Positions 1 to 64,000 of a stretch of DNA of 64,000 nucleotides are shown here, piece after piece. Numbering within the stretch: the first letter of the stretch is position 1; every line of letters begins with the position of its first letter. Under the pieces are notes generated by a model that was not told the origin of the DNA, made no database searches, and worked only from the letters and a program-made list of their open reading frames with translations. Both the position numbers and the translations under genes were made by a program. Source of the stretch: Flavobacterium cyclinae (GTDB lineage: Bacteria > Bacteroidota > Bacteroidia > Flavobacteriales > Flavobacteriaceae); assembly GCF_021172145.1 (NCBI RefSeq), contig NZ_CP089095.1:2953063-3017062 (forward strand), in the 5' to 3' direction.

Positions 1-676
1 TAATGTCTACTCCTCTTGCTCTTAATTCTTCCACAGGATAATTATCAACCACTCCGCCATCTATCAATAATCTCCCATTTATCTCAACTGGACTATACAA
101 AGTAGGAAGTGCTCCACTTGCAATAATACATTTAGCTAAAACGCCATTATCTAAAACCACTTTTTCTCCTGTTTCAGCATCAGTACCAATACAAAGAAAA
201 GGAATTGGTAATTCACTAAAATCACGAACATGACTTACATGCTGGGTTAAAGTTGAAAGTAAATTAAAATTGTAAAGTCCTTTAGATAAACCCGAAGGCA
301 AGCCTAACTTAAACTTATTAAAAGGAAGTGACAAAGCGTAAATTTCATCATTTCTCTTTTCGTAAAAGGACTTAGAATCTCTTGGAGTATAATCTTGAAG
401 TAAAGCATCAATATCAACACTAGAAAAAATAGAATCTAATTGTTTAGCATTATAACCAGAAGCATATAATCCGCCGACAACGGCTCCCATACTAGTTCCG
501 GCAATGTAATCTACTTTTATTCCTAGTGAATCCACTACTTTTAGCACACCAATATGAGCCAAACCTTTTGCGCCACCACCACTAAGTACAAGTCCAACTT
601 TTGGTCGCGCATTTTCTTGTCCTAAGCTAATTTGGATTAAAAATAGTAAGCTTACAAACAAGAATAGTTTTTTCAT
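1..676 (-). CDS. Patatin-like phospholipase family protein (C-terminus outside window)
   Basis: Only the first 225 codons are visible; the gene runs off the left edge. An N-terminal hydrophobic segment ending in ISLGQ looks like a signal peptide, so the enzyme is probably exported to the periplasm or outer membrane. The patatin fold is shown by the oxyanion loop GGGAKG (about residues 33-38), the nucleophile elbow GTSMG (Ser near residue 62) and the DGG motif carrying the catalytic Asp (near residue 209). The expected activity is lipid acyl hydrolysis. Larger Bacteroidota relatives add a C-terminal barrel, which cannot be judged here. Its ATG overlaps the uvrC stop codon in a TAATG junction, which suggests translational coupling. 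Confidence 0.85.
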   Translation of the reverse strand, partial: MKKLFLFVSLLFLIQISLGQENARPKVGLVLSGGGAKGLAHIGVLKVVDSLGIKVDYIAGTSMGAVVGGLYASGYNAKQLDSIFSSVDIDALLQDYTPRDSKSFYEKRNDEIYALSLPFNKFKLGLPSGLSKGLYNFNLLSTLTQHVSHVRDFSELPIPFLCIGTDAETGEKVVLDNGVLAKCIIASGALPTLYSPVEINGRLLIDGGVVDNYPVEELRARGVDI

Positions 677-2481
677 TATTTATTTTCAGATTGAATTGTC
701 TTGTAAAAGTCGGAAATTTTTTTGGCTTTTGAAACACCTACCACTTCAGAAATGGCTTTTTCATCGGCATTTTGCAATCTTTTAACGCTTTTGAAATGTT
801 TCATTAATGTAATCATCGTTTTTTCTCCAATGCCAGGGATGCTTTCTAAGCTATTAGTCAAAGCTGATTTACTTCGCTTGTCGCGATGATGCGTGATTCC
901 AAATCGATGCGCTTCATTACGTAAATGCTGGATTACTTTTAGCGTTTCCGATTTTTTATCCAAATACAAAGGCACTGAATCGCCAGGATAAAACAATTCT
1001 TCTAAGCGTTTTGCAATTCCAATTATAGCAATTTTGCCTCGTAAACCTAAATCGTCCAAACTTTTTAAAGCAGAAGACAGTTGTCCTTTTCCACCATCAA
1101 TAATAATCAACTGTGGTAAAGGTTGATTTTCATCTAACATCCTTTTGTATCTACGATACACGACTTCTTCCATCGAAGCAAAATCATTTGGACCTTCAAC
1201 TGTTTTGATATTAAAATGACGGTAATCTTTCTTGCTCGGTTTCCCATCTTTAAAAACCACACAAGCCGAAACCGGATTCGTTCCTTGAATATTCGAGTTG
1301 TCAAAACATTCGATATGTCGTGGCTCAACCGATAAACGCAAATCTTTTTGCATTTGTGCCATGATGCGATTGGTATGACGCTCAGGATCGACTATCTGAA
1401 TTTGTTTTAATTGATCTAATCGATAATATTTGGCATTGCGTTCTGATAAATCTAAAATTTGCTTTTTGTCGCCCAATTGTGGCACAGTAACTTTGATATT
1501 TTCGCCTAAATCAATCGCAAACGGAACCACAATTTCTCGGGCATTCAAATGGAAACGTTCGCGCAACTCAACAACTGCTAATTCCAACAATTCTTCGTTA
1601 GTTTCATCTAGCTTTTTCTTTAATTCTAATGTATGCGAACGAACGATTGCTCCATGTGAAATCTGTAAAAAATTCACATATGCCATGGTTTCATCAGAAA
1701 TAATCGAAAACACATCTAAATTGGTGATTTTCGGATTCAAAACCGTAGAACGCGATTGGTAATTTTCTAAAACTTCAATTTTTTCTTTGATTTTTTGCGC
1801 TTCTTCAAACTTCATTTCCATTGCCAAATCGGTCATTAATTTTTTGAAATCTTTCAAACTTTCTTTGAAATTTCCTTTTAAAATTTGACGGATTTTTTCG
1901 ACTTGATTTTGATAGTTTTCAGCCGTTTCATAACCTTCACAAGCGCCTTTGCAATTGCCAATATGATATTCCAAACACACTTTAAATTTACCTGAATCGA
2001 TGTTCGTCTTCGATAAATCATAAGTACAAGTTCGCAATGGATACAATTCTTTAATCAAATCCAAAATGGTATGAACGGTTTTAAAACTTGTGTACGGCCC
2101 AAAATATTCCGAACCATCTTTGATCATTTTTCGAGTAGAAAATATTCTGGGAAAACGTTCGTTTTTGATACAAATCCAAGGATAAGTTTTATCATCGCGT
2201 AGTAAAACATTGTAACGCGGTTGCAGCTTTTTAATCAGGTTGTTTTCCAACAATAATGCATCGGTTTCCGTGGGAACAACAATGTGTTTTATCGTAACAA
2301 TTTTCTTTACTAAAACCGATGTTTTATAATTATCATGATTCTTAGTAAAATAGGATTGAACGCGTTTTTTTAAGTTTTTCGCCTTCCCAACATATAGAAT
2401 TTTTCCTTCCTTATCATAATATTGATACACACCTGGATTATCAGGCAAGGTTTGGATTTGAAGTTCTAATGGTGTTTGCAT
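676..2481 (-). CDS. uvrC: UvrABC excinuclease subunit C
   Basis: This 601-residue protein has the normal length and domain order of UvrC, which makes both incisions in nucleotide excision repair. The GIY-YIG nuclease domain is at the N-terminus (NPGVYQYY then ILYVGKAKNL, about 15-41), a UVR motif lies near 215-243, the RNase H-like 3'-half nuclease region includes IECFDNSNIQG and IIDGGKGQL, and helix-hairpin-helix motifs close the protein (SIPGIGEKT, EVVGVSKAKKI). A -7-like box TATCTTTG reads on the minus strand at 2502-2509, about 20 bases ahead of the start. It is followed without a gap by the patatin-like gene. Confidence 0.97.
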   Translation of the reverse strand: MQTPLELQIQTLPDNPGVYQYYDKEGKILYVGKAKNLKKRVQSYFTKNHDNYKTSVLVKKIVTIKHIVVPTETDALLLENNLIKKLQPRYNVLLRDDKTYPWICIKNERFPRIFSTRKMIKDGSEYFGPYTSFKTVHTILDLIKELYPLRTCTYDLSKTNIDSGKFKVCLEYHIGNCKGACEGYETAENYQNQVEKIRQILKGNFKESLKDFKKLMTDLAMEMKFEEAQKIKEKIEVLENYQSRSTVLNPKITNLDVFSIISDETMAYVNFLQISHGAIVRSHTLELKKKLDETNEELLELAVVELRERFHLNAREIVVPFAIDLGENIKVTVPQLGDKKQILDLSERNAKYYRLDQLKQIQIVDPERHTNRIMAQMQKDLRLSVEPRHIECFDNSNIQGTNPVSACVVFKDGKPSKKDYRHFNIKTVEGPNDFASMEEVVYRRYKRMLDENQPLPQLIIIDGGKGQLSSALKSLDDLGLRGKIAIIGIAKRLEELFYPGDSVPLYLDKKSETLKVIQHLRNEAHRFGITHHRDKRSKSALTNSLESIPGIGEKTMITLMKHFKSVKRLQNADEKAISEVVGVSKAKKISDFYKTIQSENK

Positions 2482-2797
2482 TTTTTTGAAAGATGATAGA
2501 ACAAAGATAAGAGATTTGATTTAATTGGCACGCGTATGAAACGGATGCTTTGCTGCGCTGATTATAGCGTTATTTTTACACAGAGAGTACTTCGTCTGTT
2601 CGCTAACGCTCGGGTCACGGAGCTTTTTTTGATTTTGATGCTGTTGAAAAGAGTTACACAGAGTCCGAAACTTCGAACGTTTTACTTTTATACTTTTCAT
2701 TTCTACAATTTGTATTCCAATAAAAAATTGATTTTTGAAGTTGTTCTTGCCCTTGTTCTTGAACTTTTCGTATTTTTAACACCTTAGAATCAACCAA
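2482..2797. other. 316-base divergent intergenic region with degenerate repeat words
   Basis: No convincing gene lies between uvrC (minus) and the aspartoacylase-family gene (plus). The segment is patchy in composition. It holds two copies of the word ACACAGAG (2578-2585 and 2656-2663), each followed shortly by CTTCG; these are the reverse complement of words in the 22-base array before nadD (20689-20776), so this looks like a decayed copy of the same repeat type. An open frame at 2536-2787 translates to a Cys/Leu/Phe-rich sequence over this repeat and is not believable as a protein. The uvrC -7 box lies at the left edge. Confidence 0.5.
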
Positions 2798-3772
2798 ATG
2801 ACAGCCTCAAAACCACTTGTAATCCTTAAAGAAACCATTTTAGCGGGCGAAAGCAAGACCATTAACATGGAAATTGCCAAGTTGCACACCATGAACAAAT
2901 TGAAAGTTCCTATAATTGTGGAACGTTCAAAACTTGATGGTCCAACGGTTTTGTTCACCGCTTGTTTGCATGGTGATGAAATCAACGGAACCGAAATTGT
3001 ACGCCAGTTAATTGTCCAAAAAATCAACAAACCAAAACGCGGTACCATTATTTGTATTCCAATTATCAATATTTTCGGATTCATCAATAAAACACGTGAA
3101 TTTCCAGATGGGCGCGATTTGAATCGGGTTTTTCCTGGAAGTAAAACAGGTTCTTTAGCCAGTCGGTTTGCGTATTACATTTTGAAAGAAATTATGCCAC
3201 ATGTGGATTATGTTATTGATTATCATGCCGGTGGTGCCAGCCGATTTAATGCTCCTCAAATTAGAATTGTGCCTGAAAATCCGGAATTAAAAGAACTTTC
3301 CGATGTTTTCAATGCTCCTTTTACCTTGTTTTCGAAGAATATTTCGGGTTCGTTTCGAAATTCTTGTGATAAATTAGGGGTTAAAATGTTGCTTTTTGAA
3401 GGCGGAAAATCATTAGATATTAACGAAGAAGTTACGAATGATGCCATTGAAGGTACCAAGCGATTTTTGGATCATTTGGACATGCTAAATCCAAGAAAAA
3501 AAGCCAATATTAAATCGAAAAAACCTATTTATATTGAAAAATCGAATTGGGTAAGAGCTAAATATTCAGGCATGTTTCATGGTTTAGTAAAAATTGGTAG
3601 TTTTATCAAAAAAGGGGAATTAATCGCTACTATTTCCGACCCATACGGAAAAGTCGAACACAAAATGAAAGCTCCTCATGACGGTTATGTTATTAACGTA
3701 AACGATGCACCGATTGTATATCAAGGAGATGCTATTTTTCACGTTTCTACCCATTTAGAATCAGAAAACTAA
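2798..3772 (+). CDS. Succinylglutamate desuccinylase/aspartoacylase family protein
   Basis: A 324-residue zinc-carboxypeptidase-like deacylase. The metal site shows as HGDEINGTE (His near 54, Glu near 57) and a second His in YHAGG; DGRDLNRVFPG is the usual substrate-binding loop of the M14/AspA family. The C-terminal part (about 240-320) resembles a lipoyl/barrel-sandwich module (KIGSFIKKGELIATISDPYG), common in the subfamily found beside ATP-grasp genes, but no rimK-like gene is present here. The substrate, probably an N-acyl amino acid or peptide, cannot be told from sequence. The next gene, a PLP decarboxylase, starts 55 bases downstream on the same strand. Confidence 0.85.
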   Translation: MTASKPLVILKETILAGESKTINMEIAKLHTMNKLKVPIIVERSKLDGPTVLFTACLHGDEINGTEIVRQLIVQKINKPKRGTIICIPIINIFGFINKTREFPDGRDLNRVFPGSKTGSLASRFAYYILKEIMPHVDYVIDYHAGGASRFNAPQIRIVPENPELKELSDVFNAPFTLFSKNISGSFRNSCDKLGVKMLLFEGGKSLDINEEVTNDAIEGTKRFLDHLDMLNPRKKANIKSKKPIYIEKSNWVRAKYSGMFHGLVKIGSFIKKGELIATISDPYGKVEHKMKAPHDGYVINVNDAPIVYQGDAIFHVSTHLESEN

Positions 3773-3827
3773 CAATTATCATGTTTTTATTGGTTTTTCA
3801 ACTGTAAATTCGCCAAAACTTTAAGGT

Positions 3828-5066
3828 ATGAATTTCTGGAAAAAACTAACACACGAAGAAAGAAAAGCCCGTATTGAAAAGGCTTTACACGATAATGTTA
3901 ACTTCTCAAAAGATGCTTCACTGGGTTATCCTGCATCTAAATTAGACAATCGCGTTTTTTATGACGATGCGCCATTTTTAAAAGATGCACCAACGCTTCA
4001 AACTTATGTTGCCAATCCAAATAATATTGGTTGTCATACTTTTGGAACTTCTGAAAAAGCATTTTATGGCACTCAAGAAATTGAACGCGAAGTTTTAAAC
4101 GTAATCGCAGTTGATATTTTTAAAGCTGAAGAAAACGAATTCGACGGTTACATTGCTCCTGGTGGAACAGAGGCCAATATTCAAGCGATTTGGGTTTTTA
4201 GAAATGAATTTATGCATAAATTCGATGCAAAATTAGACGAAATAGCCATTTTAGCTTCGGAAGATACGCATTATTCGATTCCAAAAGCTTCAAATTTATT
4301 GCAAATCGATTGGTTGAAAATTCCGGTTGGGTTTGAAAACCGAGAAATTGATGCAGTTGCTTTAGACAATATCATTTTAGAAGCGAAAAATAAAGGTAAA
4401 AAATACTTCATCGCTGTTTCTAATATGGCGACAACCATGTTTGGTTCAGTTGACAATCCTGATGTGTATACTTCGGCATTGGAAAAACATAATGCGATGT
4501 ATCGTTTGCATATTGATGGCGCTTATGGCGGATTTGTATATCCGTTTAGCAATCAAAAATCGAATATCAACTTCAGTAATCCAAAAATTAGTTCGATTAC
4601 CATTGATGCACACAAAATGTTGCAAGCTCCTTATGGAACAGGAATTTTTGTTTGCCGAAAAGGTTTAATCGAAAACGTATTAACCAAAGAAGCCGAATAC
4701 GTAGAAGGAATGGATTTAACCCTTTGCGGAAGTCGCTCTGGCGCAAATGCAGTTGCGGTTTGGATGATTTTATTCACGTACGGAGCTTATGGTTGGTATG
4801 AAAAAGTAAGTATTTTACAAATGCGTACTCAATTTTTATGCGAGGAATTAGACAAATTGAACATTCAATATTTTCGTGAACCGTTTATGAATATTGTAAC
4901 GATTCATTCGGAATCCATTCCAGAGAAAATCGCTGAAAAGTATGATTTGGTACCACAACAACACAATGAACACAACAGATGGTACAAAATTGTGTTAATG
5001 GATCACGTAGAAATAGAACATTTGACTAAATTTATAGACGAATTGAAAGCGTCTGTAAATGGATAA
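3828..5066 (+). CDS. Group II pyridoxal-dependent decarboxylase
   Basis: This 412-residue protein is a fold-type I PLP enzyme of the glutamate/aspartate/aromatic amino acid decarboxylase group. The PLP lysine lies in SITIDAHKM (Lys near 263), the cofactor aspartate in HIDGAYGG (near 230), and the phosphate-binding turn in APGGTEANIQ (near 111-118). It is shorter than E. coli GadB (about 466 residues), and the spacing resembles Bacteroidota proteins annotated as aspartate or glutamate decarboxylase. The substrate is not decided by sequence. It overlaps the next gene by 8 bases, so the two are probably translated together. Confidence 0.85.
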   Translation: MNFWKKLTHEERKARIEKALHDNVNFSKDASLGYPASKLDNRVFYDDAPFLKDAPTLQTYVANPNNIGCHTFGTSEKAFYGTQEIEREVLNVIAVDIFKAEENEFDGYIAPGGTEANIQAIWVFRNEFMHKFDAKLDEIAILASEDTHYSIPKASNLLQIDWLKIPVGFENREIDAVALDNIILEAKNKGKKYFIAVSNMATTMFGSVDNPDVYTSALEKHNAMYRLHIDGAYGGFVYPFSNQKSNINFSNPKISSITIDAHKMLQAPYGTGIFVCRKGLIENVLTKEAEYVEGMDLTLCGSRSGANAVAVWMILFTYGAYGWYEKVSILQMRTQFLCEELDKLNIQYFREPFMNIVTIHSESIPEKIAEKYDLVPQQHNEHNRWYKIVLMDHVEIEHLTKFIDELKASVNG

Positions 5067-5622
5067 GAAAGAGGCAAGAAAAAAGAGCAAAGAAGCAAGA
5101 AAACAACTTTCTCAAGAGGAAATCGAAGACAAAAGTTTAGCGATTGCGAACCAATTGTTGCGTATGGATATTTGGGACAAATTGTATTTTCATTTGTTTT
5201 TAACGATTGAAGAGCAAAAAGAAATCAATACCGAATATATTCTGCAAATTTTAGCGGGAAAAGATAAAGAAATCGTCATTTCGAAGTGCGAGTTTGCTAC
5301 TTTAGGAATGACGCATTTTTTATTAACGGATAATACCAAAATTAAAAAGAACAGTTACAACGTTCCAGAACCCGTTGATGGTTTAGAAGTTCCTGATGCA
5401 AAAATTGATGTGGTTTTTGTCCCGCTTTTAGCTTACGATAAGCAAGGAAACCGCGTGGGTTACGGAAAAGGTTTTTATGACAACTTTCTTAGCAAATGCA
5501 AGCCAGAAACTATTAAAATTGGATTATCGTTCTTTCCTCCAGAAGAAAAAATTAATGATGTTTCAGAAAGTGATGTAAAATTAGATTTTTGTGTGACGCC
5601 TGAGGGAGTTATCTCATTCTAA
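5059..5622 (+). CDS. 5-formyltetrahydrofolate cyclo-ligase
   Basis: A 187-residue enzyme converting 5-formyl-THF and ATP to 5,10-methenyl-THF in one-carbon metabolism. Family signs are the basic N-terminus (DKKEARKKSKEARKQL) and the C-terminal nucleotide/phosphate loop VPLLAYDKQGNRVGYGKGFYDNFL. Length is normal. The start overlaps the decarboxylase gene by 8 bases. The 3' end overlaps the convergent small membrane gene by 14 bases. Confidence 0.93.
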   Translation: MDKKEARKKSKEARKQLSQEEIEDKSLAIANQLLRMDIWDKLYFHLFLTIEEQKEINTEYILQILAGKDKEIVISKCEFATLGMTHFLLTDNTKIKKNSYNVPEPVDGLEVPDAKIDVVFVPLLAYDKQGNRVGYGKGFYDNFLSKCKPETIKIGLSFFPPEEKINDVSESDVKLDFCVTPEGVISF

Positions 5623-5889
5623 AATTCATAATCAATTCTACTAAGCCATAGATGAAAATATGGGTTATAACAAAAAATCCACCTGATAAAAGAACTGCTA
5701 ATGAATTTCCTCCTTTGAAATTATCTTCATCTAAAAAAACATAAAACATCAGAAAGAAATAGATCAAAAAAATAATCAAATTCACTTTATAAGTAGTTCT
5801 TTTAGTAAAAATTAATCCCAAAAGAAATATATAAATACCGAAAAATATACAAAGTACAAAAGTATATATTCAGAATCTGTAGGAAACAT
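5609..5889 (-). pseudogene. Small membrane protein gene, apparently frameshifted
   Basis: An open frame at 5609-5821 encodes a 70-residue two-helix membrane protein but can start only at TTG. Upstream on the same strand, an ATG at 5889 overlaps the lspA stop as TAATG, the coupling seen at other junctions in this window, and begins MFPTDSEYILLYFVYF. This frame runs into a stop near 5815. Joining the two frames near a run of five T (minus strand, about 5845-5851) with one extra base would give a continuous protein of about 93 residues with three hydrophobic segments. So this is a real one-base deletion, a sequencing error in a homopolymer, or less likely a -1 recoding site. The family is not recognised. 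Confidence 0.6.
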
Positions 5890-6524
5890 TATTCTTGGGT
5901 TTGAATAGTTTTTTCCTCTTTATCCGCATGAGCAAAAGCTCTTTTGTTAAATACGATTAAAATCCCAACACCCGTTGAAATCGCTACATCGGCTACGTTG
6001 AAAATGGCGTTGAAGAAAGTGAAATGTTTGCCACCCCAAATTGGCAACCAAGAAGGTAAGTTTCCTTCCCACATTGGAAAATAGAACATATCTACAACTT
6101 CTCCGTGAAACCAAGTACCATAAGGTTGGTCAGCAAAGGCAGTTGCTACTTGATGATAACTATCGTTAAAAATGACACCGTAAAAAACTGAATCGATAAT
6201 ATTACCTAATGCGCCGGTAAAAATCAAAGCAATCGCTACAATTAAGTAATTAGAAGCTTTCTTCTTTACTGAATCCCATAACCACCAAGCAATTCCGCCA
6301 ACGGCTAAAATTCGAAATAAGGTTAAGATTAATTTCCCATGTTCGCCAGGAATTTCAGCGCCCCAAGCCATACCTTCATTTTCTATAAAATGAATTTGAA
6401 ACCATTCTAAACCCATTACTTTTATAGATTCTCCAATAAAAAAATGCGTTTTGACATAGATTTTCGAAATCTGATCAATTAATAAAATAGCAATGATTAA
6501 TAAATAGGCTTTCTTTAACGACAT
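5889..6524 (-). CDS. lspA: Lipoprotein signal peptidase (signal peptidase II)
   Basis: An aspartyl peptidase of the inner membrane that removes signal peptides from prolipoproteins. The two catalytic aspartates sit in GALGNIIDSVFYG and FNVADVAIS, both diagnostic of LspA, and four hydrophobic helices are visible. The reading frame extends to 6560, but the -7-like box TATTTTTG (minus, 6539-6546) lies inside that extension. The start at 6524 (MSLKKAYLL) or 6530 is therefore preferred, giving about 211 residues. The C-terminal tail is charged. Substrates in this window would include the lipoproteins at 53899, 54483 and 58594. Confidence 0.95.
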   Translation of the reverse strand: MSLKKAYLLIIAILLIDQISKIYVKTHFFIGESIKVMGLEWFQIHFIENEGMAWGAEIPGEHGKLILTLFRILAVGGIAWWLWDSVKKKASNYLIVAIALIFTGALGNIIDSVFYGVIFNDSYHQVATAFADQPYGTWFHGEVVDMFYFPMWEGNLPSWLPIWGGKHFTFFNAIFNVADVAISTGVGILIVFNKRAFAHADKEEKTIQTQE

Positions 6525-6562
6525 GTTCATTTTTTTTGCAAAAATAGTGGAATTTATCAAAT

Positions 6563-6586
6563 AAAAAACGCCCCAAACGGAGCGTT
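6563..6586 (-). terminator. Intrinsic terminator of the DksA/TraR-like gene
   Basis: On the minus strand an 8-base stem (AACGCTCC / GGGGCGTT, one G-T pair) with a GTTT loop is followed by six T. It lies about 20 bases past the stop of the DksA/TraR-like gene and ahead of the lspA promoter region. Confidence 0.8.
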
Positions 6587-6606
6587 AGTATAATTTTGTA
6601 AAAAGA

Positions 6607-6987
6607 TTAACGTTGCAAGTTTTTTGCTTCGATACTCATTGTAGCATGAGGAACAATTTTTAATCTTTCTTTACTTATTAATTTGCCAGTAACTTTACAA
6701 ATACCATAGGTTTTGTTCTCGATACGAATCAAGGCATTTTTTAAATCTCTGATGAATTTTTCTTGACGAATTGCTAACTGCGAATTGGCTTCTTTACTCA
6801 TCGTTTCGCTTCCTTCTTCAAATGCTTTAAATGTTGGCGATGTATCATCAGTTCCATTATTTAAATCATTCATATAAGCACTTTTAATTAGCTCTAAATC
6901 GTTTTTAGCTTTCTCTAATTTAGCTTGAATTAACGCTTTGAATTCAGCTAAATCGGCGTCTGAATATCTAATTTGCTCCTCTACCAT
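6607..6987 (-). CDS. TraR/DksA family protein with lost zinc site
   Basis: This 126-residue protein resembles DksA/TraR regulators, which bind the RNA polymerase secondary channel. The N-terminal coiled-coil region (about 8-90) is helical and acidic, with a conserved-looking GTDDTSPTFKAFEEGSE stretch. In the C-terminal domain, where canonical members have C-x2-C...C-x2-C, only the first Cys remains (YGICKVTGKLI); the distal pair is replaced in VPHATMSIEA. The fold is therefore probably zinc-independent, as in other Flavobacteria-type members. It has its own terminator and sits 47 bases after ileS on the same strand. Confidence 0.85.
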   Translation of the reverse strand: MVEEQIRYSDADLAEFKALIQAKLEKAKNDLELIKSAYMNDLNNGTDDTSPTFKAFEEGSETMSKEANSQLAIRQEKFIRDLKNALIRIENKTYGICKVTGKLISKERLKIVPHATMSIEAKNLQR

Positions 6988-7034
6988 AATTTCAATGTTT
7001 TTATAGTTATACGTCGATTAAAAGCTTTTGGCTT

Positions 7035-10000
7035 TTATTTTGAAATTAATATACTTGTTTTAATATCATCAAACTCAATTTCTATACCATTTTCAAGGTT
7101 TTCAACAAAAATTAAGTTTTCGGTTAAAGTTTCAGACTTAATATATGATTCATTTGCTAAAACGGCTTCCTCAACTTGCGAATTTTTATCCATTTTAACA
7201 GTAATCTTATCTGTTACTTCAAATCCAGAATCTTTTCTGATATTTTGGATTCTGTTGATTAATTCTCTTGCAATTCCTTCTTTTCTTAATTCATCGGAAA
7301 TCGTAATGTCTAACGCTACTGTAATTCCGTTTGAATTGGCTACTAACCAACCTGGGATATCTTGCGATGAAATTTCAACATCATCTTGTGATAAAGTTAT
7401 ACTTTTTCCAGCAATTTCCATAATTAATTCGCCCTCGCGCTCAATCGTAGCAATCTGTTCTTGCCCAAAGTTTTGTATCTCTTTGGAAATCAATCCCATA
7501 TCTTTACCAAAACGCGGTCCTAATGTTTTAAAATTAGGCTTAATTTGTTTCACTAAAACACCCGAAGCATCGTCTAACAACTCCACTTCTTTAACGTTTA
7601 CCTCTGCTTTAATTAAATCAGAAACCGCTTCAATTTCAGCACGCTGATTATTGTCAAGTACCGGAATCATTACCTTTTGCAACGGTTGACGCACTTTAAT
7701 CATTTCCTTCTTACGAAGTGATAAAACTAAAGATGAAACCGTTTGTGCTTTCATCATTTTGCTTTCTAGTGATTTATCAACAAAGTTTTCAACCATTTTT
7801 GGAAACCCGGCCAAATGTACGCTTTCAAAAGATTCAGAACCTGTAGCTTGTGTTAAATCTCTGTAAAGTTTGTCCATAAAAAATGGTGCTATTGGAGCCG
7901 AAAGTTTCGCTACGGTTACCAAACATGTATAAAGTGTTTGATAAGCCGCAATTTTATCTTGCGCATAATCGCCTTTCCAGAATCTTCTTCTACACAAACG
8001 AACGTACCAGTTGCTCAAGTTTTCTTGAACGAAATCAGAAATAGCACGAGCGGCTTTCGTTGGTTCGTAATCCGCATACGCTTCATCTACTAATTGAATT
8101 AACGAATGTAATTCTGATAAAATCCAACGGTCGATTTCTGGTCTTTCGTTTAATGGAACTTCGGCTTCACTATATTTGAAACCGTCAATATTAGCATATA
8201 ACGCAAAGAATGAATACGTATTATAAAGAGTTCCGAAGAATTTTCTTCTTACCTCAGCAACACCTTCGATGTCAAATTTTAAGTTGTCCCAAGGATTTGC
8301 ATTGGAAATCATGTACCAACGTGTAGCATCAGGACCATATTCTTCCAAAGTTTTAAATGGATCTACTGCATTTCCTAGACGTTTCGACATTTTTTGTCCG
8401 TTTTTGTCTAAAACCAATCCATTTGAAACTACGTTTTTATAAGCAATTTTATCGAAAACTAAAGTTCCGATTGCGTGTAACGTGTAGAACCAACCTCGAG
8501 TTTGGTCAACACCTTCTGCAATAAAATCAGCTGGGAATGCTTCATTATTATCAATATACGATTTGTTTTCGAACGGATAATGCCATTGTGCATAAGGCAT
8601 TGCTCCTGAATCGAACCAAACGTCAATTAAATCTGTTTCGCGATTCATTGGTTTTCCAGAAGCGGAAACTAAAACGATATTATCTACAATATTTTTGTGT
8701 AAATCCACTAAATCGTAGTTCGTTTCATCCATATTTCCAATTTGGAACCCTTTATATGGGTTTTCTGTCATGAAACCAGCCGCAACCGCTTTTTCAATTT
8801 CGTTGTACAATTCTTCTACTGATCCAATACAGATTTCTTCCGTTTTATCTTCCGTTCTCCAAATTGGCAATGGAATTCCCCAATATCTTGAACGCGATAA
8901 GTTCCAATCATTCGCATTTTTCAACCAATTTCCAAAACGACCTTCTCCTGTTGCTTTTGGCTTCCAGTTGATGGTGTCATTCAAGTCGAACATTCTATCT
9001 TTGATTTCAGTTACTTTGATGAACCAAGAATCTAATGGATAGTATAAAATTGGCTTGTCAGTTCTCCAACAATGTGGATAACTGTGTACATATTTTTCAA
9101 CCTTAAAGGCTTTATTTTCTTCTTTTAAACGAATAGCGATTTCAACATCAACTGATTTTTCAGGAGCTTCACCATCGTTGTAATATTCGTTCTTTACATA
9201 TTTTCCAGCGAAATCACCCATTTGAGCTACAAACTTACCTTGTAAATCTACTAAAGGCACTGGATTTCCATTTTCGTCTAATACCAACATTGGCGGCACT
9301 TCTGGCGTTGCTTCTTTTGCTACTTTAGCATCATCAGCACCAAATGTTGGCGCAGTATGAACGATACCAGTTCCATCTTCCGTAGTAACGAAATCACCAG
9401 AAATTACACGGAATGCATTTTCTGGGTTTTGGTATGGTAATGTAAATGGCAATAATTGCTCGTATTTGATTCCAACTAAATCAGCACCTTTAGCTTCTGC
9501 TAAAATTTGGTATGGAATCTTTTTATCTTCAGATTTATAATTAGCAAAATCTTCTTCTGACTCAACTACAAAATACTTTCCTCCGAATTGTTTTCCAACT
9601 AAAGGTTTAGCTAAAACAACATTGATTGGTTCAAAAGTATATTGATTAAAAGTTTTTACTAAAACATAATCGATTTTTGGACCAACGGTTAAAGCTGTAT
9701 TTGATGGCAACGTCCAAGGAGTGGTAGTCCAAGCCAAGAAATGAACCGTTCCAAAACCTTGTAAAAAGCTAGGTAACGTTTCGTCTTTTGCTTTAAACTG
9801 CGCAACAATCGTTGTATCGGTAACATCACGATAAGAACCTGGTTGGTTTACCTCGTGAGATGACAAACCTGTTCCCGCTTTTGGAGAATAAGGCTGAATC
9901 GTGTAGCCTTTGTATAGTAAATCTTTATTATAAATTTGTTTTAACAACCACCAAACTGTTTCCATGTATTTGGATTTGTACGTCACATAAGGATCTTCCA

Positions 10001-10436
10001 TATCAACCCAATAGCCCATTTTTTCAGTTAGGTCGTTCCATACATCGGTGTAACGCATAACGGTTCTTTTACACGCTTCGTTGTATTCTGTTACCGAAAT
10101 CGTTTTTCCGATGTCTTCTTTAGTGATACCTAATTCTTTTTCAGTACCTAATTCTACGGGTAATCCGTGCGTATCCCAACCTGCTTTTCGCTTAACTTGG
10201 TAGCCTTTTTGAGTTTTGTAACGACAAAAAATATCTTTAATTGCACGCGCCATTACGTGGTGAATTCCAGGTAATCCGTTTGCAGATGGTGGTCCTTCAA
10301 AAAACACGTAAGGAGTTGCTCCTTCACGAGAAGTTACCGATTGTTCAAAGATGTTGTTTTTTTTCCAAAAATCAAGAACTTCTGATGCTACTGTTGGCAA
10401 GTCAAGTCCTTTGTATTCAGTAAATTTTGTACTCAT
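7035..10436 (-). CDS. ileS: Isoleucyl-tRNA synthetase
   Basis: A 1133-residue class I aminoacyl-tRNA synthetase charging tRNA-Ile. The HIGH-type signature is PGIHHVMAR (near 57-64), the KMSKR loop is GQKMSKRLGNAVDP, and between them lies the CP1 editing domain (TTTPWTLPSNTAL). The WDTHGLPVE and WFDSGAMPY motifs are typical of IleS. The length fits the long form of IleS with an extended C-terminal anticodon-binding region, found in Bacteroidota and eukaryotes, rather than the roughly 940-residue E. coli type. Confidence 0.98.
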   Translation of the reverse strand: MSTKFTEYKGLDLPTVASEVLDFWKKNNIFEQSVTSREGATPYVFFEGPPSANGLPGIHHVMARAIKDIFCRYKTQKGYQVKRKAGWDTHGLPVELGTEKELGITKEDIGKTISVTEYNEACKRTVMRYTDVWNDLTEKMGYWVDMEDPYVTYKSKYMETVWWLLKQIYNKDLLYKGYTIQPYSPKAGTGLSSHEVNQPGSYRDVTDTTIVAQFKAKDETLPSFLQGFGTVHFLAWTTTPWTLPSNTALTVGPKIDYVLVKTFNQYTFEPINVVLAKPLVGKQFGGKYFVVESEEDFANYKSEDKKIPYQILAEAKGADLVGIKYEQLLPFTLPYQNPENAFRVISGDFVTTEDGTGIVHTAPTFGADDAKVAKEATPEVPPMLVLDENGNPVPLVDLQGKFVAQMGDFAGKYVKNEYYNDGEAPEKSVDVEIAIRLKEENKAFKVEKYVHSYPHCWRTDKPILYYPLDSWFIKVTEIKDRMFDLNDTINWKPKATGEGRFGNWLKNANDWNLSRSRYWGIPLPIWRTEDKTEEICIGSVEELYNEIEKAVAAGFMTENPYKGFQIGNMDETNYDLVDLHKNIVDNIVLVSASGKPMNRETDLIDVWFDSGAMPYAQWHYPFENKSYIDNNEAFPADFIAEGVDQTRGWFYTLHAIGTLVFDKIAYKNVVSNGLVLDKNGQKMSKRLGNAVDPFKTLEEYGPDATRWYMISNANPWDNLKFDIEGVAEVRRKFFGTLYNTYSFFALYANIDGFKYSEAEVPLNERPEIDRWILSELHSLIQLVDEAYADYEPTKAARAISDFVQENLSNWYVRLCRRRFWKGDYAQDKIAAYQTLYTCLVTVAKLSAPIAPFFMDKLYRDLTQATGSESFESVHLAGFPKMVENFVDKSLESKMMKAQTVSSLVLSLRKKEMIKVRQPLQKVMIPVLDNNQRAEIEAVSDLIKAEVNVKEVELLDDASGVLVKQIKPNFKTLGPRFGKDMGLISKEIQNFGQEQIATIEREGELIMEIAGKSITLSQDDVEISSQDIPGWLVANSNGITVALDITISDELRKEGIARELINRIQNIRKDSGFEVTDKITVKMDKNSQVEEAVLANESYIKSETLTENLIFVENLENGIEIEFDDIKTSILISK

Positions 10437-10481
10437 TTTGTCGCTTTCTTAAATCAATTTGCGAAAGTAATGAATTTTCAT

Positions 10482-10516
10482 AAAAGAGAACAGAAAATAG
10501 ACAAAAGAGAATAGAC
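10482..10516. repeat. Short purine-rich word repeat between recO and ileS
   Basis: The words AAAAGAGAA and AGAC recur: 10482-10502 (AAAAGAGAACAGAAAATAGAC) is followed directly by a shorter copy at 10503-10516 (AAAAGAGAATAGAC). Read with the genes, this is a TCTATT/CTCTTTT pyrimidine array in the recO-ileS spacer. A similar stretch precedes the CvpA gene at 31741-31775. Confidence 0.4.
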
Positions 10517-10557
10517 TTTTATTGAAAATTTAGTAAGAAAGATGATTTTTTATTATT

Positions 10558-11271
10558 TTATGAAAAAACTTCTTTTAAAACTTCTAAGGATTTTGGTTTT
10601 TTGAAGCCTTCAAGATGTAACATATAGAAATCTAAAAGAATTTTTAGCAAGATTTGGCGTTCTATTCCGGCAAAAGTTTTCTGACTAGAATCAAATTTTA
10701 ATTCGATTAATCGTTTGAACAATTGCGTTTCATGCGCCGAAAGTGTGTTTACCGATTGAAATGGAGTAAAAAAACCTTCTTTTACGTCGAAAAAATCGAA
10801 ATCTATTTCGGAAACATCAGGATAAAAACCTAAAAACTTGGTCATTTCCATGAGTAAAATCAAATGAAAATTGGCCGCTTCTTCATGTGTGTCTAACCAA
10901 AGTAAAGCGGTTTCCAAAAAGGAAAAAAGGTTTTCGTTTTTCTCTTCTTCGTGTATGCTGTGATGCAGAATTTCGGATAGAAAAATGACAATTGTGCTTT
11001 TTACAATATCCGTATTTATCGAATGAAAACTATGTGCTAATTTGATTTCCTTGAAGTGTTCGAGTGTGCCTTTATTTTTGTGATTGGCTTCGATTTCAAT
11101 TATGGTTAACGGCTGAAAATAAGCGATTTTTTGATTCGCTTTTTTATTGGAATAAGCACTTGGAACAAAATAACTTTTTAAACCATCGGATTGTGTAAAG
11201 CATTTAACAATCAAGCTTTTTTCTTGATATTTTAAGGCCGAAATTACGATAGCTTTAGTTTTAACTAGCAT
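10558..11271 (-). CDS. recO: DNA repair protein RecO
   Basis: This 237-residue protein has the RecO N-terminal OB-fold (KTKAIVISALKYQEKSLIVKCFTQSDGLKSY pattern, about 4-35) and a helical C-terminal part. RecO works with RecR to load RecA on SSB-coated gaps in the RecFOR pathway. The zinc-finger cysteines of some RecO proteins are absent here. Its ATG overlaps the porZ stop codon (TAATG), so it is probably translated from the porZ message; recO next to this propeller protein is a familiar Bacteroidota arrangement. Confidence 0.9.
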   Translation of the reverse strand: MLVKTKAIVISALKYQEKSLIVKCFTQSDGLKSYFVPSAYSNKKANQKIAYFQPLTIIEIEANHKNKGTLEHFKEIKLAHSFHSINTDIVKSTIVIFLSEILHHSIHEEEKNENLFSFLETALLWLDTHEEAANFHLILLMEMTKFLGFYPDVSEIDFDFFDVKEGFFTPFQSVNTLSAHETQLFKRLIELKFDSSQKTFAGIERQILLKILLDFYMLHLEGFKKPKSLEVLKEVFS

Positions 11272-13559
11272 TATCTGACAATCATTACCTTTTTAACTGT
11301 AGAATCTAATCCGTCTTGAGATGCCACAAAAATCATATAAACACCTGATGCTACTTTATATTTTCCAAAAGCAGTTGTATCCCATTCAATAGTTCCGCCA
11401 GATGAAGTGGTTTCGTGTACTAAATTCCCTTCGATATCTGTAATTTTAATATTGGCTTTATCGGTTAATCCACTAATTTTTACAGTTCCAGTAAAATTAG
11501 GTCGCACCGGATTTGGATACACATATACCTCTCCTAATCCATCACTTGGTTTTGTTGAAGTTCCTAAAAAAGAAACCAATCCTTTATCTGTTGCAAAAAA
11601 CACTTCACCAGAAACACCATCAATTTCTATATCCACAATATTATTACTTGGCAAAGGCGAATTGCTTTTATCAAATCTGTAAATTGTTTGTTGCCCATTT
11701 GAAGAAACAAGAAAAACACCGCCATCGGCTATTGAAATCCATTTTCTATTAGCACCATCAACTGCAATATCTAGGATAGGTTGTTGATAAAACAATTCTT
11801 GCGCTAAATCTCCTTCTTGAATAATTATGGAAGAAACACTTAATTCTGTTTCGCTAATGAATCTATCCACACTAGATAAAATTCGTAATCCTGCAGCTGT
11901 TCCAATCCATAATTGATTACGATTATCAACTGCCACACAATTAACAACTGCAGTAGGAAGGTCTGCATTATCTTGAGTAATTACAATAAATTTATTGTTA
12001 TAATTTTCGTTAAAAGCGAGAACCCCATCATTATAAGCTGCTATCCATTTAGTACTGTTTTTATCAATAGCCATTGAACCATATCTTCCGGTATCTAAAT
12101 TGGCTGTTATTCCGGTTAAATCATAAGATTGCCATTGGCCATTAGCTCTTAAAACTTTTATTCCTTTGTTTACCAATCCATTGGTTACCCATAAATTACC
12201 ATCTTTATCAAAAGCAGGACTATTAATTCTAATATCAACATAAGAAGGATTTCCAGGAATAACCAAAGATTCAAGACCGTTAGGACCTGTATTCGTATTG
12301 TTTAGTATTTCGACTTGGTCACCTGAAAATTTCAACATTCCAGAAAAATACGATGTAACATAAACTTCATTAGGTCGTGTAGGATGAATCGCAATATCAG
12401 ATAGTGATTTAGCTTCTAATAAATCTTCATAAGGTTTGTTAATCCAACCAAGTTCTGAATTAAATATACTAATTCCTAATTCATCCAAAGGATAAGGATT
12501 AAATTGTTGGGTATAATCGCCATGAACCACCCACAGCTTATTTGGTCCTTTTTTTACTCTGAAAGTATAATTTTGAAGAGGTCCATTAGGAGACATTTGA
12601 ATAAATTCTGTTGGGTTATTTAACATAGTAGAAAACAAACCACTTTTTAAAGTTCCTATATATAGTGTGCCATTTACAACTGATGCTGCTGTAAATTGCA
12701 CTGCATAATCAGGTATTTGAGTAATGTGTGCAACCGTATTTAATGATTGATCCAACACATACACATGATTTTGAGTGGTAACAATTATTTGGGTGTTATT
12801 CGTTTTTAATTTTACACTCAATTGATTTTGGTTTAAAATTTCTTGAAAAACCGAGCTGTTATAGCGATAAGTTCTTCCGTTAATATTGGTAGCAACCAAT
12901 TGATTGTTAAAAGTTATTATTCCATTCCAGTAATTGGCATCAAAAGTTTGCCACTGACTAAAATCATATAAATTAGGATTATTTAAATTTCCTTTTCTAA
13001 TACCGAAACTTCTAGTAACAGCGTACAATTCATTATTTAATACGGTAGTTTGTAAAACTTCTGTTTCTTCACCTGAAGGTCCTATAAAATAAGTAATGAT
13101 AAATTCTGAAGTTGCTAAATCAATAACCGAAATACCGTAATCAGTTGCTAAGTACAATCGCCCCTCATGCTCATAAAAATCGTTTATTTTTTTCTTATTC
13201 GGCGCAACAGGAACTTCTTCAATAATATCCACTTTTGTTGTCACTGATCCGTCAGCATTTTGAACTAATAGAAGCCCATTGGCATTTCCTACAAAGGTTT
13301 TATTAAACAAATCGGAATGATGAATTGAAGTAATAACATCTGATTTTAAACCCGTTATGGAATTATAAATATCTAAATCACTTGATGCTACTGCTTTAGA
13401 AAAAAGAGCATTTTGTGTTGCTGCAAATACTTTATCGGTTGCAGATTCAACATCTACAATTTCATTATAAGAAAAATATCCTTTCCATAACTGAGTAGAC
13501 TGTTGTCCAAAAAAGATTTGGAAAACAAAAAAAAGTGAAATTGAAATTGTCTTTTTCAT
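11271..13559 (-). CDS. porZ: Type IX secretion system PorZ-like beta-propeller protein
   Basis: A 762-residue exported protein. An N-terminal signal peptide (about 1-19, ending FFGQQ) is followed by repeated propeller blades of two-component-regulator type (for example DNRNQLWIGTAAGL and DKNSTKWIAAYNDG). A C-terminal beta-sandwich carries the type A sorting signature (YVYPNPVRPNF, then KITDIEGNLV, and a terminal VKKVMIVR). PorZ is a surface component of the T9SS attachment complex in Porphyromonas gingivalis that itself keeps a CTD. The length, domain order and recO neighbour fit that role here. A TATATTTG -7-like box lies on the minus strand at 13575-13582. Confidence 0.85.
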   Translation of the reverse strand: MKKTISISLFFVFQIFFGQQSTQLWKGYFSYNEIVDVESATDKVFAATQNALFSKAVASSDLDIYNSITGLKSDVITSIHHSDLFNKTFVGNANGLLLVQNADGSVTTKVDIIEEVPVAPNKKKINDFYEHEGRLYLATDYGISVIDLATSEFIITYFIGPSGEETEVLQTTVLNNELYAVTRSFGIRKGNLNNPNLYDFSQWQTFDANYWNGIITFNNQLVATNINGRTYRYNSSVFQEILNQNQLSVKLKTNNTQIIVTTQNHVYVLDQSLNTVAHITQIPDYAVQFTAASVVNGTLYIGTLKSGLFSTMLNNPTEFIQMSPNGPLQNYTFRVKKGPNKLWVVHGDYTQQFNPYPLDELGISIFNSELGWINKPYEDLLEAKSLSDIAIHPTRPNEVYVTSYFSGMLKFSGDQVEILNNTNTGPNGLESLVIPGNPSYVDIRINSPAFDKDGNLWVTNGLVNKGIKVLRANGQWQSYDLTGITANLDTGRYGSMAIDKNSTKWIAAYNDGVLAFNENYNNKFIVITQDNADLPTAVVNCVAVDNRNQLWIGTAAGLRILSSVDRFISETELSVSSIIIQEGDLAQELFYQQPILDIAVDGANRKWISIADGGVFLVSSNGQQTIYRFDKSNSPLPSNNIVDIEIDGVSGEVFFATDKGLVSFLGTSTKPSDGLGEVYVYPNPVRPNFTGTVKISGLTDKANIKITDIEGNLVHETTSSGGTIEWDTTAFGKYKVASGVYMIFVASQDGLDSTVKKVMIVR

Positions 13560-13625
13560 TACAAGTATTTAATACAAATATACTACAAACGAAATTAATT
13601 TGCGTTTTGATATAATTAGTAAAGA

Positions 13626-13659
13626 AAAAAGCTCTTTTGGATAACCAAAAGAGCTTTTT
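13626..13659 (-). terminator. Intrinsic terminator of gdhA
   Basis: A perfect 15-base stem (left arm 13626-13640, right arm 13645-13659, core GCTCTTTTGG/CCAAAAGAGC) with loop ATAA lies 20 bases past the gdhA stop. The A/T-rich ends give a U-tract in either direction. Confidence 0.85.
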
Positions 13660-13678
13660 ATACTATTATAGTGAATGA

Positions 13679-15022
13679 TTATACTACACCTTGTGCTAAC
13701 ATAGCATCAGCTACTTTAACGAAACCAGCAATGTTGGCTCCTTTTACATAGTTTACATAACCATCTTCTTCAGTACCATATTTTTTGCATTGGCCGTGAA
13801 TTCCAACCATGATGTCTTTTAATCGAGCATCAACTTCTTCACTTGTCCAATTTAAACGAATAGAGTTTTGCGTCATCTCTAAACCAGATGCTGCTACTCC
13901 ACCGGCATTTGCCGCTTTTCCTGGAGCAAATAAAACTTTTGCATCTAAGAATTGTTTAATAGCTTCTAAGGTACAAGGCATGTTAGCCGCTTCGGTAACA
14001 CAAATTACACCATTAGCAATTAATTTTTTAGCATCTTCTTCGTTTAATTCATTTTGAGTAGCACATGGAATAGCAACATCTACTTTTGCTTCCCAAGGAC
14101 TTTTACCTTTATGGAAAACAGCTGTTGGGAATTTTTCTACATACGCTTCTGCTCTATTATCTCCACTTGCTCTCATTTCTAGCATAAAATCAATTTTCTC
14201 ACCAGAAATTCCATCTGCATCATAAATGTAACCATCAGGTCCTGAAATTGTAACTAATTTTCCACCTAATTCATTTACTTTTAATGCTACACCCCAAGCT
14301 ACGTTTCCGAAACCAGAAATAGCAACAGTTTTTCCTTCAATTGATTCTCCAACAGTTTTTAGCATTTGTTGTGTAAAATATACCACACCATAACCAGTAG
14401 CTTCAGGACGAATTAATGAACCTCCATAAGCTAAACCTTTTCCAGTTAATACTCCAGTAAATTCATTTCTGATTCTTTTGTATTGACCAAACATATATCC
14501 GATTTCTCTAGCACCTACTCCAATATCTCCAGCAGGAACGTCTAAATCTGGACCAATATGACGACATAACTCCGTCATAAACGATTGACAAAAACGCATG
14601 ATTTCAGAATCTGATTTTCCTTGTGGGTCAAAATCAGAACCTCCTTTACCACCACCCATAGGAAGTGTAGTTAAACTATTTTTGAATACTTGTTCGAAGG
14701 CTAAAAATTTTAATACCGACAGATTTACTGTTGGATGGAATCGAATTCCCCCTTTATAAGGACCGATGGCAGAATTCATTTGGATACGAAATCCTCTATT
14801 TACTTGGATTTCTCCTTTATCATCAACCCATGGCACTCTGAAAATAACTGATCGTTCTGGCTCTGCCATTCGTAACAACACGTTTTTTCCATCGTACTTT
14901 TTTTCATTAGCAATGAAAGGCATAACTGTTTCAGCAAACTCTCTAACTGCTTGTAAAAATTCAGGCTCATTTGGATTTTTGGCTTCAACAAGAGCCATAA
15001 AATCATTAATTTTTTGTTCCAT
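13679..15022 (-). CDS. gdhA: NADP-type glutamate dehydrogenase
   Basis: A 447-residue hexameric-type glutamate dehydrogenase that aminates 2-oxoglutarate with ammonium. The substrate-binding lysine region PMGGGKGGSDFDP and the DVPAGDIGVGAREIGYMFGQY block are near-identical to those of GdhA enzymes. The Rossmann motif GFGNVAWGVA marks the nucleotide domain. Length matches the NADP-dependent class (about 445-450), so NADPH is the likely cofactor. A TATATTTG box on the minus strand at 15106-15113 may be its -7 element. It is a single-gene unit with its own terminator. Confidence 0.97.
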   Translation of the reverse strand: MEQKINDFMALVEAKNPNEPEFLQAVREFAETVMPFIANEKKYDGKNVLLRMAEPERSVIFRVPWVDDKGEIQVNRGFRIQMNSAIGPYKGGIRFHPTVNLSVLKFLAFEQVFKNSLTTLPMGGGKGGSDFDPQGKSDSEIMRFCQSFMTELCRHIGPDLDVPAGDIGVGAREIGYMFGQYKRIRNEFTGVLTGKGLAYGGSLIRPEATGYGVVYFTQQMLKTVGESIEGKTVAISGFGNVAWGVALKVNELGGKLVTISGPDGYIYDADGISGEKIDFMLEMRASGDNRAEAYVEKFPTAVFHKGKSPWEAKVDVAIPCATQNELNEEDAKKLIANGVICVTEAANMPCTLEAIKQFLDAKVLFAPGKAANAGGVAASGLEMTQNSIRLNWTSEEVDARLKDIMVGIHGQCKKYGTEEDGYVNYVKGANIAGFVKVADAMLAQGVV

Positions 15023-15218
15023 TATTCTTTAAAACTTGTAAATAAACTTATACAATTAATGTGTTTTTTACTTAAATAATAGTTTTTCCTAAAAATTTAA
15101 GTCGACAAATATACATTATAAAAGTTACTTGTTATATTTTTAGTAAAAAATTATGACTGTTGTGATAAAAAAATAATAGGTTCTCCTAATTAATATTCAG
15201 AAAAACAATCTTTTTTTT

Positions 15219-15247
15219 TTGAAGTGTGTTTTGTTTTTATATATTTG
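15219..15247 (+). promoter_or_regulatory. Bacteroidota-type promoter for the outer-membrane protein gene
   Basis: TTG at 15219-15221, an 18-base spacer and TATATTTG at 15240-15247 match the Bacteroidota -33/-7 consensus. The start codon at 15272 follows 24 bases later. This promoter would lie inside a longer reading frame beginning at 15224, which argues against that earlier start. Confidence 0.7.
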
Positions 15248-15271
15248 TCCGATAATGGAAATTTTTTACAA

Positions 15272-16048
15272 ATGACTAAAAAAATTAAAACCCTACTAAT
15301 AATGCTTTTAGGAGTAAATTTCTCCATGATGGCTCAATTTGGCTTCTCTCATGAGGTTGGTGCTTTTATAGGAGGAGTTGCTTTTCAATCTGATTTTGGA
15401 GTAAGACATGACTTTGAAACTAATGCTGGAAACACTGGATTTGGTATTGGTTTAGTACACTATATGAATTTTGCTTACCGTGCAGAATGTAACTGTTATA
15501 CGCCTGAGACTTATTTTAATGATCACTTTAAAGTTCGTACCGAATTATCATACAACAGTACACAATTACAACACTTTGGAAAATGGGTTGACAGAAACTC
15601 TTTCACTGCTGCTCAATTAAGAGCTATGAAAGGAGAGGCTAAAGTTACTGATATTGGTATGCAATTGGAGTTTTTCCCTTTAAGTATTCGTGAGTTTACT
15701 GCTACTGATGGCGCTTGGGCTCCTTTCATTGGACTTGGTGCTCATTATTCATTTTTTCAAAACGGAACATATTCAGAATTAGGACCATTAGAAACTCCTC
15801 TTTCTACACCTATTAAATATTATGGTGCTACATCTTCTGAAGGTGGTAGTACTTGGTCAGTTGTTTCAAGTATTGGAACTAGATACAAATTAACAGAACT
15901 TTCAGATTTATTTGCTGAATTAAGATGGCAATATTATTTTTCTGACTGGGTGGATGGTTTGAATCCTGATCCAAAAATTTACACTGAAAACAAAGCAAAC
16001 GATTGGAACTTATGGTTCCACGTTGGTTACATTTATTACTTAGACTAA
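15272..16048 (+). CDS. Outer-membrane beta-barrel protein (THC0290_0291-like)
   Basis: About 258 residues from the chosen ATG. It opens with a lysine-rich signal peptide (MTKKIKTLLIMLLGVNFSMMAQ). The mature part is rich in aromatic and glycine residues in alternating strands and ends WFHVGYIYYLD, typical of a small outer-membrane barrel. A Cys pair (ECNCY) lies near residue 72. It resembles Bacteroidota proteins grouped as THC0290_0291, of unknown function; this match is from memory. The frame could start earlier at 15224, but a good promoter overlaps that point. Monocistronic, with a strong terminator. Confidence 0.8.
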   Translation: MTKKIKTLLIMLLGVNFSMMAQFGFSHEVGAFIGGVAFQSDFGVRHDFETNAGNTGFGIGLVHYMNFAYRAECNCYTPETYFNDHFKVRTELSYNSTQLQHFGKWVDRNSFTAAQLRAMKGEAKVTDIGMQLEFFPLSIREFTATDGAWAPFIGLGAHYSFFQNGTYSELGPLETPLSTPIKYYGATSSEGGSTWSVVSSIGTRYKLTELSDLFAELRWQYYFSDWVDGLNPDPKIYTENKANDWNLWFHVGYIYYLD

Positions 16049-16070
16049 TAAAAATCAAATAATAAATAAA

Positions 16071-16098
16071 AACCGGATTCTATGAATCCGGTTTTTTT
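16071..16098. terminator. Bidirectional intrinsic terminator
   Basis: The stem AACCGGATTC/GAATCCGGTT (10 perfect base pairs, loop TAT) is flanked by A-runs on the left and T-runs on the right. It lies between the convergent barrel-protein gene (+) and metB-like gene (-) and can serve both. Confidence 0.9.
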
Positions 16099-16117
16099 AT
16101 TGACAATGTTTCTAGAA

Positions 16118-17260
16118 TTATTTTAATGCTTGTTCTAAGTCTGCAAGCAAATCTTCAATATCCTCAACACCTACACTCAAACGAACTAAATCATCTGAAA
16201 TACCCACTTCTTTTCTTTTATCCTCTGGAATAGAAGCGTGTGTCATTAATGCAGGATGATTCGCTAATGATTCTACTCCTCCTAAAGATTCAGCCAAAGT
16301 GAACACTTTTAAATTCTCTAAGAATTTGATAGCATCTTCTTTTTTTCCTGATTTAAATGTAAAGGTTACCATTCCTCCAAAACCACTCATTTGTTTTTTA
16401 GCAATTTCATGAAATGGATGTGAAGTTAAACCAGGATAATACACTCTTTCTACTAAAGGATGATTGTTTAAATATGCTGCTACTTTTTCACCATTCTCAC
16501 AATGGCGTTGTACACGTAAATGCAACGTTTTGATTCCTCTTAAAACCAAGAAAGAATCCATCGGACCTAAAGTTGCTCCTGTTGCAAATTGTTTGAAATG
16601 TAATTCATCTCCTAAAGCTTTGTCTTTAATAATTAAAGCTCCAGCAATAACATCGGAGTGTCCTCCCAAATATTTAGTTGCCGAATGCATCACAATATCG
16701 GCACCTAAGTCCAAAGGTTTTTGTAAGTATGGTGTTGCAAAGGTATTATCTACAGCAAATAAAATATTGTGCTTTTTAGTAATTTGTGCAATTGCTCCAA
16801 TATCCGCCAATTTCATTAATGGATTTGTTGGTGTTTCCACCCAAACCAATTTTGTGTTTTCATTGATTAACGATTGGAATTTCTCCAAATCATTCATATC
16901 CACAAAATGAAATTTGATGCCGCTATCTTTGTATAATCTGGTGAACAATCTGTAAGTTCCACCATATAAATCATCCATAGCGATGATTTCATCTCCTGCT
17001 TTGAACATGCGTAACAAACAATCAGTTGCAGCTAATCCAGAAGAAAAAGCCAAACCTTTTGCTCCATTCTCAATACTTGCTAAAGCATCTTCTAAAGCGG
17101 TTCTTGTTGGGTTGGCTGCTCTACTGTATTCGTAATCGCCTACTGGTTTTCCAGGACTTGATTGTACGTAAGTCGAAGTTTGAAAAACAGGTGGCATAAC
17201 TGCTCCTGTTACTTTTTCATGATGTTGACCACCATGTATTGTTTTTGTATTGAATTTCAT
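16118..17260 (-). CDS. metB: Cystathionine gamma-synthase / trans-sulfuration PLP enzyme
   Basis: This 380-residue protein belongs to the Cys/Met metabolism PLP family. The PLP lysine lies in MHSATKYLGGHSDVIAG, with the usual YEYSRAANPTRTALE near residue 43 and ETPTNPL upstream of the cofactor aspartate in AVDNTFATPYLQ. The short form of about 380 residues fits cystathionine gamma-synthase or gamma-lyase; sequence alone does not separate synthesis from lysis, so the symbol is tentative. A TACCTTTG box on the minus strand at 17276-17283 may be the -7 element. Confidence 0.88.
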   Translation of the reverse strand: MKFNTKTIHGGQHHEKVTGAVMPPVFQTSTYVQSSPGKPVGDYEYSRAANPTRTALEDALASIENGAKGLAFSSGLAATDCLLRMFKAGDEIIAMDDLYGGTYRLFTRLYKDSGIKFHFVDMNDLEKFQSLINENTKLVWVETPTNPLMKLADIGAIAQITKKHNILFAVDNTFATPYLQKPLDLGADIVMHSATKYLGGHSDVIAGALIIKDKALGDELHFKQFATGATLGPMDSFLVLRGIKTLHLRVQRHCENGEKVAAYLNNHPLVERVYYPGLTSHPFHEIAKKQMSGFGGMVTFTFKSGKKEDAIKFLENLKVFTLAESLGGVESLANHPALMTHASIPEDKRKEVGISDDLVRLSVGVEDIEDLLADLEQALK

Positions 17261-17289
17261 TTTTAAAAATTTTTACAAAGGTAATAAGA

Positions 17290-17745
17290 TTAAAGAAATT
17301 TTTTGATCGACATCATAATTCCTAAATGAATCCCTTCATGATAATTGTTAAACTCCATTGCTTCATTTAAAGTTCCCAAATAAAAACCTGTTTTGGTTTG
17401 GTACGGATGAAACTCTTTGAAAACACCTGCTTCAAAATCAGATTTCGTTTTTTCAACCATGTTAAAAAGTAAACTTTTAATTTCATCTACTTCTGCTTGT
17501 GTAGTTTTCCCATCTGGACGGGAACCGTTTTGATATTTTTCAAAAAAAGAATCCGAAATATGCATTGGTAATCCTGATAATGCATAAACCAATTTTTGTT
17601 GGGAAACAATAATATGACCCACATTCCAAATTAAATTAGTAGTTAAACCATCTGGAATTGTATTTAATTGTTCTAATGAATAATTATCTAAAAAATTCTT
17701 GAATAATCCTCGGCCTGTTTGCCAAATTGTAAAAGTTGTTTCCAT
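17290..17745 (-). CDS. DinB-like / YfiT-type four-helix protein
   Basis: About 151 residues from METTFTIWQTG; an in-frame extension to 17808 looks like untranslated sequence. The pattern is that of the DinB superfamily: four helices with metal-binding histidines, here in WNVGHIIVSQQ and in the C-terminal NNYHEGIHLGIM (two His). Many members are metal-dependent thiol transferases, others are uncharacterised damage-inducible proteins. The function of this copy is not known. It sits 29 bases upstream of metB-like on the same strand and is divergent from the ArsC-like gene. Confidence 0.8.
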   Translation of the reverse strand: METTFTIWQTGRGLFKNFLDNYSLEQLNTIPDGLTTNLIWNVGHIIVSQQKLVYALSGLPMHISDSFFEKYQNGSRPDGKTTQAEVDEIKSLLFNMVEKTKSDFEAGVFKEFHPYQTKTGFYLGTLNEAMEFNNYHEGIHLGIMMSIKKFL

Positions 17746-17835
17746 GAATAATTTTTTTATAAAATTACTGATTTTTAGAATTGAAAAGACCTTATTTTTG
17801 CAAATCAAATCTTAAAATTGCTAATCTTACCTAAG

Positions 17836-18192
17836 ATGAAGAAAATATATTACTTAAAAACTTGTGATACTTGTAAAAAAATCATCAAGTCATTACCAAA
17901 TACTGATGGATTTCTTTTTCAAGATATTAAAGAAGAACCTATCACCGTAAAACAATTAGAAGAAATGCATACTTTGACCAAAAGTTATGAAGTTCTTTTT
18001 AGCAAGAAAGCCAAGCTTTACAAAGAAATGGGCTTAAAAAATGAAGTGCTAACGGAAGCCGATTTTAAACGTTACATCTTAGAACATTACACTTTCTTGG
18101 CGCGCCCAGTAATTATGGATAACGAAACTATTTTTGTGGGTAATAGTCCAAAAACAGTTCAAAAAGTCATTGAATTTTTATCGAATGAGTAA
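17836..18192 (+). CDS. ArsC/Spx-family thioredoxin-fold protein
   Basis: A 118-residue protein with the ArsC/Spx-like active-site start KIYYLKTCDTCKKI (CxxC near residues 9-12) and the family's C-terminal RPVIMDNETIFVGNSP. Members include glutaredoxin-dependent arsenate reductases, YffB and Spx. The usual arsenate-binding arginine pattern is only partly kept, and there are no ars genes nearby, so an arsenic role should not be assumed. The ATG at 17836 (MKKIYYL) is preferred to the frame's first ATG at 17818. A TATTTTTG box at 17793-17800 is a possible -7 element. Overlaps the next gene by 8 bases. Confidence 0.82.
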   Translation: MKKIYYLKTCDTCKKIIKSLPNTDGFLFQDIKEEPITVKQLEEMHTLTKSYEVLFSKKAKLYKEMGLKNEVLTEADFKRYILEHYTFLARPVIMDNETIFVGNSPKTVQKVIEFLSNE

Positions 18193-19063
18193 AAGAGCTT
18201 GGGCACTAGTTGCCGCTACCCTAGTTTCCATCATTTACGGCGTTACTTTTACTATTGCCAAAGATGTTATGCCAAAATATGTCGATGCATTCGGATTTAT
18301 TGTGATGCGTGTTGGTGGGTCGGTTTTATTGTTTTGGATGATTTCGTTTTTTGGACCAAAAGAAAAAATTGCAAAAGCTGATTTTCCTCGTATTGTTGCA
18401 GCGGCATTCTTCGGGGTAGCTTTCAACATGCTGACTTTTTTCAAAGGATTGAGTTACACATCGCCTATTATGGGAGCCGTTTTAATGGTCACTACACCTA
18501 TGATCGTCCTCGTTTTATCCGCTTTCATCATGAAAGAACGCATGGAAAACCGAAAAGTTTTAGGAATCATTTTAGGCTTAGCTGGAACGGTAACGTTGAT
18601 TTTGTACGGAAAATCATTGGTAAACGCGACCAATGCAAGTTTAGGGAATTTATTGGTTTTCGTTAATGCCGTTTCCTACGGATTTTACTTAATTATCGTT
18701 AAGAAATTAATGGATAAATACAACGCCTTCACCTTTGTAAAATGGATTTATACGTTTGGATTCTTGATGGTGTTGCCTTTTGGTTGGAACGAATTTCAAG
18801 CAGTGGATTTTGCTAATTTACCAATAGATATTATTTGGAAAATTGGTTTTGTAGTGGTGTTTTCAACCTTCTTAACGTATTTACTGAATTTAGTTTCCAT
18901 GCGCGAACTAAAACCCACAACCGTAGCAGTTTTTATCTATTTACAACCACTTTTTGCCACTATTTTCGCCGTAAGTTTAGGAAAAGACGACTTGAGTTTA
19001 GTAAAATTGATATCAGCTGTGTTGATATTTGTTGGTGTTTATTTAGTAACGCAGAAAAAGTAG
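18185..19063 (+). CDS. EamA/DMT-family transporter
   Basis: About 292 residues with ten hydrophobic helices arranged as two EamA repeats (roughly 5-140 and 150-290), typical of drug/metabolite transporters in the inner membrane. The chosen start (MSKRAWALVAATL) overlaps the stop of the ArsC-like gene by 8 bases; the longer frame from 18134 would run deep into that gene. The substrate cannot be predicted; relatives export amino acids or other small metabolites. It is followed by a CAGTC hairpin and yicC. Confidence 0.85.
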   Translation: MSKRAWALVAATLVSIIYGVTFTIAKDVMPKYVDAFGFIVMRVGGSVLLFWMISFFGPKEKIAKADFPRIVAAAFFGVAFNMLTFFKGLSYTSPIMGAVLMVTTPMIVLVLSAFIMKERMENRKVLGIILGLAGTVTLILYGKSLVNATNASLGNLLVFVNAVSYGFYLIIVKKLMDKYNAFTFVKWIYTFGFLMVLPFGWNEFQAVDFANLPIDIIWKIGFVVVFSTFLTYLLNLVSMRELKPTTVAVFIYLQPLFATIFAVSLGKDDLSLVKLISAVLIFVGVYLVTQKK

Positions 19064-19072
19064 GCAGTATTC

Positions 19073-19120
19073 GTTTACAGTCACAGTTTAGGACTGAAAA
19101 CTGGGACTGTGACTGAAAAC
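19073..19120. repeat. CAGTC hairpin element A
   Basis: Arms 19073-19087 and 19106-19120 are inverted repeats with 14 of 15 matching bases (GTTTACAGTCACAGT / ACTGTGACTGAAAAC). It fills the space between the EamA transporter stop and a TATCTTTG -7-like box (19128-19135) ahead of yicC. One of seven related elements in the window. Confidence 0.75.
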
Positions 19121-19153
19121 TTTTTCATATCTTTGAAGACATTTTTATAACGT

Positions 19154-20014
19154 ATGATACACTCCATGACGGGTTTTGGGAAAGCTTCTTTGCAATTACC
19201 AACCAAAAAAATTACCGTAGAAATCAAATCGCTAAACAGTAAAGGTTTAGACTTAAATACACGTATGCCATCCGTTTTCCGTGAAATGGAATTGGGTCTA
19301 CGCAATCAAATTTCGCAACGTTTAGAGCGTGGAAAAGTTGATTTTTCGCTTTATGTGGAAGTTACTGGTGAAGAAACGACTTCAAAAATCAATGTGCCAA
19401 TTGTTAAAGGCTACATTAATCAAATGAAAGCCGTGATTCCAACTGCAGATGAAACGGAATTAATGAAAATGGCAGTTCGCATGCCCGACGCATTAAAAAC
19501 CGAGCGCGATGAAATAGATGAAAACGAATGGAAACAAATCCAAACCGTGATTGATGAAGCCTTGGAAAACATCGCTAATTTTAGAAAAGATGAAGGTGCT
19601 TCGTTAGAAAAAGAATTCCAATTACGAATTGCCAACATCAATAATTTAATGAATGAAGCGGTTTCTTACGATGCCGAACGCATTGAAACTGTAAAAACTC
19701 GTTTAAGAACAGCTTTAGAAGAATTACAAGTAAATGTAGATGAAAATCGCTTTGAACAAGAATTGATTTTTTATCTAGAAAAATACGATATTACCGAAGA
19801 AAAAGTACGCTTGGGCAACCATTTAAACTATTTCTTAGAAACCTTAAACGGAACCGAAGCTAACGGAAGAAAATTAGGTTTCATTACACAAGAAATGGGA
19901 AGAGAAATCAATACCATGGGATCTAAATCCAATCATTCCGAAATGCAAAAATTGGTAGTGATGATGAAAGATGAACTGGAAAAAATCAAAGAACAGGTAT
20001 TAAACGTTTTATAG
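19154..20014 (+). CDS. YicC-family endoribonuclease-like protein
   Basis: This 286-residue protein has the YicC signature start MIHSMTGFGKA and the C-terminal DUF1732 block with REINTMGSKSNHSEMQ. E. coli YicC has been reported as an endoribonuclease affecting small RNA turnover; the role here is inferred from family only. The gene precedes gmk, an order kept in many bacteria. A TATCTTTG box at 19128-19135 may be its -7 element, placing transcription start near the ATG. Confidence 0.93.
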   Translation: MIHSMTGFGKASLQLPTKKITVEIKSLNSKGLDLNTRMPSVFREMELGLRNQISQRLERGKVDFSLYVEVTGEETTSKINVPIVKGYINQMKAVIPTADETELMKMAVRMPDALKTERDEIDENEWKQIQTVIDEALENIANFRKDEGASLEKEFQLRIANINNLMNEAVSYDAERIETVKTRLRTALEELQVNVDENRFEQELIFYLEKYDITEEKVRLGNHLNYFLETLNGTEANGRKLGFITQEMGREINTMGSKSNHSEMQKLVVMMKDELEKIKEQVLNVL

Positions 20015-20092
20015 TTTAAACCACAGATTACACAAATTTTCACGGATTAAAACCGTTATAATCCTTTAATCCGTGGCAAAAATAACAACACA
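20015..20092. repeat. CACGGATT-type palindromic repeat between yicC and gmk
   Basis: The words CCACAGATTACACAAATT and TTTTCACGGATTAAA precede AATCCGTGGCAAAAATAAC. The arms CACGGATTAAA (20041-20051) and TTTAATCCGTG (20065-20075) are perfect 11-base inverted repeats. A closely matching AATCCGTGGCAAAATA stretch occurs on the minus strand at 49175-49237. The element fills the spacer up to 8 bases from the gmk start. Confidence 0.65.
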
Positions 20093-20665
20093 ATGCAAAA
20101 AGGAAAATTATTAGTATTCTCTGCGCCATCAGGCTCAGGAAAAACCACTATAGTACGACATTTATTAGCCCAACCCGATTTGAATTTAGAATTTTCGATT
20201 TCGTGTACAACGCGTGCCCCTCGAGGAGAAGAAGTTGATGGAAAAGATTACTATTTCATTTCTTGGGATGAATTCAAAAAACACATTAAATCAGAAGATT
20301 TCGTGGAATGGGAAGAAGTGTATACCGATAATTTCTACGGAACTTTAAAAACGGAAGTGGAACGCATTTGGGCACAAGGGAAACATGTAATTTTTGATAT
20401 TGATGTAGCTGGAGGTTTGCGCATTAAACGAAAATTTCCTGAAGAAACGTTAGCTGTTTTTGTAAAACCACCAAGCGTTGACGAACTTAAACGCAGATTA
20501 AAACAACGTTCAACGGAAAGTGACGACAAAATCAACATGCGAATTGCAAAAGCACACGTTGAATTAGCAACTGCACCTCAATTTGATACCATCATCAAAA
20601 ATTACGATTTAGATGTGGCAAAAGAAGAAGCGTACAAATTGGTAAAGGATTTTATTAGTAAATAA
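20093..20665 (+). CDS. gmk: Guanylate kinase
   Basis: A 190-residue kinase converting GMP to GDP. The P-loop is SAPSGSGKTTI (residues 10-20); the GMP-binding region follows with SISCTTRAPRGEEVDGKDYYF, and VIFDIDVAGG and the lid RLKQRSTES are all standard. Length is normal. It is followed by the 22-base tandem array and nadD. Confidence 0.97.
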   Translation: MQKGKLLVFSAPSGSGKTTIVRHLLAQPDLNLEFSISCTTRAPRGEEVDGKDYYFISWDEFKKHIKSEDFVEWEEVYTDNFYGTLKTEVERIWAQGKHVIFDIDVAGGLRIKRKFPEETLAVFVKPPSVDELKRRLKQRSTESDDKINMRIAKAHVELATAPQFDTIIKNYDLDVAKEEAYKLVKDFISK

Positions 20666-20688
20666 AAAGTATAGCACAAAGTAGCACA

Positions 20689-20776
20689 AAAACTTCGTGA
20701 AACTCTGTGTAAAACTTCGTGAAACTCTGTGTAAAACTTCGTGAAACTCTGTGTAAAACTTCGTGAAACTCTGTGT
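20689..20776. repeat. Four perfect tandem copies of a 22-base unit
   Basis: Units at 20689-20710, 20711-20732, 20733-20754 and 20755-20776 are identical; each begins AAAACTTCGTGAAACTCT and ends GTGT. The array occupies most of the gmk-nadD spacer and stops 6 bases before the nadD start. The words TAGCACAAA just upstream are a further partial duplication. Because 22 is not a multiple of 3, the array is not built as coding repeats, although a frame through its last copies joins nadD. Confidence 0.95.
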
Positions 20777-20782
20777 AACAAA

Positions 20783-21364
20783 ATGAAAATAGGTCTTTAT
20801 TTCGGAACGTTTAATCCCATTCACATTGGGCATTTAATTATTGCCAATCACATGGCAGAGCATTCTGATTTGGACCAAATTTGGATGGTGGTTACACCGC
20901 ATAATCCACATAAAAAGAAAAGTACTTTGTTAGATGATTACCATCGTTTACACATGGTACATTTGGCAACAGAAGATTTCCCGAAAATCCAACCTTCGGA
21001 TATCGAATTCAAATTACCGCAACCAAATTATACCGTAAATACCTTAGCGCATTTACAAGAAAAGTTTCCAAAACATGAGTTTTCTTTAATAATGGGAGAA
21101 GACAATTTGAACTCGCTCCACAAATGGAAAAACTACGAAGTCATTCTGCAAAACCACCATATTTATGTCTATCCGCGATTAAATTCAGGCGAAATTGATG
21201 AGCAATTTATAAATCATCCAAAAATTCACCGAGTGGGTGCGCCTGTAATTGAATTATCTTCAACCTTCATTCGCGAAAGCATTAAAAACGGTAAAAATGT
21301 AGTGCCAATGTTGCCGAATAAAGTTTGGGAATATGTGGAGCATAATTTGTTTTATAAGAAGTAA
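20783..21364 (+). CDS. nadD: Nicotinate-nucleotide adenylyltransferase
   Basis: A 193-residue NMN/NaMN adenylyltransferase of NAD synthesis. The nucleotidyltransferase motif GTFNPIHIGHL is at residues 8-18 and the C-terminal SSTFIRESI is the second signature. The frame opens earlier (20741), but those codons are inside the 22-base tandem array and spell a repetitive KLRETLCVKL-like sequence, so MKIGLYFG at 20783 is the true start. Confidence 0.95.
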   Translation: MKIGLYFGTFNPIHIGHLIIANHMAEHSDLDQIWMVVTPHNPHKKKSTLLDDYHRLHMVHLATEDFPKIQPSDIEFKLPQPNYTVNTLAHLQEKFPKHEFSLIMGEDNLNSLHKWKNYEVILQNHHIYVYPRLNSGEIDEQFINHPKIHRVGAPVIELSSTFIRESIKNGKNVVPMLPNKVWEYVEHNLFYKK

Positions 21365-21377
21365 ACTTAAATAGAAT

Positions 21378-21926
21378 ATGAATACTGATTTTGAAAAACA
21401 AATCGAAAATTTACCCAAAAAAGGTAACTCAATAAAAGATAAACTTTTCAATAAAGATTACTTTTTGCGTTCAACTGAATTTGGTGTTTCAACAACTGAA
21501 AAAGAAGAAATTATTTTTGAAAGTAAAAAATCGAGTATTGGAAATTTTGTTTTAGCAGGAACTGCAGCAATTGGCGTTTCTTTTCGATTTAAAGAATCAA
21601 TTATCACCTATTCTGCCATAATTATTATTGTAATTGTAATGACTCTTGGTTACTTTTTTACTTTAAAAAGAAAAAGTAAGCAAATTAAAATTGATAAAAT
21701 AGGTTTTGAAATAGAGAATATCAAATATGATTGGGATGATATTTATGATTTTGGCGCTTTAGTAAAGCCTTCGAGACATATTACCTACTATGAATTGATT
21801 GTTTTTTCAAAAGCTAAAGGAAAAAAAACGTACAGCTTATTCAGTTTTCAAAGTGATAAAGATGAAATCTTAAAAAACTTGAATTATTTCAATAAGAAAT
21901 TTGAAACTAACAAATCTATTTCTTGA
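21378..21926 (+). CDS. Uncharacterised two-helix membrane protein
   Basis: This 182-residue protein is not recognised. A charged N-terminal segment (about 1-50) is followed by two closely spaced hydrophobic helices (roughly 55-70 and 75-95, the second being IIIIVIVMTLGYFF) and a C-terminal cytoplasmic-looking domain with alternating Lys/Ile strands that resembles PH-like membrane-anchored proteins. It begins 13 bases after nadD and could be co-transcribed. Confidence 0.6.
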   Translation: MNTDFEKQIENLPKKGNSIKDKLFNKDYFLRSTEFGVSTTEKEEIIFESKKSSIGNFVLAGTAAIGVSFRFKESIITYSAIIIIVIVMTLGYFFTLKRKSKQIKIDKIGFEIENIKYDWDDIYDFGALVKPSRHITYYELIVFSKAKGKKTYSLFSFQSDKDEILKNLNYFNKKFETNKSIS

Positions 21927-21960
21927 AAAATTTTGTATTTTTGAATAAACAATTGAAAAC

Positions 21961-22161
21961 ATGAGTGTTGTATCTAAAAAATCGGAATTGTTAAAATGGT
22001 TATCTTCTGTAGAAGATGAAACCACAATTAATCAATTGGATAATTTTAGAAAACAACATAAAACTTTTAATTTCAAGAAGGAATTAGAAACTGCCATCAC
22101 TGCTGAAGAATTAAAAAAACGAACAACTTCTTTTCTTAAAAGTTTAGAATGGAAGAAGTAA
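21961..22161 (+). CDS. Putative antitoxin of a type II toxin-antitoxin pair
   Basis: A 66-residue, mostly helical, highly charged protein (SKKSELLKWLSSVEDETTINQL at the N-terminus; AEELKKRTTSFLKSLEWKK at the C-terminus). Its small size, position before a RelE/ParE-like gene and 13-base overlap with it are typical of antitoxins. No DNA-binding motif is obvious. A TATTTTTG box at 21936-21943 may give the pair its own promoter. Confidence 0.6.
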   Translation: MSVVSKKSELLKWLSSVEDETTINQLDNFRKQHKTFNFKKELETAITAEELKKRTTSFLKSLEWKK

Positions 22162-22478
22162 AAGTTTTATTCAAACCCGAAGTAGAACATTTTTTAAACG
22201 AATTAATTTATATCCTTTACAAGGAAAATTACTTTTCATATCTAGAAAATGCCATTGATTATAAAGATAAAATCATTGATTTTATTGAAGAAAACATTTC
22301 GAATTTTCCATACAAAAATACGCCTTTACCTCTTTATTCATTAGGTTCAAAATACATCTTCTATAATAGCAATTCAAGAACAACTTGGTATGTCTTTTTT
22401 GAAAATGAGGATCATCAATATTTGATAACTTACATTGCAAACAACCACACTGAAATTGCTAAATTATTAAAGCCTTAA
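22149..22478 (+). CDS. Putative RelE/ParE-like toxin
   Basis: This 109-residue protein has the outline of a RelE/ParE toxin: N-terminal beta strand (VKVLFKPEVEHFLNEL), two helices, then strands including SLGSKYIFYNSNSRTTWYVFFE and ITYIANNHTE. The Arg and Tyr residues in the strand region and the C-terminal NNHT are features of Bacteroidota members of this superfamily. Whether it cleaves mRNA or acts on gyrase is not predictable. It overlaps the antitoxin by 13 bases, so the two are likely coupled. Confidence 0.6.
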   Translation: MEEVKVLFKPEVEHFLNELIYILYKENYFSYLENAIDYKDKIIDFIEENISNFPYKNTPLPLYSLGSKYIFYNSNSRTTWYVFFENEDHQYLITYIANNHTEIAKLLKP

Positions 22479-22525
22479 CATTCCTTTACCATTCGTTCCC
22501 AATCTCATTGCTTAACTTTGCATAG

Positions 22526-22546
22526 ATGCTGAACTAAATTCAGCAT
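22526..22546. repeat. ATGCTGAA/TTCAGCAT hairpin
   Basis: An 8-base perfect inverted repeat with loop CTAAA lies 10 bases ahead of the alcohol dehydrogenase start. A TAACTTTG -7-like box is at 22513-22520, so the hairpin would be in the 5' leader. The sequence resembles a dispersed GCTGAA...TTCAGC repeat known from memory in Bacteroidota genomes. Confidence 0.5.
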
Positions 22547-22556
22547 GACAATAATT

Positions 22557-23723
22557 ATGCTAAACTTCGAATTATACAATCCTGTAAACTATGTCTTTGG
22601 AAAAGGACAAATTGCAAAACTAACTGATTTAGTTCCCAATAACGCTAAAATTCTTTTGGCTTATGGAGGCGGAAGTATCTTTAAAAATGGTGTTTACGAC
22701 CAAGTAAAAGCCGCTCTACCCAATCATAATATCATAGAATTTGGTGGCATTGAACCGAATCCTCGTTTTGAAACTTTAATGAAAGCCGTTGAAATTATCC
22801 GTGCTGAAAAAATCGGGTTTATCCTAGCTGTTGGTGGTGGAAGCGTAATTGACGGCGTGAAATTTATTTCGGCAGCTGTGAATTTTGAAGGCGATGAAGC
22901 CGATATTCTAAAAAAGCGAATTTTATTCAAAGATGTTACCAAAGTTATTCCTTTTGGAACGGTTTTAACCTTACCAGCAACAGGTTCAGAAATGAATTCA
23001 GGAGCTGTAGTTACTATTGAAGCCACACAAGAGAAACTTACTTTGGGCGGAAGCGCTTTATTTCCAGTATTCTCAATTGTAGATCCAACAGTCATTACTT
23101 CGTTACCAAAAAGACAATTGCAAAATGGTGTTGTAGATGCGTTCACACACGTAATGGAGCAATATTTAACCTATACGCATGATGCTTTGTTGCAAGACCG
23201 AATTGCTGAAAGTATTTTACAAACGCTAATTGAAATTGGTCCAGATGTAGTAGAAAATCCGAGCGATTATAAATTGGCTTCCAACTTTGTTTGGAGTGCC
23301 ACTATGGCGTTGAATGGTTTAATTCAAAAAGGAGTTCCTTCCGATTGGGCAACGCACATGATTGGTCATGAATTAACCGCTTTATACGAAATTGACCATG
23401 CGAGAACATTGGCAATCATTGGTCCAAATTTATACCGCGTAATGTTCGACACGAAAAAAGACAAATTAGCACAATACGGGCAACGCGTTTGGAATATTCA
23501 AGGTAATTCAACCGAAGAAATTGCAGAAAAAGCAATTGAAAAAACAGTTGAGTTCTTCCACAAAATGGGCATGAAAACCAAAATTTCTGAAAACGCTGAA
23601 AACATTGAAAAAACGGCCGATTTTATCGTAAATCGTTTCGAAGAAAGAGGTTGGAAAGCGATGGGTGAAAAGCAAAACATCACCTTAGAAAAAGTGAGAG
23701 CTATTGTAGAAATGAGTTATTAA
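22557..23723 (+). CDS. Iron-containing alcohol dehydrogenase (BDH/YqhD-like)
   Basis: About 388 residues from MLNFELYNPVNYVFGKG. The nucleotide-binding glycines GGGSVIDGVKF (near 95) and metal ligands VVDAFTHVMEQ (Asp and His) plus HMIGHELTALYEIDHART (two His) identify the type III Fe/Zn alcohol dehydrogenase family, in the butanol dehydrogenase/YqhD branch that usually reduces aldehydes with NADPH. The frame's first ATG at 22545 lies in the leader repeat, so 22557 is preferred. Single-gene context. Confidence 0.9.
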   Translation: MLNFELYNPVNYVFGKGQIAKLTDLVPNNAKILLAYGGGSIFKNGVYDQVKAALPNHNIIEFGGIEPNPRFETLMKAVEIIRAEKIGFILAVGGGSVIDGVKFISAAVNFEGDEADILKKRILFKDVTKVIPFGTVLTLPATGSEMNSGAVVTIEATQEKLTLGGSALFPVFSIVDPTVITSLPKRQLQNGVVDAFTHVMEQYLTYTHDALLQDRIAESILQTLIEIGPDVVENPSDYKLASNFVWSATMALNGLIQKGVPSDWATHMIGHELTALYEIDHARTLAIIGPNLYRVMFDTKKDKLAQYGQRVWNIQGNSTEEIAEKAIEKTVEFFHKMGMKTKISENAENIEKTADFIVNRFEERGWKAMGEKQNITLEKVRAIVEMSY

Positions 23724-23800
23724 AAGCACCTATTCATCATAATAAAGGCGCGGAGTTTTTCTTCGTGCCTTTGTATTAAAAAGAGTTTCGCAAACGTTTT

Positions 23801-23830
23801 TTGTAAATCCTTTTTAAATGCCTATTTTTG
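23801..23830 (+). promoter_or_regulatory. Bacteroidota-type promoter of gpsA
   Basis: TTG at 23801-23803, a 19-base spacer and TATTTTTG at 23823-23830 fit the -33/-7 consensus exactly. The gpsA ATG is 22 bases downstream. Confidence 0.8.
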
Positions 23831-23852
23831 ATGTTCTAAATTAAATCGTAAA

Positions 23853-24848
23853 ATGGAAAAAAAGCCAAAATTTGCCGTCATTGGAGGAGGAAGTTGGGCT
23901 ACTGCAATTGCGAAAATGCTTTGTGAAAACCAAGACGAAATTGCTTGGTACATGCGAAGTACTTATGCTATAGAACATTTAAAACACCAAAAACACAATC
24001 CAAACTATTTGAGTTCGGTTGCGTTTGACACCAATAAATTAAAACTTACAAACGATATCAACGAAGCAGTAGCTTATGCTGATTATGTAATTTTTGTAGT
24101 TCCATCTGCTTTTTTGAGTAAAGAACTAGAAAGTTTAACTGAGAGTTTAGAAGAAAAAGTTATTTTTTCTGCAATTAAAGGAATTGTTCCAGAATCGAGT
24201 TTGATTGTAGGTGAACATTTTCATACCAAATATAATATTCCTTTTGAAAATATTGGTGTTATTACGGGTCCATGTCACGCGGAAGAAGTGGCAATGGAAC
24301 GTTTATCGTACTTAACAATTGCTTGCAGTGATAAGAAAAAAGCCAAATTTGTGGCTAAAAATTTAAGTTCGCACTACATCAACGCCAAAACTACAGATGA
24401 TATTATTGGAACTGAATATGCGGCCGTTTTAAAAAATATTTATGCTATTGCAGCCGGAATTGCTCATGGATTAGGCTATGGTGATAACTTCCAAGCAGTA
24501 TTGATGAGTAACGGAATTCGCGAAATGAAGAAATTCATCCGAAAAGTACATCGCATGAAGCGAAACATCAATAATTCGGCATATTTGGGCGATTTATTGG
24601 TAACTGGATATTCGGTATTTTCTCGAAATAGAATGTTTGGAAACATGATTGGAAAAGGCTACACCGTAAAATCAGCTCAAATGGAAATGAGTATGGTTGC
24701 CGAAGGATATTATGCTGTAAAAAGTGCGTATAAATTAAATCAAGAATACGGAGCAGATACTCCAATTATTGATGCTGTTTACAAAATTTTATACGAAAAC
24801 AAAGACGCTAAAACTGTTTTCAAAGCCTTAACGGATAAATTAAATTAA
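23853..24848 (+). CDS. gpsA: Glycerol-3-phosphate dehydrogenase [NAD(P)+]
   Basis: A 331-residue enzyme making sn-glycerol-3-phosphate for phospholipid synthesis. The Rossmann motif is VIGGGSWATAIAK (7-19), the second block is VITGPCHAEEVA, and the active-site region includes EYAAVLKNIYAIAAGIAHGLGYGDN and GDLLVTG. The shape NPNYL after the first domain is typical. Four bases separate it from terC, so the two are likely one transcript from the promoter at 23801-23830. Confidence 0.95.
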   Translation: MEKKPKFAVIGGGSWATAIAKMLCENQDEIAWYMRSTYAIEHLKHQKHNPNYLSSVAFDTNKLKLTNDINEAVAYADYVIFVVPSAFLSKELESLTESLEEKVIFSAIKGIVPESSLIVGEHFHTKYNIPFENIGVITGPCHAEEVAMERLSYLTIACSDKKKAKFVAKNLSSHYINAKTTDDIIGTEYAAVLKNIYAIAAGIAHGLGYGDNFQAVLMSNGIREMKKFIRKVHRMKRNINNSAYLGDLLVTGYSVFSRNRMFGNMIGKGYTVKSAQMEMSMVAEGYYAVKSAYKLNQEYGADTPIIDAVYKILYENKDAKTVFKALTDKLN

Positions 24849-24851
24849 TAC

Positions 24852-25856
24852 ATGCTGTTTTCATTAAAAACAGGTTCAATAGATCAGTTGGTTGATCATC
24901 CTGGAATCATCACCGCTTTTACTATCACTATTATAGCAATGTTGGTGTTAGACTTAGGTGTTTTAAACAAAAAAGGTCATGTGGTTTCTAACAGAGAAGC
25001 CGCCATTTGGTCAGTGATTTGGATTTCCCTTGCCATGGGATTTAGTGGTATTATTTATCATTTCATGGGGGCCGAAAAATTCATGCAATTTCAAGGTGCT
25101 TATTGGATTGAAAAAGCGCTTTCGGTAGATAATTTATTCGTTTTTATCTTAGTTTTTGGTTATTTTAATGTGGCAAAAGAAGCCCAACACAAAGTCTTGT
25201 TTTGGGGAGTAATTGGTGCTTTGGTCTTTAGAGCCATTTTTATTTTTGCTGGTGTTTGGATTTTGAATTACACCTATTTGCCCGAAATGGAACTTTTTGG
25301 ACAAACCGTTAAAATCAATTATTTACTAACCGTTTTTGGATTGATATTAATTGTTGCCGGAATTAAATCGGCTTTTAGTCAAGAAGAAGACGAAGGAAGC
25401 AAAGATTTTACCAAAAGCCCGGGAGCCAAGTTTGTTTACAAATTTTTCAATGTAACCCATCAATTTGATGGCGATAAATTTTTCACTATTGAAAACGGAG
25501 TTAAGTTAGCTACCCCTTTATTTGTTGTTGTTGCTATTGTAGAATTTACAGATTTGCTTTTTGCGGTTGATAGTATTCCAGCCATTTTTGCTATTGCTCC
25601 CAACGATCCGTTTATTTTATACACTTCTAATATTTTCGCGATTTTAGGATTGCGTTCGTTGTACTTCTTGTTGGCCAACTTTATGTATATGTTTAGCAAG
25701 TTGAAATACGGCTTAGGTTTTATCTTGGCTTTTATTGGAATCAAAATGATAATAGCGCCATTTTACCACATTGAAACTTCGTTTTCTTTAATGGTAGTAG
25801 GATGCACGCTTTTATTGTCTGTAATCGCTTCTTTGGTATTTCCTGACAAGGATTAA
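24852..25856 (+). CDS. TerC/Alx-family integral membrane protein
   Basis: This 334-residue protein has about nine hydrophobic helices and the TerC family signatures EKALSVDNLFVFILVFGYF and VEFTDLLFAVDSIPAIFAI, with paired acidic residues in the membrane. Family members (TerC, Alx) have been linked to tellurite resistance and manganese export; no other ter genes are nearby, so metal homeostasis is the more likely role. The 3' end is 3 bases from the convergent thioredoxin-family gene. Confidence 0.9.
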   Translation: MLFSLKTGSIDQLVDHPGIITAFTITIIAMLVLDLGVLNKKGHVVSNREAAIWSVIWISLAMGFSGIIYHFMGAEKFMQFQGAYWIEKALSVDNLFVFILVFGYFNVAKEAQHKVLFWGVIGALVFRAIFIFAGVWILNYTYLPEMELFGQTVKINYLLTVFGLILIVAGIKSAFSQEEDEGSKDFTKSPGAKFVYKFFNVTHQFDGDKFFTIENGVKLATPLFVVVAIVEFTDLLFAVDSIPAIFAIAPNDPFILYTSNIFAILGLRSLYFLLANFMYMFSKLKYGLGFILAFIGIKMIIAPFYHIETSFSLMVVGCTLLLSVIASLVFPDKD

Positions 25857-25859
25857 CTC

Positions 25860-26702
25860 TTATTCGAAATAGACTTCCGGATTATCTGTAATTTTTAACT
25901 TTAGGATATATTCTTTGTATTTTTCTTTTTTAGCGGTATCCCATTTTTTTATGGTTGGATCGTTCAATTCTTTCAGTACGATTTTTTCTAAATACGATTT
26001 TTCGGTTCCGGCTTTATAGCCTGTTTCAAAATCTTTTAGATTATCCAAATTGTTTATCCAATATTGAAAAAAACCGTTATCTGTTGATATAATAACTTGT
26101 TTTAAAACAATATAGCTTTTTTTAGTAGGTAATTCTTCTTTTTTAAACGATTCAAAAAGTTCTTGAGATACCTTTTTTAACATTGTTTCGTCTTTATGAA
26201 TCAATAAAAAATCACAGTAAGCATAAAGTGTTCGAACAGTTCTATCACCTTTATCGTATTTAGCTTTTAAACTTGAAGTTCTATAATCGGGATGTTTTGC
26301 TTTTTTACCTTCATTGATAATATGATCGGTATCAACATTAACACCACTATGATGCAAAAAATTTTTCTTAGCATCAAAATACAAAAGCACCGGAACACTA
26401 GTAAAATGTAAATTCGCTTGGTTTAAAAAGGTTTCCTCATCTTCAGCTAAAGCACCATTGGTATCCATGGCATAACTGATGAAATTTTTGTTGTAATAAG
26501 CCGCTACTAAAGAATCGTTTTTAAGTAAATCGCCTAATCGTTTACAAACCGGACAATCGGAATTGTAATATTCGATAAAAACAATCTTGTTTTGCTCTTT
26601 AGCCTTTATAAATGCCTCTTGTAAAGAAGATTCAAAAACAACTTGTGCCGAAATGGTGCCTGATAAAACTAAAAATACAATACAAAAAAGCGCTCTTTTC
26701 AT
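25860..26702 (-). CDS. Secreted thioredoxin-family protein
   Basis: This 280-residue protein has a signal peptide (about 1-19, ending GTISAQ) and a thioredoxin fold with a CxxC motif in YYNSDCPVCKRLGDLL (near 47-60). The pattern VPVLLYFDAKKN follows as the cis-Pro region. The C-terminal 120 residues are helical and not recognised. It is probably a periplasmic disulfide oxidoreductase. It follows the GH92 gene by 51 bases; an inverted repeat with one arm in the spacer and the other in codons 2-5 could control its expression. Confidence 0.82.
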   Translation of the reverse strand: MKRALFCIVFLVLSGTISAQVVFESSLQEAFIKAKEQNKIVFIEYYNSDCPVCKRLGDLLKNDSLVAAYYNKNFISYAMDTNGALAEDEETFLNQANLHFTSVPVLLYFDAKKNFLHHSGVNVDTDHIINEGKKAKHPDYRTSSLKAKYDKGDRTVRTLYAYCDFLLIHKDETMLKKVSQELFESFKKEELPTKKSYIVLKQVIISTDNGFFQYWINNLDNLKDFETGYKAGTEKSYLEKIVLKELNDPTIKKWDTAKKEKYKEYILKLKITDNPEVYFE

Positions 26703-26746
26703 TTTTCATTTTTTTATTATTGTAAAAATAAAACTAAAAAGAGCGC
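26690..26746 (-). promoter_or_regulatory. Inverted repeat enclosing the thioredoxin-family start codon
   Basis: Arms 26737-26746 and 26690-26699 are perfect 10-base complements (in the gene sense GCGCTCTTTT and AAAAGAGCGC), separated by 37 bases that contain the ATG (26702-26700). The second arm, codons 2-5 of the gene, is followed by six T. This could act as an attenuator-type terminator or as a fold limiting translation. Confidence 0.5.
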
Positions 26747-26753
26747 CAAGTTG

Positions 26754-29546
26754 TTAATCAATTGTTATTTCGTCTATAAAAATAAAGGCATCACCACCAG
26801 CACCTTGATGCCAATCTGGTAATTTACCAAAGTTTTTTGCGATTACTTTTACGTAACGTGCTGTTTTCTTCTTGTCTAAAAGAACTCCAAATTCTCTAGT
26901 AAATGAATTTTCATCTTTAGGATCAATTCCACTATTTTTAGCAATATCAAGACTTCCAACAGAAGTAAAATTGACATTATCTGTTGAAATAAAAAACTCC
27001 AAATAAGTAGGCATCAAAATCCAAGAACGACTATCTTGTAGAAAATTTGCCTTAAACGAATTTAACTCTTTCACTTCTTTTAAATCCACCACCGCTTCAA
27101 AATCCTGACTTTGATAGCCTTGCCAATCGCCTTTTCTCCAGTTTTCGGTTCCTAAAATACCATCTAACAACCCTTCTGGACCACCGGCATGATATTGCGG
27201 ATTGTAAACCGATTTAATATTGATGCTGTAATTGTTTGGTTTTTTGAAAAACGTTGCAGAAATGGTGTTACTTAATTCTCTATATTTATTGATTGAATAA
27301 GCGTAAATTTTTATTGATTTAGAAATTTCAAAAGGCGAAGTATATTCTACAAAATCTTCTGTATTTGTGAATGAATAGTATATTTTATCATTATTTTGAG
27401 ATTTCATTTCAATTTTCAATTTATCTTTAAAAGCTTTGCTTTCAGCTTGAATTACTGGAACCTCAACAATAGTAGGATCAGCTGCAAATGCTAATATTTC
27501 TATAGCCTCCGAATCGAAATATTCAATTGTATTGACTTTTGAATCTTTTAAAATTACAATAGATGTATTATCCTCAAAGTTTAATTTAATTTTTTCAAAA
27601 TAAGGTTTTGTTTTATCCCAAGCATTTCCTCCAGGTGTTACTTGATACATTCCCATCGAACTCAATACATACCAAGCGCTCATTTGTCCGCAGTCTTCGT
27701 TTCCAATTAAACCATCGGGTGTATTGGTGTAAAAATTATCTAAAATATACTTGACTTTTTCATTCGTTTTTTCTGGTTTTCCTACATAATTGTACAAATA
27801 CGCCATGTGATGACTTGGTTCGTTCCCGTGTGCATATTGTCCGATTAAACCGGTAACATCTACTTGTTCTCTACCGGTAGTTTTGCTTTCGCTGTTGAAC
27901 ATTTCGTCTAATTTGGCTTCAAATTTTTCGGGTCCGCCATAAGCTTGAATCATTCCCTCAATATCTTGTGGTACGAAAAAAGAATATTGCCACGAATTAC
28001 CTTCGGTAAAATTATTATTGACTTCTCTTGGGTCGAAAGGTTTGTCCCAACCGCCATTTTTCTTTGGACGCATAAAACCGGTTTCCCAATCGAAAATGTT
28101 TTTCCAGTTTTGAGAGCGTTTCATGAAATATTGGTAATCTTCATGATTTTCTAAAATTGCTGCCATTTGAGCAATACACCAATCGTCATAAGCATATTCT
28201 AAAGTTTTAGAAACGCTTTCGTGTTCGTCGTCAATCGAAATGAAACCGTTTTTCTTGTAGGCATCCAAGCCTAAAACATCACGCATAGCAGAAGCTTTAC
28301 TCGCTTCAAAGGCTTTTTCGTAATCAAAACCTTTTATTCCTTTTACCATCGCATCAGCAATTACAGAAACCGAATGATAGCCAATCATACAATCCGTTTC
28401 ATTGGAAGCTAATTCCCAAACCGGTAATCTTCCTCCTTGTTCATATTGTTTGATAAAGGTGTTGATGTAATCAGCTGTACGTTTTTTATCAATCAAAGTA
28501 TACAACGGATGCGCGCCTCTAAACGTGTCCCAAAGCGAAAAAACCGTGTAGTAATCAAATCCTTCTGCAACATGAATTTTGTTGTCTCTACCGCGATATT
28601 TTCCGTCTAAATCTTGTGCAATATTTGGTTGCATCATGGTGTGATATAAAGCCGTGTAGAAAATCGCTAATTTATCTTTATCATCAGATGTGACTTCAAT
28701 TTTTGATAATTCTTTGTTCCAAGCCGCAATAGCATCTTTATGAACTTTATCGAAATCCCAATGTTTAATTTCAGAACTATTTAATTTAGCTCCTTCATAA
28801 CTTGTTGGTGAAAGTGATACTTTTACGAGAATTTTTTCTCCTTTTTTGACTTTTTTGAAAAAGAACACCCCGCTATTTTCTAATTCATTAAGAAAATCTA
28901 CCCCTTTTTTAGGTATTAAAGTCATTTCTAAAGGAACATTAAACTCGATTCTTGCATAAACATATTGATCTCTTGCCCAAGCTTCACTTCTTCGTAATAC
29001 TTCTATAGTTTTATCATCGATTACTCGAATTCTTCCTTCTAATAATTTGTCTCGATGATTCAAATCTAAAATAATATTGGCTAGTCCTGCTTTATTAAAC
29101 GTATATTCATGAAAACCTACCCGAGTTGAAGTAGTTAAACGCACATCGATATTGTGTTTGTCTAATTTTACGGAGTAAAATCCAGCGGAAGCTTTTTCAT
29201 TCGCATGTGAAAAAGTAGAAGAATACACTTTGTTATCAAATGAAGGTTCCCCCATTGTAGGCATCAACATTATATCGCCATAATCCGAAACACCGGTTCC
29301 GTTCAAATGCGTATGCGAAAATCCGTAAATCACATTATCGGAATAATGATAACCACCACAACCATCCCAACTGCCGTCAATTCTAGTATCAGGAGACAAT
29401 TGCACCATTCCGTATGGCAAAGTAGCTCCAGGAAACGTGTGTCCATGACCTCCTGTTCCGATAAATGGATTTACATGTTTGGCATAATCTTGCGCTTGGG
29501 AAATAGTAGTAGTTAAAAAGGCTAAAGCGATAAGAAATGGTTTCAT
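26754..29546 (-). CDS. GH92 family alpha-mannosidase
   Basis: A 930-residue exported glycoside hydrolase. After a signal peptide (1-18, ending SQAQ) comes the GH92 N-terminal signature YAKHVNPFIGTGGHGHTFPG and GYHYSD, then the catalytic barrel (about 260-680) with WDTFRGAHPLYTL and GNEPSHHMAYLY. The C-terminus (about 775-930) looks like a discoidin/F5-8 type C carbohydrate-binding domain, preceded by a chitobiase-like C-terminal module near 690-770. GH92 enzymes are calcium-dependent exo-alpha-mannosidases acting on N-glycans or mannans. There is no SusC/D pair adjacent, so this is not a full utilisation locus. Confidence 0.93.
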   Translation of the reverse strand: MKPFLIALAFLTTTISQAQDYAKHVNPFIGTGGHGHTFPGATLPYGMVQLSPDTRIDGSWDGCGGYHYSDNVIYGFSHTHLNGTGVSDYGDIMLMPTMGEPSFDNKVYSSTFSHANEKASAGFYSVKLDKHNIDVRLTTSTRVGFHEYTFNKAGLANIILDLNHRDKLLEGRIRVIDDKTIEVLRRSEAWARDQYVYARIEFNVPLEMTLIPKKGVDFLNELENSGVFFFKKVKKGEKILVKVSLSPTSYEGAKLNSSEIKHWDFDKVHKDAIAAWNKELSKIEVTSDDKDKLAIFYTALYHTMMQPNIAQDLDGKYRGRDNKIHVAEGFDYYTVFSLWDTFRGAHPLYTLIDKKRTADYINTFIKQYEQGGRLPVWELASNETDCMIGYHSVSVIADAMVKGIKGFDYEKAFEASKASAMRDVLGLDAYKKNGFISIDDEHESVSKTLEYAYDDWCIAQMAAILENHEDYQYFMKRSQNWKNIFDWETGFMRPKKNGGWDKPFDPREVNNNFTEGNSWQYSFFVPQDIEGMIQAYGGPEKFEAKLDEMFNSESKTTGREQVDVTGLIGQYAHGNEPSHHMAYLYNYVGKPEKTNEKVKYILDNFYTNTPDGLIGNEDCGQMSAWYVLSSMGMYQVTPGGNAWDKTKPYFEKIKLNFEDNTSIVILKDSKVNTIEYFDSEAIEILAFAADPTIVEVPVIQAESKAFKDKLKIEMKSQNNDKIYYSFTNTEDFVEYTSPFEISKSIKIYAYSINKYRELSNTISATFFKKPNNYSINIKSVYNPQYHAGGPEGLLDGILGTENWRKGDWQGYQSQDFEAVVDLKEVKELNSFKANFLQDSRSWILMPTYLEFFISTDNVNFTSVGSLDIAKNSGIDPKDENSFTREFGVLLDKKKTARYVKVIAKNFGKLPDWHQGAGGDAFIFIDEITID

Positions 29547-29644
29547 GTTGTGGTGTTGAAAAAATTTCTTAAAGGTAAAAATATTTTCTTTTTTTACGTC
29601 TGATAACTCAGATTTTATGGATTATCGAAAAGATAAAAATTAAA

Positions 29645-29688
29645 ACCGCAGATTCGCAGATTTAGTATTTAATCTGCGAATCTGCGGT
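29645..29688 (-). terminator. Perfect 18-base-pair palindrome, likely terminator
   Basis: Arms 29645-29662 and 29671-29688 (ACCGCAGATTCGCAGATT and its exact complement) flank the loop TAGTATTT. On the minus strand, after the 135-residue gene, the hairpin is followed by TTTTAATTTTT. It also belongs by sequence to the CAGATT/CGGATT dispersed repeat type seen at 20015-20092 and 49175-49237, so termination may be a borrowed role. Confidence 0.7.
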
Positions 29689-29702
29689 AATCTTTTTAAA
29701 AT

Positions 29703-30110
29703 CTAATTCGCGAAAACGCCTCTTTTGTTTATGATTGGCAAATCGGCAGTAGCTTTTTCGTTGATGGTGTTTACTCGGAACACGAAGGTTTTATCGTATA
29801 ATTGTCCGTTTGCGAAATACGACAATAGGAATTCGTTGTTCAATTGTAAAACATTATTTTCTAACAATTCAACTTTAACGGCGGTTCTTGGTTCAACTTT
29901 AGCAAACGCATGACGGAATGTTCCTGTTTTGCGTTCTTCTCCATTGATTAAACCATATGCACGAGAAACTACCATAGCCATTTCCAATAAATTATCGGTA
30001 TCGTTTACTAAGTAAGCGTACCAAGAATTCTCCATAAAATCGTCGTTCCATTCTTGAAAAGCTACAATGTGAACGCCTTCAACTTTTGGGATGATAATGT
30101 CTTTTTTCAT
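29703..30110 (-). CDS. Conserved Bacteroidota protein next to pheS
   Basis: This 135-residue protein has no signal peptide or membrane helix. It reads as a beta-rich domain (HIVAFQEWND, WYAYLVNDT, KVELLENNVLQLNNEFLLSYF, KTFVFRVNTI). From memory, similar proteins sit beside phenylalanyl-tRNA synthetase genes in Flavobacteriia; this placement has led to them being named after the synthetase without evidence of such activity. Function unknown. It starts 36 bases after the pheS stop and has a strong palindrome behind it. Confidence 0.65.
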   Translation of the reverse strand: MKKDIIIPKVEGVHIVAFQEWNDDFMENSWYAYLVNDTDNLLEMAMVVSRAYGLINGEERKTGTFRHAFAKVEPRTAVKVELLENNVLQLNNEFLLSYFANGQLYDKTFVFRVNTINEKATADLPIINKRGVFAN

Positions 30111-30145
30111 AATAGTAAGTGAGATTGCTTCGTTCCTTGCAATGA

Positions 30146-31168
30146 CTAAATTGATGATTTAAATTGCTCTAAGAAACGCACATCGTTTTCGTAAAACATA
30201 CGGATATCGCCAATTTGGTATAACAACATGGCAATACGCTCTACTCCCATTCCGAAAGCGAAACCAGTATGTTCATCAGGATTGATGCCGCAGTTTTTCA
30301 ATACGTTTGGATCTACCATTCCACAACCACCAATTTCTAACCAACCGGTTCCTTTGGTGATTCTGTAATCGGTTTCTGTTTTTAATCCCCAATAAATATC
30401 GATTTCAGCACTTGGTTCTGTAAATGGGAAATACGAAGGACGTAAACGAATTTTTGATTTTCCGAACATTTCTTTCGTGAAATACAACAACGTCTGTTTT
30501 AAATCGGCAAAGGAAACGTCTTTATCAATATACAATCCTTCCACTTGATGAAAAATACAGTGCGAACGCGAAGAAACAGCCTCGTTACGGAACACTCTTC
30601 CTGGAGAAATTGTACGAATTGGCGGTTTGTTGTTTTCCATGTAACGCACTTGTACTGATGACGTATGGGTACGCAATAAAACATCTGGATTCGTTTGAAT
30701 AAAAAACGTATCCTGCATATCTCTTGCTGGGTGATATTCTGGTAAATTTAATGCTGTAAAGTTGTGCCAATCGTCTTCGATTTCTGGACCTTCAGACACG
30801 TTGAAACCAATGGTTGAAAAAATATCAATCATTTGATTTTTTACAATAGAGATTGGGTGGCGCGAACCAATGTTCATTGCTTCTCCCGGACGCGTTGTGT
30901 CGCCGTAAATTCCTTTTGCTTCTTCTTTATTTTCTAAAGCATCTTGAATGGCTTTTACCTTTTCTTCTGCCGAAGTTTTCAATTCGTTGATTACTTGACC
31001 AAATTCTTTCTTTTGTTCGTTTGGAACATTTTTGAATTCGGCAAAAAAGTCTTTCAACAAGCCTTTACTTCCTAAATACTTGATTCGGAAAGCTTCTAAT
31101 TGTTCTTTATTATCGGTTTGAAAAGCTTTTACTTCTTCAATATGGGCTTTAATCGTTTCTATCATCAC
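30146..31168 (-). CDS. pheS: Phenylalanyl-tRNA synthetase alpha subunit
   Basis: A 340-residue class II synthetase catalytic subunit. The N-terminal coiled coil (about 1-85, YLGSKGLLKDFF) is followed by motif 2 (GRVFRNEAVSSRSHCIFHQVEG) and motif 3 (GFAFGMGVERIAMLLY). PSYFPFTEPSAEID is typical of PheS. The pheT partner is not adjacent, which is common in Bacteroidota. Confidence 0.97.
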   Translation of the reverse strand: MMIETIKAHIEEVKAFQTDNKEQLEAFRIKYLGSKGLLKDFFAEFKNVPNEQKKEFGQVINELKTSAEEKVKAIQDALENKEEAKGIYGDTTRPGEAMNIGSRHPISIVKNQMIDIFSTIGFNVSEGPEIEDDWHNFTALNLPEYHPARDMQDTFFIQTNPDVLLRTHTSSVQVRYMENNKPPIRTISPGRVFRNEAVSSRSHCIFHQVEGLYIDKDVSFADLKQTLLYFTKEMFGKSKIRLRPSYFPFTEPSAEIDIYWGLKTETDYRITKGTGWLEIGGCGMVDPNVLKNCGINPDEHTGFAFGMGVERIAMLLYQIGDIRMFYENDVRFLEQFKSSI

Positions 31169-31207
31169 TCGTTGTATAAAGGTGCAAATTTATGGATTTT
31201 TAATGAA

Positions 31208-31274
31208 AGTAAACAGTCTCAGTCACAGTTTTCAGAATTTACAAATTTGCCAACTGCGACTGCGACTGAAAACT
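31208..31274. repeat. CAGTC hairpin element B
   Basis: Arms 31208-31230 (contains CAGTCTCAGTCACAG) and 31251-31274 (contains CTGCGACTGCGACTG) are imperfect inverted repeats. The element lies between the stop of the 118-residue gene, which it touches, and pheS. Confidence 0.7.
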
Positions 31275-31629
31275 AATCTATCAATTCTTTCTCTAAAAAG
31301 TAACTCACTATCGCTTCTTTCATTAGTACGGCTTGTTCGCCTGCTTTTAGTGGTGGTAATTCTTCTTTTACTTTATAATGCGGCCAACCATCGTTGTCGA
31401 AATATTCAAATTCGTAGTAACCGTAAGGTTCTAACAAACGACAAATGGCAATATGCATTAGGTTTACTTTTTCGTCTTTTTTGAAAGTAGCATGAATTTT
31501 TCCTAATTCTTGTACGCCAATTAAATAGATGATTCCCTCTAAATCAAGGGTTTCACCATCTGCGAATTTATTTGATAATATAGTGACAACGCTTTCCCAA
31601 CGCTGTTTTAATTGTTCGTCTCTTGACAT
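31273..31629 (-). CDS. Conserved hypothetical protein (118 aa)
   Basis: The protein from MSRDEQLKQRWESVV has no export signal. It is mostly helical with a VQELGKIHATFKKDEKVNLMHIAICRLL block and an aromatic stretch (YGYYEFEYFDNDGWPHYK). I recognise it only as a conserved small Bacteroidota protein of unknown function. The frame extends to 31740 but those codons cross word repeats and the promoter, so 31629 is chosen. It lies upstream of pheS on the same strand. Confidence 0.7.
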   Translation of the reverse strand: MSRDEQLKQRWESVVTILSNKFADGETLDLEGIIYLIGVQELGKIHATFKKDEKVNLMHIAICRLLEPYGYYEFEYFDNDGWPHYKVKEELPPLKAGEQAVLMKEAIVSYFLEKELID

Positions 31630-31644
31630 GTTTTTGGGTTTAAG

Positions 31645-31698
31645 GTGATGGGTGATGGGTGATGGGTTCCAATGACCAATTACCGATAACCAATTACC
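31645..31698. repeat. Two word arrays in the leader of the 118-aa gene
   Basis: Three perfect tandem copies of GTGATGG (31645-31665) are followed by two direct copies of ACCAATTACC (31675-31684 and 31689-31698) with related words between. Both arrays lie between the promoter at 31709-31740 and the start codon at 31629, so they would be in the 5' leader RNA. Confidence 0.75.
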
Positions 31699-31708
31699 AA
31701 ATTTCTTG

Positions 31709-31740
31709 CAAAGATAACAACAGAAAACCACTTTCAACAA
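31709..31740 (-). promoter_or_regulatory. Promoter of the 118-aa gene / pheS unit
   Basis: On the minus strand, TATCTTTG (31716-31709) is preceded by TTG at 31740-31738 (21-base spacer) or 31737-31735 (18-base spacer). On the opposite strand a TATCTTTG at 31747-31754 may serve the divergent CvpA gene. Confidence 0.65.
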
Positions 31741-31777
31741 TTCTTTTATCTTTGTTCTTTATTCTATTTTCTTTCAA

Positions 31778-32356
31778 ATGAGTTTTATTGATATTGTTTT
31801 TGCGGTTTTATTAGGTTTTGCGGTTTATAAAGGGTTGAAAAACGGACTTTTTGTTGAAGTAGCTTCTTTTGTGGCTTTGATATTAGGAGTTTATGTTGCC
31901 ATTAAGTTTTCAGGTTTTGTGGGTGCGTTTTTTTCAGAAACATTCCCAACTTGGAATCCAAAATATTTAGAAATCACAGCTTTTATCATTACTTTTTTAT
32001 TGGTAGTAATTGGCATTCATTTAAGCGCAAAAATTCTAACCAAATTAGCAGATTTTGCATTTTTAGGTTGGATTAACAAATTAGCCGGTGTGATTTTTAG
32101 CTTGTTGAAAACCATTTTAGCGTTGAGTGTTGTGCTTTTTATTTTGGAGAAAATCAATATTGACAACATGCTGCTTTCAAAAGAGACACAAGAGAGTTCC
32201 ATTTTTTATAATCCAATTCAGAATATTTCAAAAGCGATTTATCCTACGATTGAAGGGTGGTATACTGAAATAAGTGAAAAGGCAAAAGGTAAAAGTAAAA
32301 AGGATAATGGTGATGGTGAACAATTGCAGTCATCAGAGGAGGAAAGTAAAAATTAA
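31778..32356 (+). CDS. CvpA family membrane protein
   Basis: A 192-residue inner-membrane protein with four hydrophobic helices (about 3-20, 28-45, 65-85, 102-125) and the CvpA pattern FIDIVFAVLLGFAVYKGLKNGL and GWINKLAGVIFSLLKTIL. The C-terminal 40 residues are charged (EKAKGKSKKDNGDGEQ). Family members are needed for colicin V production or envelope stress tolerance, with the mechanism unknown. Its stop overlaps the convergent 108-residue gene by 4 bases. Confidence 0.88.
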   Translation: MSFIDIVFAVLLGFAVYKGLKNGLFVEVASFVALILGVYVAIKFSGFVGAFFSETFPTWNPKYLEITAFIITFLLVVIGIHLSAKILTKLADFAFLGWINKLAGVIFSLLKTILALSVVLFILEKINIDNMLLSKETQESSIFYNPIQNISKAIYPTIEGWYTEISEKAKGKSKKDNGDGEQLQSSEEESKN

Positions 32357-32679
32357 ATTTTACTATTTATTAGTCTTATTATTTTATTAAAATCTTCATT
32401 ATATTTATTAGAACTTAAATATTCCCAATTACCTTCGTTTTGTAAGGTAATTTTAAATAAAATAGGTTCTTCTTTAGCAAAAATTCGAGCGTTGAAAAAT
32501 AAAATTTGGTACAATTGAAAATACCATTTTTTTCTTGAATCAATTATTTCAATTGATTTTACTTCTGAAAAATTAAAAGTTCTAAATTCCCAATAATCAA
32601 TAGCTTTTATCTCAAAGTAATCAGTATATACTTTAATAATTGGATAGCCTTTTGCTTCAAAAACGATTGGTTCTTTCAT
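32353..32679 (-). CDS. Hypothetical protein downstream of batE (108 aa)
   Basis: Not recognised. The sequence is a run of short aromatic-rich strands (PIIKVYTDYFEIKAIDYWEFRTFNFSEVKSIEI) and a final helix (DFNKIIRLINSKI), an arrangement resembling bacterial PH-like domains. It has no signal peptide or membrane helix. It lies 37 bases behind batE on the same strand, with a CTGAACAC word array filling the spacer, and may be the last gene of the bat transcript. Confidence 0.6.
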   Translation of the reverse strand: MKEPIVFEAKGYPIIKVYTDYFEIKAIDYWEFRTFNFSEVKSIEIIDSRKKWYFQLYQILFFNARIFAKEEPILFKITLQNEGNWEYLSSNKYNEDFNKIIRLINSKI

Positions 32680-32687
32680 CCTATTTT

Positions 32688-32716
32688 CTGAACACTTTCA
32701 ACTGAACACTGAACAC
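32688..32716. repeat. CTGAACAC word array between batE and the 108-aa gene
   Basis: CTGAACAC occurs at 32688-32695, 32702-32709 and 32709-32716. The same word appears inside CAGTC element C (41081-41154), which links the two repeat types. The array begins 8 bases before the downstream start and reaches the batE stop. Confidence 0.7.
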
Positions 32717-33474
32717 TATTCCTTCACTTCCCTAATCGCTTCTTTGTCAATCCACGCTTTGGTTTTGTCGGTTAGTTCAACTTGTTTCCAGTTGCCTAAT
32801 TCTTCTAAGACGAAGACTTTTGTTCCTTCGTGAAGCGTTACCACATCTTCAGAACTGTTTTTTGGTTCGGCTTTCAAAGTTGTTGCTTCTGCAAAAACGA
32901 TGGCTGGATTGTAATTCGCATCATATTTCTTCTGTAAAAAAGCCGAAAAAACGGTTACGCCAATTCCGACTAAAAACAATAGAAACAAACTGAAAAAAGT
33001 GCGTTTTAAAAACACGGTATTTCCAAAATAATATCCAAGAAAAGTAAGCAAAGTCAATAAAGCCATAAAAACAGCATTCCAAGCCCAAGTATCATAATGA
33101 AATATGCTTGTGAACTCTTTTACCATTTTCTTAAAACCGACTTCTGGAAGCACTTTAATGTCGTCTATTGCCATTTTTTGCGCAAAAGATAAGTTGATGT
33201 GAATGGCTTCGTCATCTGGGTTTAAAAGCAATGCTTTTTCGTAATTGTAAATCGATGGCGCTACTTTTCCTAGTTTGTAATAGCAATTGGCCAAATTAAA
33301 ATATAAATCGGCCGATTCGTTGCCTTGGTTTACAATACTTTCAAAAGATTGTAAAGCTTGTTCATAATCGCCTTTGTTGTATAAATCGTTTGCTTTTTTG
33401 AAGGTAACATCAATGGATTCACTTGCATTGGCGAATTGAAATGTGAATATGAAAAGGAGAATGTATTTTTTCAT
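32716..33474 (-). CDS. batE: Aerotolerance operon protein BatE (TPR and SH3)
   Basis: This 252-residue protein has a signal peptide (1-17), two or three TPR repeats (about 20-95, NKGDYEQALQSFESIV, ADLYFNLANCYYKLGK), two membrane helices near 135-180 and a C-terminal SH3-like domain (TLHEGTKVFVLEELGNWKQVEL). That is the BatE layout. BatA-E were first linked to oxygen tolerance in Bacteroides fragilis; they are thought to form an envelope complex. It is separated from batD by an inserted GxxExxY cassette. Confidence 0.88.
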   Translation of the reverse strand: MKKYILLFIFTFQFANASESIDVTFKKANDLYNKGDYEQALQSFESIVNQGNESADLYFNLANCYYKLGKVAPSIYNYEKALLLNPDDEAIHINLSFAQKMAIDDIKVLPEVGFKKMVKEFTSIFHYDTWAWNAVFMALLTLLTFLGYYFGNTVFLKRTFFSLFLLFLVGIGVTVFSAFLQKKYDANYNPAIVFAEATTLKAEPKNSSEDVVTLHEGTKVFVLEELGNWKQVELTDKTKAWIDKEAIREVKE

Positions 33475-33487
33475 TTTTAATCTTTTT

Positions 33488-34002
33488 TAACCACAAAGGG
33501 CACAAGGAAGGCACTATGAGCACTATGCTTTTATTTCAAAAATTAACCACTTAAGTGGTCACTAAGCTTTAGCTATAATATTCCGTTGATGACTCTTTGT
33601 ACTCCGTTTTTTAAAAGTTTGACATTAAAATTAATTAACAACCCCAATTTACAATCGGTCAATTTTAAATAGGTTAATAACTGTGCTAAATGAACTTCGT
33701 TTAATGTTTCAACTGCTTTGATTTCAACAATAAATTTATCTTCAATAATAATATCTATTCTATAACCAACATCTAACTTTACTTCTTTATAAACTAGAGG
33801 TAATGGTTTTTGTTTTTCAACTTTAAGATTCGATTTTTTTAACTCGTAATATAAACATTCTTCATATGCACTTTCAAGTAAACCCGGACCTAATGCTTTA
33901 TGAACTCGTAAAGCACAATCAAATACTATTTTAGAAATTTCTTGTTCCGTCATAATTCATTTTTTGGTGTTCGTTGTGCCTTCTTTGTGTCCTTTGTGGT
34001 TA
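33488..34002. mobile_element. Inverted-repeat-bounded GxxExxY cassette in the bat operon
   Basis: A 515-base unit is bounded by inverted repeats of about 36 bases: 33488-33523 and 33967-34002, matching at 31 of 36 or so positions and sharing TAACCACAAAGG at the outer ends. The outer TAA on the right is the batD stop codon; the left end is 13 bases before the batE start. The only gene inside is the GxxExxY protein. A 14-base perfect palindrome ACCACTTAAGTGGT (33546-33559) lies inside the left end. Mobility is inferred from the structure; no target duplication is evident. Confidence 0.55.
33573..33953 (-). CDS. GxxExxY protein (PD-(D/E)XK nuclease-like)
   Basis: A 126-residue protein of the GxxExxY family. 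The naming motif is GLLESAY (24-30). A PD-(D/E)XK-type site is visible as Asp67 (YRIDIII), Glu77 and Lys79 (IVEIKA), followed by QLLTY (91-95), the Q-x3-Y motif of RecB-like nucleases; all key residues are kept. No activity is established for the family as far as I know. It is the sole gene of an inverted-repeat cassette interrupting batD-batE on the same strand, and has no evident link to Bat function. Confidence 0.9.
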   Translation of the reverse strand: MTEQEISKIVFDCALRVHKALGPGLLESAYEECLYYELKKSNLKVEKQKPLPLVYKEVKLDVGYRIDIIIEDKFIVEIKAVETLNEVHLAQLLTYLKLTDCKLGLLINFNVKLLKNGVQRVINGIL

Positions 34003-35775
34003 GATTTGTTTTTCAAGTTCTGAAATTCGTTCCACAGCTCGTTCAAAATCATTGGTCATGGCAATATCGGTTGCTGGAGCATAACGAGCAAACTCGCAAT
34101 CGTTCATTAATTCTATAAATCGATTAATACTTTCTTCTGAAGCATTTCTTTGTTGCAATAACTCTACAATATTTTCTTTACTCATTTCAACCGTTTCAAT
34201 ATGTAGCTTTGCCTTTAAGAAATTATGCAATGCTTTTTCCATAGCCATATAAAACGGTACTTTGTCGCCCATTTGTTTTTTCGCTTCCGACAAATATTTC
34301 TTTACTAATCGGTTATTATTTCTAACTCGGTTTCCAACCACGTCGGCATCTTTAGCTTCTTTTTGTTTTCTAGCAATCATCACAATTGGAATCAATAATA
34401 ATGGTGCAAATAACAAACTATAAAACAATCCTGAACCTAAGAAATCTTCTCTTGATTTTGAAACAAACTCGGTTTTCAGCTTATTGTATTGGAATACTTC
34501 TTTTTTCTCGATGACTTGTTTGTTCGAACTTGGCACATTGGCTACTACTGTTCCATCTCCTTCTTCAACTTCTATTGTTATTTCTTTTGAAGTAATCGTT
34601 TTATAGGATTTACTTGCCAAATCATAATATGAAAACGTTAATGGTTTGATGGTATATTTTCCTTTAAATTGAGGAATTATGGTGTATTTATCCGAAATTT
34701 TACCCGTCATTCCCGTTAATGGTGTTTGTACATTTTCGGTATGAGAAGGTTCGTACATTTCCAAAGCACTAGGGGCAACAGGTTTTGGTAACGTAAATAA
34801 TTTTAAATTTCCTTTACCCGAAACACTTACCTCTAAATCTAAAGATTCGCCTGCTTTTAACTTTGTTTTGGATGGAATTACATTAAAATCAAAATTTCCA
34901 ACAGCGCCTGAATAGCTTTCTGGTTTTCCTTTTTCAGGAAGTGATTTTACATTTATAGTTTGCGTTCCTGTAGAAAGAGATTTTTCAATTACTCGCATTT
35001 CATATTCACCAAACCAATCGCGACGGCCTGTTGGTACCTCAGCATCTAAATCAATTTTAAATGGTTCTATAGTTTTAGCGCCTGCTTCTAATGGATATAA
35101 AATTACTTTTCGAAGCACCACCATGCTATAATCTTTTCCATTGTATTTTCCACGTTCAGCGCGCAATTGTTTCATGTCGATATACTGACTCCAGAAATCA
35201 TCATATTTTGGCGCTTTGAAATTTCTGAAATTCCCAACAGTCGAACGAGGTTCGAAATATAATTTGTAAACTACTGTAACTGGTTCATTTACAAACGGAT
35301 TTTTTGTGGATAATTCGGCTACTAGATGAATTCCTTCTCCATAATTGACATTAGTAGGTTGCTGTCCTGGATACGTTGGCATTTGAATAGGATCAGTAAT
35401 CGTGATTTTTATTGGTGCCGATTTATATACCGTTCCATCATATTCAATTGAAGCAGCACCAATGGTGAATGTCCCTTTTTTAGTAGGTGTTAAATAGTAA
35501 ATAACTTGAGTAGAAATTTCTCTTTTTTGTGTTACTTTTCCATTTACAATCGTAATCGCAGTTTGATTTCCTCTATTAATGAAAGGGCCTTCTGCTTTAA
35601 AACTAGGAAATTTTGGCGGTTCAAAATTATCTCCTTCATTGTTTATGGTAAAAACCAATTGAATACGTTCATTTAGTCCATACGAACTTCTTTCTGTTTG
35701 CGCTTCAAATTTAACTTGAGCGGAAACAGTGGTATAAAAAATGGATACGAATAAAACTAAAAATATCTTTTTCAT
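34000..35775 (-). CDS. batD: Aerotolerance operon protein BatD
   Basis: This 591-residue protein has a signal peptide (1-19), repeated beta-sandwich 'oxygen tolerance' domains (about 22-420; VKFEAQTERSSYGLNERIQLVFTI pattern at the start), one membrane helix near 446-466 (LFYSLLFAPLLLIPIVMIA) and a helical cytoplasmic tail of about 120 residues. Its large periplasmic region and single late membrane helix are typical of BatD. It starts 3 bases behind batC, and its stop codon forms the end of the GxxExxY cassette. Confidence 0.9.
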   Translation of the reverse strand: MKKIFLVLFVSIFYTTVSAQVKFEAQTERSSYGLNERIQLVFTINNEGDNFEPPKFPSFKAEGPFINRGNQTAITIVNGKVTQKREISTQVIYYLTPTKKGTFTIGAASIEYDGTVYKSAPIKITITDPIQMPTYPGQQPTNVNYGEGIHLVAELSTKNPFVNEPVTVVYKLYFEPRSTVGNFRNFKAPKYDDFWSQYIDMKQLRAERGKYNGKDYSMVVLRKVILYPLEAGAKTIEPFKIDLDAEVPTGRRDWFGEYEMRVIEKSLSTGTQTINVKSLPEKGKPESYSGAVGNFDFNVIPSKTKLKAGESLDLEVSVSGKGNLKLFTLPKPVAPSALEMYEPSHTENVQTPLTGMTGKISDKYTIIPQFKGKYTIKPLTFSYYDLASKSYKTITSKEITIEVEEGDGTVVANVPSSNKQVIEKKEVFQYNKLKTEFVSKSREDFLGSGLFYSLLFAPLLLIPIVMIARKQKEAKDADVVGNRVRNNNRLVKKYLSEAKKQMGDKVPFYMAMEKALHNFLKAKLHIETVEMSKENIVELLQQRNASEESINRFIELMNDCEFARYAPATDIAMTNDFERAVERISELEKQI

Positions 35776-35778
35776 TTT

Positions 35779-36534
35779 TTACCAATCTTTTTCATTAGAA
35801 ACGGGACGCCCTTTTACTTTCTTTGCATTTACTTTGTCCTGAACTTTCTTTTCAGCATTATTAACCGCATCTAAAATATTATCGATGCGTTGTTTATCGG
35901 CTCCGCTTGGTTTTGGATTTTCTTTTTTATCCTCTTTTTTATCTCCATCACTAGGATTTTCTTTCTTGTCGTCGCCTTTATTTTTGTCTTGGTCTTTGTT
36001 ATTATTCCCTTTGTCGTTTTTGTTATTTTCTGGTTGCGGTTTATTCTGATTGCCTCCGCCACCATTCTTATCTTTATTATCTTTCTTATCGTTTTTTGGA
36101 GGTGGATTTTCTTTCTTTTTCTTTTTTGCCAATGCATAATTATAACGCGTTTCTTCGTCATACGGATTGTTTCTAAGCGCGTTTTTATAAGCATCCACCG
36201 CTAAATCATATTTTTTTTCTAACATGAATGTGTTGCCCAAATTATGATAAATTCGGTGTTTTTCTTCTTTTGTTTTTGCGTGCTCTAAGGCTTGAATATA
36301 TTTGATTTGTGCTTCACCTTGTTGGTTTTGACGATATACGCTATTTCCTAAATTATATCCCGCAGTGGCTTTTTTAGGTGATTTTTTCGATTCGGTTACA
36401 CGAAAATCAGCTTCAGCATCAGCGTATTTTTTTTCTTTAAAGGACTGATTTCCATTATACAAATTTTTGTCTTTTTCTTGTCCAAAAAGAAAAAAAGAAT
36501 GTAATACTACTAATAGGTAAACTATCTTACGCAT
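35779..36534 (-). CDS. batC: TPR protein BatC
   Basis: About 251 residues from MRKIVYLLVVLHSFFLFGQ; a start at 36546 is also open. A signal peptide is followed by TPR repeats (about 25-145: KKATAGYNLGNSVYRQNQQGEA, HRIYHNLGNTFMLEKKYDLA) and a long Lys/Asn/Asp-rich low-complexity linker (about 150-225), then a short conserved C-terminal helix (DKQRIDNILDAVNNAEKKVQ). This is the usual BatC form. The gene overlaps the end of batB by 8-20 bases, depending on the start. Confidence 0.88.
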   Translation of the reverse strand: MRKIVYLLVVLHSFFLFGQEKDKNLYNGNQSFKEKKYADAEADFRVTESKKSPKKATAGYNLGNSVYRQNQQGEAQIKYIQALEHAKTKEEKHRIYHNLGNTFMLEKKYDLAVDAYKNALRNNPYDEETRYNYALAKKKKKENPPPKNDKKDNKDKNGGGGNQNKPQPENNKNDKGNNNKDQDKNKGDDKKENPSDGDKKEDKKENPKPSGADKQRIDNILDAVNNAEKKVQDKVNAKKVKGRPVSNEKDW

Positions 36535-37570
36535 GTTTCTTTTCATTAAATAAGTTTAACTTTTGCACCCATGCTGTTTTTTTCTCCAAAAGGAAAACAT
36601 CTACTAACAACAATAAAAATCCTAAAGCTAAAAACCATTGGTATTGCGATTCAAAATCGGCAATTTGTTGTGATTCGAATTCAGATTTTTCAATTTTATC
36701 TAAGGATTTTTTTATTTCCTCAACCACATTTTTTGTAGTGGTTCCTAGAATATATTTTGATTTTGTGTTATCGGCTAACTTCTTTAAAACTTCAGGATAT
36801 AACTTCGTAATTACTGTTTGTCCTTCTTGATCTTTTTTATACGAAGCGATAGTTCCTTTGTCATCACGAAGCGGAATTGGACCTCCTTTTTCAGTTCCAA
36901 CACCAATGCTTATAATTCGAACTCCTTTTTCTTTTGCCATTTCAATTGCATCATCTACTCCATCACCATGATCTTCTCCATCTGAAATTAAGACAATTAA
37001 CTTACTGGTATCTTTAACATCAAAATAATCAACAGCTAATTGAATGGCATCACTAAATGCAGTTCCTTGCGAAGACACCATATTGGTATTCATGCTTTGC
37101 AAGTACATTTTTGCAATGCTGTAATCAGTGGTCATGGGTAAAACTGGGTAGGCACTTCCGGCATAACCTACAATTCCAACTCTATCGTTTCCTAATTGGT
37201 TAATGATTTGCGAAACGATTTGCTTGGTTTTTTCCAATCGGTTTGGTGCAACATCTTCGGCAAGCATACTTTTTGAAATATCAACCGCAAACACAATATC
37301 AATTCCTTGACGTTTTACCGTTTCCATTTTTGTTCCCATTTTTGGGTTCACCAAAGCAATAATAATACAAGCCAATGCTAATAACAAAACTCCTAATTTT
37401 AAAGCAGGTTTAAAACTCGATTTTTCTGGTGCCAATTGATTAAACAATTCCAGATCGGCAAAAACAGCTTGTCTTTTTCTTTTCCAAAACAAATTGAATA
37501 GAAAAAGTGCCACTATTATGGGTAATAGCGCTAATAAGTAAAAATATATTGGACTTTCTAATTCAAACAT
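36527..37570 (-). CDS. batB: VWA-domain protein BatB
   Basis: A 347-residue inner-membrane protein with two N-terminal helices (about 7-25, 57-75), a von Willebrand A domain with MIDAS motif DIVFAVDISKSML and LIVLISDGEDHG, and a C-terminal helix near 312-330. The VWA domain would face the periplasm. It starts 12 bases behind batA and overlaps batC. Confidence 0.92.
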   Translation of the reverse strand: MFELESPIYFYLLALLPIIVALFLFNLFWKRKRQAVFADLELFNQLAPEKSSFKPALKLGVLLLALACIIIALVNPKMGTKMETVKRQGIDIVFAVDISKSMLAEDVAPNRLEKTKQIVSQIINQLGNDRVGIVGYAGSAYPVLPMTTDYSIAKMYLQSMNTNMVSSQGTAFSDAIQLAVDYFDVKDTSKLIVLISDGEDHGDGVDDAIEMAKEKGVRIISIGVGTEKGGPIPLRDDKGTIASYKKDQEGQTVITKLYPEVLKKLADNTKSKYILGTTTKNVVEEIKKSLDKIEKSEFESQQIADFESQYQWFLALGFLLLLVDVFLLEKKTAWVQKLNLFNEKKHA

Positions 37571-37581
37571 TGTTTTTCTTT

Positions 37582-38586
37582 CTAAACGATTCCTCTAAAA
37601 ACTGAATTTCGTAATAATACCTCAACGCCTAACAATATAAAAGCGATTAATACAAACGTTTTGTATTTCTCATCGTAGTTGTAAAATTTCTTTTCATCAA
37701 TTTCGGTAGTTTCTAACTTATTGATTTCGTCGTAAATGGCTTGTAATTTTTTATTTGATGTAGCTCTAAAATATTTTGCTTCAGTAGTTTTAGCAATTTC
37801 TTTCATTAAGCTTTCATCAATTTCAACAGGCATTTTTCTAAATACTAACTTTCCATTATTATCTTTTGCAACAGGAAACAAGGCTTGACCGTTAGTTCCA
37901 ATTCCGATAGTGTAAACTTTAATGCCGTATTCTTTGGCAATTTCAGAAGCGGTTCTAGGATCGATAGTTCCTGAATTGTTTACACCATCCGTTAATAAAA
38001 TGATGATTCTGCTTTTCGCTTTGCTGTCTTTAATTCTATTAATTGCGGTTGCTAAACCAACACCTATTCCGGTTCCATCAGCAATAATAGAATCATCGTA
38101 TTCAATAGTTTTTAACGATTGTAAAATGATGGTTTTATCTGAAGTTACAGGAGTTCTCGTATAACTTTCACCCGCATAAACAACTAATCCAATTCTGTCG
38201 TTAATTCTATCTTGTACAAAGGTTGAAGCTACTTTTTTAAGCGCCTCTAACCGATTTGGTTTTAAATCATTGGCCAACATACTACTCGAAACGTCAATTG
38301 CCATTACAATATCGATTCCTTTAGTGGTTTTCGATTTTGAAGTTACGTCAACACTTCTTGGTCGGGCTAAGGCGATTATGATAGAACTTAAAGCTAAAAT
38401 TCGCAACACGTGTAAAAAGGGTTTGGCTTTAGCTAAGAACGTTCTATTTTGTTTAAATGGCTCTAATGAACTCATTTTTACCGTTGCCGAAAGTTGGTTT
38501 CTTTTGTAAAATAGCCAACCTATTGCTATTGGTATCACCAAAAACAACCATAAAAATTCCGGATTTAAAAAAGATACTTTTCCCAT
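37582..38586 (-). CDS. batA: VWA-domain protein BatA
   Basis: This 334-residue protein is a paralogue of BatB with the same layout: two N-terminal helices (about 8-25, 58-76), a VWA domain with MIDAS DIVMAIDVSSSML and IILLTDGVNNSG, and a C-terminal helix (FVLIAFILLGVEVLL). Its ATG shares a base with the stop codon of the preceding gene (TAATG-type contact), so the two are probably coupled. Confidence 0.92.
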   Translation of the reverse strand: MGKVSFLNPEFLWLFLVIPIAIGWLFYKRNQLSATVKMSSLEPFKQNRTFLAKAKPFLHVLRILALSSIIIALARPRSVDVTSKSKTTKGIDIVMAIDVSSSMLANDLKPNRLEALKKVASTFVQDRINDRIGLVVYAGESYTRTPVTSDKTIILQSLKTIEYDDSIIADGTGIGVGLATAINRIKDSKAKSRIIILLTDGVNNSGTIDPRTASEIAKEYGIKVYTIGIGTNGQALFPVAKDNNGKLVFRKMPVEIDESLMKEIAKTTEAKYFRATSNKKLQAIYDEINKLETTEIDEKKFYNYDEKYKTFVLIAFILLGVEVLLRNSVFRGIV

Positions 38587-40202
38587 TATTTTTTAGGTTT
38601 TCTTAGTTCAATTGAATTTTGAATTTTTTCTACAATCTCTTTTGCGTGTTCATCTTGTTCTTTGAAAATAAAGAAGAATTCTTGAGCACCTCCAGGTTGA
38701 GATAATACCATAATATCGTATTCCATTTTTACATCTTCTTCTCTTACTGGATCAAAAGCAGTAAAGGTTCCAAATGCTTTTTTGCCCGAAAGTCCTTTTA
38801 CATTTTCAAATTCACCCGTTTTTACGATAATATTTTTAGCTCCAAAGTTTTCTAATTCTCGCAAATCAGTTTCCAGAGCTACATCTAAATCTATTTTTGT
38901 AGTGTCCTTGAAGGCTGTTGTATTTAAAACAATTGAAAAATTATCAATAATACTTCCGTATGCAAAACGACTGGTTGCTTTTACGTTTTCTGGTAAGTTA
39001 TTTTGGATTTTCTCATCGATGGTTCGTTTTAACACTTTTGGTGTTGAAATAATTATTGCTGGTTCTCCGTATTCGGAAGTTATCCATTCTTTTTCCAATA
39101 ATTCTTCTGTTGAGTGACCAATATAATTGTCTTTGATAAAATCAAATCCCACAGTGTAAGCAAAAATTACGATTGAAGCCACCAATAAAAAAGCGGAAAT
39201 TCCGATTGACATCACCAAACGTTTGAATTTTTGCTTTTGCATTTCTTTCTTACGTACTTCCTCTGCAAATAAAATAGCCGCTTGATCTTCGGTTCGTGGT
39301 AAAGCTTTGTCAATTACCAATAAGAATTTATCGATGATTTTTTTATCGGTTTCAATTTCGAAAGGTAGCGGTTGCGATTTAGCAAATTTTACCAAATCAG
39401 AATTTTCTAACACTTTCTTGAATTTGTCTAATTCTTCACGATTGACAAACATTTTTTTGTCGGCAATTGCTTTTTTTAAGGCTTCTAGCAATTCACTAGA
39501 AGTACTTTCCATTGCTGGAATATGGATGGATTCTTCGATGTACGTTCTGGTGATATCGGTCATTTCAGAATAGTATTCTTTCACATCACCGCGTTGTACT
39601 AATTGTTTTTTATCTAAGTTTTGAAGATACGCAATCGCTTTTTCAATTGGCGAAGCGAAAAATTCTTCTTTTTGCTCTTTGTCTTTTTGTAATCTTTTGA
39701 TGATGAAGTACGATGCAAATCCAGAAGCCACAATCAAAACCAATAAAATCAAAAGTTTCCACCATTCGCTCATCGGTTTTTCTTCGGTGGCGATGATGTC
39801 TTTGATGTCGTACATTTGTTGCTTTGTAGTATCAACTTTTACATCGTTTACCAAAATCGAAAGTGAATCGGTACGGAATTCTTTCTGATTGATTTTCACC
39901 AATAACTTAGGAATTACATAGCGTCCGGAATCAAATTGGGTTAACCCGTACTTTTTGATTAATTCGTATTGGTTGTCGTTCTTAACTGTGTCAATTGGAT
40001 ACGATTCTAATATTTCCAAAGCACCAAAAAACTTCCCATCTGGAAAAACGACTTTATCTTTTGCGTTTACTTTTGCTTTGATGGTTAAATTGAATTGCGA
40101 TCCAATTTTAATTTGAGTTGAGTCAATAGAAGTCGAGATTTGTTGGGCAAACCCAAAAAATCCGAACAATAAAGCAATATATAAGTAAAGTTTATTTTTC
40201 AT
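38586..40202 (-). CDS. Bat-operon membrane protein with BatD-like N-terminal domain
   Basis: A 538-residue protein between the DUF58 gene and batA. After a signal peptide (1-19, ending FGFAQQ) there is a BatD-like beta domain (about 20-115), a membrane helix (near 150-170), a helical domain (about 185-300), a second membrane helix (near 325-350) and a C-terminal alpha/beta domain (about 375-535) not recognised. A large two-helix protein in this position is known from Bacteroidota bat loci but has no gene name I can support. It probably joins the Bat/MoxR envelope complex. Confidence 0.75.
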   Translation of the reverse strand: MKNKLYLYIALLFGFFGFAQQISTSIDSTQIKIGSQFNLTIKAKVNAKDKVVFPDGKFFGALEILESYPIDTVKNDNQYELIKKYGLTQFDSGRYVIPKLLVKINQKEFRTDSLSILVNDVKVDTTKQQMYDIKDIIATEEKPMSEWWKLLILLVLIVASGFASYFIIKRLQKDKEQKEEFFASPIEKAIAYLQNLDKKQLVQRGDVKEYYSEMTDITRTYIEESIHIPAMESTSSELLEALKKAIADKKMFVNREELDKFKKVLENSDLVKFAKSQPLPFEIETDKKIIDKFLLVIDKALPRTEDQAAILFAEEVRKKEMQKQKFKRLVMSIGISAFLLVASIVIFAYTVGFDFIKDNYIGHSTEELLEKEWITSEYGEPAIIISTPKVLKRTIDEKIQNNLPENVKATSRFAYGSIIDNFSIVLNTTAFKDTTKIDLDVALETDLRELENFGAKNIIVKTGEFENVKGLSGKKAFGTFTAFDPVREEDVKMEYDIMVLSQPGGAQEFFFIFKEQDEHAKEIVEKIQNSIELRKPKK

Positions 40203-40207
40203 TTTTC

Positions 40208-41074
40208 TTAATTACGCGCTTTAAAATAACCTAATAATTTGGTTACATAGCTTTCATCCACTCTTGAACTAATCGTTCCTGCTCCACATTTTGAAAAAAT
40301 ATCTTTGAAATAATTTACGTTTTCACGATAGTATTTTTCGTAATCCATTCGCACTTTTTTTGACGTGGTATCAACTAAAAGCGTTTCGCCTGTTTCAGCA
40401 TCTAACATATTTACAATACCAATATTTGGAATACTTTCTTCTCTTTGGTCAAAAACTCGAATTCCGGTTACATCATGTCGTTTTGAAGCGATTTTCAACG
40501 TGTGTTCGTAATCTTTCACCATGAAATCGGAAATTAAAAACACGATGGCTTTCTTTTTCAAAACGCTTGATAAATATTTCAAAGCTTGCGATAAATCGGT
40601 TTTTTTGCTTTTCGATTCGAATTCGATTAACTCGCGAATGATTCGTAAAACATGCGATTTTCCTTTTTTAGGTGGAATAAACAATTCGATTTGGTCCGAA
40701 AACAAAAGCAAACCTATTTTATCATTATTCTGAGTTGCCGAAAACGCTAATGTGGCAGCAATTTCAGTAACCATATCGCGTTTTAGTTGATTTTTTGTAC
40801 CAAAACTTTCTGAACCCGAAATATCTACCATCAACATCATGGTTAATTCGCGTTCTTCTTCAAATACTTTTACGAAAGGTTCGTTATAGCGTGCGGTTAC
40901 ATTCCAATCGATAGCTCTTACGTCATCACCGTATTGGTATTGGCGCACTTCTGAAAACGTCATCCCGCGTCCTTTAAACGACGTGTGATATTCTCCCGAA
41001 AAGATATGATCACTCAATCTTCGGGTTTTGATTTCAATTTTTCGAACTTTCTTTAGAATTTCTTTGGTATCCAT
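40208..41074 (-). CDS. DUF58 domain protein of the MoxR/Bat locus
   Basis: This 288-residue protein has the DUF58 signature GRGMTFSEVRQYQYGDDVRAIDWNVTARY (about 36-64) and a VWA-like MIDAS (MVDISGSESFG). DUF58 proteins accompany MoxR ATPases and are thought to be partners or substrates of the chaperone-like ATPase. No signal peptide is seen, so it is cytoplasmic. A CAGTC hairpin fills the space up to moxR. Confidence 0.9.
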   Translation of the reverse strand: MDTKEILKKVRKIEIKTRRLSDHIFSGEYHTSFKGRGMTFSEVRQYQYGDDVRAIDWNVTARYNEPFVKVFEEERELTMMLMVDISGSESFGTKNQLKRDMVTEIAATLAFSATQNNDKIGLLLFSDQIELFIPPKKGKSHVLRIIRELIEFESKSKKTDLSQALKYLSSVLKKKAIVFLISDFMVKDYEHTLKIASKRHDVTGIRVFDQREESIPNIGIVNMLDAETGETLLVDTTSKKVRMDYEKYYRENVNYFKDIFSKCGAGTISSRVDESYVTKLLGYFKARN

Positions 41075-41080
41075 TTCTAT

Positions 41081-41154
41081 TAGTTGGCAGTCGCAGTTAA
41101 CAGTCGCAGTTTAAGAATAGAATTATCTGAACACTGAGACTGAACACTGATAAC
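41081..41154. repeat. CAGTC hairpin element C
   Basis: The left half (GGCAGTCGCAGTTAACAGTCGCAG) and right half (CTGAACACTGAGACTGAACA) form an imperfect inverted repeat. The element spans from 5 bases after the moxR stop to 7 bases before the DUF58 start. It also holds two CTGAACAC words. Confidence 0.7.
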
Positions 41155-41158
41155 TAAA

Positions 41159-42163
41159 TTAAGGCACTTCAACTTCGTTAACAATTCTGCTAATAATGTC
41201 TTCTGTGGTTACATTTTCAGCTTCTGCTTCGTAGGTGATTCCAATTCTGTGACGTAATACATCGTACACTACAGCACGAACGTCTTCTGGAATTACATAC
41301 CCTCTACGTTTGATGAAAGCGTAACATTTAGCAGCAGTGGCTAAGTTGATACTTCCACGAGGCGAAGCTCCAAAACTGATTAATGGTTTTAGACTTTCTA
41401 ATTTATATTTTTCAGGATAACGTGTTGCGAAAATTAAATCTAAAATGTATTTCTCGATTTTCTCGTCCATGTATACTTCACGAACGGCTTCTTGCGCTCT
41501 TAAAATTTGCTCTAACGAAACCACTTGGTTTACTTTTTCAAAAGCACCTTTTAAATTTTGACGAATTACGTGACGCTCTTCTTCCATTTTTGGATAATCG
41601 ATCACCACTTTTAGCATGAAACGGTCAACTTGTGCTTCTGGTAATGGATAGGTTCCTTCTTGATCAACAGGGTTTTGCGTTGCCATTACCAAGAATGGTT
41701 TGTCTAACTTAAACGTTTCGTCACCAATGGTAACTTGCTTTTCTTGCATGGCTTCTAACAAAGCCGATTGTACTTTTGCTGGCGCACGGTTAATCTCATC
41801 TGCTAGTACGAAGTTGGCAAAAATAGGTCCTTTACGAATGGTAAAGTCATTTTGTTTGATGTTGTAAATCATAGTTCCTACTACATCGGCAGGTAACAAA
41901 TCAGGTGTAAACTGAATACGACTGAACGAACCATGAACAGCTTGTGAAAGCGTATTAATGGCTAAGGTTTTAGCCAATCCAGGAACACCTTCCAATAAAA
42001 TATGTCCTTGACCTAACAAACCTATTAATAATCGTTCGACCATGTGTTTTTGACCTACGATTACCTTATTCATTTCCATTGTAAGTAAGTCTATAAAAGC
42101 ACTTTCTCTTTCAATCTTTTCATTAATTGCTCTAATGTCTAAGGTGGCTATATTTTCTTCCAT
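41159..42163 (-). CDS. MoxR family AAA+ ATPase
   Basis: About 334 residues from MEENIATLDIRAIN; a longer frame to 42214 is not favoured because it crosses an AT-rich leader. Walker A is GVPGLAKT, Walker B is LADEINRAPAKVQSALLEAMQE, with sensor 1 ATQNPVDQEGTYPLPEAQ and an arginine finger region following. MoxR ATPases are chaperone-like factors for assembling metal- or VWA-containing complexes. It opens the moxR-DUF58-bat operon. Confidence 0.93.
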   Translation of the reverse strand: MEENIATLDIRAINEKIERESAFIDLLTMEMNKVIVGQKHMVERLLIGLLGQGHILLEGVPGLAKTLAINTLSQAVHGSFSRIQFTPDLLPADVVGTMIYNIKQNDFTIRKGPIFANFVLADEINRAPAKVQSALLEAMQEKQVTIGDETFKLDKPFLVMATQNPVDQEGTYPLPEAQVDRFMLKVVIDYPKMEEERHVIRQNLKGAFEKVNQVVSLEQILRAQEAVREVYMDEKIEKYILDLIFATRYPEKYKLESLKPLISFGASPRGSINLATAAKCYAFIKRRGYVIPEDVRAVVYDVLRHRIGITYEAEAENVTTEDIISRIVNEVEVP

Positions 42164-42189
42164 TTTGGTTAAATTTTTACGCTGTGAAA

Positions 42190-42245
42190 TTAACAACATT
42201 TTTTGACGCTGCAAATTGAATTTTTTTTTGGTTTTAAGTTGTTAA
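42190..42245. promoter_or_regulatory. Possible operator in the moxR / aldo-keto reductase divergent region
   Basis: TTAACAAC (42190-42197) and GTTGTTAA (42238-42245) are perfect 8-base inverted repeats 40 bases apart, in the 175-base space between moxR (minus) and the aldo/keto reductase (plus). No clear -33/-7 pair was found here. Confidence 0.3.
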
Positions 42246-42338
42246 CATTGCGTTAAAAATGCATAAAAAAGGTTGATTTTATGAGTGTTTTATGATTCTA
42301 TTTTATAATTTTAAGAAAAAATTTAAAATACAACTATT

Positions 42339-43211
42339 ATGCCTATAAAATTATCGCCTGTTATTGCAGGAGTTATGAATTGGGGTATTTGGGATAAAAA
42401 CCTAAATACCAAAGAGTTTACTCATTTAATTAATTTATTTGTTGAAAATGGTATTTCCACTTTTGATCATGCGGATATTTATGGAGGTTATACTACTGAA
42501 GCTGCCTTTGGAAAAGCGCTTTCTGAAAGTAAAATTGATCGCAAAAAAATTCAGTTGATTACTAAATGTGGTATTCAATATACTACTGAAAATAGACCTA
42601 ACAATTGGATTAAACATTACGAATATTCTAAAGATTATATTATTTGGTCAGCCGAAAATTCATTAAAAAATTTACAAACCGATTATTTGGATGTATTATT
42701 ACTTCATCGTCCAAGTCCGTTAATGCAAGCTGATGAAATTGCAGAAGCGGTTTCTAAATTAAAAGCAGATGGAAAAATTCTATCTTTTGGAGTTTCAAAT
42801 TTTACATCTTCTCAAACCGAATTATTACGTCAGAAAACCGAAATTTCTTTTAACCAAGTGCAATTTTCGGCAACCCATCATGAAGCGATGTTAGACGGAA
42901 GTTTCGATTACATGCAAATTCACAATATTAAACCAATGGCTTGGAATCCGCTAGGAACGGTTTTTAGAGAAAATACGGATCAAACCTTTAGATTGCGTCA
43001 GCTTTTGGCTAAGTTGGTGGAGAAATATCATATAGGTTCTGATATTATTTTATTGGCTTGGATTATGCAACATCCTGCTGGAATTTCTCCAGTGGCAGGA
43101 ACGGTTAATTCGGGAAGAATTCAGCAATTGATGAAAGCAAAATCATTAGTTTTAGACAAACAAGATTGGTTTGCTATCTGGACGGAAAGTATGGGAAATA
43201 AAGTGCCTTAA
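42339..43211 (+). CDS. Aldo/keto reductase
   Basis: This 290-residue TIM-barrel NADPH-dependent oxidoreductase shows the AKR tetrad region: FDHADIYGGY (Asp and Tyr), LITKCGI (Lys) and VLLLHRPSP (His). The pattern and the YdhF-like LLHRPSPLMQADEIAEAVSKL segment place it near E. coli YdhF (AKR11-like); the substrate is unknown. Single gene, divergent from moxR. Confidence 0.92.
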   Translation: MPIKLSPVIAGVMNWGIWDKNLNTKEFTHLINLFVENGISTFDHADIYGGYTTEAAFGKALSESKIDRKKIQLITKCGIQYTTENRPNNWIKHYEYSKDYIIWSAENSLKNLQTDYLDVLLLHRPSPLMQADEIAEAVSKLKADGKILSFGVSNFTSSQTELLRQKTEISFNQVQFSATHHEAMLDGSFDYMQIHNIKPMAWNPLGTVFRENTDQTFRLRQLLAKLVEKYHIGSDIILLAWIMQHPAGISPVAGTVNSGRIQQLMKAKSLVLDKQDWFAIWTESMGNKVP

Positions 43212-43214
43212 TTT

Positions 43215-43277
43215 AGTTTTCAGTCGCAGTTTTCAGTCGCAGAACAGCACTGTAAACTGAGACTGAGACTGCAAACC
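43215..43277. repeat. CAGTC hairpin element D
   Basis: The left arm (AGTTTTCAGTCGCAG twice, overlapping, 43215-43242) and right arm (CTGAGACTGAGACTG core, to 43277) form an imperfect inverted repeat. It runs from 3 bases after the aldo/keto reductase stop to 6 bases before the next start. Confidence 0.75.
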
Positions 43278-43283
43278 AAAACA

Positions 43284-44435
43284 ATGATCAACAAGCGACT
43301 TCTTATCAAAAATCTTTTAGCTCATCATGATGAGAATAGTTTTTATGATAAGAAGCGGCAATTGAACTTACACACTAAAGAAGGGAAAGCCAAGTTTTTA
43401 AAGCACATCTGTGCGCTTTCTAATTCCAATCCTAGTAATAATTCTTATATTGTGGTGGGGGTTGAAGACGAAACCAATGAAATTGTTGGAGATGATTTTT
43501 TTGACGACAGCCGAATTCAGAATTTAGTGAATGCTTTTTTGGAAAATCCACCAAAAATTCAGTACGAAAATGTGCCTTTTCCGAATCTTCCAAAAGATAA
43601 AGTAGTAGGATTGGTTACTATTAAACCAAAATCAAAAACTTCCTATTTTAAAAAAGGCATTCACACCATTGAAGCGAATACTTACTTCGTTAGAAAAGGA
43701 AGTAACACAACACCTACTTCAGAAAAAATTCCGTATTCTAAACAAAATGTAGAAACCGTTATTAGTATTGAAAACAGTTCGCGAAACAGCATTGAAAACA
43801 CTTTAGAAAGTGTCTTAGATTTCATTAATAATCGCCATAAAGATTTACCTTCTAAATACAAAGTTTTCAAAGAGTTGTTTGTGGTATGCTGGGCAGGAAA
43901 CAAGAAAAAAATTCGGGATAAAGAATATTATTCACGAGTGGATATTGAATTGGTTAATGAGCAAGTAAAATTGTTTTATTCTGCACTAGATGAAGTTAGT
44001 ATTGAATACGATGAAAGCAGTTTTTCTATTACCGAATACATTTCACTGGGTTTAAACGACAAGACGAGTTACTATCCTTTTGAAAAAGTTACGCTTACGT
44101 TTTTTGATAATGGGTATTATAAAATAAATTCCGAAATGTTATTTGAGCCACCGCAATACAATCGGAAAATGTTGCATCACATTTATAATTCTAATTTAAG
44201 TCTATTGGGAAAACTTCAAAAGGGATTACTTTTGCAACCTAATGAGTTCCTTGATTTAGAAAACTTACCGCAAATTATGATGATTTGTTATTTAAACGGA
44301 TTTGAGGATGCCAAACAAAAATTAATTGATGCTAAACCTTATCTTAAATCGTTAGAAAATCCTATCGCTTATGTCTCTTTTAAAGAAGTAATGCGAATTT
44401 TAAGAAAAATGAAATACAACACAAGAAATGAATAG
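43284..44435 (+). CDS. AlbA_2 domain protein
   Basis: A 383-residue soluble protein. The N-terminal half (about 15-150) matches the AlbA_2 / Schlafen-like nucleic-acid or ATP-binding module (KAKFLKHICALSNS, YIVVGVEDETNEIVGDD, GIHTIEANTYFVRKGSNT). The C-terminal half is not recognised. AlbA_2 proteins have many contexts, including transcriptional regulation and defence. It overlaps the next gene, a phosphoesterase, by 8 bases. Confidence 0.78.
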   Translation: MINKRLLIKNLLAHHDENSFYDKKRQLNLHTKEGKAKFLKHICALSNSNPSNNSYIVVGVEDETNEIVGDDFFDDSRIQNLVNAFLENPPKIQYENVPFPNLPKDKVVGLVTIKPKSKTSYFKKGIHTIEANTYFVRKGSNTTPTSEKIPYSKQNVETVISIENSSRNSIENTLESVLDFINNRHKDLPSKYKVFKELFVVCWAGNKKKIRDKEYYSRVDIELVNEQVKLFYSALDEVSIEYDESSFSITEYISLGLNDKTSYYPFEKVTLTFFDNGYYKINSEMLFEPPQYNRKMLHHIYNSNLSLLGKLQKGLLLQPNEFLDLENLPQIMMICYLNGFEDAKQKLIDAKPYLKSLENPIAYVSFKEVMRILRKMKYNTRNE

Positions 44436-45165
44436 AAAATTAGTTATTGGTGACATCCATGGCGGATTAAAAGCGTTACATCAGGTTTTGGATAAAGCAA
44501 AAGTGACTTCAAAAGACACTCTGATTTTTTTAGGAGATTTTGTTGATGGTTGGAGCGAATCGCCAGCGGTTTTAGATTTTCTTATTCAATTAGAACAACA
44601 ACAAAATTGCATATTTATCAAAGGAAATCATGATGATTTAGTATTAAAATGGTTAACTACTAATAAAGAAGGCTTTGATGAGAAAATGTGGTTTCAACAT
44701 GGTGGTGAAGCAACTTCATTGAGTTATGAACGAGTAGATGAAGCCACAAAAGAAAAACATATTACGTTTCTGAAATCGCTAAAAAACTACTATTTAGATG
44801 ATGAAAATCGATTGTTTATTCATGCAGGATTTACCAATGTAAGAGGTGTTGATTTCGAATTTTTCAAACCACTATTTTATTGGGATAGAACGTTATGGGA
44901 AATGGCATTAGCTCTTGATCCGAATCTTTCAAAAGATCATATTTCGTATCCCAATCGATTAAAATTGTATCATGAAATTTACATTGGACATACTCCAGTT
45001 ACTAAAATAAATGAAGCCATTCCAGTGAATAAAGCTTGTATTTGGAACGTAGATACGGGTGCCGCTTTCAAAGGAAAACTTACAATTATGGACATCGAAA
45101 CAAAGGAATTTTGGCAAAGTGATGCCTTACCTGATTTGTATCCAGATGAAAAAGGAAGAAATTAA
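44428..45165 (+). CDS. Metallophosphoesterase (PrpA-like protein phosphatase family)
   Basis: This 245-residue protein has the calcineurin-like signature GDIHGGLKAL, FLGDFVDGW and KGNHDDLVLKW, and later HAGF and GHTPV with metal-binding histidines. It resembles bacterial PP1/PP2A-type serine/threonine or diadenosine polyphosphate phosphatases; the substrate is open. Coupled to the AlbA_2 gene by an 8-base overlap. Confidence 0.9.
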   Translation: MNRKLVIGDIHGGLKALHQVLDKAKVTSKDTLIFLGDFVDGWSESPAVLDFLIQLEQQQNCIFIKGNHDDLVLKWLTTNKEGFDEKMWFQHGGEATSLSYERVDEATKEKHITFLKSLKNYYLDDENRLFIHAGFTNVRGVDFEFFKPLFYWDRTLWEMALALDPNLSKDHISYPNRLKLYHEIYIGHTPVTKINEAIPVNKACIWNVDTGAAFKGKLTIMDIETKEFWQSDALPDLYPDEKGRN

Positions 45166-45241
45166 TTCCTTTTTTTTATGCTATTCTAATACAATTTATA
45201 CCTTTGCTTCAAATTATTTATTTACGTAAAATCCATTCAAA

Positions 45242-45817
45242 ATGAGTGTAATAGAAAAAAAACTGAAAGACCGCAGTGGTTCAGTTTGCGAAATTAGTGG
45301 TACCGAACATGATTTAGTTGTGTACACGTTGCCACCTCACACTGCAGAAAGTTTAGAACATTCGGTTTTGGTTGCAAAACATTTAAAAGACCAAATTGAA
45401 AACCCTGAAACCATGAATGAAAACGATTGGAGAGGGTTATCAGAAAGTATGTGGAACGAACATTTGCCGGTTCAAATTTTATCTTGGCGCATGTTAGCGC
45501 GTTTGAAAAACAACGATTTGCTTGACATGATGTATTTAGACGAAGAAGCCTTAGAATGGGCAAAAGCAACTGGTGAAGGCGAAGAAGAAGACGAAAACAA
45601 AATTGTACATAAAGACAGTAACGGCGTTATTTTACAAGATGGCGACTCAGTAGTATTGATTAAAGATTTAGATGTAAAAGGTGCTACTTTTACCGCAAAA
45701 CGTGGAGCTGCCGTGCATAACATTAAATTAGTTTGGGACGATGCTAACTTAATTGAAGGTAGAGTAGAAAACCAAAGTATTTACATTTTGACGCAGTACG
45801 TGAAGAAAACGAAGTAG
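45242..45817 (+). CDS. PhnA domain protein
   Basis: A 191-residue protein ending in a PhnA-type domain (about 130-190: KDSNGVILQDGDSVVLIKDLDVKGATFTAKRG then IEGRVENQSIYILTQYVKK). The N-terminal zinc-ribbon of longer relatives is reduced to a single Cys (SVCEISG). The middle contains an acidic run (GEGEEEDENK). E. coli YjdM/PhnA is not needed for phosphonate use, so no phosphonate role should be read into the name. A TACCTTTG box at 45199-45206 may be the -7 element; a terminator follows. Confidence 0.85.
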   Translation: MSVIEKKLKDRSGSVCEISGTEHDLVVYTLPPHTAESLEHSVLVAKHLKDQIENPETMNENDWRGLSESMWNEHLPVQILSWRMLARLKNNDLLDMMYLDEEALEWAKATGEGEEEDENKIVHKDSNGVILQDGDSVVLIKDLDVKGATFTAKRGAAVHNIKLVWDDANLIEGRVENQSIYILTQYVKKTK

Positions 45818-45821
45818 TTTT

Positions 45822-45861
45822 CAATGTGGCAATGTGCCGATGTGGTAATTTAGTAATGTGA
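45822..45861. repeat. Period-8 AATGTGG word array
   Basis: Five units of 8 bases: CAATGTGG, CAATGTGC, CGATGTGG, TAATTTAG, TAATGTGA. It lies between the PhnA-gene stop and its terminator. Confidence 0.75.
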
Positions 45862-45866
45862 TAATA

Positions 45867-45899
45867 GAAAACCCTGCAAATTTGATTTGTGGGGTTTTT
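45867..45899 (+). terminator. Intrinsic terminator of the PhnA-domain gene
   Basis: A stem pairing AAACCC TGCAAAT with ATTTGTG GGGTTT (two G-T pairs) and loop TTG is followed by T-rich sequence. Confidence 0.8.
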
Positions 45900-45947
45900 G
45901 GTTTTTGATAGCTTTCTGTTACCATTAAGACAACTTAAGTTTTTTAT

Positions 45948-45991
45948 GCTATATCAGTGTTATATCAGTGCTGTAACAGTGCTATATCTAT
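45948..45991. repeat. Four imperfect 11-base tandem units
   Basis: GCTATATCAGT, GTTATATCAGT, GCTGTAACAGT and GCTATATCTAT follow each other without gaps at 45948-45991. They lie about 70 bases upstream of the -7-like box of the secreted orphan gene. Confidence 0.75.
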
Positions 45992-46127
45992 AAAGAAAAC
46001 ACCAACTTGACTACTTAATTATAAAAGTTGACTTTACTTTTTTTAGTTACAATTTGTTATCTTTGATTAAAATGAACCACGTGAGGTATCCTTAAGATTT
46101 TAATTCAACAAATATTAAACTATTAAA

Positions 46128-47381
46128 ATGAACTTAAAAGCAATTATTTATTTAATCGTTTTTTTTCAAAGCATAATATGCTTTGGACAATTTAAACATC
46201 CTGAACCAACAATAGTTAGGCCTTCCGTAATTCTTCCAGAAAATGATATAAATGATTATTCAAAATTATACAACAAGAAAATAAAGAAGAAAATTATCGG
46301 TAAAACAATTACAGAATTTGACATAAATGGTAACGTTATTTCAGAAATTAATTCCGATTCAAATTCAACTACAACTATTCTTTATAGATATACAAATAAT
46401 ATTTTGGTTGAAAAAGAAAAGAGAACAACTATTGATACTAAAAACATAGAAAAGAGAGTTTTAGATAATTCAAATTATATTAAAGAAAACGAAAAAAAAG
46501 GTGAAAAAATAACTGTAGTTACTGATTATAATTATAATAACGAATTTGAATTCTATAAAGCAATATTAGACAAAAAAAAGAATCGCATTACTTCATATTT
46601 GATCGAAAAGAAAGAAGGAGATACTAAAACTTCAATAAAAAAATATAATATTTTTTATAATCAAGATAAAATAATTGAAATTAGTGAAGATAATGGCGAA
46701 AAAAAACAATATTTCTACAAAAATAATCTAATTGACAAAATAGAATATTTCGACAACAATGACAAAAGAAAAACCAATTCCATAACTTATTTTATCTACG
46801 ATTTAAATAGTAATTTAACAGCGATAAAAGGTATTAGAAAAACAATTTACAATAACAAAATATCTGAGAATAAATTCATAAAAGATTCTGCAGTTTATGA
46901 TAATAAAAATAACATAGTCTGGGCATATAATGTCAATGACTATCTAGCTGCCAATCAAAATCAAAAAAATCATTATATAACTTATAGATATAATGATAAT
47001 AACAAAATTATTGAATCAACTAAGTTTGAAAATGGGATAGAAATGATAAAATCATCGTATTCCTATGAAAATAATTTATTAAAGGAAATAAAGCAAATTC
47101 ATAAAGGTGATTATATTCTAACAAAAAATTATAAATATATTGATGGAAAATTAGTTGAATTTACAGAATTAGATCCTTTTTTAAATCTTGAAAAACGATG
47201 TGTTTATGATTATGATGAGTCTACAAATTTAAAATCGATTACAGAATTTAGAAAATACACAGACAGAAAATCTGGAAAAATTACTGATGTTAAAACATCT
47301 ACCTTTTTTTCGTTTGATAGTAATACACTCACGATTAAAAATCAAAATGGAATCATTGAAAAATATGAATTTTTTGATTAA
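46128..47381 (+). CDS. Secreted orphan protein with YD-like repeats (417 aa)
   Basis: A signal peptide (1-21, ending CFGQ) is followed by about 395 residues rich in Lys, Asn, Tyr and Ile. Short strand pairs recur with a YD/RHS-like pattern: NGNVISEINSDSN, YRYTNNILVEKE, YFYKNNLIDKIEYFDNNDKR, YDLNSNLTAIKGI, YRYNDNNKIIES. This resembles the toxin_YwqK/YD-repeat style of Bacteroidota surface proteins but no named domain can be claimed. The coding sequence is clearly more AT-rich than its neighbours. The inverted repeat AACCACGTGA / TCACGTGGTT (46075-46084, 47409-47418) flanks it. Possibly acquired. Confidence 0.75.
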   Translation: MNLKAIIYLIVFFQSIICFGQFKHPEPTIVRPSVILPENDINDYSKLYNKKIKKKIIGKTITEFDINGNVISEINSDSNSTTTILYRYTNNILVEKEKRTTIDTKNIEKRVLDNSNYIKENEKKGEKITVVTDYNYNNEFEFYKAILDKKKNRITSYLIEKKEGDTKTSIKKYNIFYNQDKIIEISEDNGEKKQYFYKNNLIDKIEYFDNNDKRKTNSITYFIYDLNSNLTAIKGIRKTIYNNKISENKFIKDSAVYDNKNNIVWAYNVNDYLAANQNQKNHYITYRYNDNNKIIESTKFENGIEMIKSSYSYENNLLKEIKQIHKGDYILTKNYKYIDGKLVEFTELDPFLNLEKRCVYDYDESTNLKSITEFRKYTDRKSGKITDVKTSTFFSFDSNTLTIKNQNGIIEKYEFFD

Positions 47382-47446
47382 AATTTTATCCGCTACAGTG
47401 ACTCTTTTTCACGTGGTTTAAATTAAAATAAACAAAATTACAAACA

Positions 47447-47482
47447 AAAAACCCTGTAAAAATCAAATTTTACAGGGTTTTT
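47447..47482. terminator. Bidirectional intrinsic terminator
   Basis: A perfect 15-base stem (47447-47461 with 47468-47482, core CCCTGT/ACAGGG) with loop ATCAAA and A/T-rich ends lies between the convergent orphan gene (+) and ALDH gene (-). Confidence 0.9.
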
Positions 47483-47498
47483 CTATATCCAAAAAGTA

Positions 47499-47531
47499 AC
47501 TAATCACTTATTACTTTTCACTAATCACTTA
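47499..47531. repeat. ACTAATCACTTA direct repeat
   Basis: ACTAATCACTTA occurs at 47499-47510 and 47520-47531, with TTACTTTTC between. The pair sits directly behind the ALDH stop codon (on the minus strand) and before the terminator. Confidence 0.7.
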
Positions 47532-47532
47532 A

Positions 47533-49083
47533 TTACAAATCAAACTTAATACCTTGAGCTAATGGTAACGCTGTTCCGTAGTTGATAGTATTCGTTTGTC
47601 TTCTCATGTAGGCTTTCCATGCGTCAGAACCTGATTCACGGCCACCACCTGTTTCTTTTTCACCACCAAAAGCACCACCAATTTCAGCACCAGAAGTTCC
47701 AATGTTTACGTTAGCAATACCACAATCAGAACCCGCAGCAGAAAGGAATAATTCCATTTCTCTCATGTTGTTGGTAAAGATAGAAGAAGATAATCCTTGA
47801 GGAACTGCATTTTGCATTTCGATAGCTTCTTCAATTGTGCTATATTTCATTACATATAAAACTGGAGCAAATGTTTCGTGTTGCACGATTTCGAACTCGT
47901 TTTTCGCTTCAATAATACATGGTTTTACATAACAACCGCTTTCGTATCCTTTTCCTTCTAAAACACCACCTTCTACAATTACTCTTCCACCTTCAGCTTT
48001 TGCTTTTTCGATAGCGTTTAAGTAATCTTGAACCGCACCTTTATCGATAAGTGGACCTACGTGATTGTTAGCATCTAATGGATTTCCAATTTTTAACTGC
48101 GCATAAGCTTTAGCTAAAACGTCTAATGTTTTATCGTAAACACTTTCGTGAACAATTAATCTACGAGTTGAAGTACAACGTTGCCCTGCTGTTCCTACTG
48201 CTCCAAATACCGCTCCTACCAATACCATTGATAAATCCGCTTCTTTAGAAACGATAATTGCGTTGTTTCCACCTAATTCTAAGATAGTTTTTCCAAAACG
48301 CTCAGCAACTGTTTTTGATACGTGACGACCAATTCTAGTAGAACCTGTAAAAGACACTAATGGAATACGTTTGTCGTTATTGATTAAATCACCAGACTCA
48401 TTACCCACCACTAAACAGCTGATTCCTTCTGGCAAATTGTTTCTTTCTAATACGGTTTGAATGATGTTTTGACAAGCTACACCACATAAAGGCGTTTTTG
48501 AACTTGGCTTCCAAATACAAACGTCACCGCAAATCCATGCTAACATCGTATTCCAAGACCAAACCGCTACTGGGAAGTTGAAAGCCGAAATGATTCCCAC
48601 CACTCCAAACGGATGCCATTGCTCATACATTCTGTGCATTGGACGCTCTGAGTGCATTGTTAATCCGTGTAATTGACGTGATAAACCTACTGCGAAATCA
48701 CAGATATCAATCATTTCTTGAACTTCTCCAAGTCCTTCTTGATACGATTTACCCATTTCAAAAGACACTAATTTTCCTAATGCTTCTTTATGTTTACGCA
48801 ATTCTTCTCCCATTTGACGCACGATTTCCCCTCTTTTTGGAGCCGGAACCAAACGCCATGTTTTGAAAGCTTCGGTTGCTGCTTGCATAGCAGTTTCGTA
48901 ATCTTCTTTTGTAGAAGATTTTACTTTTCCAATCAAATCTCCTGTTGCTGGAGAATACGATTCGATGATTTTTCCGTTAGAAAACCACTTTGTTCCAGTA
49001 GAAGTTCCTTCGTTAATTTCTTTAATGCCTAATTGTTGCAAAGCTTCTTGCATACCAAATTGAATTGCTGCTTCAGATATCAT
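47533..49083 (-). CDS. Aldehyde dehydrogenase (ALDH7-like)
   Basis: This 516-residue NAD(P)-dependent dehydrogenase has the ALDH signatures GIISAFNFPVAVWSWN, FTGSTRIGR, LELGGNNAIIV (catalytic Glu region) and GQRCTSTRRL (catalytic Cys). The long N-terminal extension and the GQRCTSTRR context resemble the ALDH7 / piperideine-6-carboxylate (alpha-aminoadipic semialdehyde) dehydrogenase group; other semialdehydes cannot be excluded. It has its own promoter at 49121-49150. The gene upstream on the same strand is 3-hydroxyanthranilate dioxygenase. Confidence 0.92.
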   Translation of the reverse strand: MISEAAIQFGMQEALQQLGIKEINEGTSTGTKWFSNGKIIESYSPATGDLIGKVKSSTKEDYETAMQAATEAFKTWRLVPAPKRGEIVRQMGEELRKHKEALGKLVSFEMGKSYQEGLGEVQEMIDICDFAVGLSRQLHGLTMHSERPMHRMYEQWHPFGVVGIISAFNFPVAVWSWNTMLAWICGDVCIWKPSSKTPLCGVACQNIIQTVLERNNLPEGISCLVVGNESGDLINNDKRIPLVSFTGSTRIGRHVSKTVAERFGKTILELGGNNAIIVSKEADLSMVLVGAVFGAVGTAGQRCTSTRRLIVHESVYDKTLDVLAKAYAQLKIGNPLDANNHVGPLIDKGAVQDYLNAIEKAKAEGGRVIVEGGVLEGKGYESGCYVKPCIIEAKNEFEIVQHETFAPVLYVMKYSTIEEAIEMQNAVPQGLSSSIFTNNMREMELFLSAAGSDCGIANVNIGTSGAEIGGAFGGEKETGGGRESGSDAWKAYMRRQTNTINYGTALPLAQGIKFDL

Positions 49084-49120
49084 TTTATAACTTTTTATTC
49101 GGTTTTTGTTAAATTTTTTT

Positions 49121-49150
49121 CAAAGATAGAAAATATATTTTTAAACACAA
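49121..49150 (-). promoter_or_regulatory. Bacteroidota-type promoter of the ALDH gene
   Basis: On the minus strand, TTG (49150-49148), a 19-base spacer and TATCTTTG (49128-49121) match the consensus. The start codon is 38 bases downstream. Confidence 0.8.
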
Positions 49151-49174
49151 GAGTTTAATCTTGGTGTTATATTT

Positions 49175-49237
49175 TGCCACGGATTTCAAGGATTTTCACA
49201 GATTTTTTTGCGAAACTTTGTGAGAATTTGTGTTACT
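49175..49237. repeat. CACGGATT-type repeat between HAAO and ALDH genes
   Basis: GCCACGGATTTCAAGGATTTT and CACAGATTTTTTT are followed by GCGAAACTTTGTGAGAATTTG. On the minus strand AATCCGTGGCAAAATA matches the element at 20015-20092, and the GCGAAACTTTGTG part recalls the 22-base unit at 20689-20776. Confidence 0.6.
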
Positions 49238-49772
49238 TTTTTGTAAACTTAGGATTCGTTTCCATTACAGTGCCACATTTTTTACACGTTCTTTTTTCTT
49301 CTGAATTGTAGAAGGTGCTGAAATGCGGAAAAAAATCCTTTTCTATGTCGTGTAATTCGAAATAAACTTCATGTAATTTATGATTGCAATTGTTACAAAA
49401 CCAAAGCAAACCATCATTAAATCCTTTTCCAGCGCGTTTTCTTTCGATTACCAACCCTACAGAACCTTCTGTCCTTGCCGGCGAATGCGGTACTTTAGCA
49501 GGATGCAAATACATATCTCCTGGACCTAATTTCATCGCTTTTTTTTCGCCATCCTCTTGAATGTAAACCGTGATTTCACCTTCTAATTGGTAAAACAATT
49601 CTTCGGTTTCATTGTAGTGATAGTCTTTTCGAGCATTGGGTCCACCCACAACCATAACAATGTAATCGTCTGATTCTACGTATAAATTTTTATTACTAAC
49701 AGGCGGTTTTAACAACGCTTTATTGTCTTCAATCCACTTTTGTAAATTAAACGGTTTTGCTATTGCCATCAT
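49233..49772 (-). CDS. nbaC: 3-hydroxyanthranilate 3,4-dioxygenase
   Basis: This 179-residue cupin dioxygenase cleaves 3-hydroxyanthranilate in the kynurenine pathway, towards quinolinate and NAD or tryptophan breakdown. Metal ligands are in DYHYNETEELFYQLEGE (His and Glu) and HPAKVPHSPAR (His). The C-terminal rubredoxin-like site of bacterial enzymes is present as CNNCNH and CKKCGT. A second ATG follows at 49769. The gene is upstream of ALDH on the same strand, separated by a repeat and a promoter. Confidence 0.95.
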   Translation of the reverse strand: MMAIAKPFNLQKWIEDNKALLKPPVSNKNLYVESDDYIVMVVGGPNARKDYHYNETEELFYQLEGEITVYIQEDGEKKAMKLGPGDMYLHPAKVPHSPARTEGSVGLVIERKRAGKGFNDGLLWFCNNCNHKLHEVYFELHDIEKDFFPHFSTFYNSEEKRTCKKCGTVMETNPKFTKK

Positions 49773-49802
49773 TTTTAATTTAAAACGTAAAGTTACTAAA
49801 AA

Positions 49803-49842
49803 GAAAAAAGGTTAGCTGTATTTTTTGTTACAAACTAACCTT
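49803..49842 (-). terminator. Likely terminator of the EEP nuclease gene
   Basis: AAGGTTAG (49808-49815) pairs with CTAACCTT (49835-49842) across a 19-base loop; on the minus strand it is followed by TTTTTTCTTTTT. Confidence 0.6.
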
Positions 49843-49863
49843 AATAAATTATTATGTTTTTGA

Positions 49864-50979
49864 TTATTTAACTTCTTTAACCAAATAAATATAAACTGGG
49901 AAGTGATCTGAAAATCCTGGAACTCCATTTTGATTACGAAGTGGATATCCTTTGTATTGTCCTGTTTTCTGAATTAAGAAAGGCTTATTGTAAATCCCTG
50001 CTTTCCAATATTTAAACGAACCATAATCATTATTATCCGCTGGAACTAATTGTTGACTCACCATTATTTGATCAAAAATATCTCCAGAATCTCTATAGAA
50101 TAAAGAAGAATTTCCGTCTTTTGCCATTTGTTCAAAAGGGTTATAAACATCTCTTGGCTCTTTTAATTCTGATTTTTTTAATTTAGCACCTACACCTTGT
50201 TTAACTGATTTGTTATATGGTCCATCGTTTAAATCTCCCATTGTAATAAACTTAGCGTTTGGATTGATTTTGATGATAGAATCCATAATTTTTCTATTCA
50301 ATCTACCTGCTGCCTCTCTATAAGGGCTACTTTTTTTCTCACCACCAGAACGAGATGGCCAGTGGTTTACAATAACATTGATTTCTTCACCATCTAATAA
50401 ACCAGTTACTAATAACTGATCACGTGTGTAAATTCTTTTAGTTTTAGCATCTACACTTCCTTTATCATCAGAATCCTCTGATTCATTTTTATCTTTTTTG
50501 CTAGATTCTGTTTCATTTTCATAAATGTACAATGGAATATTAATATAACTTGTAGGTTGAAAATGTTTTTCTTGGTATAAAAATCCAACGTCAATTCCTC
50601 TTTTGTCAGGAGAATCAAAATGTACAATTTTGTATCCTTTATTAATTAGAGTAGGATGTTTAACTAAATCTTCTAATACTCTTCTGTTTTCAATTTCACA
50701 TGCTCCAATGATTACAGGAGAATTTTTTTGAACTTCGCTAGTACCTAATTCAACTAGTACTCTACTTAGATTATCTAGTTTCTTTTTATAATTTTTTTGA
50801 GTCCAACCTCTTGACGGAGTATACTCTTCATCATAGGTATCTGGGTCGTTTATTGTGTCAAATAAATTTTCAAAATTGTAAAAAGCCACAGTATGTACTT
50901 TAAATTTTTTATCCTGAGAAAATGTATTTTCTACCGATAAAATCACTAAAAATACAGCCAAAAGGTGTTTAATTTTCAT
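49864..50979 (-). CDS. Secreted endonuclease/exonuclease/phosphatase family protein
   Basis: This 371-residue exported protein has a signal peptide (1-22, ending TFSQ) and an EEP (DNase I-like) domain. Visible catalytic motifs are ACEIENR (Glu95), RGIDVGFLY, VNHWPSR (His206), MGDLND and GFSDHFPVY at the end. An acidic insertion with ESSKKDKNESEDSDD lies near 158-172. Such proteins hydrolyse DNA or phosphoesters outside the cell. It is divergent from the TonB receptor unit and likely functionally linked to it. A TACCTTTG -7-like box lies on the minus strand at 51025-51032. Confidence 0.88.
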   Translation of the reverse strand: MKIKHLLAVFLVILSVENTFSQDKKFKVHTVAFYNFENLFDTINDPDTYDEEYTPSRGWTQKNYKKKLDNLSRVLVELGTSEVQKNSPVIIGACEIENRRVLEDLVKHPTLINKGYKIVHFDSPDKRGIDVGFLYQEKHFQPTSYINIPLYIYENETESSKKDKNESEDSDDKGSVDAKTKRIYTRDQLLVTGLLDGEEINVIVNHWPSRSGGEKKSSPYREAAGRLNRKIMDSIIKINPNAKFITMGDLNDGPYNKSVKQGVGAKLKKSELKEPRDVYNPFEQMAKDGNSSLFYRDSGDIFDQIMVSQQLVPADNNDYGSFKYWKAGIYNKPFLIQKTGQYKGYPLRNQNGVPGFSDHFPVYIYLVKEVK

Positions 50980-51052
50980 AAAATAATTGTTATATTAATA
51001 TCAAGTTTTATACAAAATGGGTGCCAAAGGTAAATAATATTATTAAAAGTTA

Positions 51053-51093
51053 TACATTTGTAGGCTGTTAAGTTTTTACCTACTTAACGTTAA
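51053..51093 (+). promoter_or_regulatory. -7 box and operator-like inverted repeat before the TonB receptor
   Basis: TACATTTG (51053-51060) fits the -7 consensus, though no TTG sits at the right distance. Just downstream, GTTAAGT (51067-51073) and ACTTAAC (51082-51088) are perfect 7-base inverted repeats, and TTAACGTTAA (51084-51093) is a 10-base palindrome. The position over the transcription start suggests a repressor or two-component regulator site; the regulator is unknown. Confidence 0.45.
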
Positions 51094-51118
51094 ATAAGTA
51101 TTAATAATAACATTCTTT

Positions 51119-53887
51119 ATGAAAAAACTTGTATTAAGTACCTTACTAGTACTACAAGCCGTTTTTGTTTTTGCACAGCAGAATCCAGCCTTAACAGGAA
51201 AAGTTATCGATTCTAAAAGTCAAAAACCATTACAAAATGTTGTGGCTACCATTCAAAGCACCAACCAATCTTCTTTAACTGATTTTGATGGAAACTTTAA
51301 ATTTGGAACACTACCACAAGGGGAACAAATTTTAATAATCAAAACTGTTGGTTATATCCAACAAACATTTGTGATTGAGCCAAATTCTGGCGAATCTATT
51401 GATTTAGGAATTATCTTGTTAGAAGAAGATATTACTTCTGAACAACAATTAAGTTTAGTTACTATTACTGAAAATGATTTAGGAGACGACAATAGTGGTT
51501 CAGAGAGTACTTCTGGATTATTACAAGCAACTCGTGATGTATATCAACAAGCGGCAGCCTTTAACTGGGGATTAGCTCGTTTCAGAATTAGAGGTTTAGA
51601 TAATGAATATGGAGTTACCATGATTAATGGTATTTCTATGAACAAATTATATGATGGAAGACCACAATGGAGCAACTGGGGTGGTTTAAATGATGCTACT
51701 AGAAACCAAGAGTTTACTATGGGTTCTGCTCCATCAGATTATACTTTTGGTAGTGCATTAGGTACTCAAGAGATTAATACTAGAGCTTCTTTCTACAGAC
51801 CAGGAACTAGAATTTCTATGTCGGGAACGAATACCAACTACAGTTGGAGAACAATGGGAACGCATGCTTCTGGAATGAACAAACAAGGTTGGGCTTTTGT
51901 TGTGTCTGCATCTAGAAGATGGGCACAAGAAGGTTACTTTGAAGGAACTGATTATGCTGCAAATTCTTTATTTGCGAGTGTTGAGAAAAAAATTAATGAC
52001 AAACATAGTTTAAACTTAACTGCAATTTATGCTCAAAATAGCAGAGGTAAAAACTCTCCAAACACACAAGAAGTTAATGATTTAATGGGAATTAAATACA
52101 ACTCGTACTGGGGATGGCAAGATGGTAAAAAACGTAACTCTAGAGATAAAGATGTTGAAGAACCTATTGTAATGCTTTCTCATTATTGGAAAATTACAGA
52201 AAAAACAACTTTAAACACAAATGTTGCATTTCAAACGGGTTCTATTGGTAACTCAAGATTAGATTTTCAATTAGGAAATAATCCAGACCCTACATACTAT
52301 AGAAACTTACCAAGTTATTATAATAATTTAGGTGATGCAACTGGAGCTGCTGCTGCAGAAACTTTCTTCTTAAACAACAGTCAAATCAACTGGAATGCAA
52401 TGTATCTTGCAAACCAAAACAGTGCATTCCCTGGAAGAAGTGTTTATGTTTTATATGAAGACAGAACGGATGACAATCAATTAAGTGCTAACAGTATTAT
52501 TAATTCTAGTATTTCTGAAAATATAAGCTTAACTGCAGCTGCTAATTTTAGAAAATTACGTTCGCACAACCACCAAAACTTATTAGATTTAATGGGTGGT
52601 CAATACTTTTTAGATATTGATCCATTTTATACAGGAGATGCTAGTCAGTCAGACTTAAATAACCCAAATAGACAAATTGGTGAAAACGAATCATATGGTT
52701 ATAACTATTTATTACATGCGTTAACATTTGATGGATTTACACAATTTAAATTTACTTATGATAAAGCTGATTTCTATTTAGCGCAATCATTCTCAAGAAC
52801 AGAATACCAAAGAGAAGGTCTTTACAGAAACGGAATTTATGCTGCTAATTCTTATGGTAAAGGAGAAAGTGTAACTTTCGAAAACTTTGGTTTTAAAGGA
52901 GGTTTAACTTATAAATTAAACGGAAGAAATTATTTAGACTTTAATGGTTTATATCAAACTAAAGCGCCAAGTTTAAGAAACTCATTCTCAAATGCTAGAA
53001 TGAACAATGTTATAACTCCAGACTTAACAAATGAAAAAATTGTTAGTGCTGATGCTAGTTATATCTTAAGAGCTCCAAAATTCAAAGCTCGTTTAACTGG
53101 ATTCTATTCTAAAATTCAAGATGCAACAGAAATTTCGTTCTTCTATGGAGAAGGAATTGGAAGTGACACAGGTGGAGATGAAGACACTTTTGTAAGTGAA
53201 ATCGTTACTGGAATTGATAAACAAAACATGGGTGCAGAACTTGGTTTAGAATATCAAATTACTTCAACTATTAAAGCTACTGTTGCAGCATCTTATGGAC
53301 AATACATTTACTCTGATAATGCAAAATTAAAAACAAATGATGATGCATTAGCGGCAGCCGGAAACAACTCTTTAACTGATTTTGGAACCGTTTATATTAA
53401 AAACTATCACCAACCAGGTATGCCTCAAACAGCAGCTTCATTTGGTTTAGAATATAGAGATCCTAACTTCTGGTGGGTAGGTGCTAACATTAACTATTTA
53501 GCAAATAGCTATATTGATGTAGCTAGTATTTTAAGAACTGATAATTTTAGTATTGATGGAAATACTGGCGACAATTATTCAGGTGCAACTCCAGAAACAG
53601 TAAGAGATATTTTAAAACAAGAAAAATTTGACAGTTTTGCTTTATTAAACTTAACAGGAGGAAAATCTTGGAGAATTAGCAAAGCAAATCGTAATACAGT
53701 TGGTTTCTTTGCTTCTATTAATAATGTATTAGATGTTGAATACAAAACAGGTGGTTTTGAACAATCAAGAAAAGCTACTTTCCCTGATTTACAAGGAGAT
53801 TTAGCCAACGGAACACCATCTTTTGGACCTAAATATTTTTACGGATACGGAAGAACATATTTTGTTAATTTCTACATTAACTTCTAA
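51119..53887 (+). CDS. TonB-dependent receptor with carboxypeptidase-like regulatory domain
   Basis: A 922-residue outer-membrane receptor. Signal peptide 1-19 (VFVFAQ), then a carboxypeptidase-like regulatory domain (about 22-110: ALTGKVIDSKSQKPLQNVVATI), a plug domain with FRIRGLDNEYGVTMINGI (about 155-175), and a 22-strand-type barrel ending RTYFVNFYINF with the expected terminal Phe. No SusD gene follows; instead two surface lipoproteins do. With the divergent secreted nuclease/phosphatase it may import a nucleic-acid or phosphate-derived product; the ligand is not predictable. Confidence 0.93.
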   Translation: MKKLVLSTLLVLQAVFVFAQQNPALTGKVIDSKSQKPLQNVVATIQSTNQSSLTDFDGNFKFGTLPQGEQILIIKTVGYIQQTFVIEPNSGESIDLGIILLEEDITSEQQLSLVTITENDLGDDNSGSESTSGLLQATRDVYQQAAAFNWGLARFRIRGLDNEYGVTMINGISMNKLYDGRPQWSNWGGLNDATRNQEFTMGSAPSDYTFGSALGTQEINTRASFYRPGTRISMSGTNTNYSWRTMGTHASGMNKQGWAFVVSASRRWAQEGYFEGTDYAANSLFASVEKKINDKHSLNLTAIYAQNSRGKNSPNTQEVNDLMGIKYNSYWGWQDGKKRNSRDKDVEEPIVMLSHYWKITEKTTLNTNVAFQTGSIGNSRLDFQLGNNPDPTYYRNLPSYYNNLGDATGAAAAETFFLNNSQINWNAMYLANQNSAFPGRSVYVLYEDRTDDNQLSANSIINSSISENISLTAAANFRKLRSHNHQNLLDLMGGQYFLDIDPFYTGDASQSDLNNPNRQIGENESYGYNYLLHALTFDGFTQFKFTYDKADFYLAQSFSRTEYQREGLYRNGIYAANSYGKGESVTFENFGFKGGLTYKLNGRNYLDFNGLYQTKAPSLRNSFSNARMNNVITPDLTNEKIVSADASYILRAPKFKARLTGFYSKIQDATEISFFYGEGIGSDTGGDEDTFVSEIVTGIDKQNMGAELGLEYQITSTIKATVAASYGQYIYSDNAKLKTNDDALAAAGNNSLTDFGTVYIKNYHQPGMPQTAASFGLEYRDPNFWWVGANINYLANSYIDVASILRTDNFSIDGNTGDNYSGATPETVRDILKQEKFDSFALLNLTGGKSWRISKANRNTVGFFASINNVLDVEYKTGGFEQSRKATFPDLQGDLANGTPSFGPKYFYGYGRTYFVNFYINF

Positions 53888-53898
53888 AAAAATATACT

Positions 53899-54477
53899 AT
53901 GAAAATAAAATTTTTAAAAACAATGTTCTTGTTAGTACTTGGAACGAGTGCTTTAACAAGTTGTGTAGGAGATGATGATTATGTAATTCCTACGGTTTAC
54001 GAATACGCTTTTACAGATGGTTTCGAAACTAGTTGGGCAGATTGGACTAAATATAGTGCTACAGGTGCTCAAACTTGGCAATTGGACACACAATATGGTA
54101 ATCCAGGAAACTGTGCAAAAATGTCGGGTTATGCCGGTGGAAATAATGCTAATGAAGATTGGTTAATTTCACCACAAATTGATTTAAGCGGCCTTACAGC
54201 AGCAAGTTTATCATTTCAAACAGCTTCTAGATTTACTGGAAATGTTTTAGAAATTAAAATTTCTTCTGATTATGCAGGAGGTGATCCTAATACCGCTACT
54301 TGGACAGATTTATCTGCAACTTTAGATGCATCTAATGCTTATACTTGGACAAATTCTGGAAATATTGATATTTCTTCTTTTGCTGGAGGCAATGTATATG
54401 TGGCATTTAAATACACTTCAACTTCATCTGCTTCAATGACTTGGGAAGTTGATAATGTTAAAATTACTAAAAACTAA
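53899..54477 (+). CDS. Surface lipoprotein with choice-of-anchor J-like domain
   Basis: A 192-residue lipoprotein: lipobox ALTSC with Cys22, followed by VGDDD, the kind of acidic tail that sends Bacteroidota lipoproteins to the cell surface. The rest is a beta-jellyroll of the choice-of-anchor J/MAM-like kind (FTDGFETSWADWTKYS, NEDWLISPQIDLSG, AFKYTS...WEVDNVKI). Eleven bases behind the TonB receptor and 5 ahead of the next lipoprotein, so it is in the same operon. Probably helps capture the ligand. Confidence 0.82.
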   Translation: MKIKFLKTMFLLVLGTSALTSCVGDDDYVIPTVYEYAFTDGFETSWADWTKYSATGAQTWQLDTQYGNPGNCAKMSGYAGGNNANEDWLISPQIDLSGLTAASLSFQTASRFTGNVLEIKISSDYAGGDPNTATWTDLSATLDASNAYTWTNSGNIDISSFAGGNVYVAFKYTSTSSASMTWEVDNVKITKN

Positions 54478-54482
54478 AAGCT

Positions 54483-55850
54483 ATGAAAAATTTAAAATTA
54501 GTATTAACAACAGCTGTTTTTGCAACTTTAGTGGGTTGTGTTAATGGCGATGATTATGGCACACCTGATTTATCTAATGATTGTGTTACCATTGCAACTA
54601 CTAAAGAAGTGTCAGATATAACAAGCATTTCTACAGCAACAACAGTTCAGTACACCACTACTGATGCTATTGATTATATTGAAGCTTATGTTACATCAAG
54701 TGATGAAGGTGGAAACTTCTATAAATCAATTTCAATGATGTCGCTTGACGGTTTACAAGGTTTTAGTATGCCAGTAGACAATTATAATTTGTATACAGAA
54801 TTTGAACCAGGTAGAAAAGTTACAATTAAATTAGACAAAAACAGATATTTTAATAAACAACACGGTTCAACTGTATTAGGTTCTTCATACAATGGAGGAG
54901 TTGGAAGAATCTCTGGTGTTGAATATAAAGATGTAATTTTAAGATCTTGTGATAATGTAAACGAAGATGATATTGTGAAAAATATCTCAATTGCAACTGC
55001 TAAAAATGATCAATATTTAAATATGTTGATTGAATTTGATGCAGTACAATTTACAGATCCTTCTTTAGGAAAAAAATACTATGATGCAAGCTTAAATAGT
55101 TTAGGTGGTGCAACTAACCACGAAATTACAGATGAGTTTGGAAACAAAGTAATTCTTAGAGTAAGTGAGTTTGCAACTTTTGCTTCTAATGCAGTTCCTT
55201 CATTAAATGGAAAAATTAGAGGGGTAATGACTAAGTACAATAGTGATTATCAATTTATGATTAGAACTTTAAATGATGTTAACTTAACAAATACGAGATT
55301 AGACATAGATTTATATCCACCAATTGGTGGTTCTGCAATTGTTTATGATGCTACTCTTAATGAGCCTTTTACATCATATACTACTTCAAACCAACAAGTT
55401 TTTCCTAAATACATCAATGATGCTGCTGTAGGAAGTAGATATTGGCAAGTAAAAACGTTTAGTGGAAATAAATACATCCAAATGTCTTCATTTGGAGGAA
55501 CTCCAGAAGCTAACCGTTCATTGTTTATTGTTCCTGTTGATATGACAGCTGCAAGTACGCTTTCTTTTAAAACTAAAGATGGATTTAACAATGGTAATGT
55601 TTTAAAAGTATACTATACTACTAATTACGTTCCTGGTACTCAAATTACAAATGCAACTTTAGTTGATATTACTTCTAACTTTACTATTGCATCTGGAACA
55701 ACATCTGGATATGCTGCTAACTTTACAAATAGTGGAACATACAATATTCCAGTGGGTGTAACTGGTAACGGATTTTTCGTATTTGAATATACAGGAAATG
55801 GTACAGGAATAACAACAACTATGCAAATAGATGATATTTTGATTAACTAA
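54483..55850 (+). CDS. Surface lipoprotein with DUF5689-like and jellyroll domains
   Basis: A 455-residue lipoprotein: LVGC lipobox (Cys19) followed by VNGDD. The first half (about 35-260) looks like DUF5689 (IEAYVTSSDEGGNFYKSI, GRKVTIKLDKNRYF), a domain with OB-fold-like strands found in Bacteroidota exported proteins; the second half (about 290-455) repeats the jellyroll of the preceding gene (DATLNEPFTSYT, STLSFKTKDGFNNG, FVFEYTG...QIDDILIN). It closes the receptor operon, with a strong terminator behind it. Confidence 0.8.
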   Translation: MKNLKLVLTTAVFATLVGCVNGDDYGTPDLSNDCVTIATTKEVSDITSISTATTVQYTTTDAIDYIEAYVTSSDEGGNFYKSISMMSLDGLQGFSMPVDNYNLYTEFEPGRKVTIKLDKNRYFNKQHGSTVLGSSYNGGVGRISGVEYKDVILRSCDNVNEDDIVKNISIATAKNDQYLNMLIEFDAVQFTDPSLGKKYYDASLNSLGGATNHEITDEFGNKVILRVSEFATFASNAVPSLNGKIRGVMTKYNSDYQFMIRTLNDVNLTNTRLDIDLYPPIGGSAIVYDATLNEPFTSYTTSNQQVFPKYINDAAVGSRYWQVKTFSGNKYIQMSSFGGTPEANRSLFIVPVDMTAASTLSFKTKDGFNNGNVLKVYYTTNYVPGTQITNATLVDITSNFTIASGTTSGYAANFTNSGTYNIPVGVTGNGFFVFEYTGNGTGITTTMQIDDILIN

Positions 55851-55871
55851 TCTTAATTTCAATATAAGATG

Positions 55872-55899
55872 AAAAGCGACTCAAAGAGTCGCTTTTTTT
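55872..55899 (+). terminator. Intrinsic terminator of the TonB receptor operon
   Basis: AAAAGCGACTC pairs with GAGTCGCTTTT (11 base pairs, loop AAA) followed by T7. Confidence 0.92.
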
Positions 55900-55941
55900 G
55901 TGTTCTGTATTTAACTACCTTTGTAACCTTAAAGAACGATT

Positions 55942-57165
55942 ATGTTAGAGAAAGAAGTTATTGACTTTGAAAAGTCAATTATTGTTGGAATTGTAACGCA
56001 AAACCAAAGTGAAGATAAACTAAACGAATATCTTGACGAATTGGAATTCTTAACCTATACTGCTGGAGGAACCGTTATAAAACGCTTTTCCCAGAAAATG
56101 GACAAACCTAATCCAAAAACTTTCGTTGGAACTGGAAAACTAGAAGAAATCAAATATTTCATCAAAGATAACGACATCAAAACCGTTATTTTTGACGATG
56201 AATTAACGCCTTCCCAACAAAAAAATATTACTAGAGAACTTGATTGTAAAGTATTAGACAGAACCAATCTTATCCTTGATATTTTTGCACAACGTGCTGA
56301 AACCTCTTATGCTAGAACGCAAGTGGAATTAGCACAATGTCAATATTTATTACCTCGCTTAACCGGAATGTGGACGCACCTTGAACGTCAAAAAGGGGGA
56401 ATTGGAATGCGTGGTCCTGGGGAAACTGAAATTGAAACCGACCGTCGTATTGTGCGTGATAGAATTTCTTTACTGAAAGACAAAATAAAAGTTATCGACA
56501 AACAAATGGCTACGCAACGAAGCAATCGTGGAGCTATGGTTCGTGTAGCCTTAGTGGGTTACACAAATGTGGGTAAATCAACCTTAATGAATGCAGTGGG
56601 TAAAAGTGATGTTTTCGTAGAGAATAAATTATTCGCAACCTTAGATACCACGGTTCGTAAAACGGTAATAAAGAATTTACCTTTTCTTTTAAGCGATACG
56701 GTTGGATTTATTAGAAAACTACCAACACAATTAGTTGAGTCGTTTAAAAGCACCTTAGATGAAGTGAGAGAAGCCGATTTACTATTACACGTGGTTGATA
56801 TTTCACATCCCGATTTTGAAGATCATATTGCATCGGTAAATCAAATTTTACAAGACATTAAAAGTGCTGACAAACCAACCATCATGGTTTTCAATAAAAT
56901 TGATGCATTTAAATCGGTTTATTTTGATGAAAACGATTTAAGTGTTGAAAAAACAACGAAACATTATACACTTGAAGATTGGAAACAAACTTGGATGAGC
57001 AAATTAGGAGAAAATAGAACCTTGTTTATTTCGGCAACTGAAAAAGCTAACTTTGAAGAATTCAGAGAAAAGGTGTATGAAGCGGTTAGAGAAATTCACA
57101 TTACAAGATTTCCGTACAACAAGTTTTTATATCCAGATTATAAAGATGCTGTTGAAAACGAATAA
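55942..57165 (+). CDS. hflX: HflX family GTPase
   Basis: This 407-residue ribosome-associated GTPase splits stalled or hibernating ribosomes. The N-terminal HflX domain has GTVIKRFSQKMDKPNPKTFVGTGK and the linker RLTGMWTHLERQKGGIGMRGPGETEIETDRR; the G domain shows GYTNVGKST, DTVGF and NKID. A TACCTTTG box at 55916-55923 with TTG at 55898-55900 (15-base spacer) is a candidate promoter right behind the upstream terminator. Confidence 0.96.
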   Translation: MLEKEVIDFEKSIIVGIVTQNQSEDKLNEYLDELEFLTYTAGGTVIKRFSQKMDKPNPKTFVGTGKLEEIKYFIKDNDIKTVIFDDELTPSQQKNITRELDCKVLDRTNLILDIFAQRAETSYARTQVELAQCQYLLPRLTGMWTHLERQKGGIGMRGPGETEIETDRRIVRDRISLLKDKIKVIDKQMATQRSNRGAMVRVALVGYTNVGKSTLMNAVGKSDVFVENKLFATLDTTVRKTVIKNLPFLLSDTVGFIRKLPTQLVESFKSTLDEVREADLLLHVVDISHPDFEDHIASVNQILQDIKSADKPTIMVFNKIDAFKSVYFDENDLSVEKTTKHYTLEDWKQTWMSKLGENRTLFISATEKANFEEFREKVYEAVREIHITRFPYNKFLYPDYKDAVENE

Positions 57166-57191
57166 AAAAAGACCTCAATAGAGGTCTTTTT
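57166..57191. terminator. Bidirectional intrinsic terminator
   Basis: AAAAAGACCTC pairs with GAGGTCTTTTT (loop AATA). It serves hflX (+) and overlaps the stop codon of the convergent DUF2480 gene (-). Confidence 0.9.
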
Positions 57192-57693
57192 ATTTTGATT
57201 TGTATAATGGTACCGCAGAACAAGCTTCTCCAAACATTACACTTTTAGCCACTTTCATTAATTTCTGAATAGCCAAAGTATATACTGGGTTAGGTACTGC
57301 TTTTTTTGAACACCCTTTTAATATTACAGGTTTTTGAAAATAATCGGTGTAGTCGAGTTTATTCAAAATATCTTGATAACATTCGATAATTGCTAGCTCT
57401 TTATTTCCGTGAATAATTCTTAAAGCATGTGGTGCTAAATGAACCGTAACAAGGGCAAAAGCCCAAGCCGGTAGAATAGCATCAGTAGAACAATACAATG
57501 CCACATATTTGTCTTCAAAATTAGACCAATCTGTATTTTTTAATTGTGTTCTAAAATCGGATTCTTTTAAGATAAATCCTTCTAATAACCATTGCGAAAT
57601 ATCTAAATCTACCACATGATTATCCGGATAGTAATCTTCTAAATCGAATACCATCAAGGAACTTTGCGCTACTTTATTTACTATTTCGTCCAT
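57190..57693 (-). CDS. DUF2480 family protein
   Basis: A 167-residue soluble protein matching DUF2480 by memory (YYPDNHVVDLDISQWLLEGFILKESDFR, VHLAPHAL, VILKGCSKKAVPNPVY). It is a Bacteroidota-specific family of unknown function that sits with SUF genes. A conserved-looking Cys in LKGCSKK and another near GEACSAVP could bind metal. It is the last gene of the suf cluster, separated from the sufT-like gene by CAGTC element E. Confidence 0.8.
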   Translation of the reverse strand: MDEIVNKVAQSSLMVFDLEDYYPDNHVVDLDISQWLLEGFILKESDFRTQLKNTDWSNFEDKYVALYCSTDAILPAWAFALVTVHLAPHALRIIHGNKELAIIECYQDILNKLDYTDYFQKPVILKGCSKKAVPNPVYTLAIQKLMKVAKSVMFGEACSAVPLYKSK

Positions 57694-57694
57694 T

Positions 57695-57769
57695 GTTTAG
57701 TCGCAGTTTTCAGTCGCAGTTTTCAGTAAGAAGCTCAGAAACTGCTCACTGTGAATGCGACTGTTTACT
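57695..57769. repeat. CAGTC hairpin element E
   Basis: The left arm has TAGTCGCAG and CAGTCGCAG words (57698-57720) and the right arm TGCGACTG (57756-57763). It fills the space from 4 bases after the sufT-like stop to 1 base before the DUF2480 start. Confidence 0.7.
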
Positions 57770-57772
57770 TTT

Positions 57773-58096
57773 TTACAACATTCCTAATTCTAACTTCGCT
57801 TCTTCACTCATTAAATCTTTGCTCCATGGCGGATCAAATGTGATTTCTACTTCGCATGATTTTACAGCATCAATAGATTTGATTTTTTCCTCTACTTCTT
57901 GTGGTAAAGTTTCCGCCACTGGGCAGTTAGGTGATGTTAAGGTCATTAAGATTTTTACATCATTATCTTCATTAATCATTACGTCGTAGATTAAACCTAA
58001 TTCGTAAATGTCTACCGGAATCTCTGGATCAAAAATTCCTTTTAAAACTTTGACTACGTCTTCGCCTAAGTTAATTGTATCGTTAAATTCTTCCAT
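57773..58096 (-). CDS. SUF-associated DUF59 (MIP18/SufT-like) protein
   Basis: A 107-residue MIP18-family protein: GIFDPEIPVDIYELGLIYDV, MTLTSPNCPVAETLPQEVEEKI and the C-terminal VEITFDPPWSKDLMSEEAKLELG. The conserved Cys in NCPVAE matches SufT/PaaD-type proteins that help mature Fe-S clusters on targets. Flanked on both sides by CAGTC elements (E and F). Confidence 0.92.
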   Translation of the reverse strand: MEEFNDTINLGEDVVKVLKGIFDPEIPVDIYELGLIYDVMINEDNDVKILMTLTSPNCPVAETLPQEVEEKIKSIDAVKSCEVEITFDPPWSKDLMSEEAKLELGML

Positions 58097-58103
58097 TTTA
58101 TTA

Positions 58104-58166
58104 AGTTTTCAGTCTCAGTTTTCAGTCTCAGAGCATATAGAAAACTGCAAACTGAGACTGAAAACT
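58104..58166. repeat. CAGTC hairpin element F
   Basis: Arms 58104-58125 and 58145-58166 match at 21 of 22 positions as inverted repeats (AGTTTTCAGTCTCAG at the outer left). It is the best-preserved copy, lying from 7 bases after the sufE stop to 7 bases before the sufT-like start. Confidence 0.9.
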
Positions 58167-58173
58167 AAACTAG

Positions 58174-58593
58174 TTATTGTTTTGCTTGAAATGCCAAAGC
58201 ATACATTTTGATTTGTTTTATCATCGAAACTAAACCGTTGGCTCTTGTTGGTGACAAATGTTCTTTTAATCCAATTTCATCAATAAAATCAGTATTCGCG
58301 TCTAAAATATCTTTTGGTGATTGATTAGAAAACGCTCGGATTAAAATCGCAATAATTCCTTTCGTTAAAATAGCATCACTATCGGCTGTAAAAACGATTT
58401 TGCCGTCTTGTTCTACACCGTGAACCCAAACTTTTGATTGACAACCTTTGATGATATTTTCCTCTATTTTATATTGTTCATCAATTAATGGTAGTGATTT
58501 TCCTAATTCGATGATGTATTCATAACGTTGCATCCAATCGTCAAACATGGAAAACTCATCTACAATTTCGTCTTGTATTTGTTTAATTGTCAT
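58174..58593 (-). CDS. sufE: SufE family cysteine desulfuration protein
   Basis: This 139-residue protein receives persulfide sulfur from SufS. The acceptor Cys is in IIKGCQSKVWV (near 51), and the LSPTRANGLVSMIKQIK C-terminal helix is standard. It starts directly after the stop of the upstream lipoprotein gene (no spacer). Confidence 0.95.
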   Translation of the reverse strand: MTIKQIQDEIVDEFSMFDDWMQRYEYIIELGKSLPLIDEQYKIEENIIKGCQSKVWVHGVEQDGKIVFTADSDAILTKGIIAILIRAFSNQSPKDILDANTDFIDEIGLKEHLSPTRANGLVSMIKQIKMYALAFQAKQ

Positions 58594-59079
58594 TTAGTTA
58601 TTTAATTTTTCAGCAATTATAATCAGTTCGTTTACAAAATCTTCTATTTCTTTTGGTGGAAATCCTCCATCAAAATCAGTTGAAAGATAGGTTTTGTCTT
58701 TTGTGTTAAATGATAAATTAGCTATAGGAGCACCATCATAAAATCTTTTTTGGGTAGGCGCCTTAAAAGTACTTAAGTTTTTTAAATCAATACTCATAAA
58801 TAATTCATTAAGTGCATTCCTATCTTCTTGTTTTAACTCCCAAAAAACAGGTTTTGCACCCTGAGCTGTTACCACATAAATTTTTCCATCTTGTATCGTA
58901 ATTTTTCTATATCTACCTCTTGTAGTTTCTTGATAAATTACAACTGGTAAATCTACAACTTGATCTTTTAAAGTGCTTTCTGTAATCATGGCTTTTGGTT
59001 CATTTTGAATTATAGATGTATTACACTTGCAGCTTGTAAAAAAACAAGTCAAACTAAAAACGAATGCAAATAATTTCAT
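58594..59079 (-). CDS. Lipoprotein of unknown function inside the suf cluster
   Basis: A 161-residue lipoprotein: signal peptide with lipobox FFTSC (Cys17) and a second Cys two residues on. The mature part is a compact alpha/beta domain (LPVVIYQETTRGRYRKITIQDGKIYVVTAQGAKP and a C-terminal helix PKEIEDFVNELIIIAEKL). It is not recognised. Its place between sufS (12-base gap) and sufE (no gap) means co-transcription with cytoplasmic Fe-S assembly genes, which is odd for an envelope lipoprotein. Confidence 0.75.
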   Translation of the reverse strand: MKLFAFVFSLTCFFTSCKCNTSIIQNEPKAMITESTLKDQVVDLPVVIYQETTRGRYRKITIQDGKIYVVTAQGAKPVFWELKQEDRNALNELFMSIDLKNLSTFKAPTQKRFYDGAPIANLSFNTKDKTYLSTDFDGGFPPKEIEDFVNELIIIAEKLNN

Positions 59080-59091
59080 AATCTAACTTAA

Positions 59092-60306
59092 TTAAGATAA
59101 CATCATCTGCGCTTTCTTTACCGCTTCTACAAAGATATCAATTTCTTCCTTGGTATTGTAAAAAGCAAAACTTGCTCTAATGGTACCTGGAATATTTAAA
59201 AAATTCATAATAGGTTGGGCACAATGATGGCCGGTTCTAACCGCTATACCTAACTTATCGATAATTGTGCCAATGTCATATGGATGAATTCCTTCAATAT
59301 TAAACGAAATTACTGAAGTTTTATTTTCACTGGTTCCATAGATGGTTAACCCTTCAATTTCTTGTAATCTTTTGGTTCCGTAATCTAATAATTCTTGTTC
59401 GTAAGCTGCTATATTATCAAAACCAATTGAATTCATGTAATCAATTGCGGTTCCTAAAACAATTCCACCCGAAATATTTGGAGTTCCAGCTTCGAATTTA
59501 TGTGGTAAACCGGCATAGGTTGTTTTTTCGAATGTTACCTCAGCAATCATTTCACCTCCGCCTTGATAGGGTGGCAATTTTCGCAACCATTCTTCTTTTC
59601 CGTATAAAATTCCAACGCCTGTTGGCCCACACACTTTATGACCTGAAAATACATAAAAATCACAATCCAATGCTTGCACATCTGGTCGTAAATGTGGAGT
59701 TGCTTGCGCTCCGTCTATTAAAACGGCTGCTCCTACTCCATGTGCTTTTTTGATGATATATTCAATTGGGTTAACCGTTCCTAACGCATTAGAAATATGA
59801 TTTAAAGTTACAATTTTCGTTTTTTCGGAAAGTAAGTTGTCGAATTCTGAAAGAATTAATTCTCCTTTTTCATTCATTGGAATTACTACCAACTTCGCTC
59901 CTGTTTTTTCACATAAAAATTGCCACGGCACAATATTACTATGATGTTCTAAAGCCGAAACCATCACCTCATCGCCTGCTTTTAACAAACTTGCAAAACC
60001 ATTTGCCACCAAATTAATTCCAAAAGTCGTTCCCGAAGTAAAAATGATTTCGTGATTATACTTAGCATTTAAGTGATTTTGAATCGTATTTCGCGACACT
60101 TCATACTCATCCGTAGCCAATTGACTTAACGTATGCACACCACGGTGAATATTTGCGTTGATTTCACTGTAATATTTTGAAATAGCATCAATAACCACCT
60201 GTGGCTTTTGCGAAGTAGCTCCGTTATCAAAATACACCAAGGGTTTGCCATTTACTTTTTGCGATAAAATGGGAAAATCAGCTCTTACTTTTTGAACATC
60301 AAACAT
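59092..60306 (-). CDS. sufS: Cysteine desulfurase SufS
   Basis: This 404-residue group II PLP desulfurase has the PLP lysine in DFYVFSGHKVCGPTGVG, an HHSN motif (SALEHHSNIVPW) and the active-site Cys in VRTGHHCAQPIM. It supplies sulfur for the SufBCD scaffold through SufE. It lies 53 bases after sufD, with a hairpin between. Confidence 0.96.
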   Translation of the reverse strand: MFDVQKVRADFPILSQKVNGKPLVYFDNGATSQKPQVVIDAISKYYSEINANIHRGVHTLSQLATDEYEVSRNTIQNHLNAKYNHEIIFTSGTTFGINLVANGFASLLKAGDEVMVSALEHHSNIVPWQFLCEKTGAKLVVIPMNEKGELILSEFDNLLSEKTKIVTLNHISNALGTVNPIEYIIKKAHGVGAAVLIDGAQATPHLRPDVQALDCDFYVFSGHKVCGPTGVGILYGKEEWLRKLPPYQGGGEMIAEVTFEKTTYAGLPHKFEAGTPNISGGIVLGTAIDYMNSIGFDNIAAYEQELLDYGTKRLQEIEGLTIYGTSENKTSVISFNIEGIHPYDIGTIIDKLGIAVRTGHHCAQPIMNFLNIPGTIRASFAFYNTKEEIDIFVEAVKKAQMMLS

Positions 60307-60334
60307 ATTGATATTTTTTACTTTATATAAAACA

Positions 60335-60354
60335 AAACCGCATTAAAGCGGCTT
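60335..60354 (-). terminator. Short hairpin between sufD and sufS
   Basis: On the minus strand AAGCCGC pairs with GCGGTTT (one G-T pair) around loop TTTAAT, followed by TGTTTTAT. It is a weak terminator-like structure inside the suf operon, which might reduce expression of the genes after sufD. Confidence 0.5.
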
Positions 60355-60359
60355 TATGT

Positions 60360-61676
60360 CTACAAATCAAATCCCATATTTACGCCTAATTTATTTGCAA
60401 TTAGTTTAGCAATTTTAGCTTTTAATTCTGGGATTTTAATACTGTTAGTTACTTCACTTGTAAACGCATACATCAACAACGCTTTTGCTTCTTTTTTTGG
60501 AATTCCACGTTGCTGCATATAGAACATAGCACTTTCATCTAATTGACCAATCGTACAACCGTGCGAACATTTTACATCATCAGCAAAAATTTCCAATTGT
60601 GGTTTTGCGTTGATAGTTGCTTTATCGCCAACTAAAATGTTGTTATTTTGTTGGAATGCATCTGTTTTTTGCGCTTCTTTTTCTACGAAGATTTTACCAT
60701 TGAAAACTCCGGTAGCATTATCATTCAAAATCGTTTTATAATTTTGGTGACTTTCACAATTTGGTTGCGCATGATGTACCAAAGTATAATGATCTACGTG
60801 TTGTTTATCACCAATAATGGTAATTCCTTTCAACGTAGAATCAATTCTTTCTCCTTGGTGATAGAAATTTAAGTTATTTCTAGTAATATTCCCACCAAAA
60901 GAAAACGTATGCACCGCTACTCTACTCTCTTGCTTTTGTGCAATATAAGTATTATCAATTAAATTCGCAGTTTGCACATCATTCTGAACTTTGTAATAAT
61001 CAACAATCGCACGTTTTTGAGCGAAAATTTCAGTAACTGAATTCGTTAAAACCGGATTCGAATTCAAACTCTGATGACGTTCTACGATTTGTACGTGAGC
61101 ATTCTCACCTACGATGATTAAATTTCTAGGTTGTACCATCAAAGCCGCTTCATTTCCGGTTGAGAAATAAATGATTTCGATAGGTTTTTCAACCACTTTG
61201 CTTTTTGGAATGTTGATATAAGCACCTTCCAATGAAAAAGCCGTGTTAAGCGAAGTCAAACTTTCTTCTTTACTTGCTATTTGATTGAAATACGTATCCA
61301 CAACCATTTTATATTTTGGCTTTGTCAATGCTGAAGACATCAAACATACGTCTAAACCATCATGTGTAGTAGATGATAAAAACGAACTAAAAATTCCGTC
61401 AATAAAAACTACTTTATAGGTGTCAATTTCGTGTAAGAAATACTTCTTAACGTCTTTAAATTCGATTGCGTTTTCTTTCTTTGGGAAAACCGAAAAATCA
61501 TTTTTTAAAATCGCATTTAAGGATGTGTATTTCCAAGCTTCCTCTTGTTTTGTTGGGAACCCTTTGTTTTCGAAATTTTTTATGGCGTGACTTCTCAGCT
61601 CATGAAGTTCAGAATTGGTATCAATCTTTTCTTCAAAAGCCATGAAAGAAGCTAATAATTTATCTTTTAATTCCAT
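60360..61676 (-). CDS. sufD: Fe-S cluster assembly protein SufD
   Basis: A 438-residue SufBCD subunit with a right-handed beta-helix core (NARSxxVxIxxxx-type repeats; HVQIVERHQSL, HHAQPNCESHQNYKTILND, KCSHGCTIGQLDESAMFYMQQRGI). The CSHG...GIP pattern is typical of SufB/SufD. A CAGTC element lies between it and sufC. Confidence 0.95.
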   Translation of the reverse strand: MELKDKLLASFMAFEEKIDTNSELHELRSHAIKNFENKGFPTKQEEAWKYTSLNAILKNDFSVFPKKENAIEFKDVKKYFLHEIDTYKVVFIDGIFSSFLSSTTHDGLDVCLMSSALTKPKYKMVVDTYFNQIASKEESLTSLNTAFSLEGAYINIPKSKVVEKPIEIIYFSTGNEAALMVQPRNLIIVGENAHVQIVERHQSLNSNPVLTNSVTEIFAQKRAIVDYYKVQNDVQTANLIDNTYIAQKQESRVAVHTFSFGGNITRNNLNFYHQGERIDSTLKGITIIGDKQHVDHYTLVHHAQPNCESHQNYKTILNDNATGVFNGKIFVEKEAQKTDAFQQNNNILVGDKATINAKPQLEIFADDVKCSHGCTIGQLDESAMFYMQQRGIPKKEAKALLMYAFTSEVTNSIKIPELKAKIAKLIANKLGVNMGFDL

Positions 61677-61683
61677 TGTATTT

Positions 61684-61744
61684 AGTGTTCAGTCGCAGTA
61701 TTCAGTCGCAGTCCTATGATAACCGTGACTGAGACTGTAAACTC
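61684..61744. repeat. CAGTC hairpin element G
   Basis: Left words TCAGTCGCAGT (twice, 61690-61711) and right GTGACTGAGACTG (61725-61737) form an imperfect inverted repeat. It fills the space from the sufC stop to 7 bases before the sufD start. Confidence 0.7.
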
Positions 61745-62493
61745 TAGTTCAATTCATTCTTTATCCAATCGTATCCTTTTTCTTCAAGCTCTAAAGCTAA
61801 ATCAGCTCCACCCGTTTTTACGATTTTTCCATCCATTAAAACGTGAACGAAATCTGGAACGATATAGTCTAACAAACGTTGGTAGTGCGTAATCACTAAT
61901 ACCGCGTTGTTTTCGTTTTTCAATTTGTTTACACCATTAGCAACAATTCGTAATGCATCGATATCCAAACCTGAATCGGTTTCGTCCAAAATAGCGATTT
62001 TTGGCTCTAACATTGCCATTTGGAAAATCTCGTTACGTTTCTTTTCACCACCTGAAAAACCTTCGTTTAAAGAACGCGATAAGAATTTTCTGTCCATTTC
62101 TAACAACTCCGATTTCTCACGGATTTTCTTCAACATTTCATTGGCTGGCATTTCTTCTTCACCATTCGCTTTGCGTTTTTCATTAATAGCGGTTTTGATG
62201 AAATTCGTTACCGAAACTCCTGGAATTTCCACTGGATATTGGAACGATAAGAAAACACCTTTGTGTGCTCTTTCTTCTGGAGCTAATTCTGAAATTTCTT
62301 CTCCGTCTAAAAAGATTTCACCTTCGGTTACTTCGTAATTTTCGTTTCCTGCAATGATAGAAGATAATGTTGATTTTCCGGCACCATTTGGTCCCATAAT
62401 CGCATGTACTTCTCCTGCTTTAATTTCAAGGTTAATCCCTTTTAATATGTCTTTGTCTTCTACCGAAGCGTGTAAGTTTTTTATCTGTAACAT
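61744..62493 (-). CDS. sufC: Fe-S assembly ATPase SufC
   Basis: This 249-residue ABC-type ATPase has Walker [10 protein letters not shown], the signature [14 protein letters not shown], Walker [14 protein letters not shown] and the switch His in VITHYQRLL. It drives the SufBCD scaffold. Confidence 0.97.
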
Positions 62494-62529
62494 TTTGTAA
62501 ATGTGTTATATTTTCTAATTTATGATTGA

Positions 62530-63978
62530 CTATCCTACTGAACCTTCTAACGAAATTTCCAACAACTTCTGTGCTTCCACTGCAAATTCCATTGGTAATT
62601 TGTTCAATACTTCTTTGCTGAATCCGTTTACGATTAAGGCAATTGCTTTTTCGGTTGGGATTCCACGTTGGTTGCAATAAAACACTTGGTCCTCACCAAT
62701 TTTTGAAGTCGTAGCTTCGTGTTCAATTTTTGCCGAAGCATTTTTACTTTCGATATAAGGAAAAGTGTGTGCGCCACAATTATTTCCCATTAACAATGAG
62801 TCACATTGTGAGAAGTTACGAGCGTTTTCGGCTCTTGCTCCTATTTGCACTAATCCTCTATAACTGTTTTGTGATTTTCCTGCTGAAATCCCTTTGGAAA
62901 TAATGGTTGACTTGGTGTTTTTACCCAAATGAATCATTTTCGTTCCAGTATCGGCTTGTTGGAAGTTATTAGTTACGGCAATCGAGTAAAATTCTCCGAT
63001 TGAATTATCGCCTTTCAATACACACGAAGGATATTTCCAAGTTACCGCCGAACCTGTTTCTACTTGAGTCCAAGAAATTTTAGCGTTTTTCTCGCACAAA
63101 CCTCTTTTGGTAACGAAATTATAAACTCCGCCTTTCCCTTCTTTGTTTCCAGGATACCAGTTTTGAACCGTTGAATATTTAATTTCAGCTCCGTCCATTG
63201 CGATTAATTCCACAACAGCTGCGTGCAATTGGTTTTCATCACGACTTGGAGCGGTACATCCTTCTAAATAAGAAACATAACTATCTTCATCCGCCACTAA
63301 CAACGTTCTTTCAAACTGACCCGTTCCTCCTTGATTGATACGGAAATACGTTGATAATTCCATTGGACATTTTACGCCTTTTGGAATGTAACAGAAACTT
63401 CCGTCCGAGAAAACGGCTGAGTTTAAAGCCGCATAAAAATTATCTTTCATTGGCACCACTGAACCAATGTATTTTCTAACTAATTCAGGATGTTCCTTAA
63501 TCGCTTCGGAAATACTCATGAAAATAATACCTTTTTCGGCTAATGTTTTCTTGAAAGTTGTTGCAACAGAAACAGAATCTACTACGATATCAATTGCCAC
63601 ATTGTTCATGCGCTTTTGTTCGTCAACAGAAATTCCTAACTTTTTGTACATCGCTAAAAGTTCAGGATCAACGTCTTCTAATTTTTTATTAGGATCTGCT
63701 TTTTTAGGTGCCGAATAATAAGAAATGGCTTGAAAATCTGGTTTTTCGTAATTTACGTTGGCCCATTCTGGTTCTTCCATTTCTTGCCAAGCACGAAAAG
63801 CTTCCAAACGCCATTCGGTCATCCATTCTGGCTCGTCTTTTTTCTTGGAAATGGCACGAACGATATCTTCATTTAACCCAACAGGAAACGTTTCTGAATC
63901 TAATTCGGTGTAAAATCCGTATTCGTATTCTTTATTTTCTAATTCGACTTTTAAGTCGTCCTCAGTATATTTGCCCAT
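62530..63978 (-). CDS. sufB: Fe-S cluster assembly protein SufB
   Basis: A 482-residue scaffold subunit with the SufB-specific blocks [60 protein letters not shown] and [21 protein letters not shown]. Cys in CTAPSR and the SKIGE glutamate region are known to matter for cluster assembly. It is the first visible gene of the operon; its promoter lies beyond the window's right edge. Confidence 0.97.
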
Positions 63979-64000
63979 ATTTTTTGATTTATAGAGAGAA

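Follow-up and report, generated by a model that had tools for sequence, protein, structure and literature searches.

GxxExxY nuclease-like genes in repeat-ended cassettes, often alongside gene-less hairpins, suggest a little-noticed kind of mobile element

Genes of the GxxExxY family lie in small cassettes that end in inverted-repeat arms, and these cassettes, often found alongside hairpins that lack the gene, suggest a little-noticed kind of mobile element. Its two ends are defined, near relatives either have it or lack it at a given gene junction, and the same arm grammar recurs in many phyla. At least one lateral move into the same site has taken place, and several genomes carry gene-less hairpins with their cassette's arms, one of them an internal-deletion copy. 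We consider it probable that this is a mobile, operon-dwelling nuclease cassette that feeds a REPIN-like hairpin population, with the nuclease as the presumed driver of movement.

The focal cassette lies in a 64-kb window (the whole stretch of DNA analyzed, 64,000 nucleotides) at the end of a 3.017-Mb single-contig genome. On the minus strand the order is batD (34000 to 35775; PF13584), the host gene upstream, then the GxxExxY gene (33573 to 33953; 126 aa), then a batE-like TPR/SH3 gene (32716 to 33474), the host gene downstream, and all three are co-directional. The arms, at 33488 to 33523 on the left (plus strand; units CACAAAGGG-CACAAGGAAGG-CACTATGAG-CAC) and 33967 to 34002 on the right (minus strand), form the longest inverted repeat listed for the window at the settings used. 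A sequence-only reading of this DNA had taken the gene to be the sole one between inverted repeats of about 36 bases, in a unit that filled the whole batD-batE space and whose right end supplied the batD stop codon. Each arm is indeed 36 nt, the two are 86% complementary with one gene between them, and the batD stop codon (34000 to 34002) lies within the right arm. On the batE side the left arm stops 13 nt (33475 to 33487) short of the batE start, and the cassette nearly, but not wholly, fills the junction.

The GxxExxY product scores above the curated cut-offs of its family for both TIGR04256 GxxExxY (E 1.5e-44, 151 bits against a cut-off of 35) and PF13366 PDDEXK_3 (E 2e-42, 144.7 bits against 22). 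In an alignment of 64 sequences, from which L194 was omitted for its stop codon, D67, E77, K79 and Y95 show no variation and conservation of Q91 is at least 90%, which bears out the earlier view that the PD-(D/E)XK residues Asp67, Glu77 and Lys79 and the QLLTY motif are kept. The structure model (pLDDT 93.9) has a fold matching Cas4 and other PD-(D/E)XK members, in a match list from which missing families are not counted as excluded. Its Cas4/RecB-like core fold, together with the D/ExK residues, places the protein in the PD-(D/E)XK superfamily as a minimal Cas4-like predicted nuclease; the matched Cas4 chains have 202 to 215 aa, against 126 aa here. No relatives were found in the PDB by sequence. 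GxxExxY proteins are extremely common, the family search scoring at least 8000 relatives. A protein search of viral contigs found no relative, and phage records gave none. Plasmid records numbered seven, of which six were retrieved, with arms scoring at least 14 in three of the six. Rfam gave no match to the elements in 10 sources. The literature searched, which excluded most subscription papers and all preprints, yielded no published role for GxxExxY proteins, no account of arms around their genes, and no match to twelve literal arm strings.

TIGR04256 is present in 79 of 101 genomes of the genus. The focal genome alone has five GxxExxY genes, all five with flanking inverted repeats, each of different sequence (TAACCACAAAGGGCACAAGG, TTACACAGAGCTACACCGAG, GCCACGGATTAAAGGATTTTCACGGATT, TTAGCACGCGGATGAAACGGATT and ACCGCAGATTCGCTGATT; arm scores 15.5 to 25.5), which share a grammar in which a short unit recurs every 8 to 12 nt or so. 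To score arms, the upstream flank was locally aligned with the reverse complement of the downstream flank, with a threshold of at least 14. Across the genus, arms at this threshold flank 75 of 88 GxxExxY loci (leaving 13 without), 22 of 29 four-helix-bundle (TIGR02436) loci and 1 of 29 batE loci; the corresponding rates for shuffled flanks are 1.8%, 0.3% and 1.4%. The 88 were drawn from 92 loci, the best-scoring part of all matches, after four at contig ends were dropped; one of 30 four-helix loci and one of 30 batE loci were dropped on the same ground, and one duplicate (L044) was also removed. Mismatched flank pairs from different GxxExxY loci reach the threshold in 16%, as would be expected if arm types are shared among loci; for batE and four-helix loci this control was spoiled by homologous flanks in mixed orientation.

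Arms generally consist of two to four degenerate units of about 7 nt (CRCNRRG, CRCRGATT, CATTAAG), mostly 8 to 12 nt apart, with a mode of 8. The commonest CRCNRRG units are CACAGAG, CGCAAAG, CGCAGAG, CACAAAG, CACGGAG and CACGAAG. Arm class tracks protein clade, with 13 changes on a protein tree (6 of the 88 proteins left out by length) against a shuffled mean of 37, and 0 of 200 shuffles gave so few. Each clade sits mostly at one orthologous site, so this match is not independent evidence of recognition.

The 12-mer TAACCACAAAGG was considered as a universal tag and rejected. It has two exact copies in the window (0.24 expected at one mismatch or fewer; 2 of 100 shuffles reach two) and two in the 3.017-Mb genome, both at the focal cassette. 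Across the genus it occurs in 51 of 101 genomes, shows no enrichment relative to its reversed control, which is found at more places, and does not track the gene (12 of 22 genomes without it, 39 of 79 with it). TAACCACAAAGG is only the focal copy's variant, the arms differing by lineage and sharing only the unit grammar.

The same arrangement extends well beyond the genus. Named-genome loci (the best 80 of 559) come from Bacteroidota, Chloroflexota, Verrucomicrobiota, Acidobacteriota, Planctomycetota, Proteobacteria and others, and include a cyanobacterium and a Thermoplasmata archaeon. After 6 of the 80 were dropped at contig edges, 74 had enough flank; arms scoring at least 14 were present in 59 of these and in 1 of 143 shifted windows (Fisher p 1e-37; shuffles 1.1%), and 15 were without arms at the threshold. 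When the six Flavobacterium loci are removed, 54 of 68 remain armed. Arms in these genomes include ACCACGGAGACACGGAGG, ACCACGAAGGACACGAAG, ACCGCAGAGGCGCAGAGG, AACCACGAATTAACACGAAT and GACAGGATTTACAGGATGG. The flanking of the GxxExxY gene by inverted arms is real and general.

At the batD-batE junction, read in 74 genus genomes including this one, six hold the cassette (this genome, G029, G033, G059, G070 and G071). Another 39 have a gap of 33 nt or less, two of them holding part of an arm by eye, and the remaining 29 have gaps of 39 to 149 nt, many of which by eye contain single arms, or hairpins with no gene, that belong to other classes: CCACGAATT in G021, CACAAAG-like in G089, G044 and G045, GATT in G062, and CTAAG, the four-helix class, in G056 and G094. 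Of the four relatives closest by batE, G067, G023 and G012 are empty, with batD and batE overlapping by 1 nt, and G032 has an unrelated palindrome there. Presence and absence of the cassette, together with the other elements found at this position, indicate a junction hit repeatedly by elements of similar style. A cassette of the same clade lies between batA-like and batB genes in G047.

A second junction, identified by eye as trpE-trpG, was read in 20 Ramlibacter loci, the best-scoring of 59 genomes and not a random draw. Nine contain a GxxExxY gene, G108 included; ten have no insert gene and a gap of 9 to 92 nt, the upstream stop overlapping the downstream start in the 9-nt cases; and one (L514) has another ORF that resembles chorismate mutase by eye. 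This junction too has empty sites. The G108 cassette is flanked by a 25-nt duplication (21 of 25 positions) that keeps intact both the upstream gene's end and the downstream gene's ribosome site and start, and L256 by one of 26 nt. In several Ramlibacter genomes (L504 to L508 and L517) the left arm seems, by eye, to encode the N-terminus of the GxxExxY ORF, the start of which overlaps the stop of the gene upstream.

Lateral movement was assessed from 244 same-site pairs. The largest gap is L065/L105 (G070 versus G029), in which the cassette protein is 97% identical versus 79% for the flanking genes and fourfold sites are identical at 35 of 38 positions in the cassette versus 86 of 193 in the flanking genes (p about 2e-8; the 2.4e-8 obtained was computed with 87 instead of 86). 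The high-identity stretch reaches about 60 to 70 bp inside batE, and divergence is greater in the left arm than in the gene. The other of the two largest gaps, L003/L062 (the genome's own copy 3 versus G023), is weaker, at 38 of 39 versus 206 of 292 (p 1.3e-4, computed with 207 instead of 206 and only 0.03 when multiplied by 244). By silent-site comparison, then, spread into the same site, as in homing, is clear for one cassette pair and weak for a second. Over all same-site pairs fourfold identity averages 0.45 for the cassette and 0.44 for the host, the cassette being higher in 126 of 244; this equality implies that cassette transfer is rare and vertical descent common. The reverse case also occurs: at L168/L186, a four-helix pair, the host genes are 98% identical and the cassettes only 65%. 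Within G116 there are two near-identical full cassettes, with 3 differences in 354 nt and about 35 to 45 bp of flank common to both.

Gene-less copies of the arms are numerous. An exact three-unit arm scan of a viral collection returned at least 120 stretches; in the 80 loci retrieved from them, 71 of 132 arms had an inverted partner within 120 nt. For named genomes, arms were counted with three exact 15- or 16-mers in 30 genomes, all with GxxExxY, so that only three arm types were searched directly. G102 (arm CACGGAG) has one GxxExxY gene, 57 exact 15-mers of its own type and none of the two others; 42 of the 57 form 21 inverted pairs, 40 to 68 bp apart. The elements read there comprised 13 paired hairpins and 3 single arms, two being a tandem duplication that adjoins the cassette and some adjoining another dispersed repeat of about 115 bp; comparison with a single congener gave no clean pair of filled and empty hairpin sites. 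Own-type matches likewise number 27 in G116 (CACGAAGG), against 2 and 0 of the other types, and 14 in G121 (CGCAGAG), against 0 and 0. G108, also with one GxxExxY gene, has none of the three searched strings and 47 matches to CACAGAGG, a string entered as the reversed control of another pattern. Its hairpins bear the peculiar arm of its cassette, ACAGAACACAGAGG; among the matches listed, all arm-only ones are in G108 and none in 58 congeners. The four of its hairpins that we read have flanks unrelated by eye, and their arms end as peculiarly as the cassette's, in ACAGAA or CAGAA. The cassette's arm type ranks first in 9 of the 13 genomes with at least three matches, 17 of the 30 being too poor in these strings to judge; at L211, L232, L237 and L248 the main arm type of the genome does not cleanly fit the cassette.

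One G116 hairpin, L449, ends in LKEGIKRFVL-stop, the C-terminus of a GxxExxY protein, and is by that token an internal-deletion copy. Others in G116 (L446 to L448, L450 and L451) have common flanks and form part of a larger dispersed repeat, and some hairpins generally adjoin or sit inside other dispersed repeats. The window itself has a gene-less hairpin at 29636 to 29697 (CCGCAGATTCGCAGATT...AATCTGCGAATCTGCGG), whose arm is that of the genome's fifth cassette (L005). Folding of three hairpins as DNA gave z-scores between -10.5 and -11.7. At L287 and L303, hairpins of one arm class are nested within hairpins of another.

Several of these results bear on the sequence-only reading, which had proposed a homing-like or repeat-associated mobile unit. 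Mobility and repeat association are supported; homing goes beyond the data, in which same-site cassettes on average diverge like their hosts. Empty batD-batE sites do exist in relatives, and so do solo repeats, as lone arms and gene-less hairpins. GxxExxY genes elsewhere, which it proposed to check for flanking repeats, have them in both the genus and the named genomes, with no fixed TAACCACAAAGG sequence.

How such a cassette might work can be outlined. The arms, in which short degenerate units recur at intervals of roughly one DNA turn, could be bound by nuclease multimers, or could form a hairpin in single-stranded DNA that the nuclease binds. It would then cut at the arms or hairpin, or at a matching empty junction, and repair would copy the cassette or hairpin into operon junctions. 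Surviving insertions would lie in sense orientation at stop/start junctions, where transcription of the host operon includes the nuclease; among co-directional neighbors 37 are sense versus 3 antisense. Gene-less hairpins would be mobilized by the nuclease in trans, much as RAYT proteins are thought to mobilize REPINs. Several results weigh against this account: short target duplications are not general, same-site cassettes on average diverge like their hosts, the 12-mer is as common without the gene as with it, the main arm type fits the cassette in 9 of 13 genomes, some hairpins adjoin or sit inside other dispersed repeats, and some loci are unarmed at the threshold. At the focal site, moreover, the two arms of one genome resemble each other no more than arms of different genomes do (17.2 versus 17.8).

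The GxxExxY gene might instead be a passenger. Some other enzyme, a RAYT for example, would move ordinary REPIN-like hairpins whose ends are the arms, and the gene, captured inside them, would hitch-hike. Hairpins without a nearby GxxExxY gene are abundant, and tblastn (1e-4) found neither this gene nor a four-helix gene in any of the 80 viral-collection loci; four-helix-bundle genes, with no nuclease, occupy arms of similar layout (the 22 of 29 above), and the 12-mer is not linked to gene presence in the genus. A passenger would, however, have to account for arms that accompany GxxExxY across phyla, for hairpins or arm strings that match the resident cassette's arm in G102, G108, G116 and G121, and for arm classes that follow protein clade, though a clade is mostly one site. 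We regard it as unlikely.

Doubtful to the same degree is an explanation at the RNA level, as for the intervening sequences (IVS) of 23S rRNA, in which the arms pair in operon mRNA and RNase III trims the cassette, so that selection keeps the pairing and the insertion is harmless. It would suit the orientation of the gene among co-directional neighbors (37 sense versus 3 antisense, p 2e-8) and the coupling of the two arms, which exceeds permutation at 11 sites jointly (0 of 5000), and four-helix cassettes share the anatomy described for the Coxiella IVS in the available text of PMC4990558. Yet there is no gene-strand G-U excess, with 77 sense-wobble mismatches versus 88 on the opposite strand in 74 loci, and the arms vary by unit, keeping the unit grammar over exact pairing. 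RNA pairing as the reason for the arm match was rejected for this lack of sense-strand G-U asymmetry.

A further alternative is that the gene is an old intergenic one, inherited vertically and lost repeatedly, and that its palindromes are incidental. This would fit the location of each clade mostly at one orthologous site and the host-like average silent divergence, but it is very improbable. It is contradicted already by the near-identical cassette in the diverged hosts of L065/L105, the two G116 copies and L449, and opposed also by the junctions of G067, G023 and G012, empty in three of four near relatives, by the same-clade copy in G047 and by the existence of gene-less derivatives.

A mobile nuclease cassette that feeds hairpins, the reading we prefer, has partial counterparts among known systems. 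Homing endonuclease cassettes consist of a nuclease gene alone, found at the same site in scattered species through lateral transfer. L065/L105 resembles them in same-site lateral transfer with some flanking sequence; the elements here differ in their inverted multi-unit arms, their gene-less hairpins and the large number of sites they occupy within a genome. Bacterial MITEs and IS elements have terminal inverted repeats and internal-deletion derivatives, as here (L449), but there is no DDE or other known transposase between these arms, and the constant short target-site duplication of such elements was not seen, only 2 of 52 loci exceeding the null, with duplications of about 25 nt.

REPIN-RAYT systems are described in the available text of Bertels and Rainey 2011 (PMC3116915) and PMC8049555 as short inverted doublets that form hairpins, many per genome. 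Dispersed hairpin-forming repeat doublets within one genome are what we see in the viral-collection arms and the G102 and G108 hairpins, and the likeness to those descriptions extends to lone decayed arms, a protein gene beside the same repeats and several repeat classes. As those texts present it, the RAYT gene encodes a Y1/HUH transposase; the gene here encodes a PD-(D/E)XK Cas4-like nuclease (at the focal locus the profile search finds PF13366, not Y1_Tnp), lies between both arms at operon junctions, can be multi-copy and moves laterally into the same site, and has arms built from degenerate 7-nt units in phased arrays. The 23S rRNA IVS, whose function and origin PMC4990558 calls unclear in its available text, are likewise described there as having a small ORF in a unit bordered by inverted repeats and a sporadic distribution. 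They differ from our cassettes, as far as that text goes, in that ours lie between protein genes (here batD and batE, not an rRNA gene helix), encode a nuclease and have other arm units. By analogy, the cassette appears to work most like REPIN-RAYT with another enzyme between the arms, and we file it under neither REPIN-RAYT nor IVS.

The four-helix (TIGR02436/S23) genes at L161 to L190, with CTAAG or CAAAGG arm units, lie in the sense direction between co-directional genes in 28 of 29 cases. As armed genes within the genus, they may link the cassettes to the 23S rRNA IVS. More tentatively, and with somewhat less than even confidence, we propose that cassettes and hairpins together could form a separate cross-phylum mobile class, driven by a Cas4-like nuclease that acts alone and recognizes phased arrays of units, with lineage-specific arm codes that coevolve with the protein, and that S23/four-helix cassettes, rRNA IVS included, could be a sister class. 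The decades-old question of IVS origin would then have a testable answer for S23-bearing rRNA intervening sequences, a Cas4-like enzyme would be acting as a mobile-element protein, and, if GxxExxY enzymes underlie the hairpins, many unexplained intergenic palindromes would gain an owner. With its many naturally occurring pairs of protein and DNA arm, the system also lends itself to the study of site recognition by a small nuclease.

Two further repeat arrangements were noted in this genome. At L008, positions 1541 to 2015, tandem repeats of 121 bp and 93 bp with the same arm units lie beside the second GxxExxY cassette. Within the window, CAGTTTTCAGT-type palindromes at 57700 to 57770 and 58100 to 58169, which resemble the four-helix arm style, flank a small ORF (57773 to 58096) that by eye resembles an iron-sulfur assembly DUF59-type protein.
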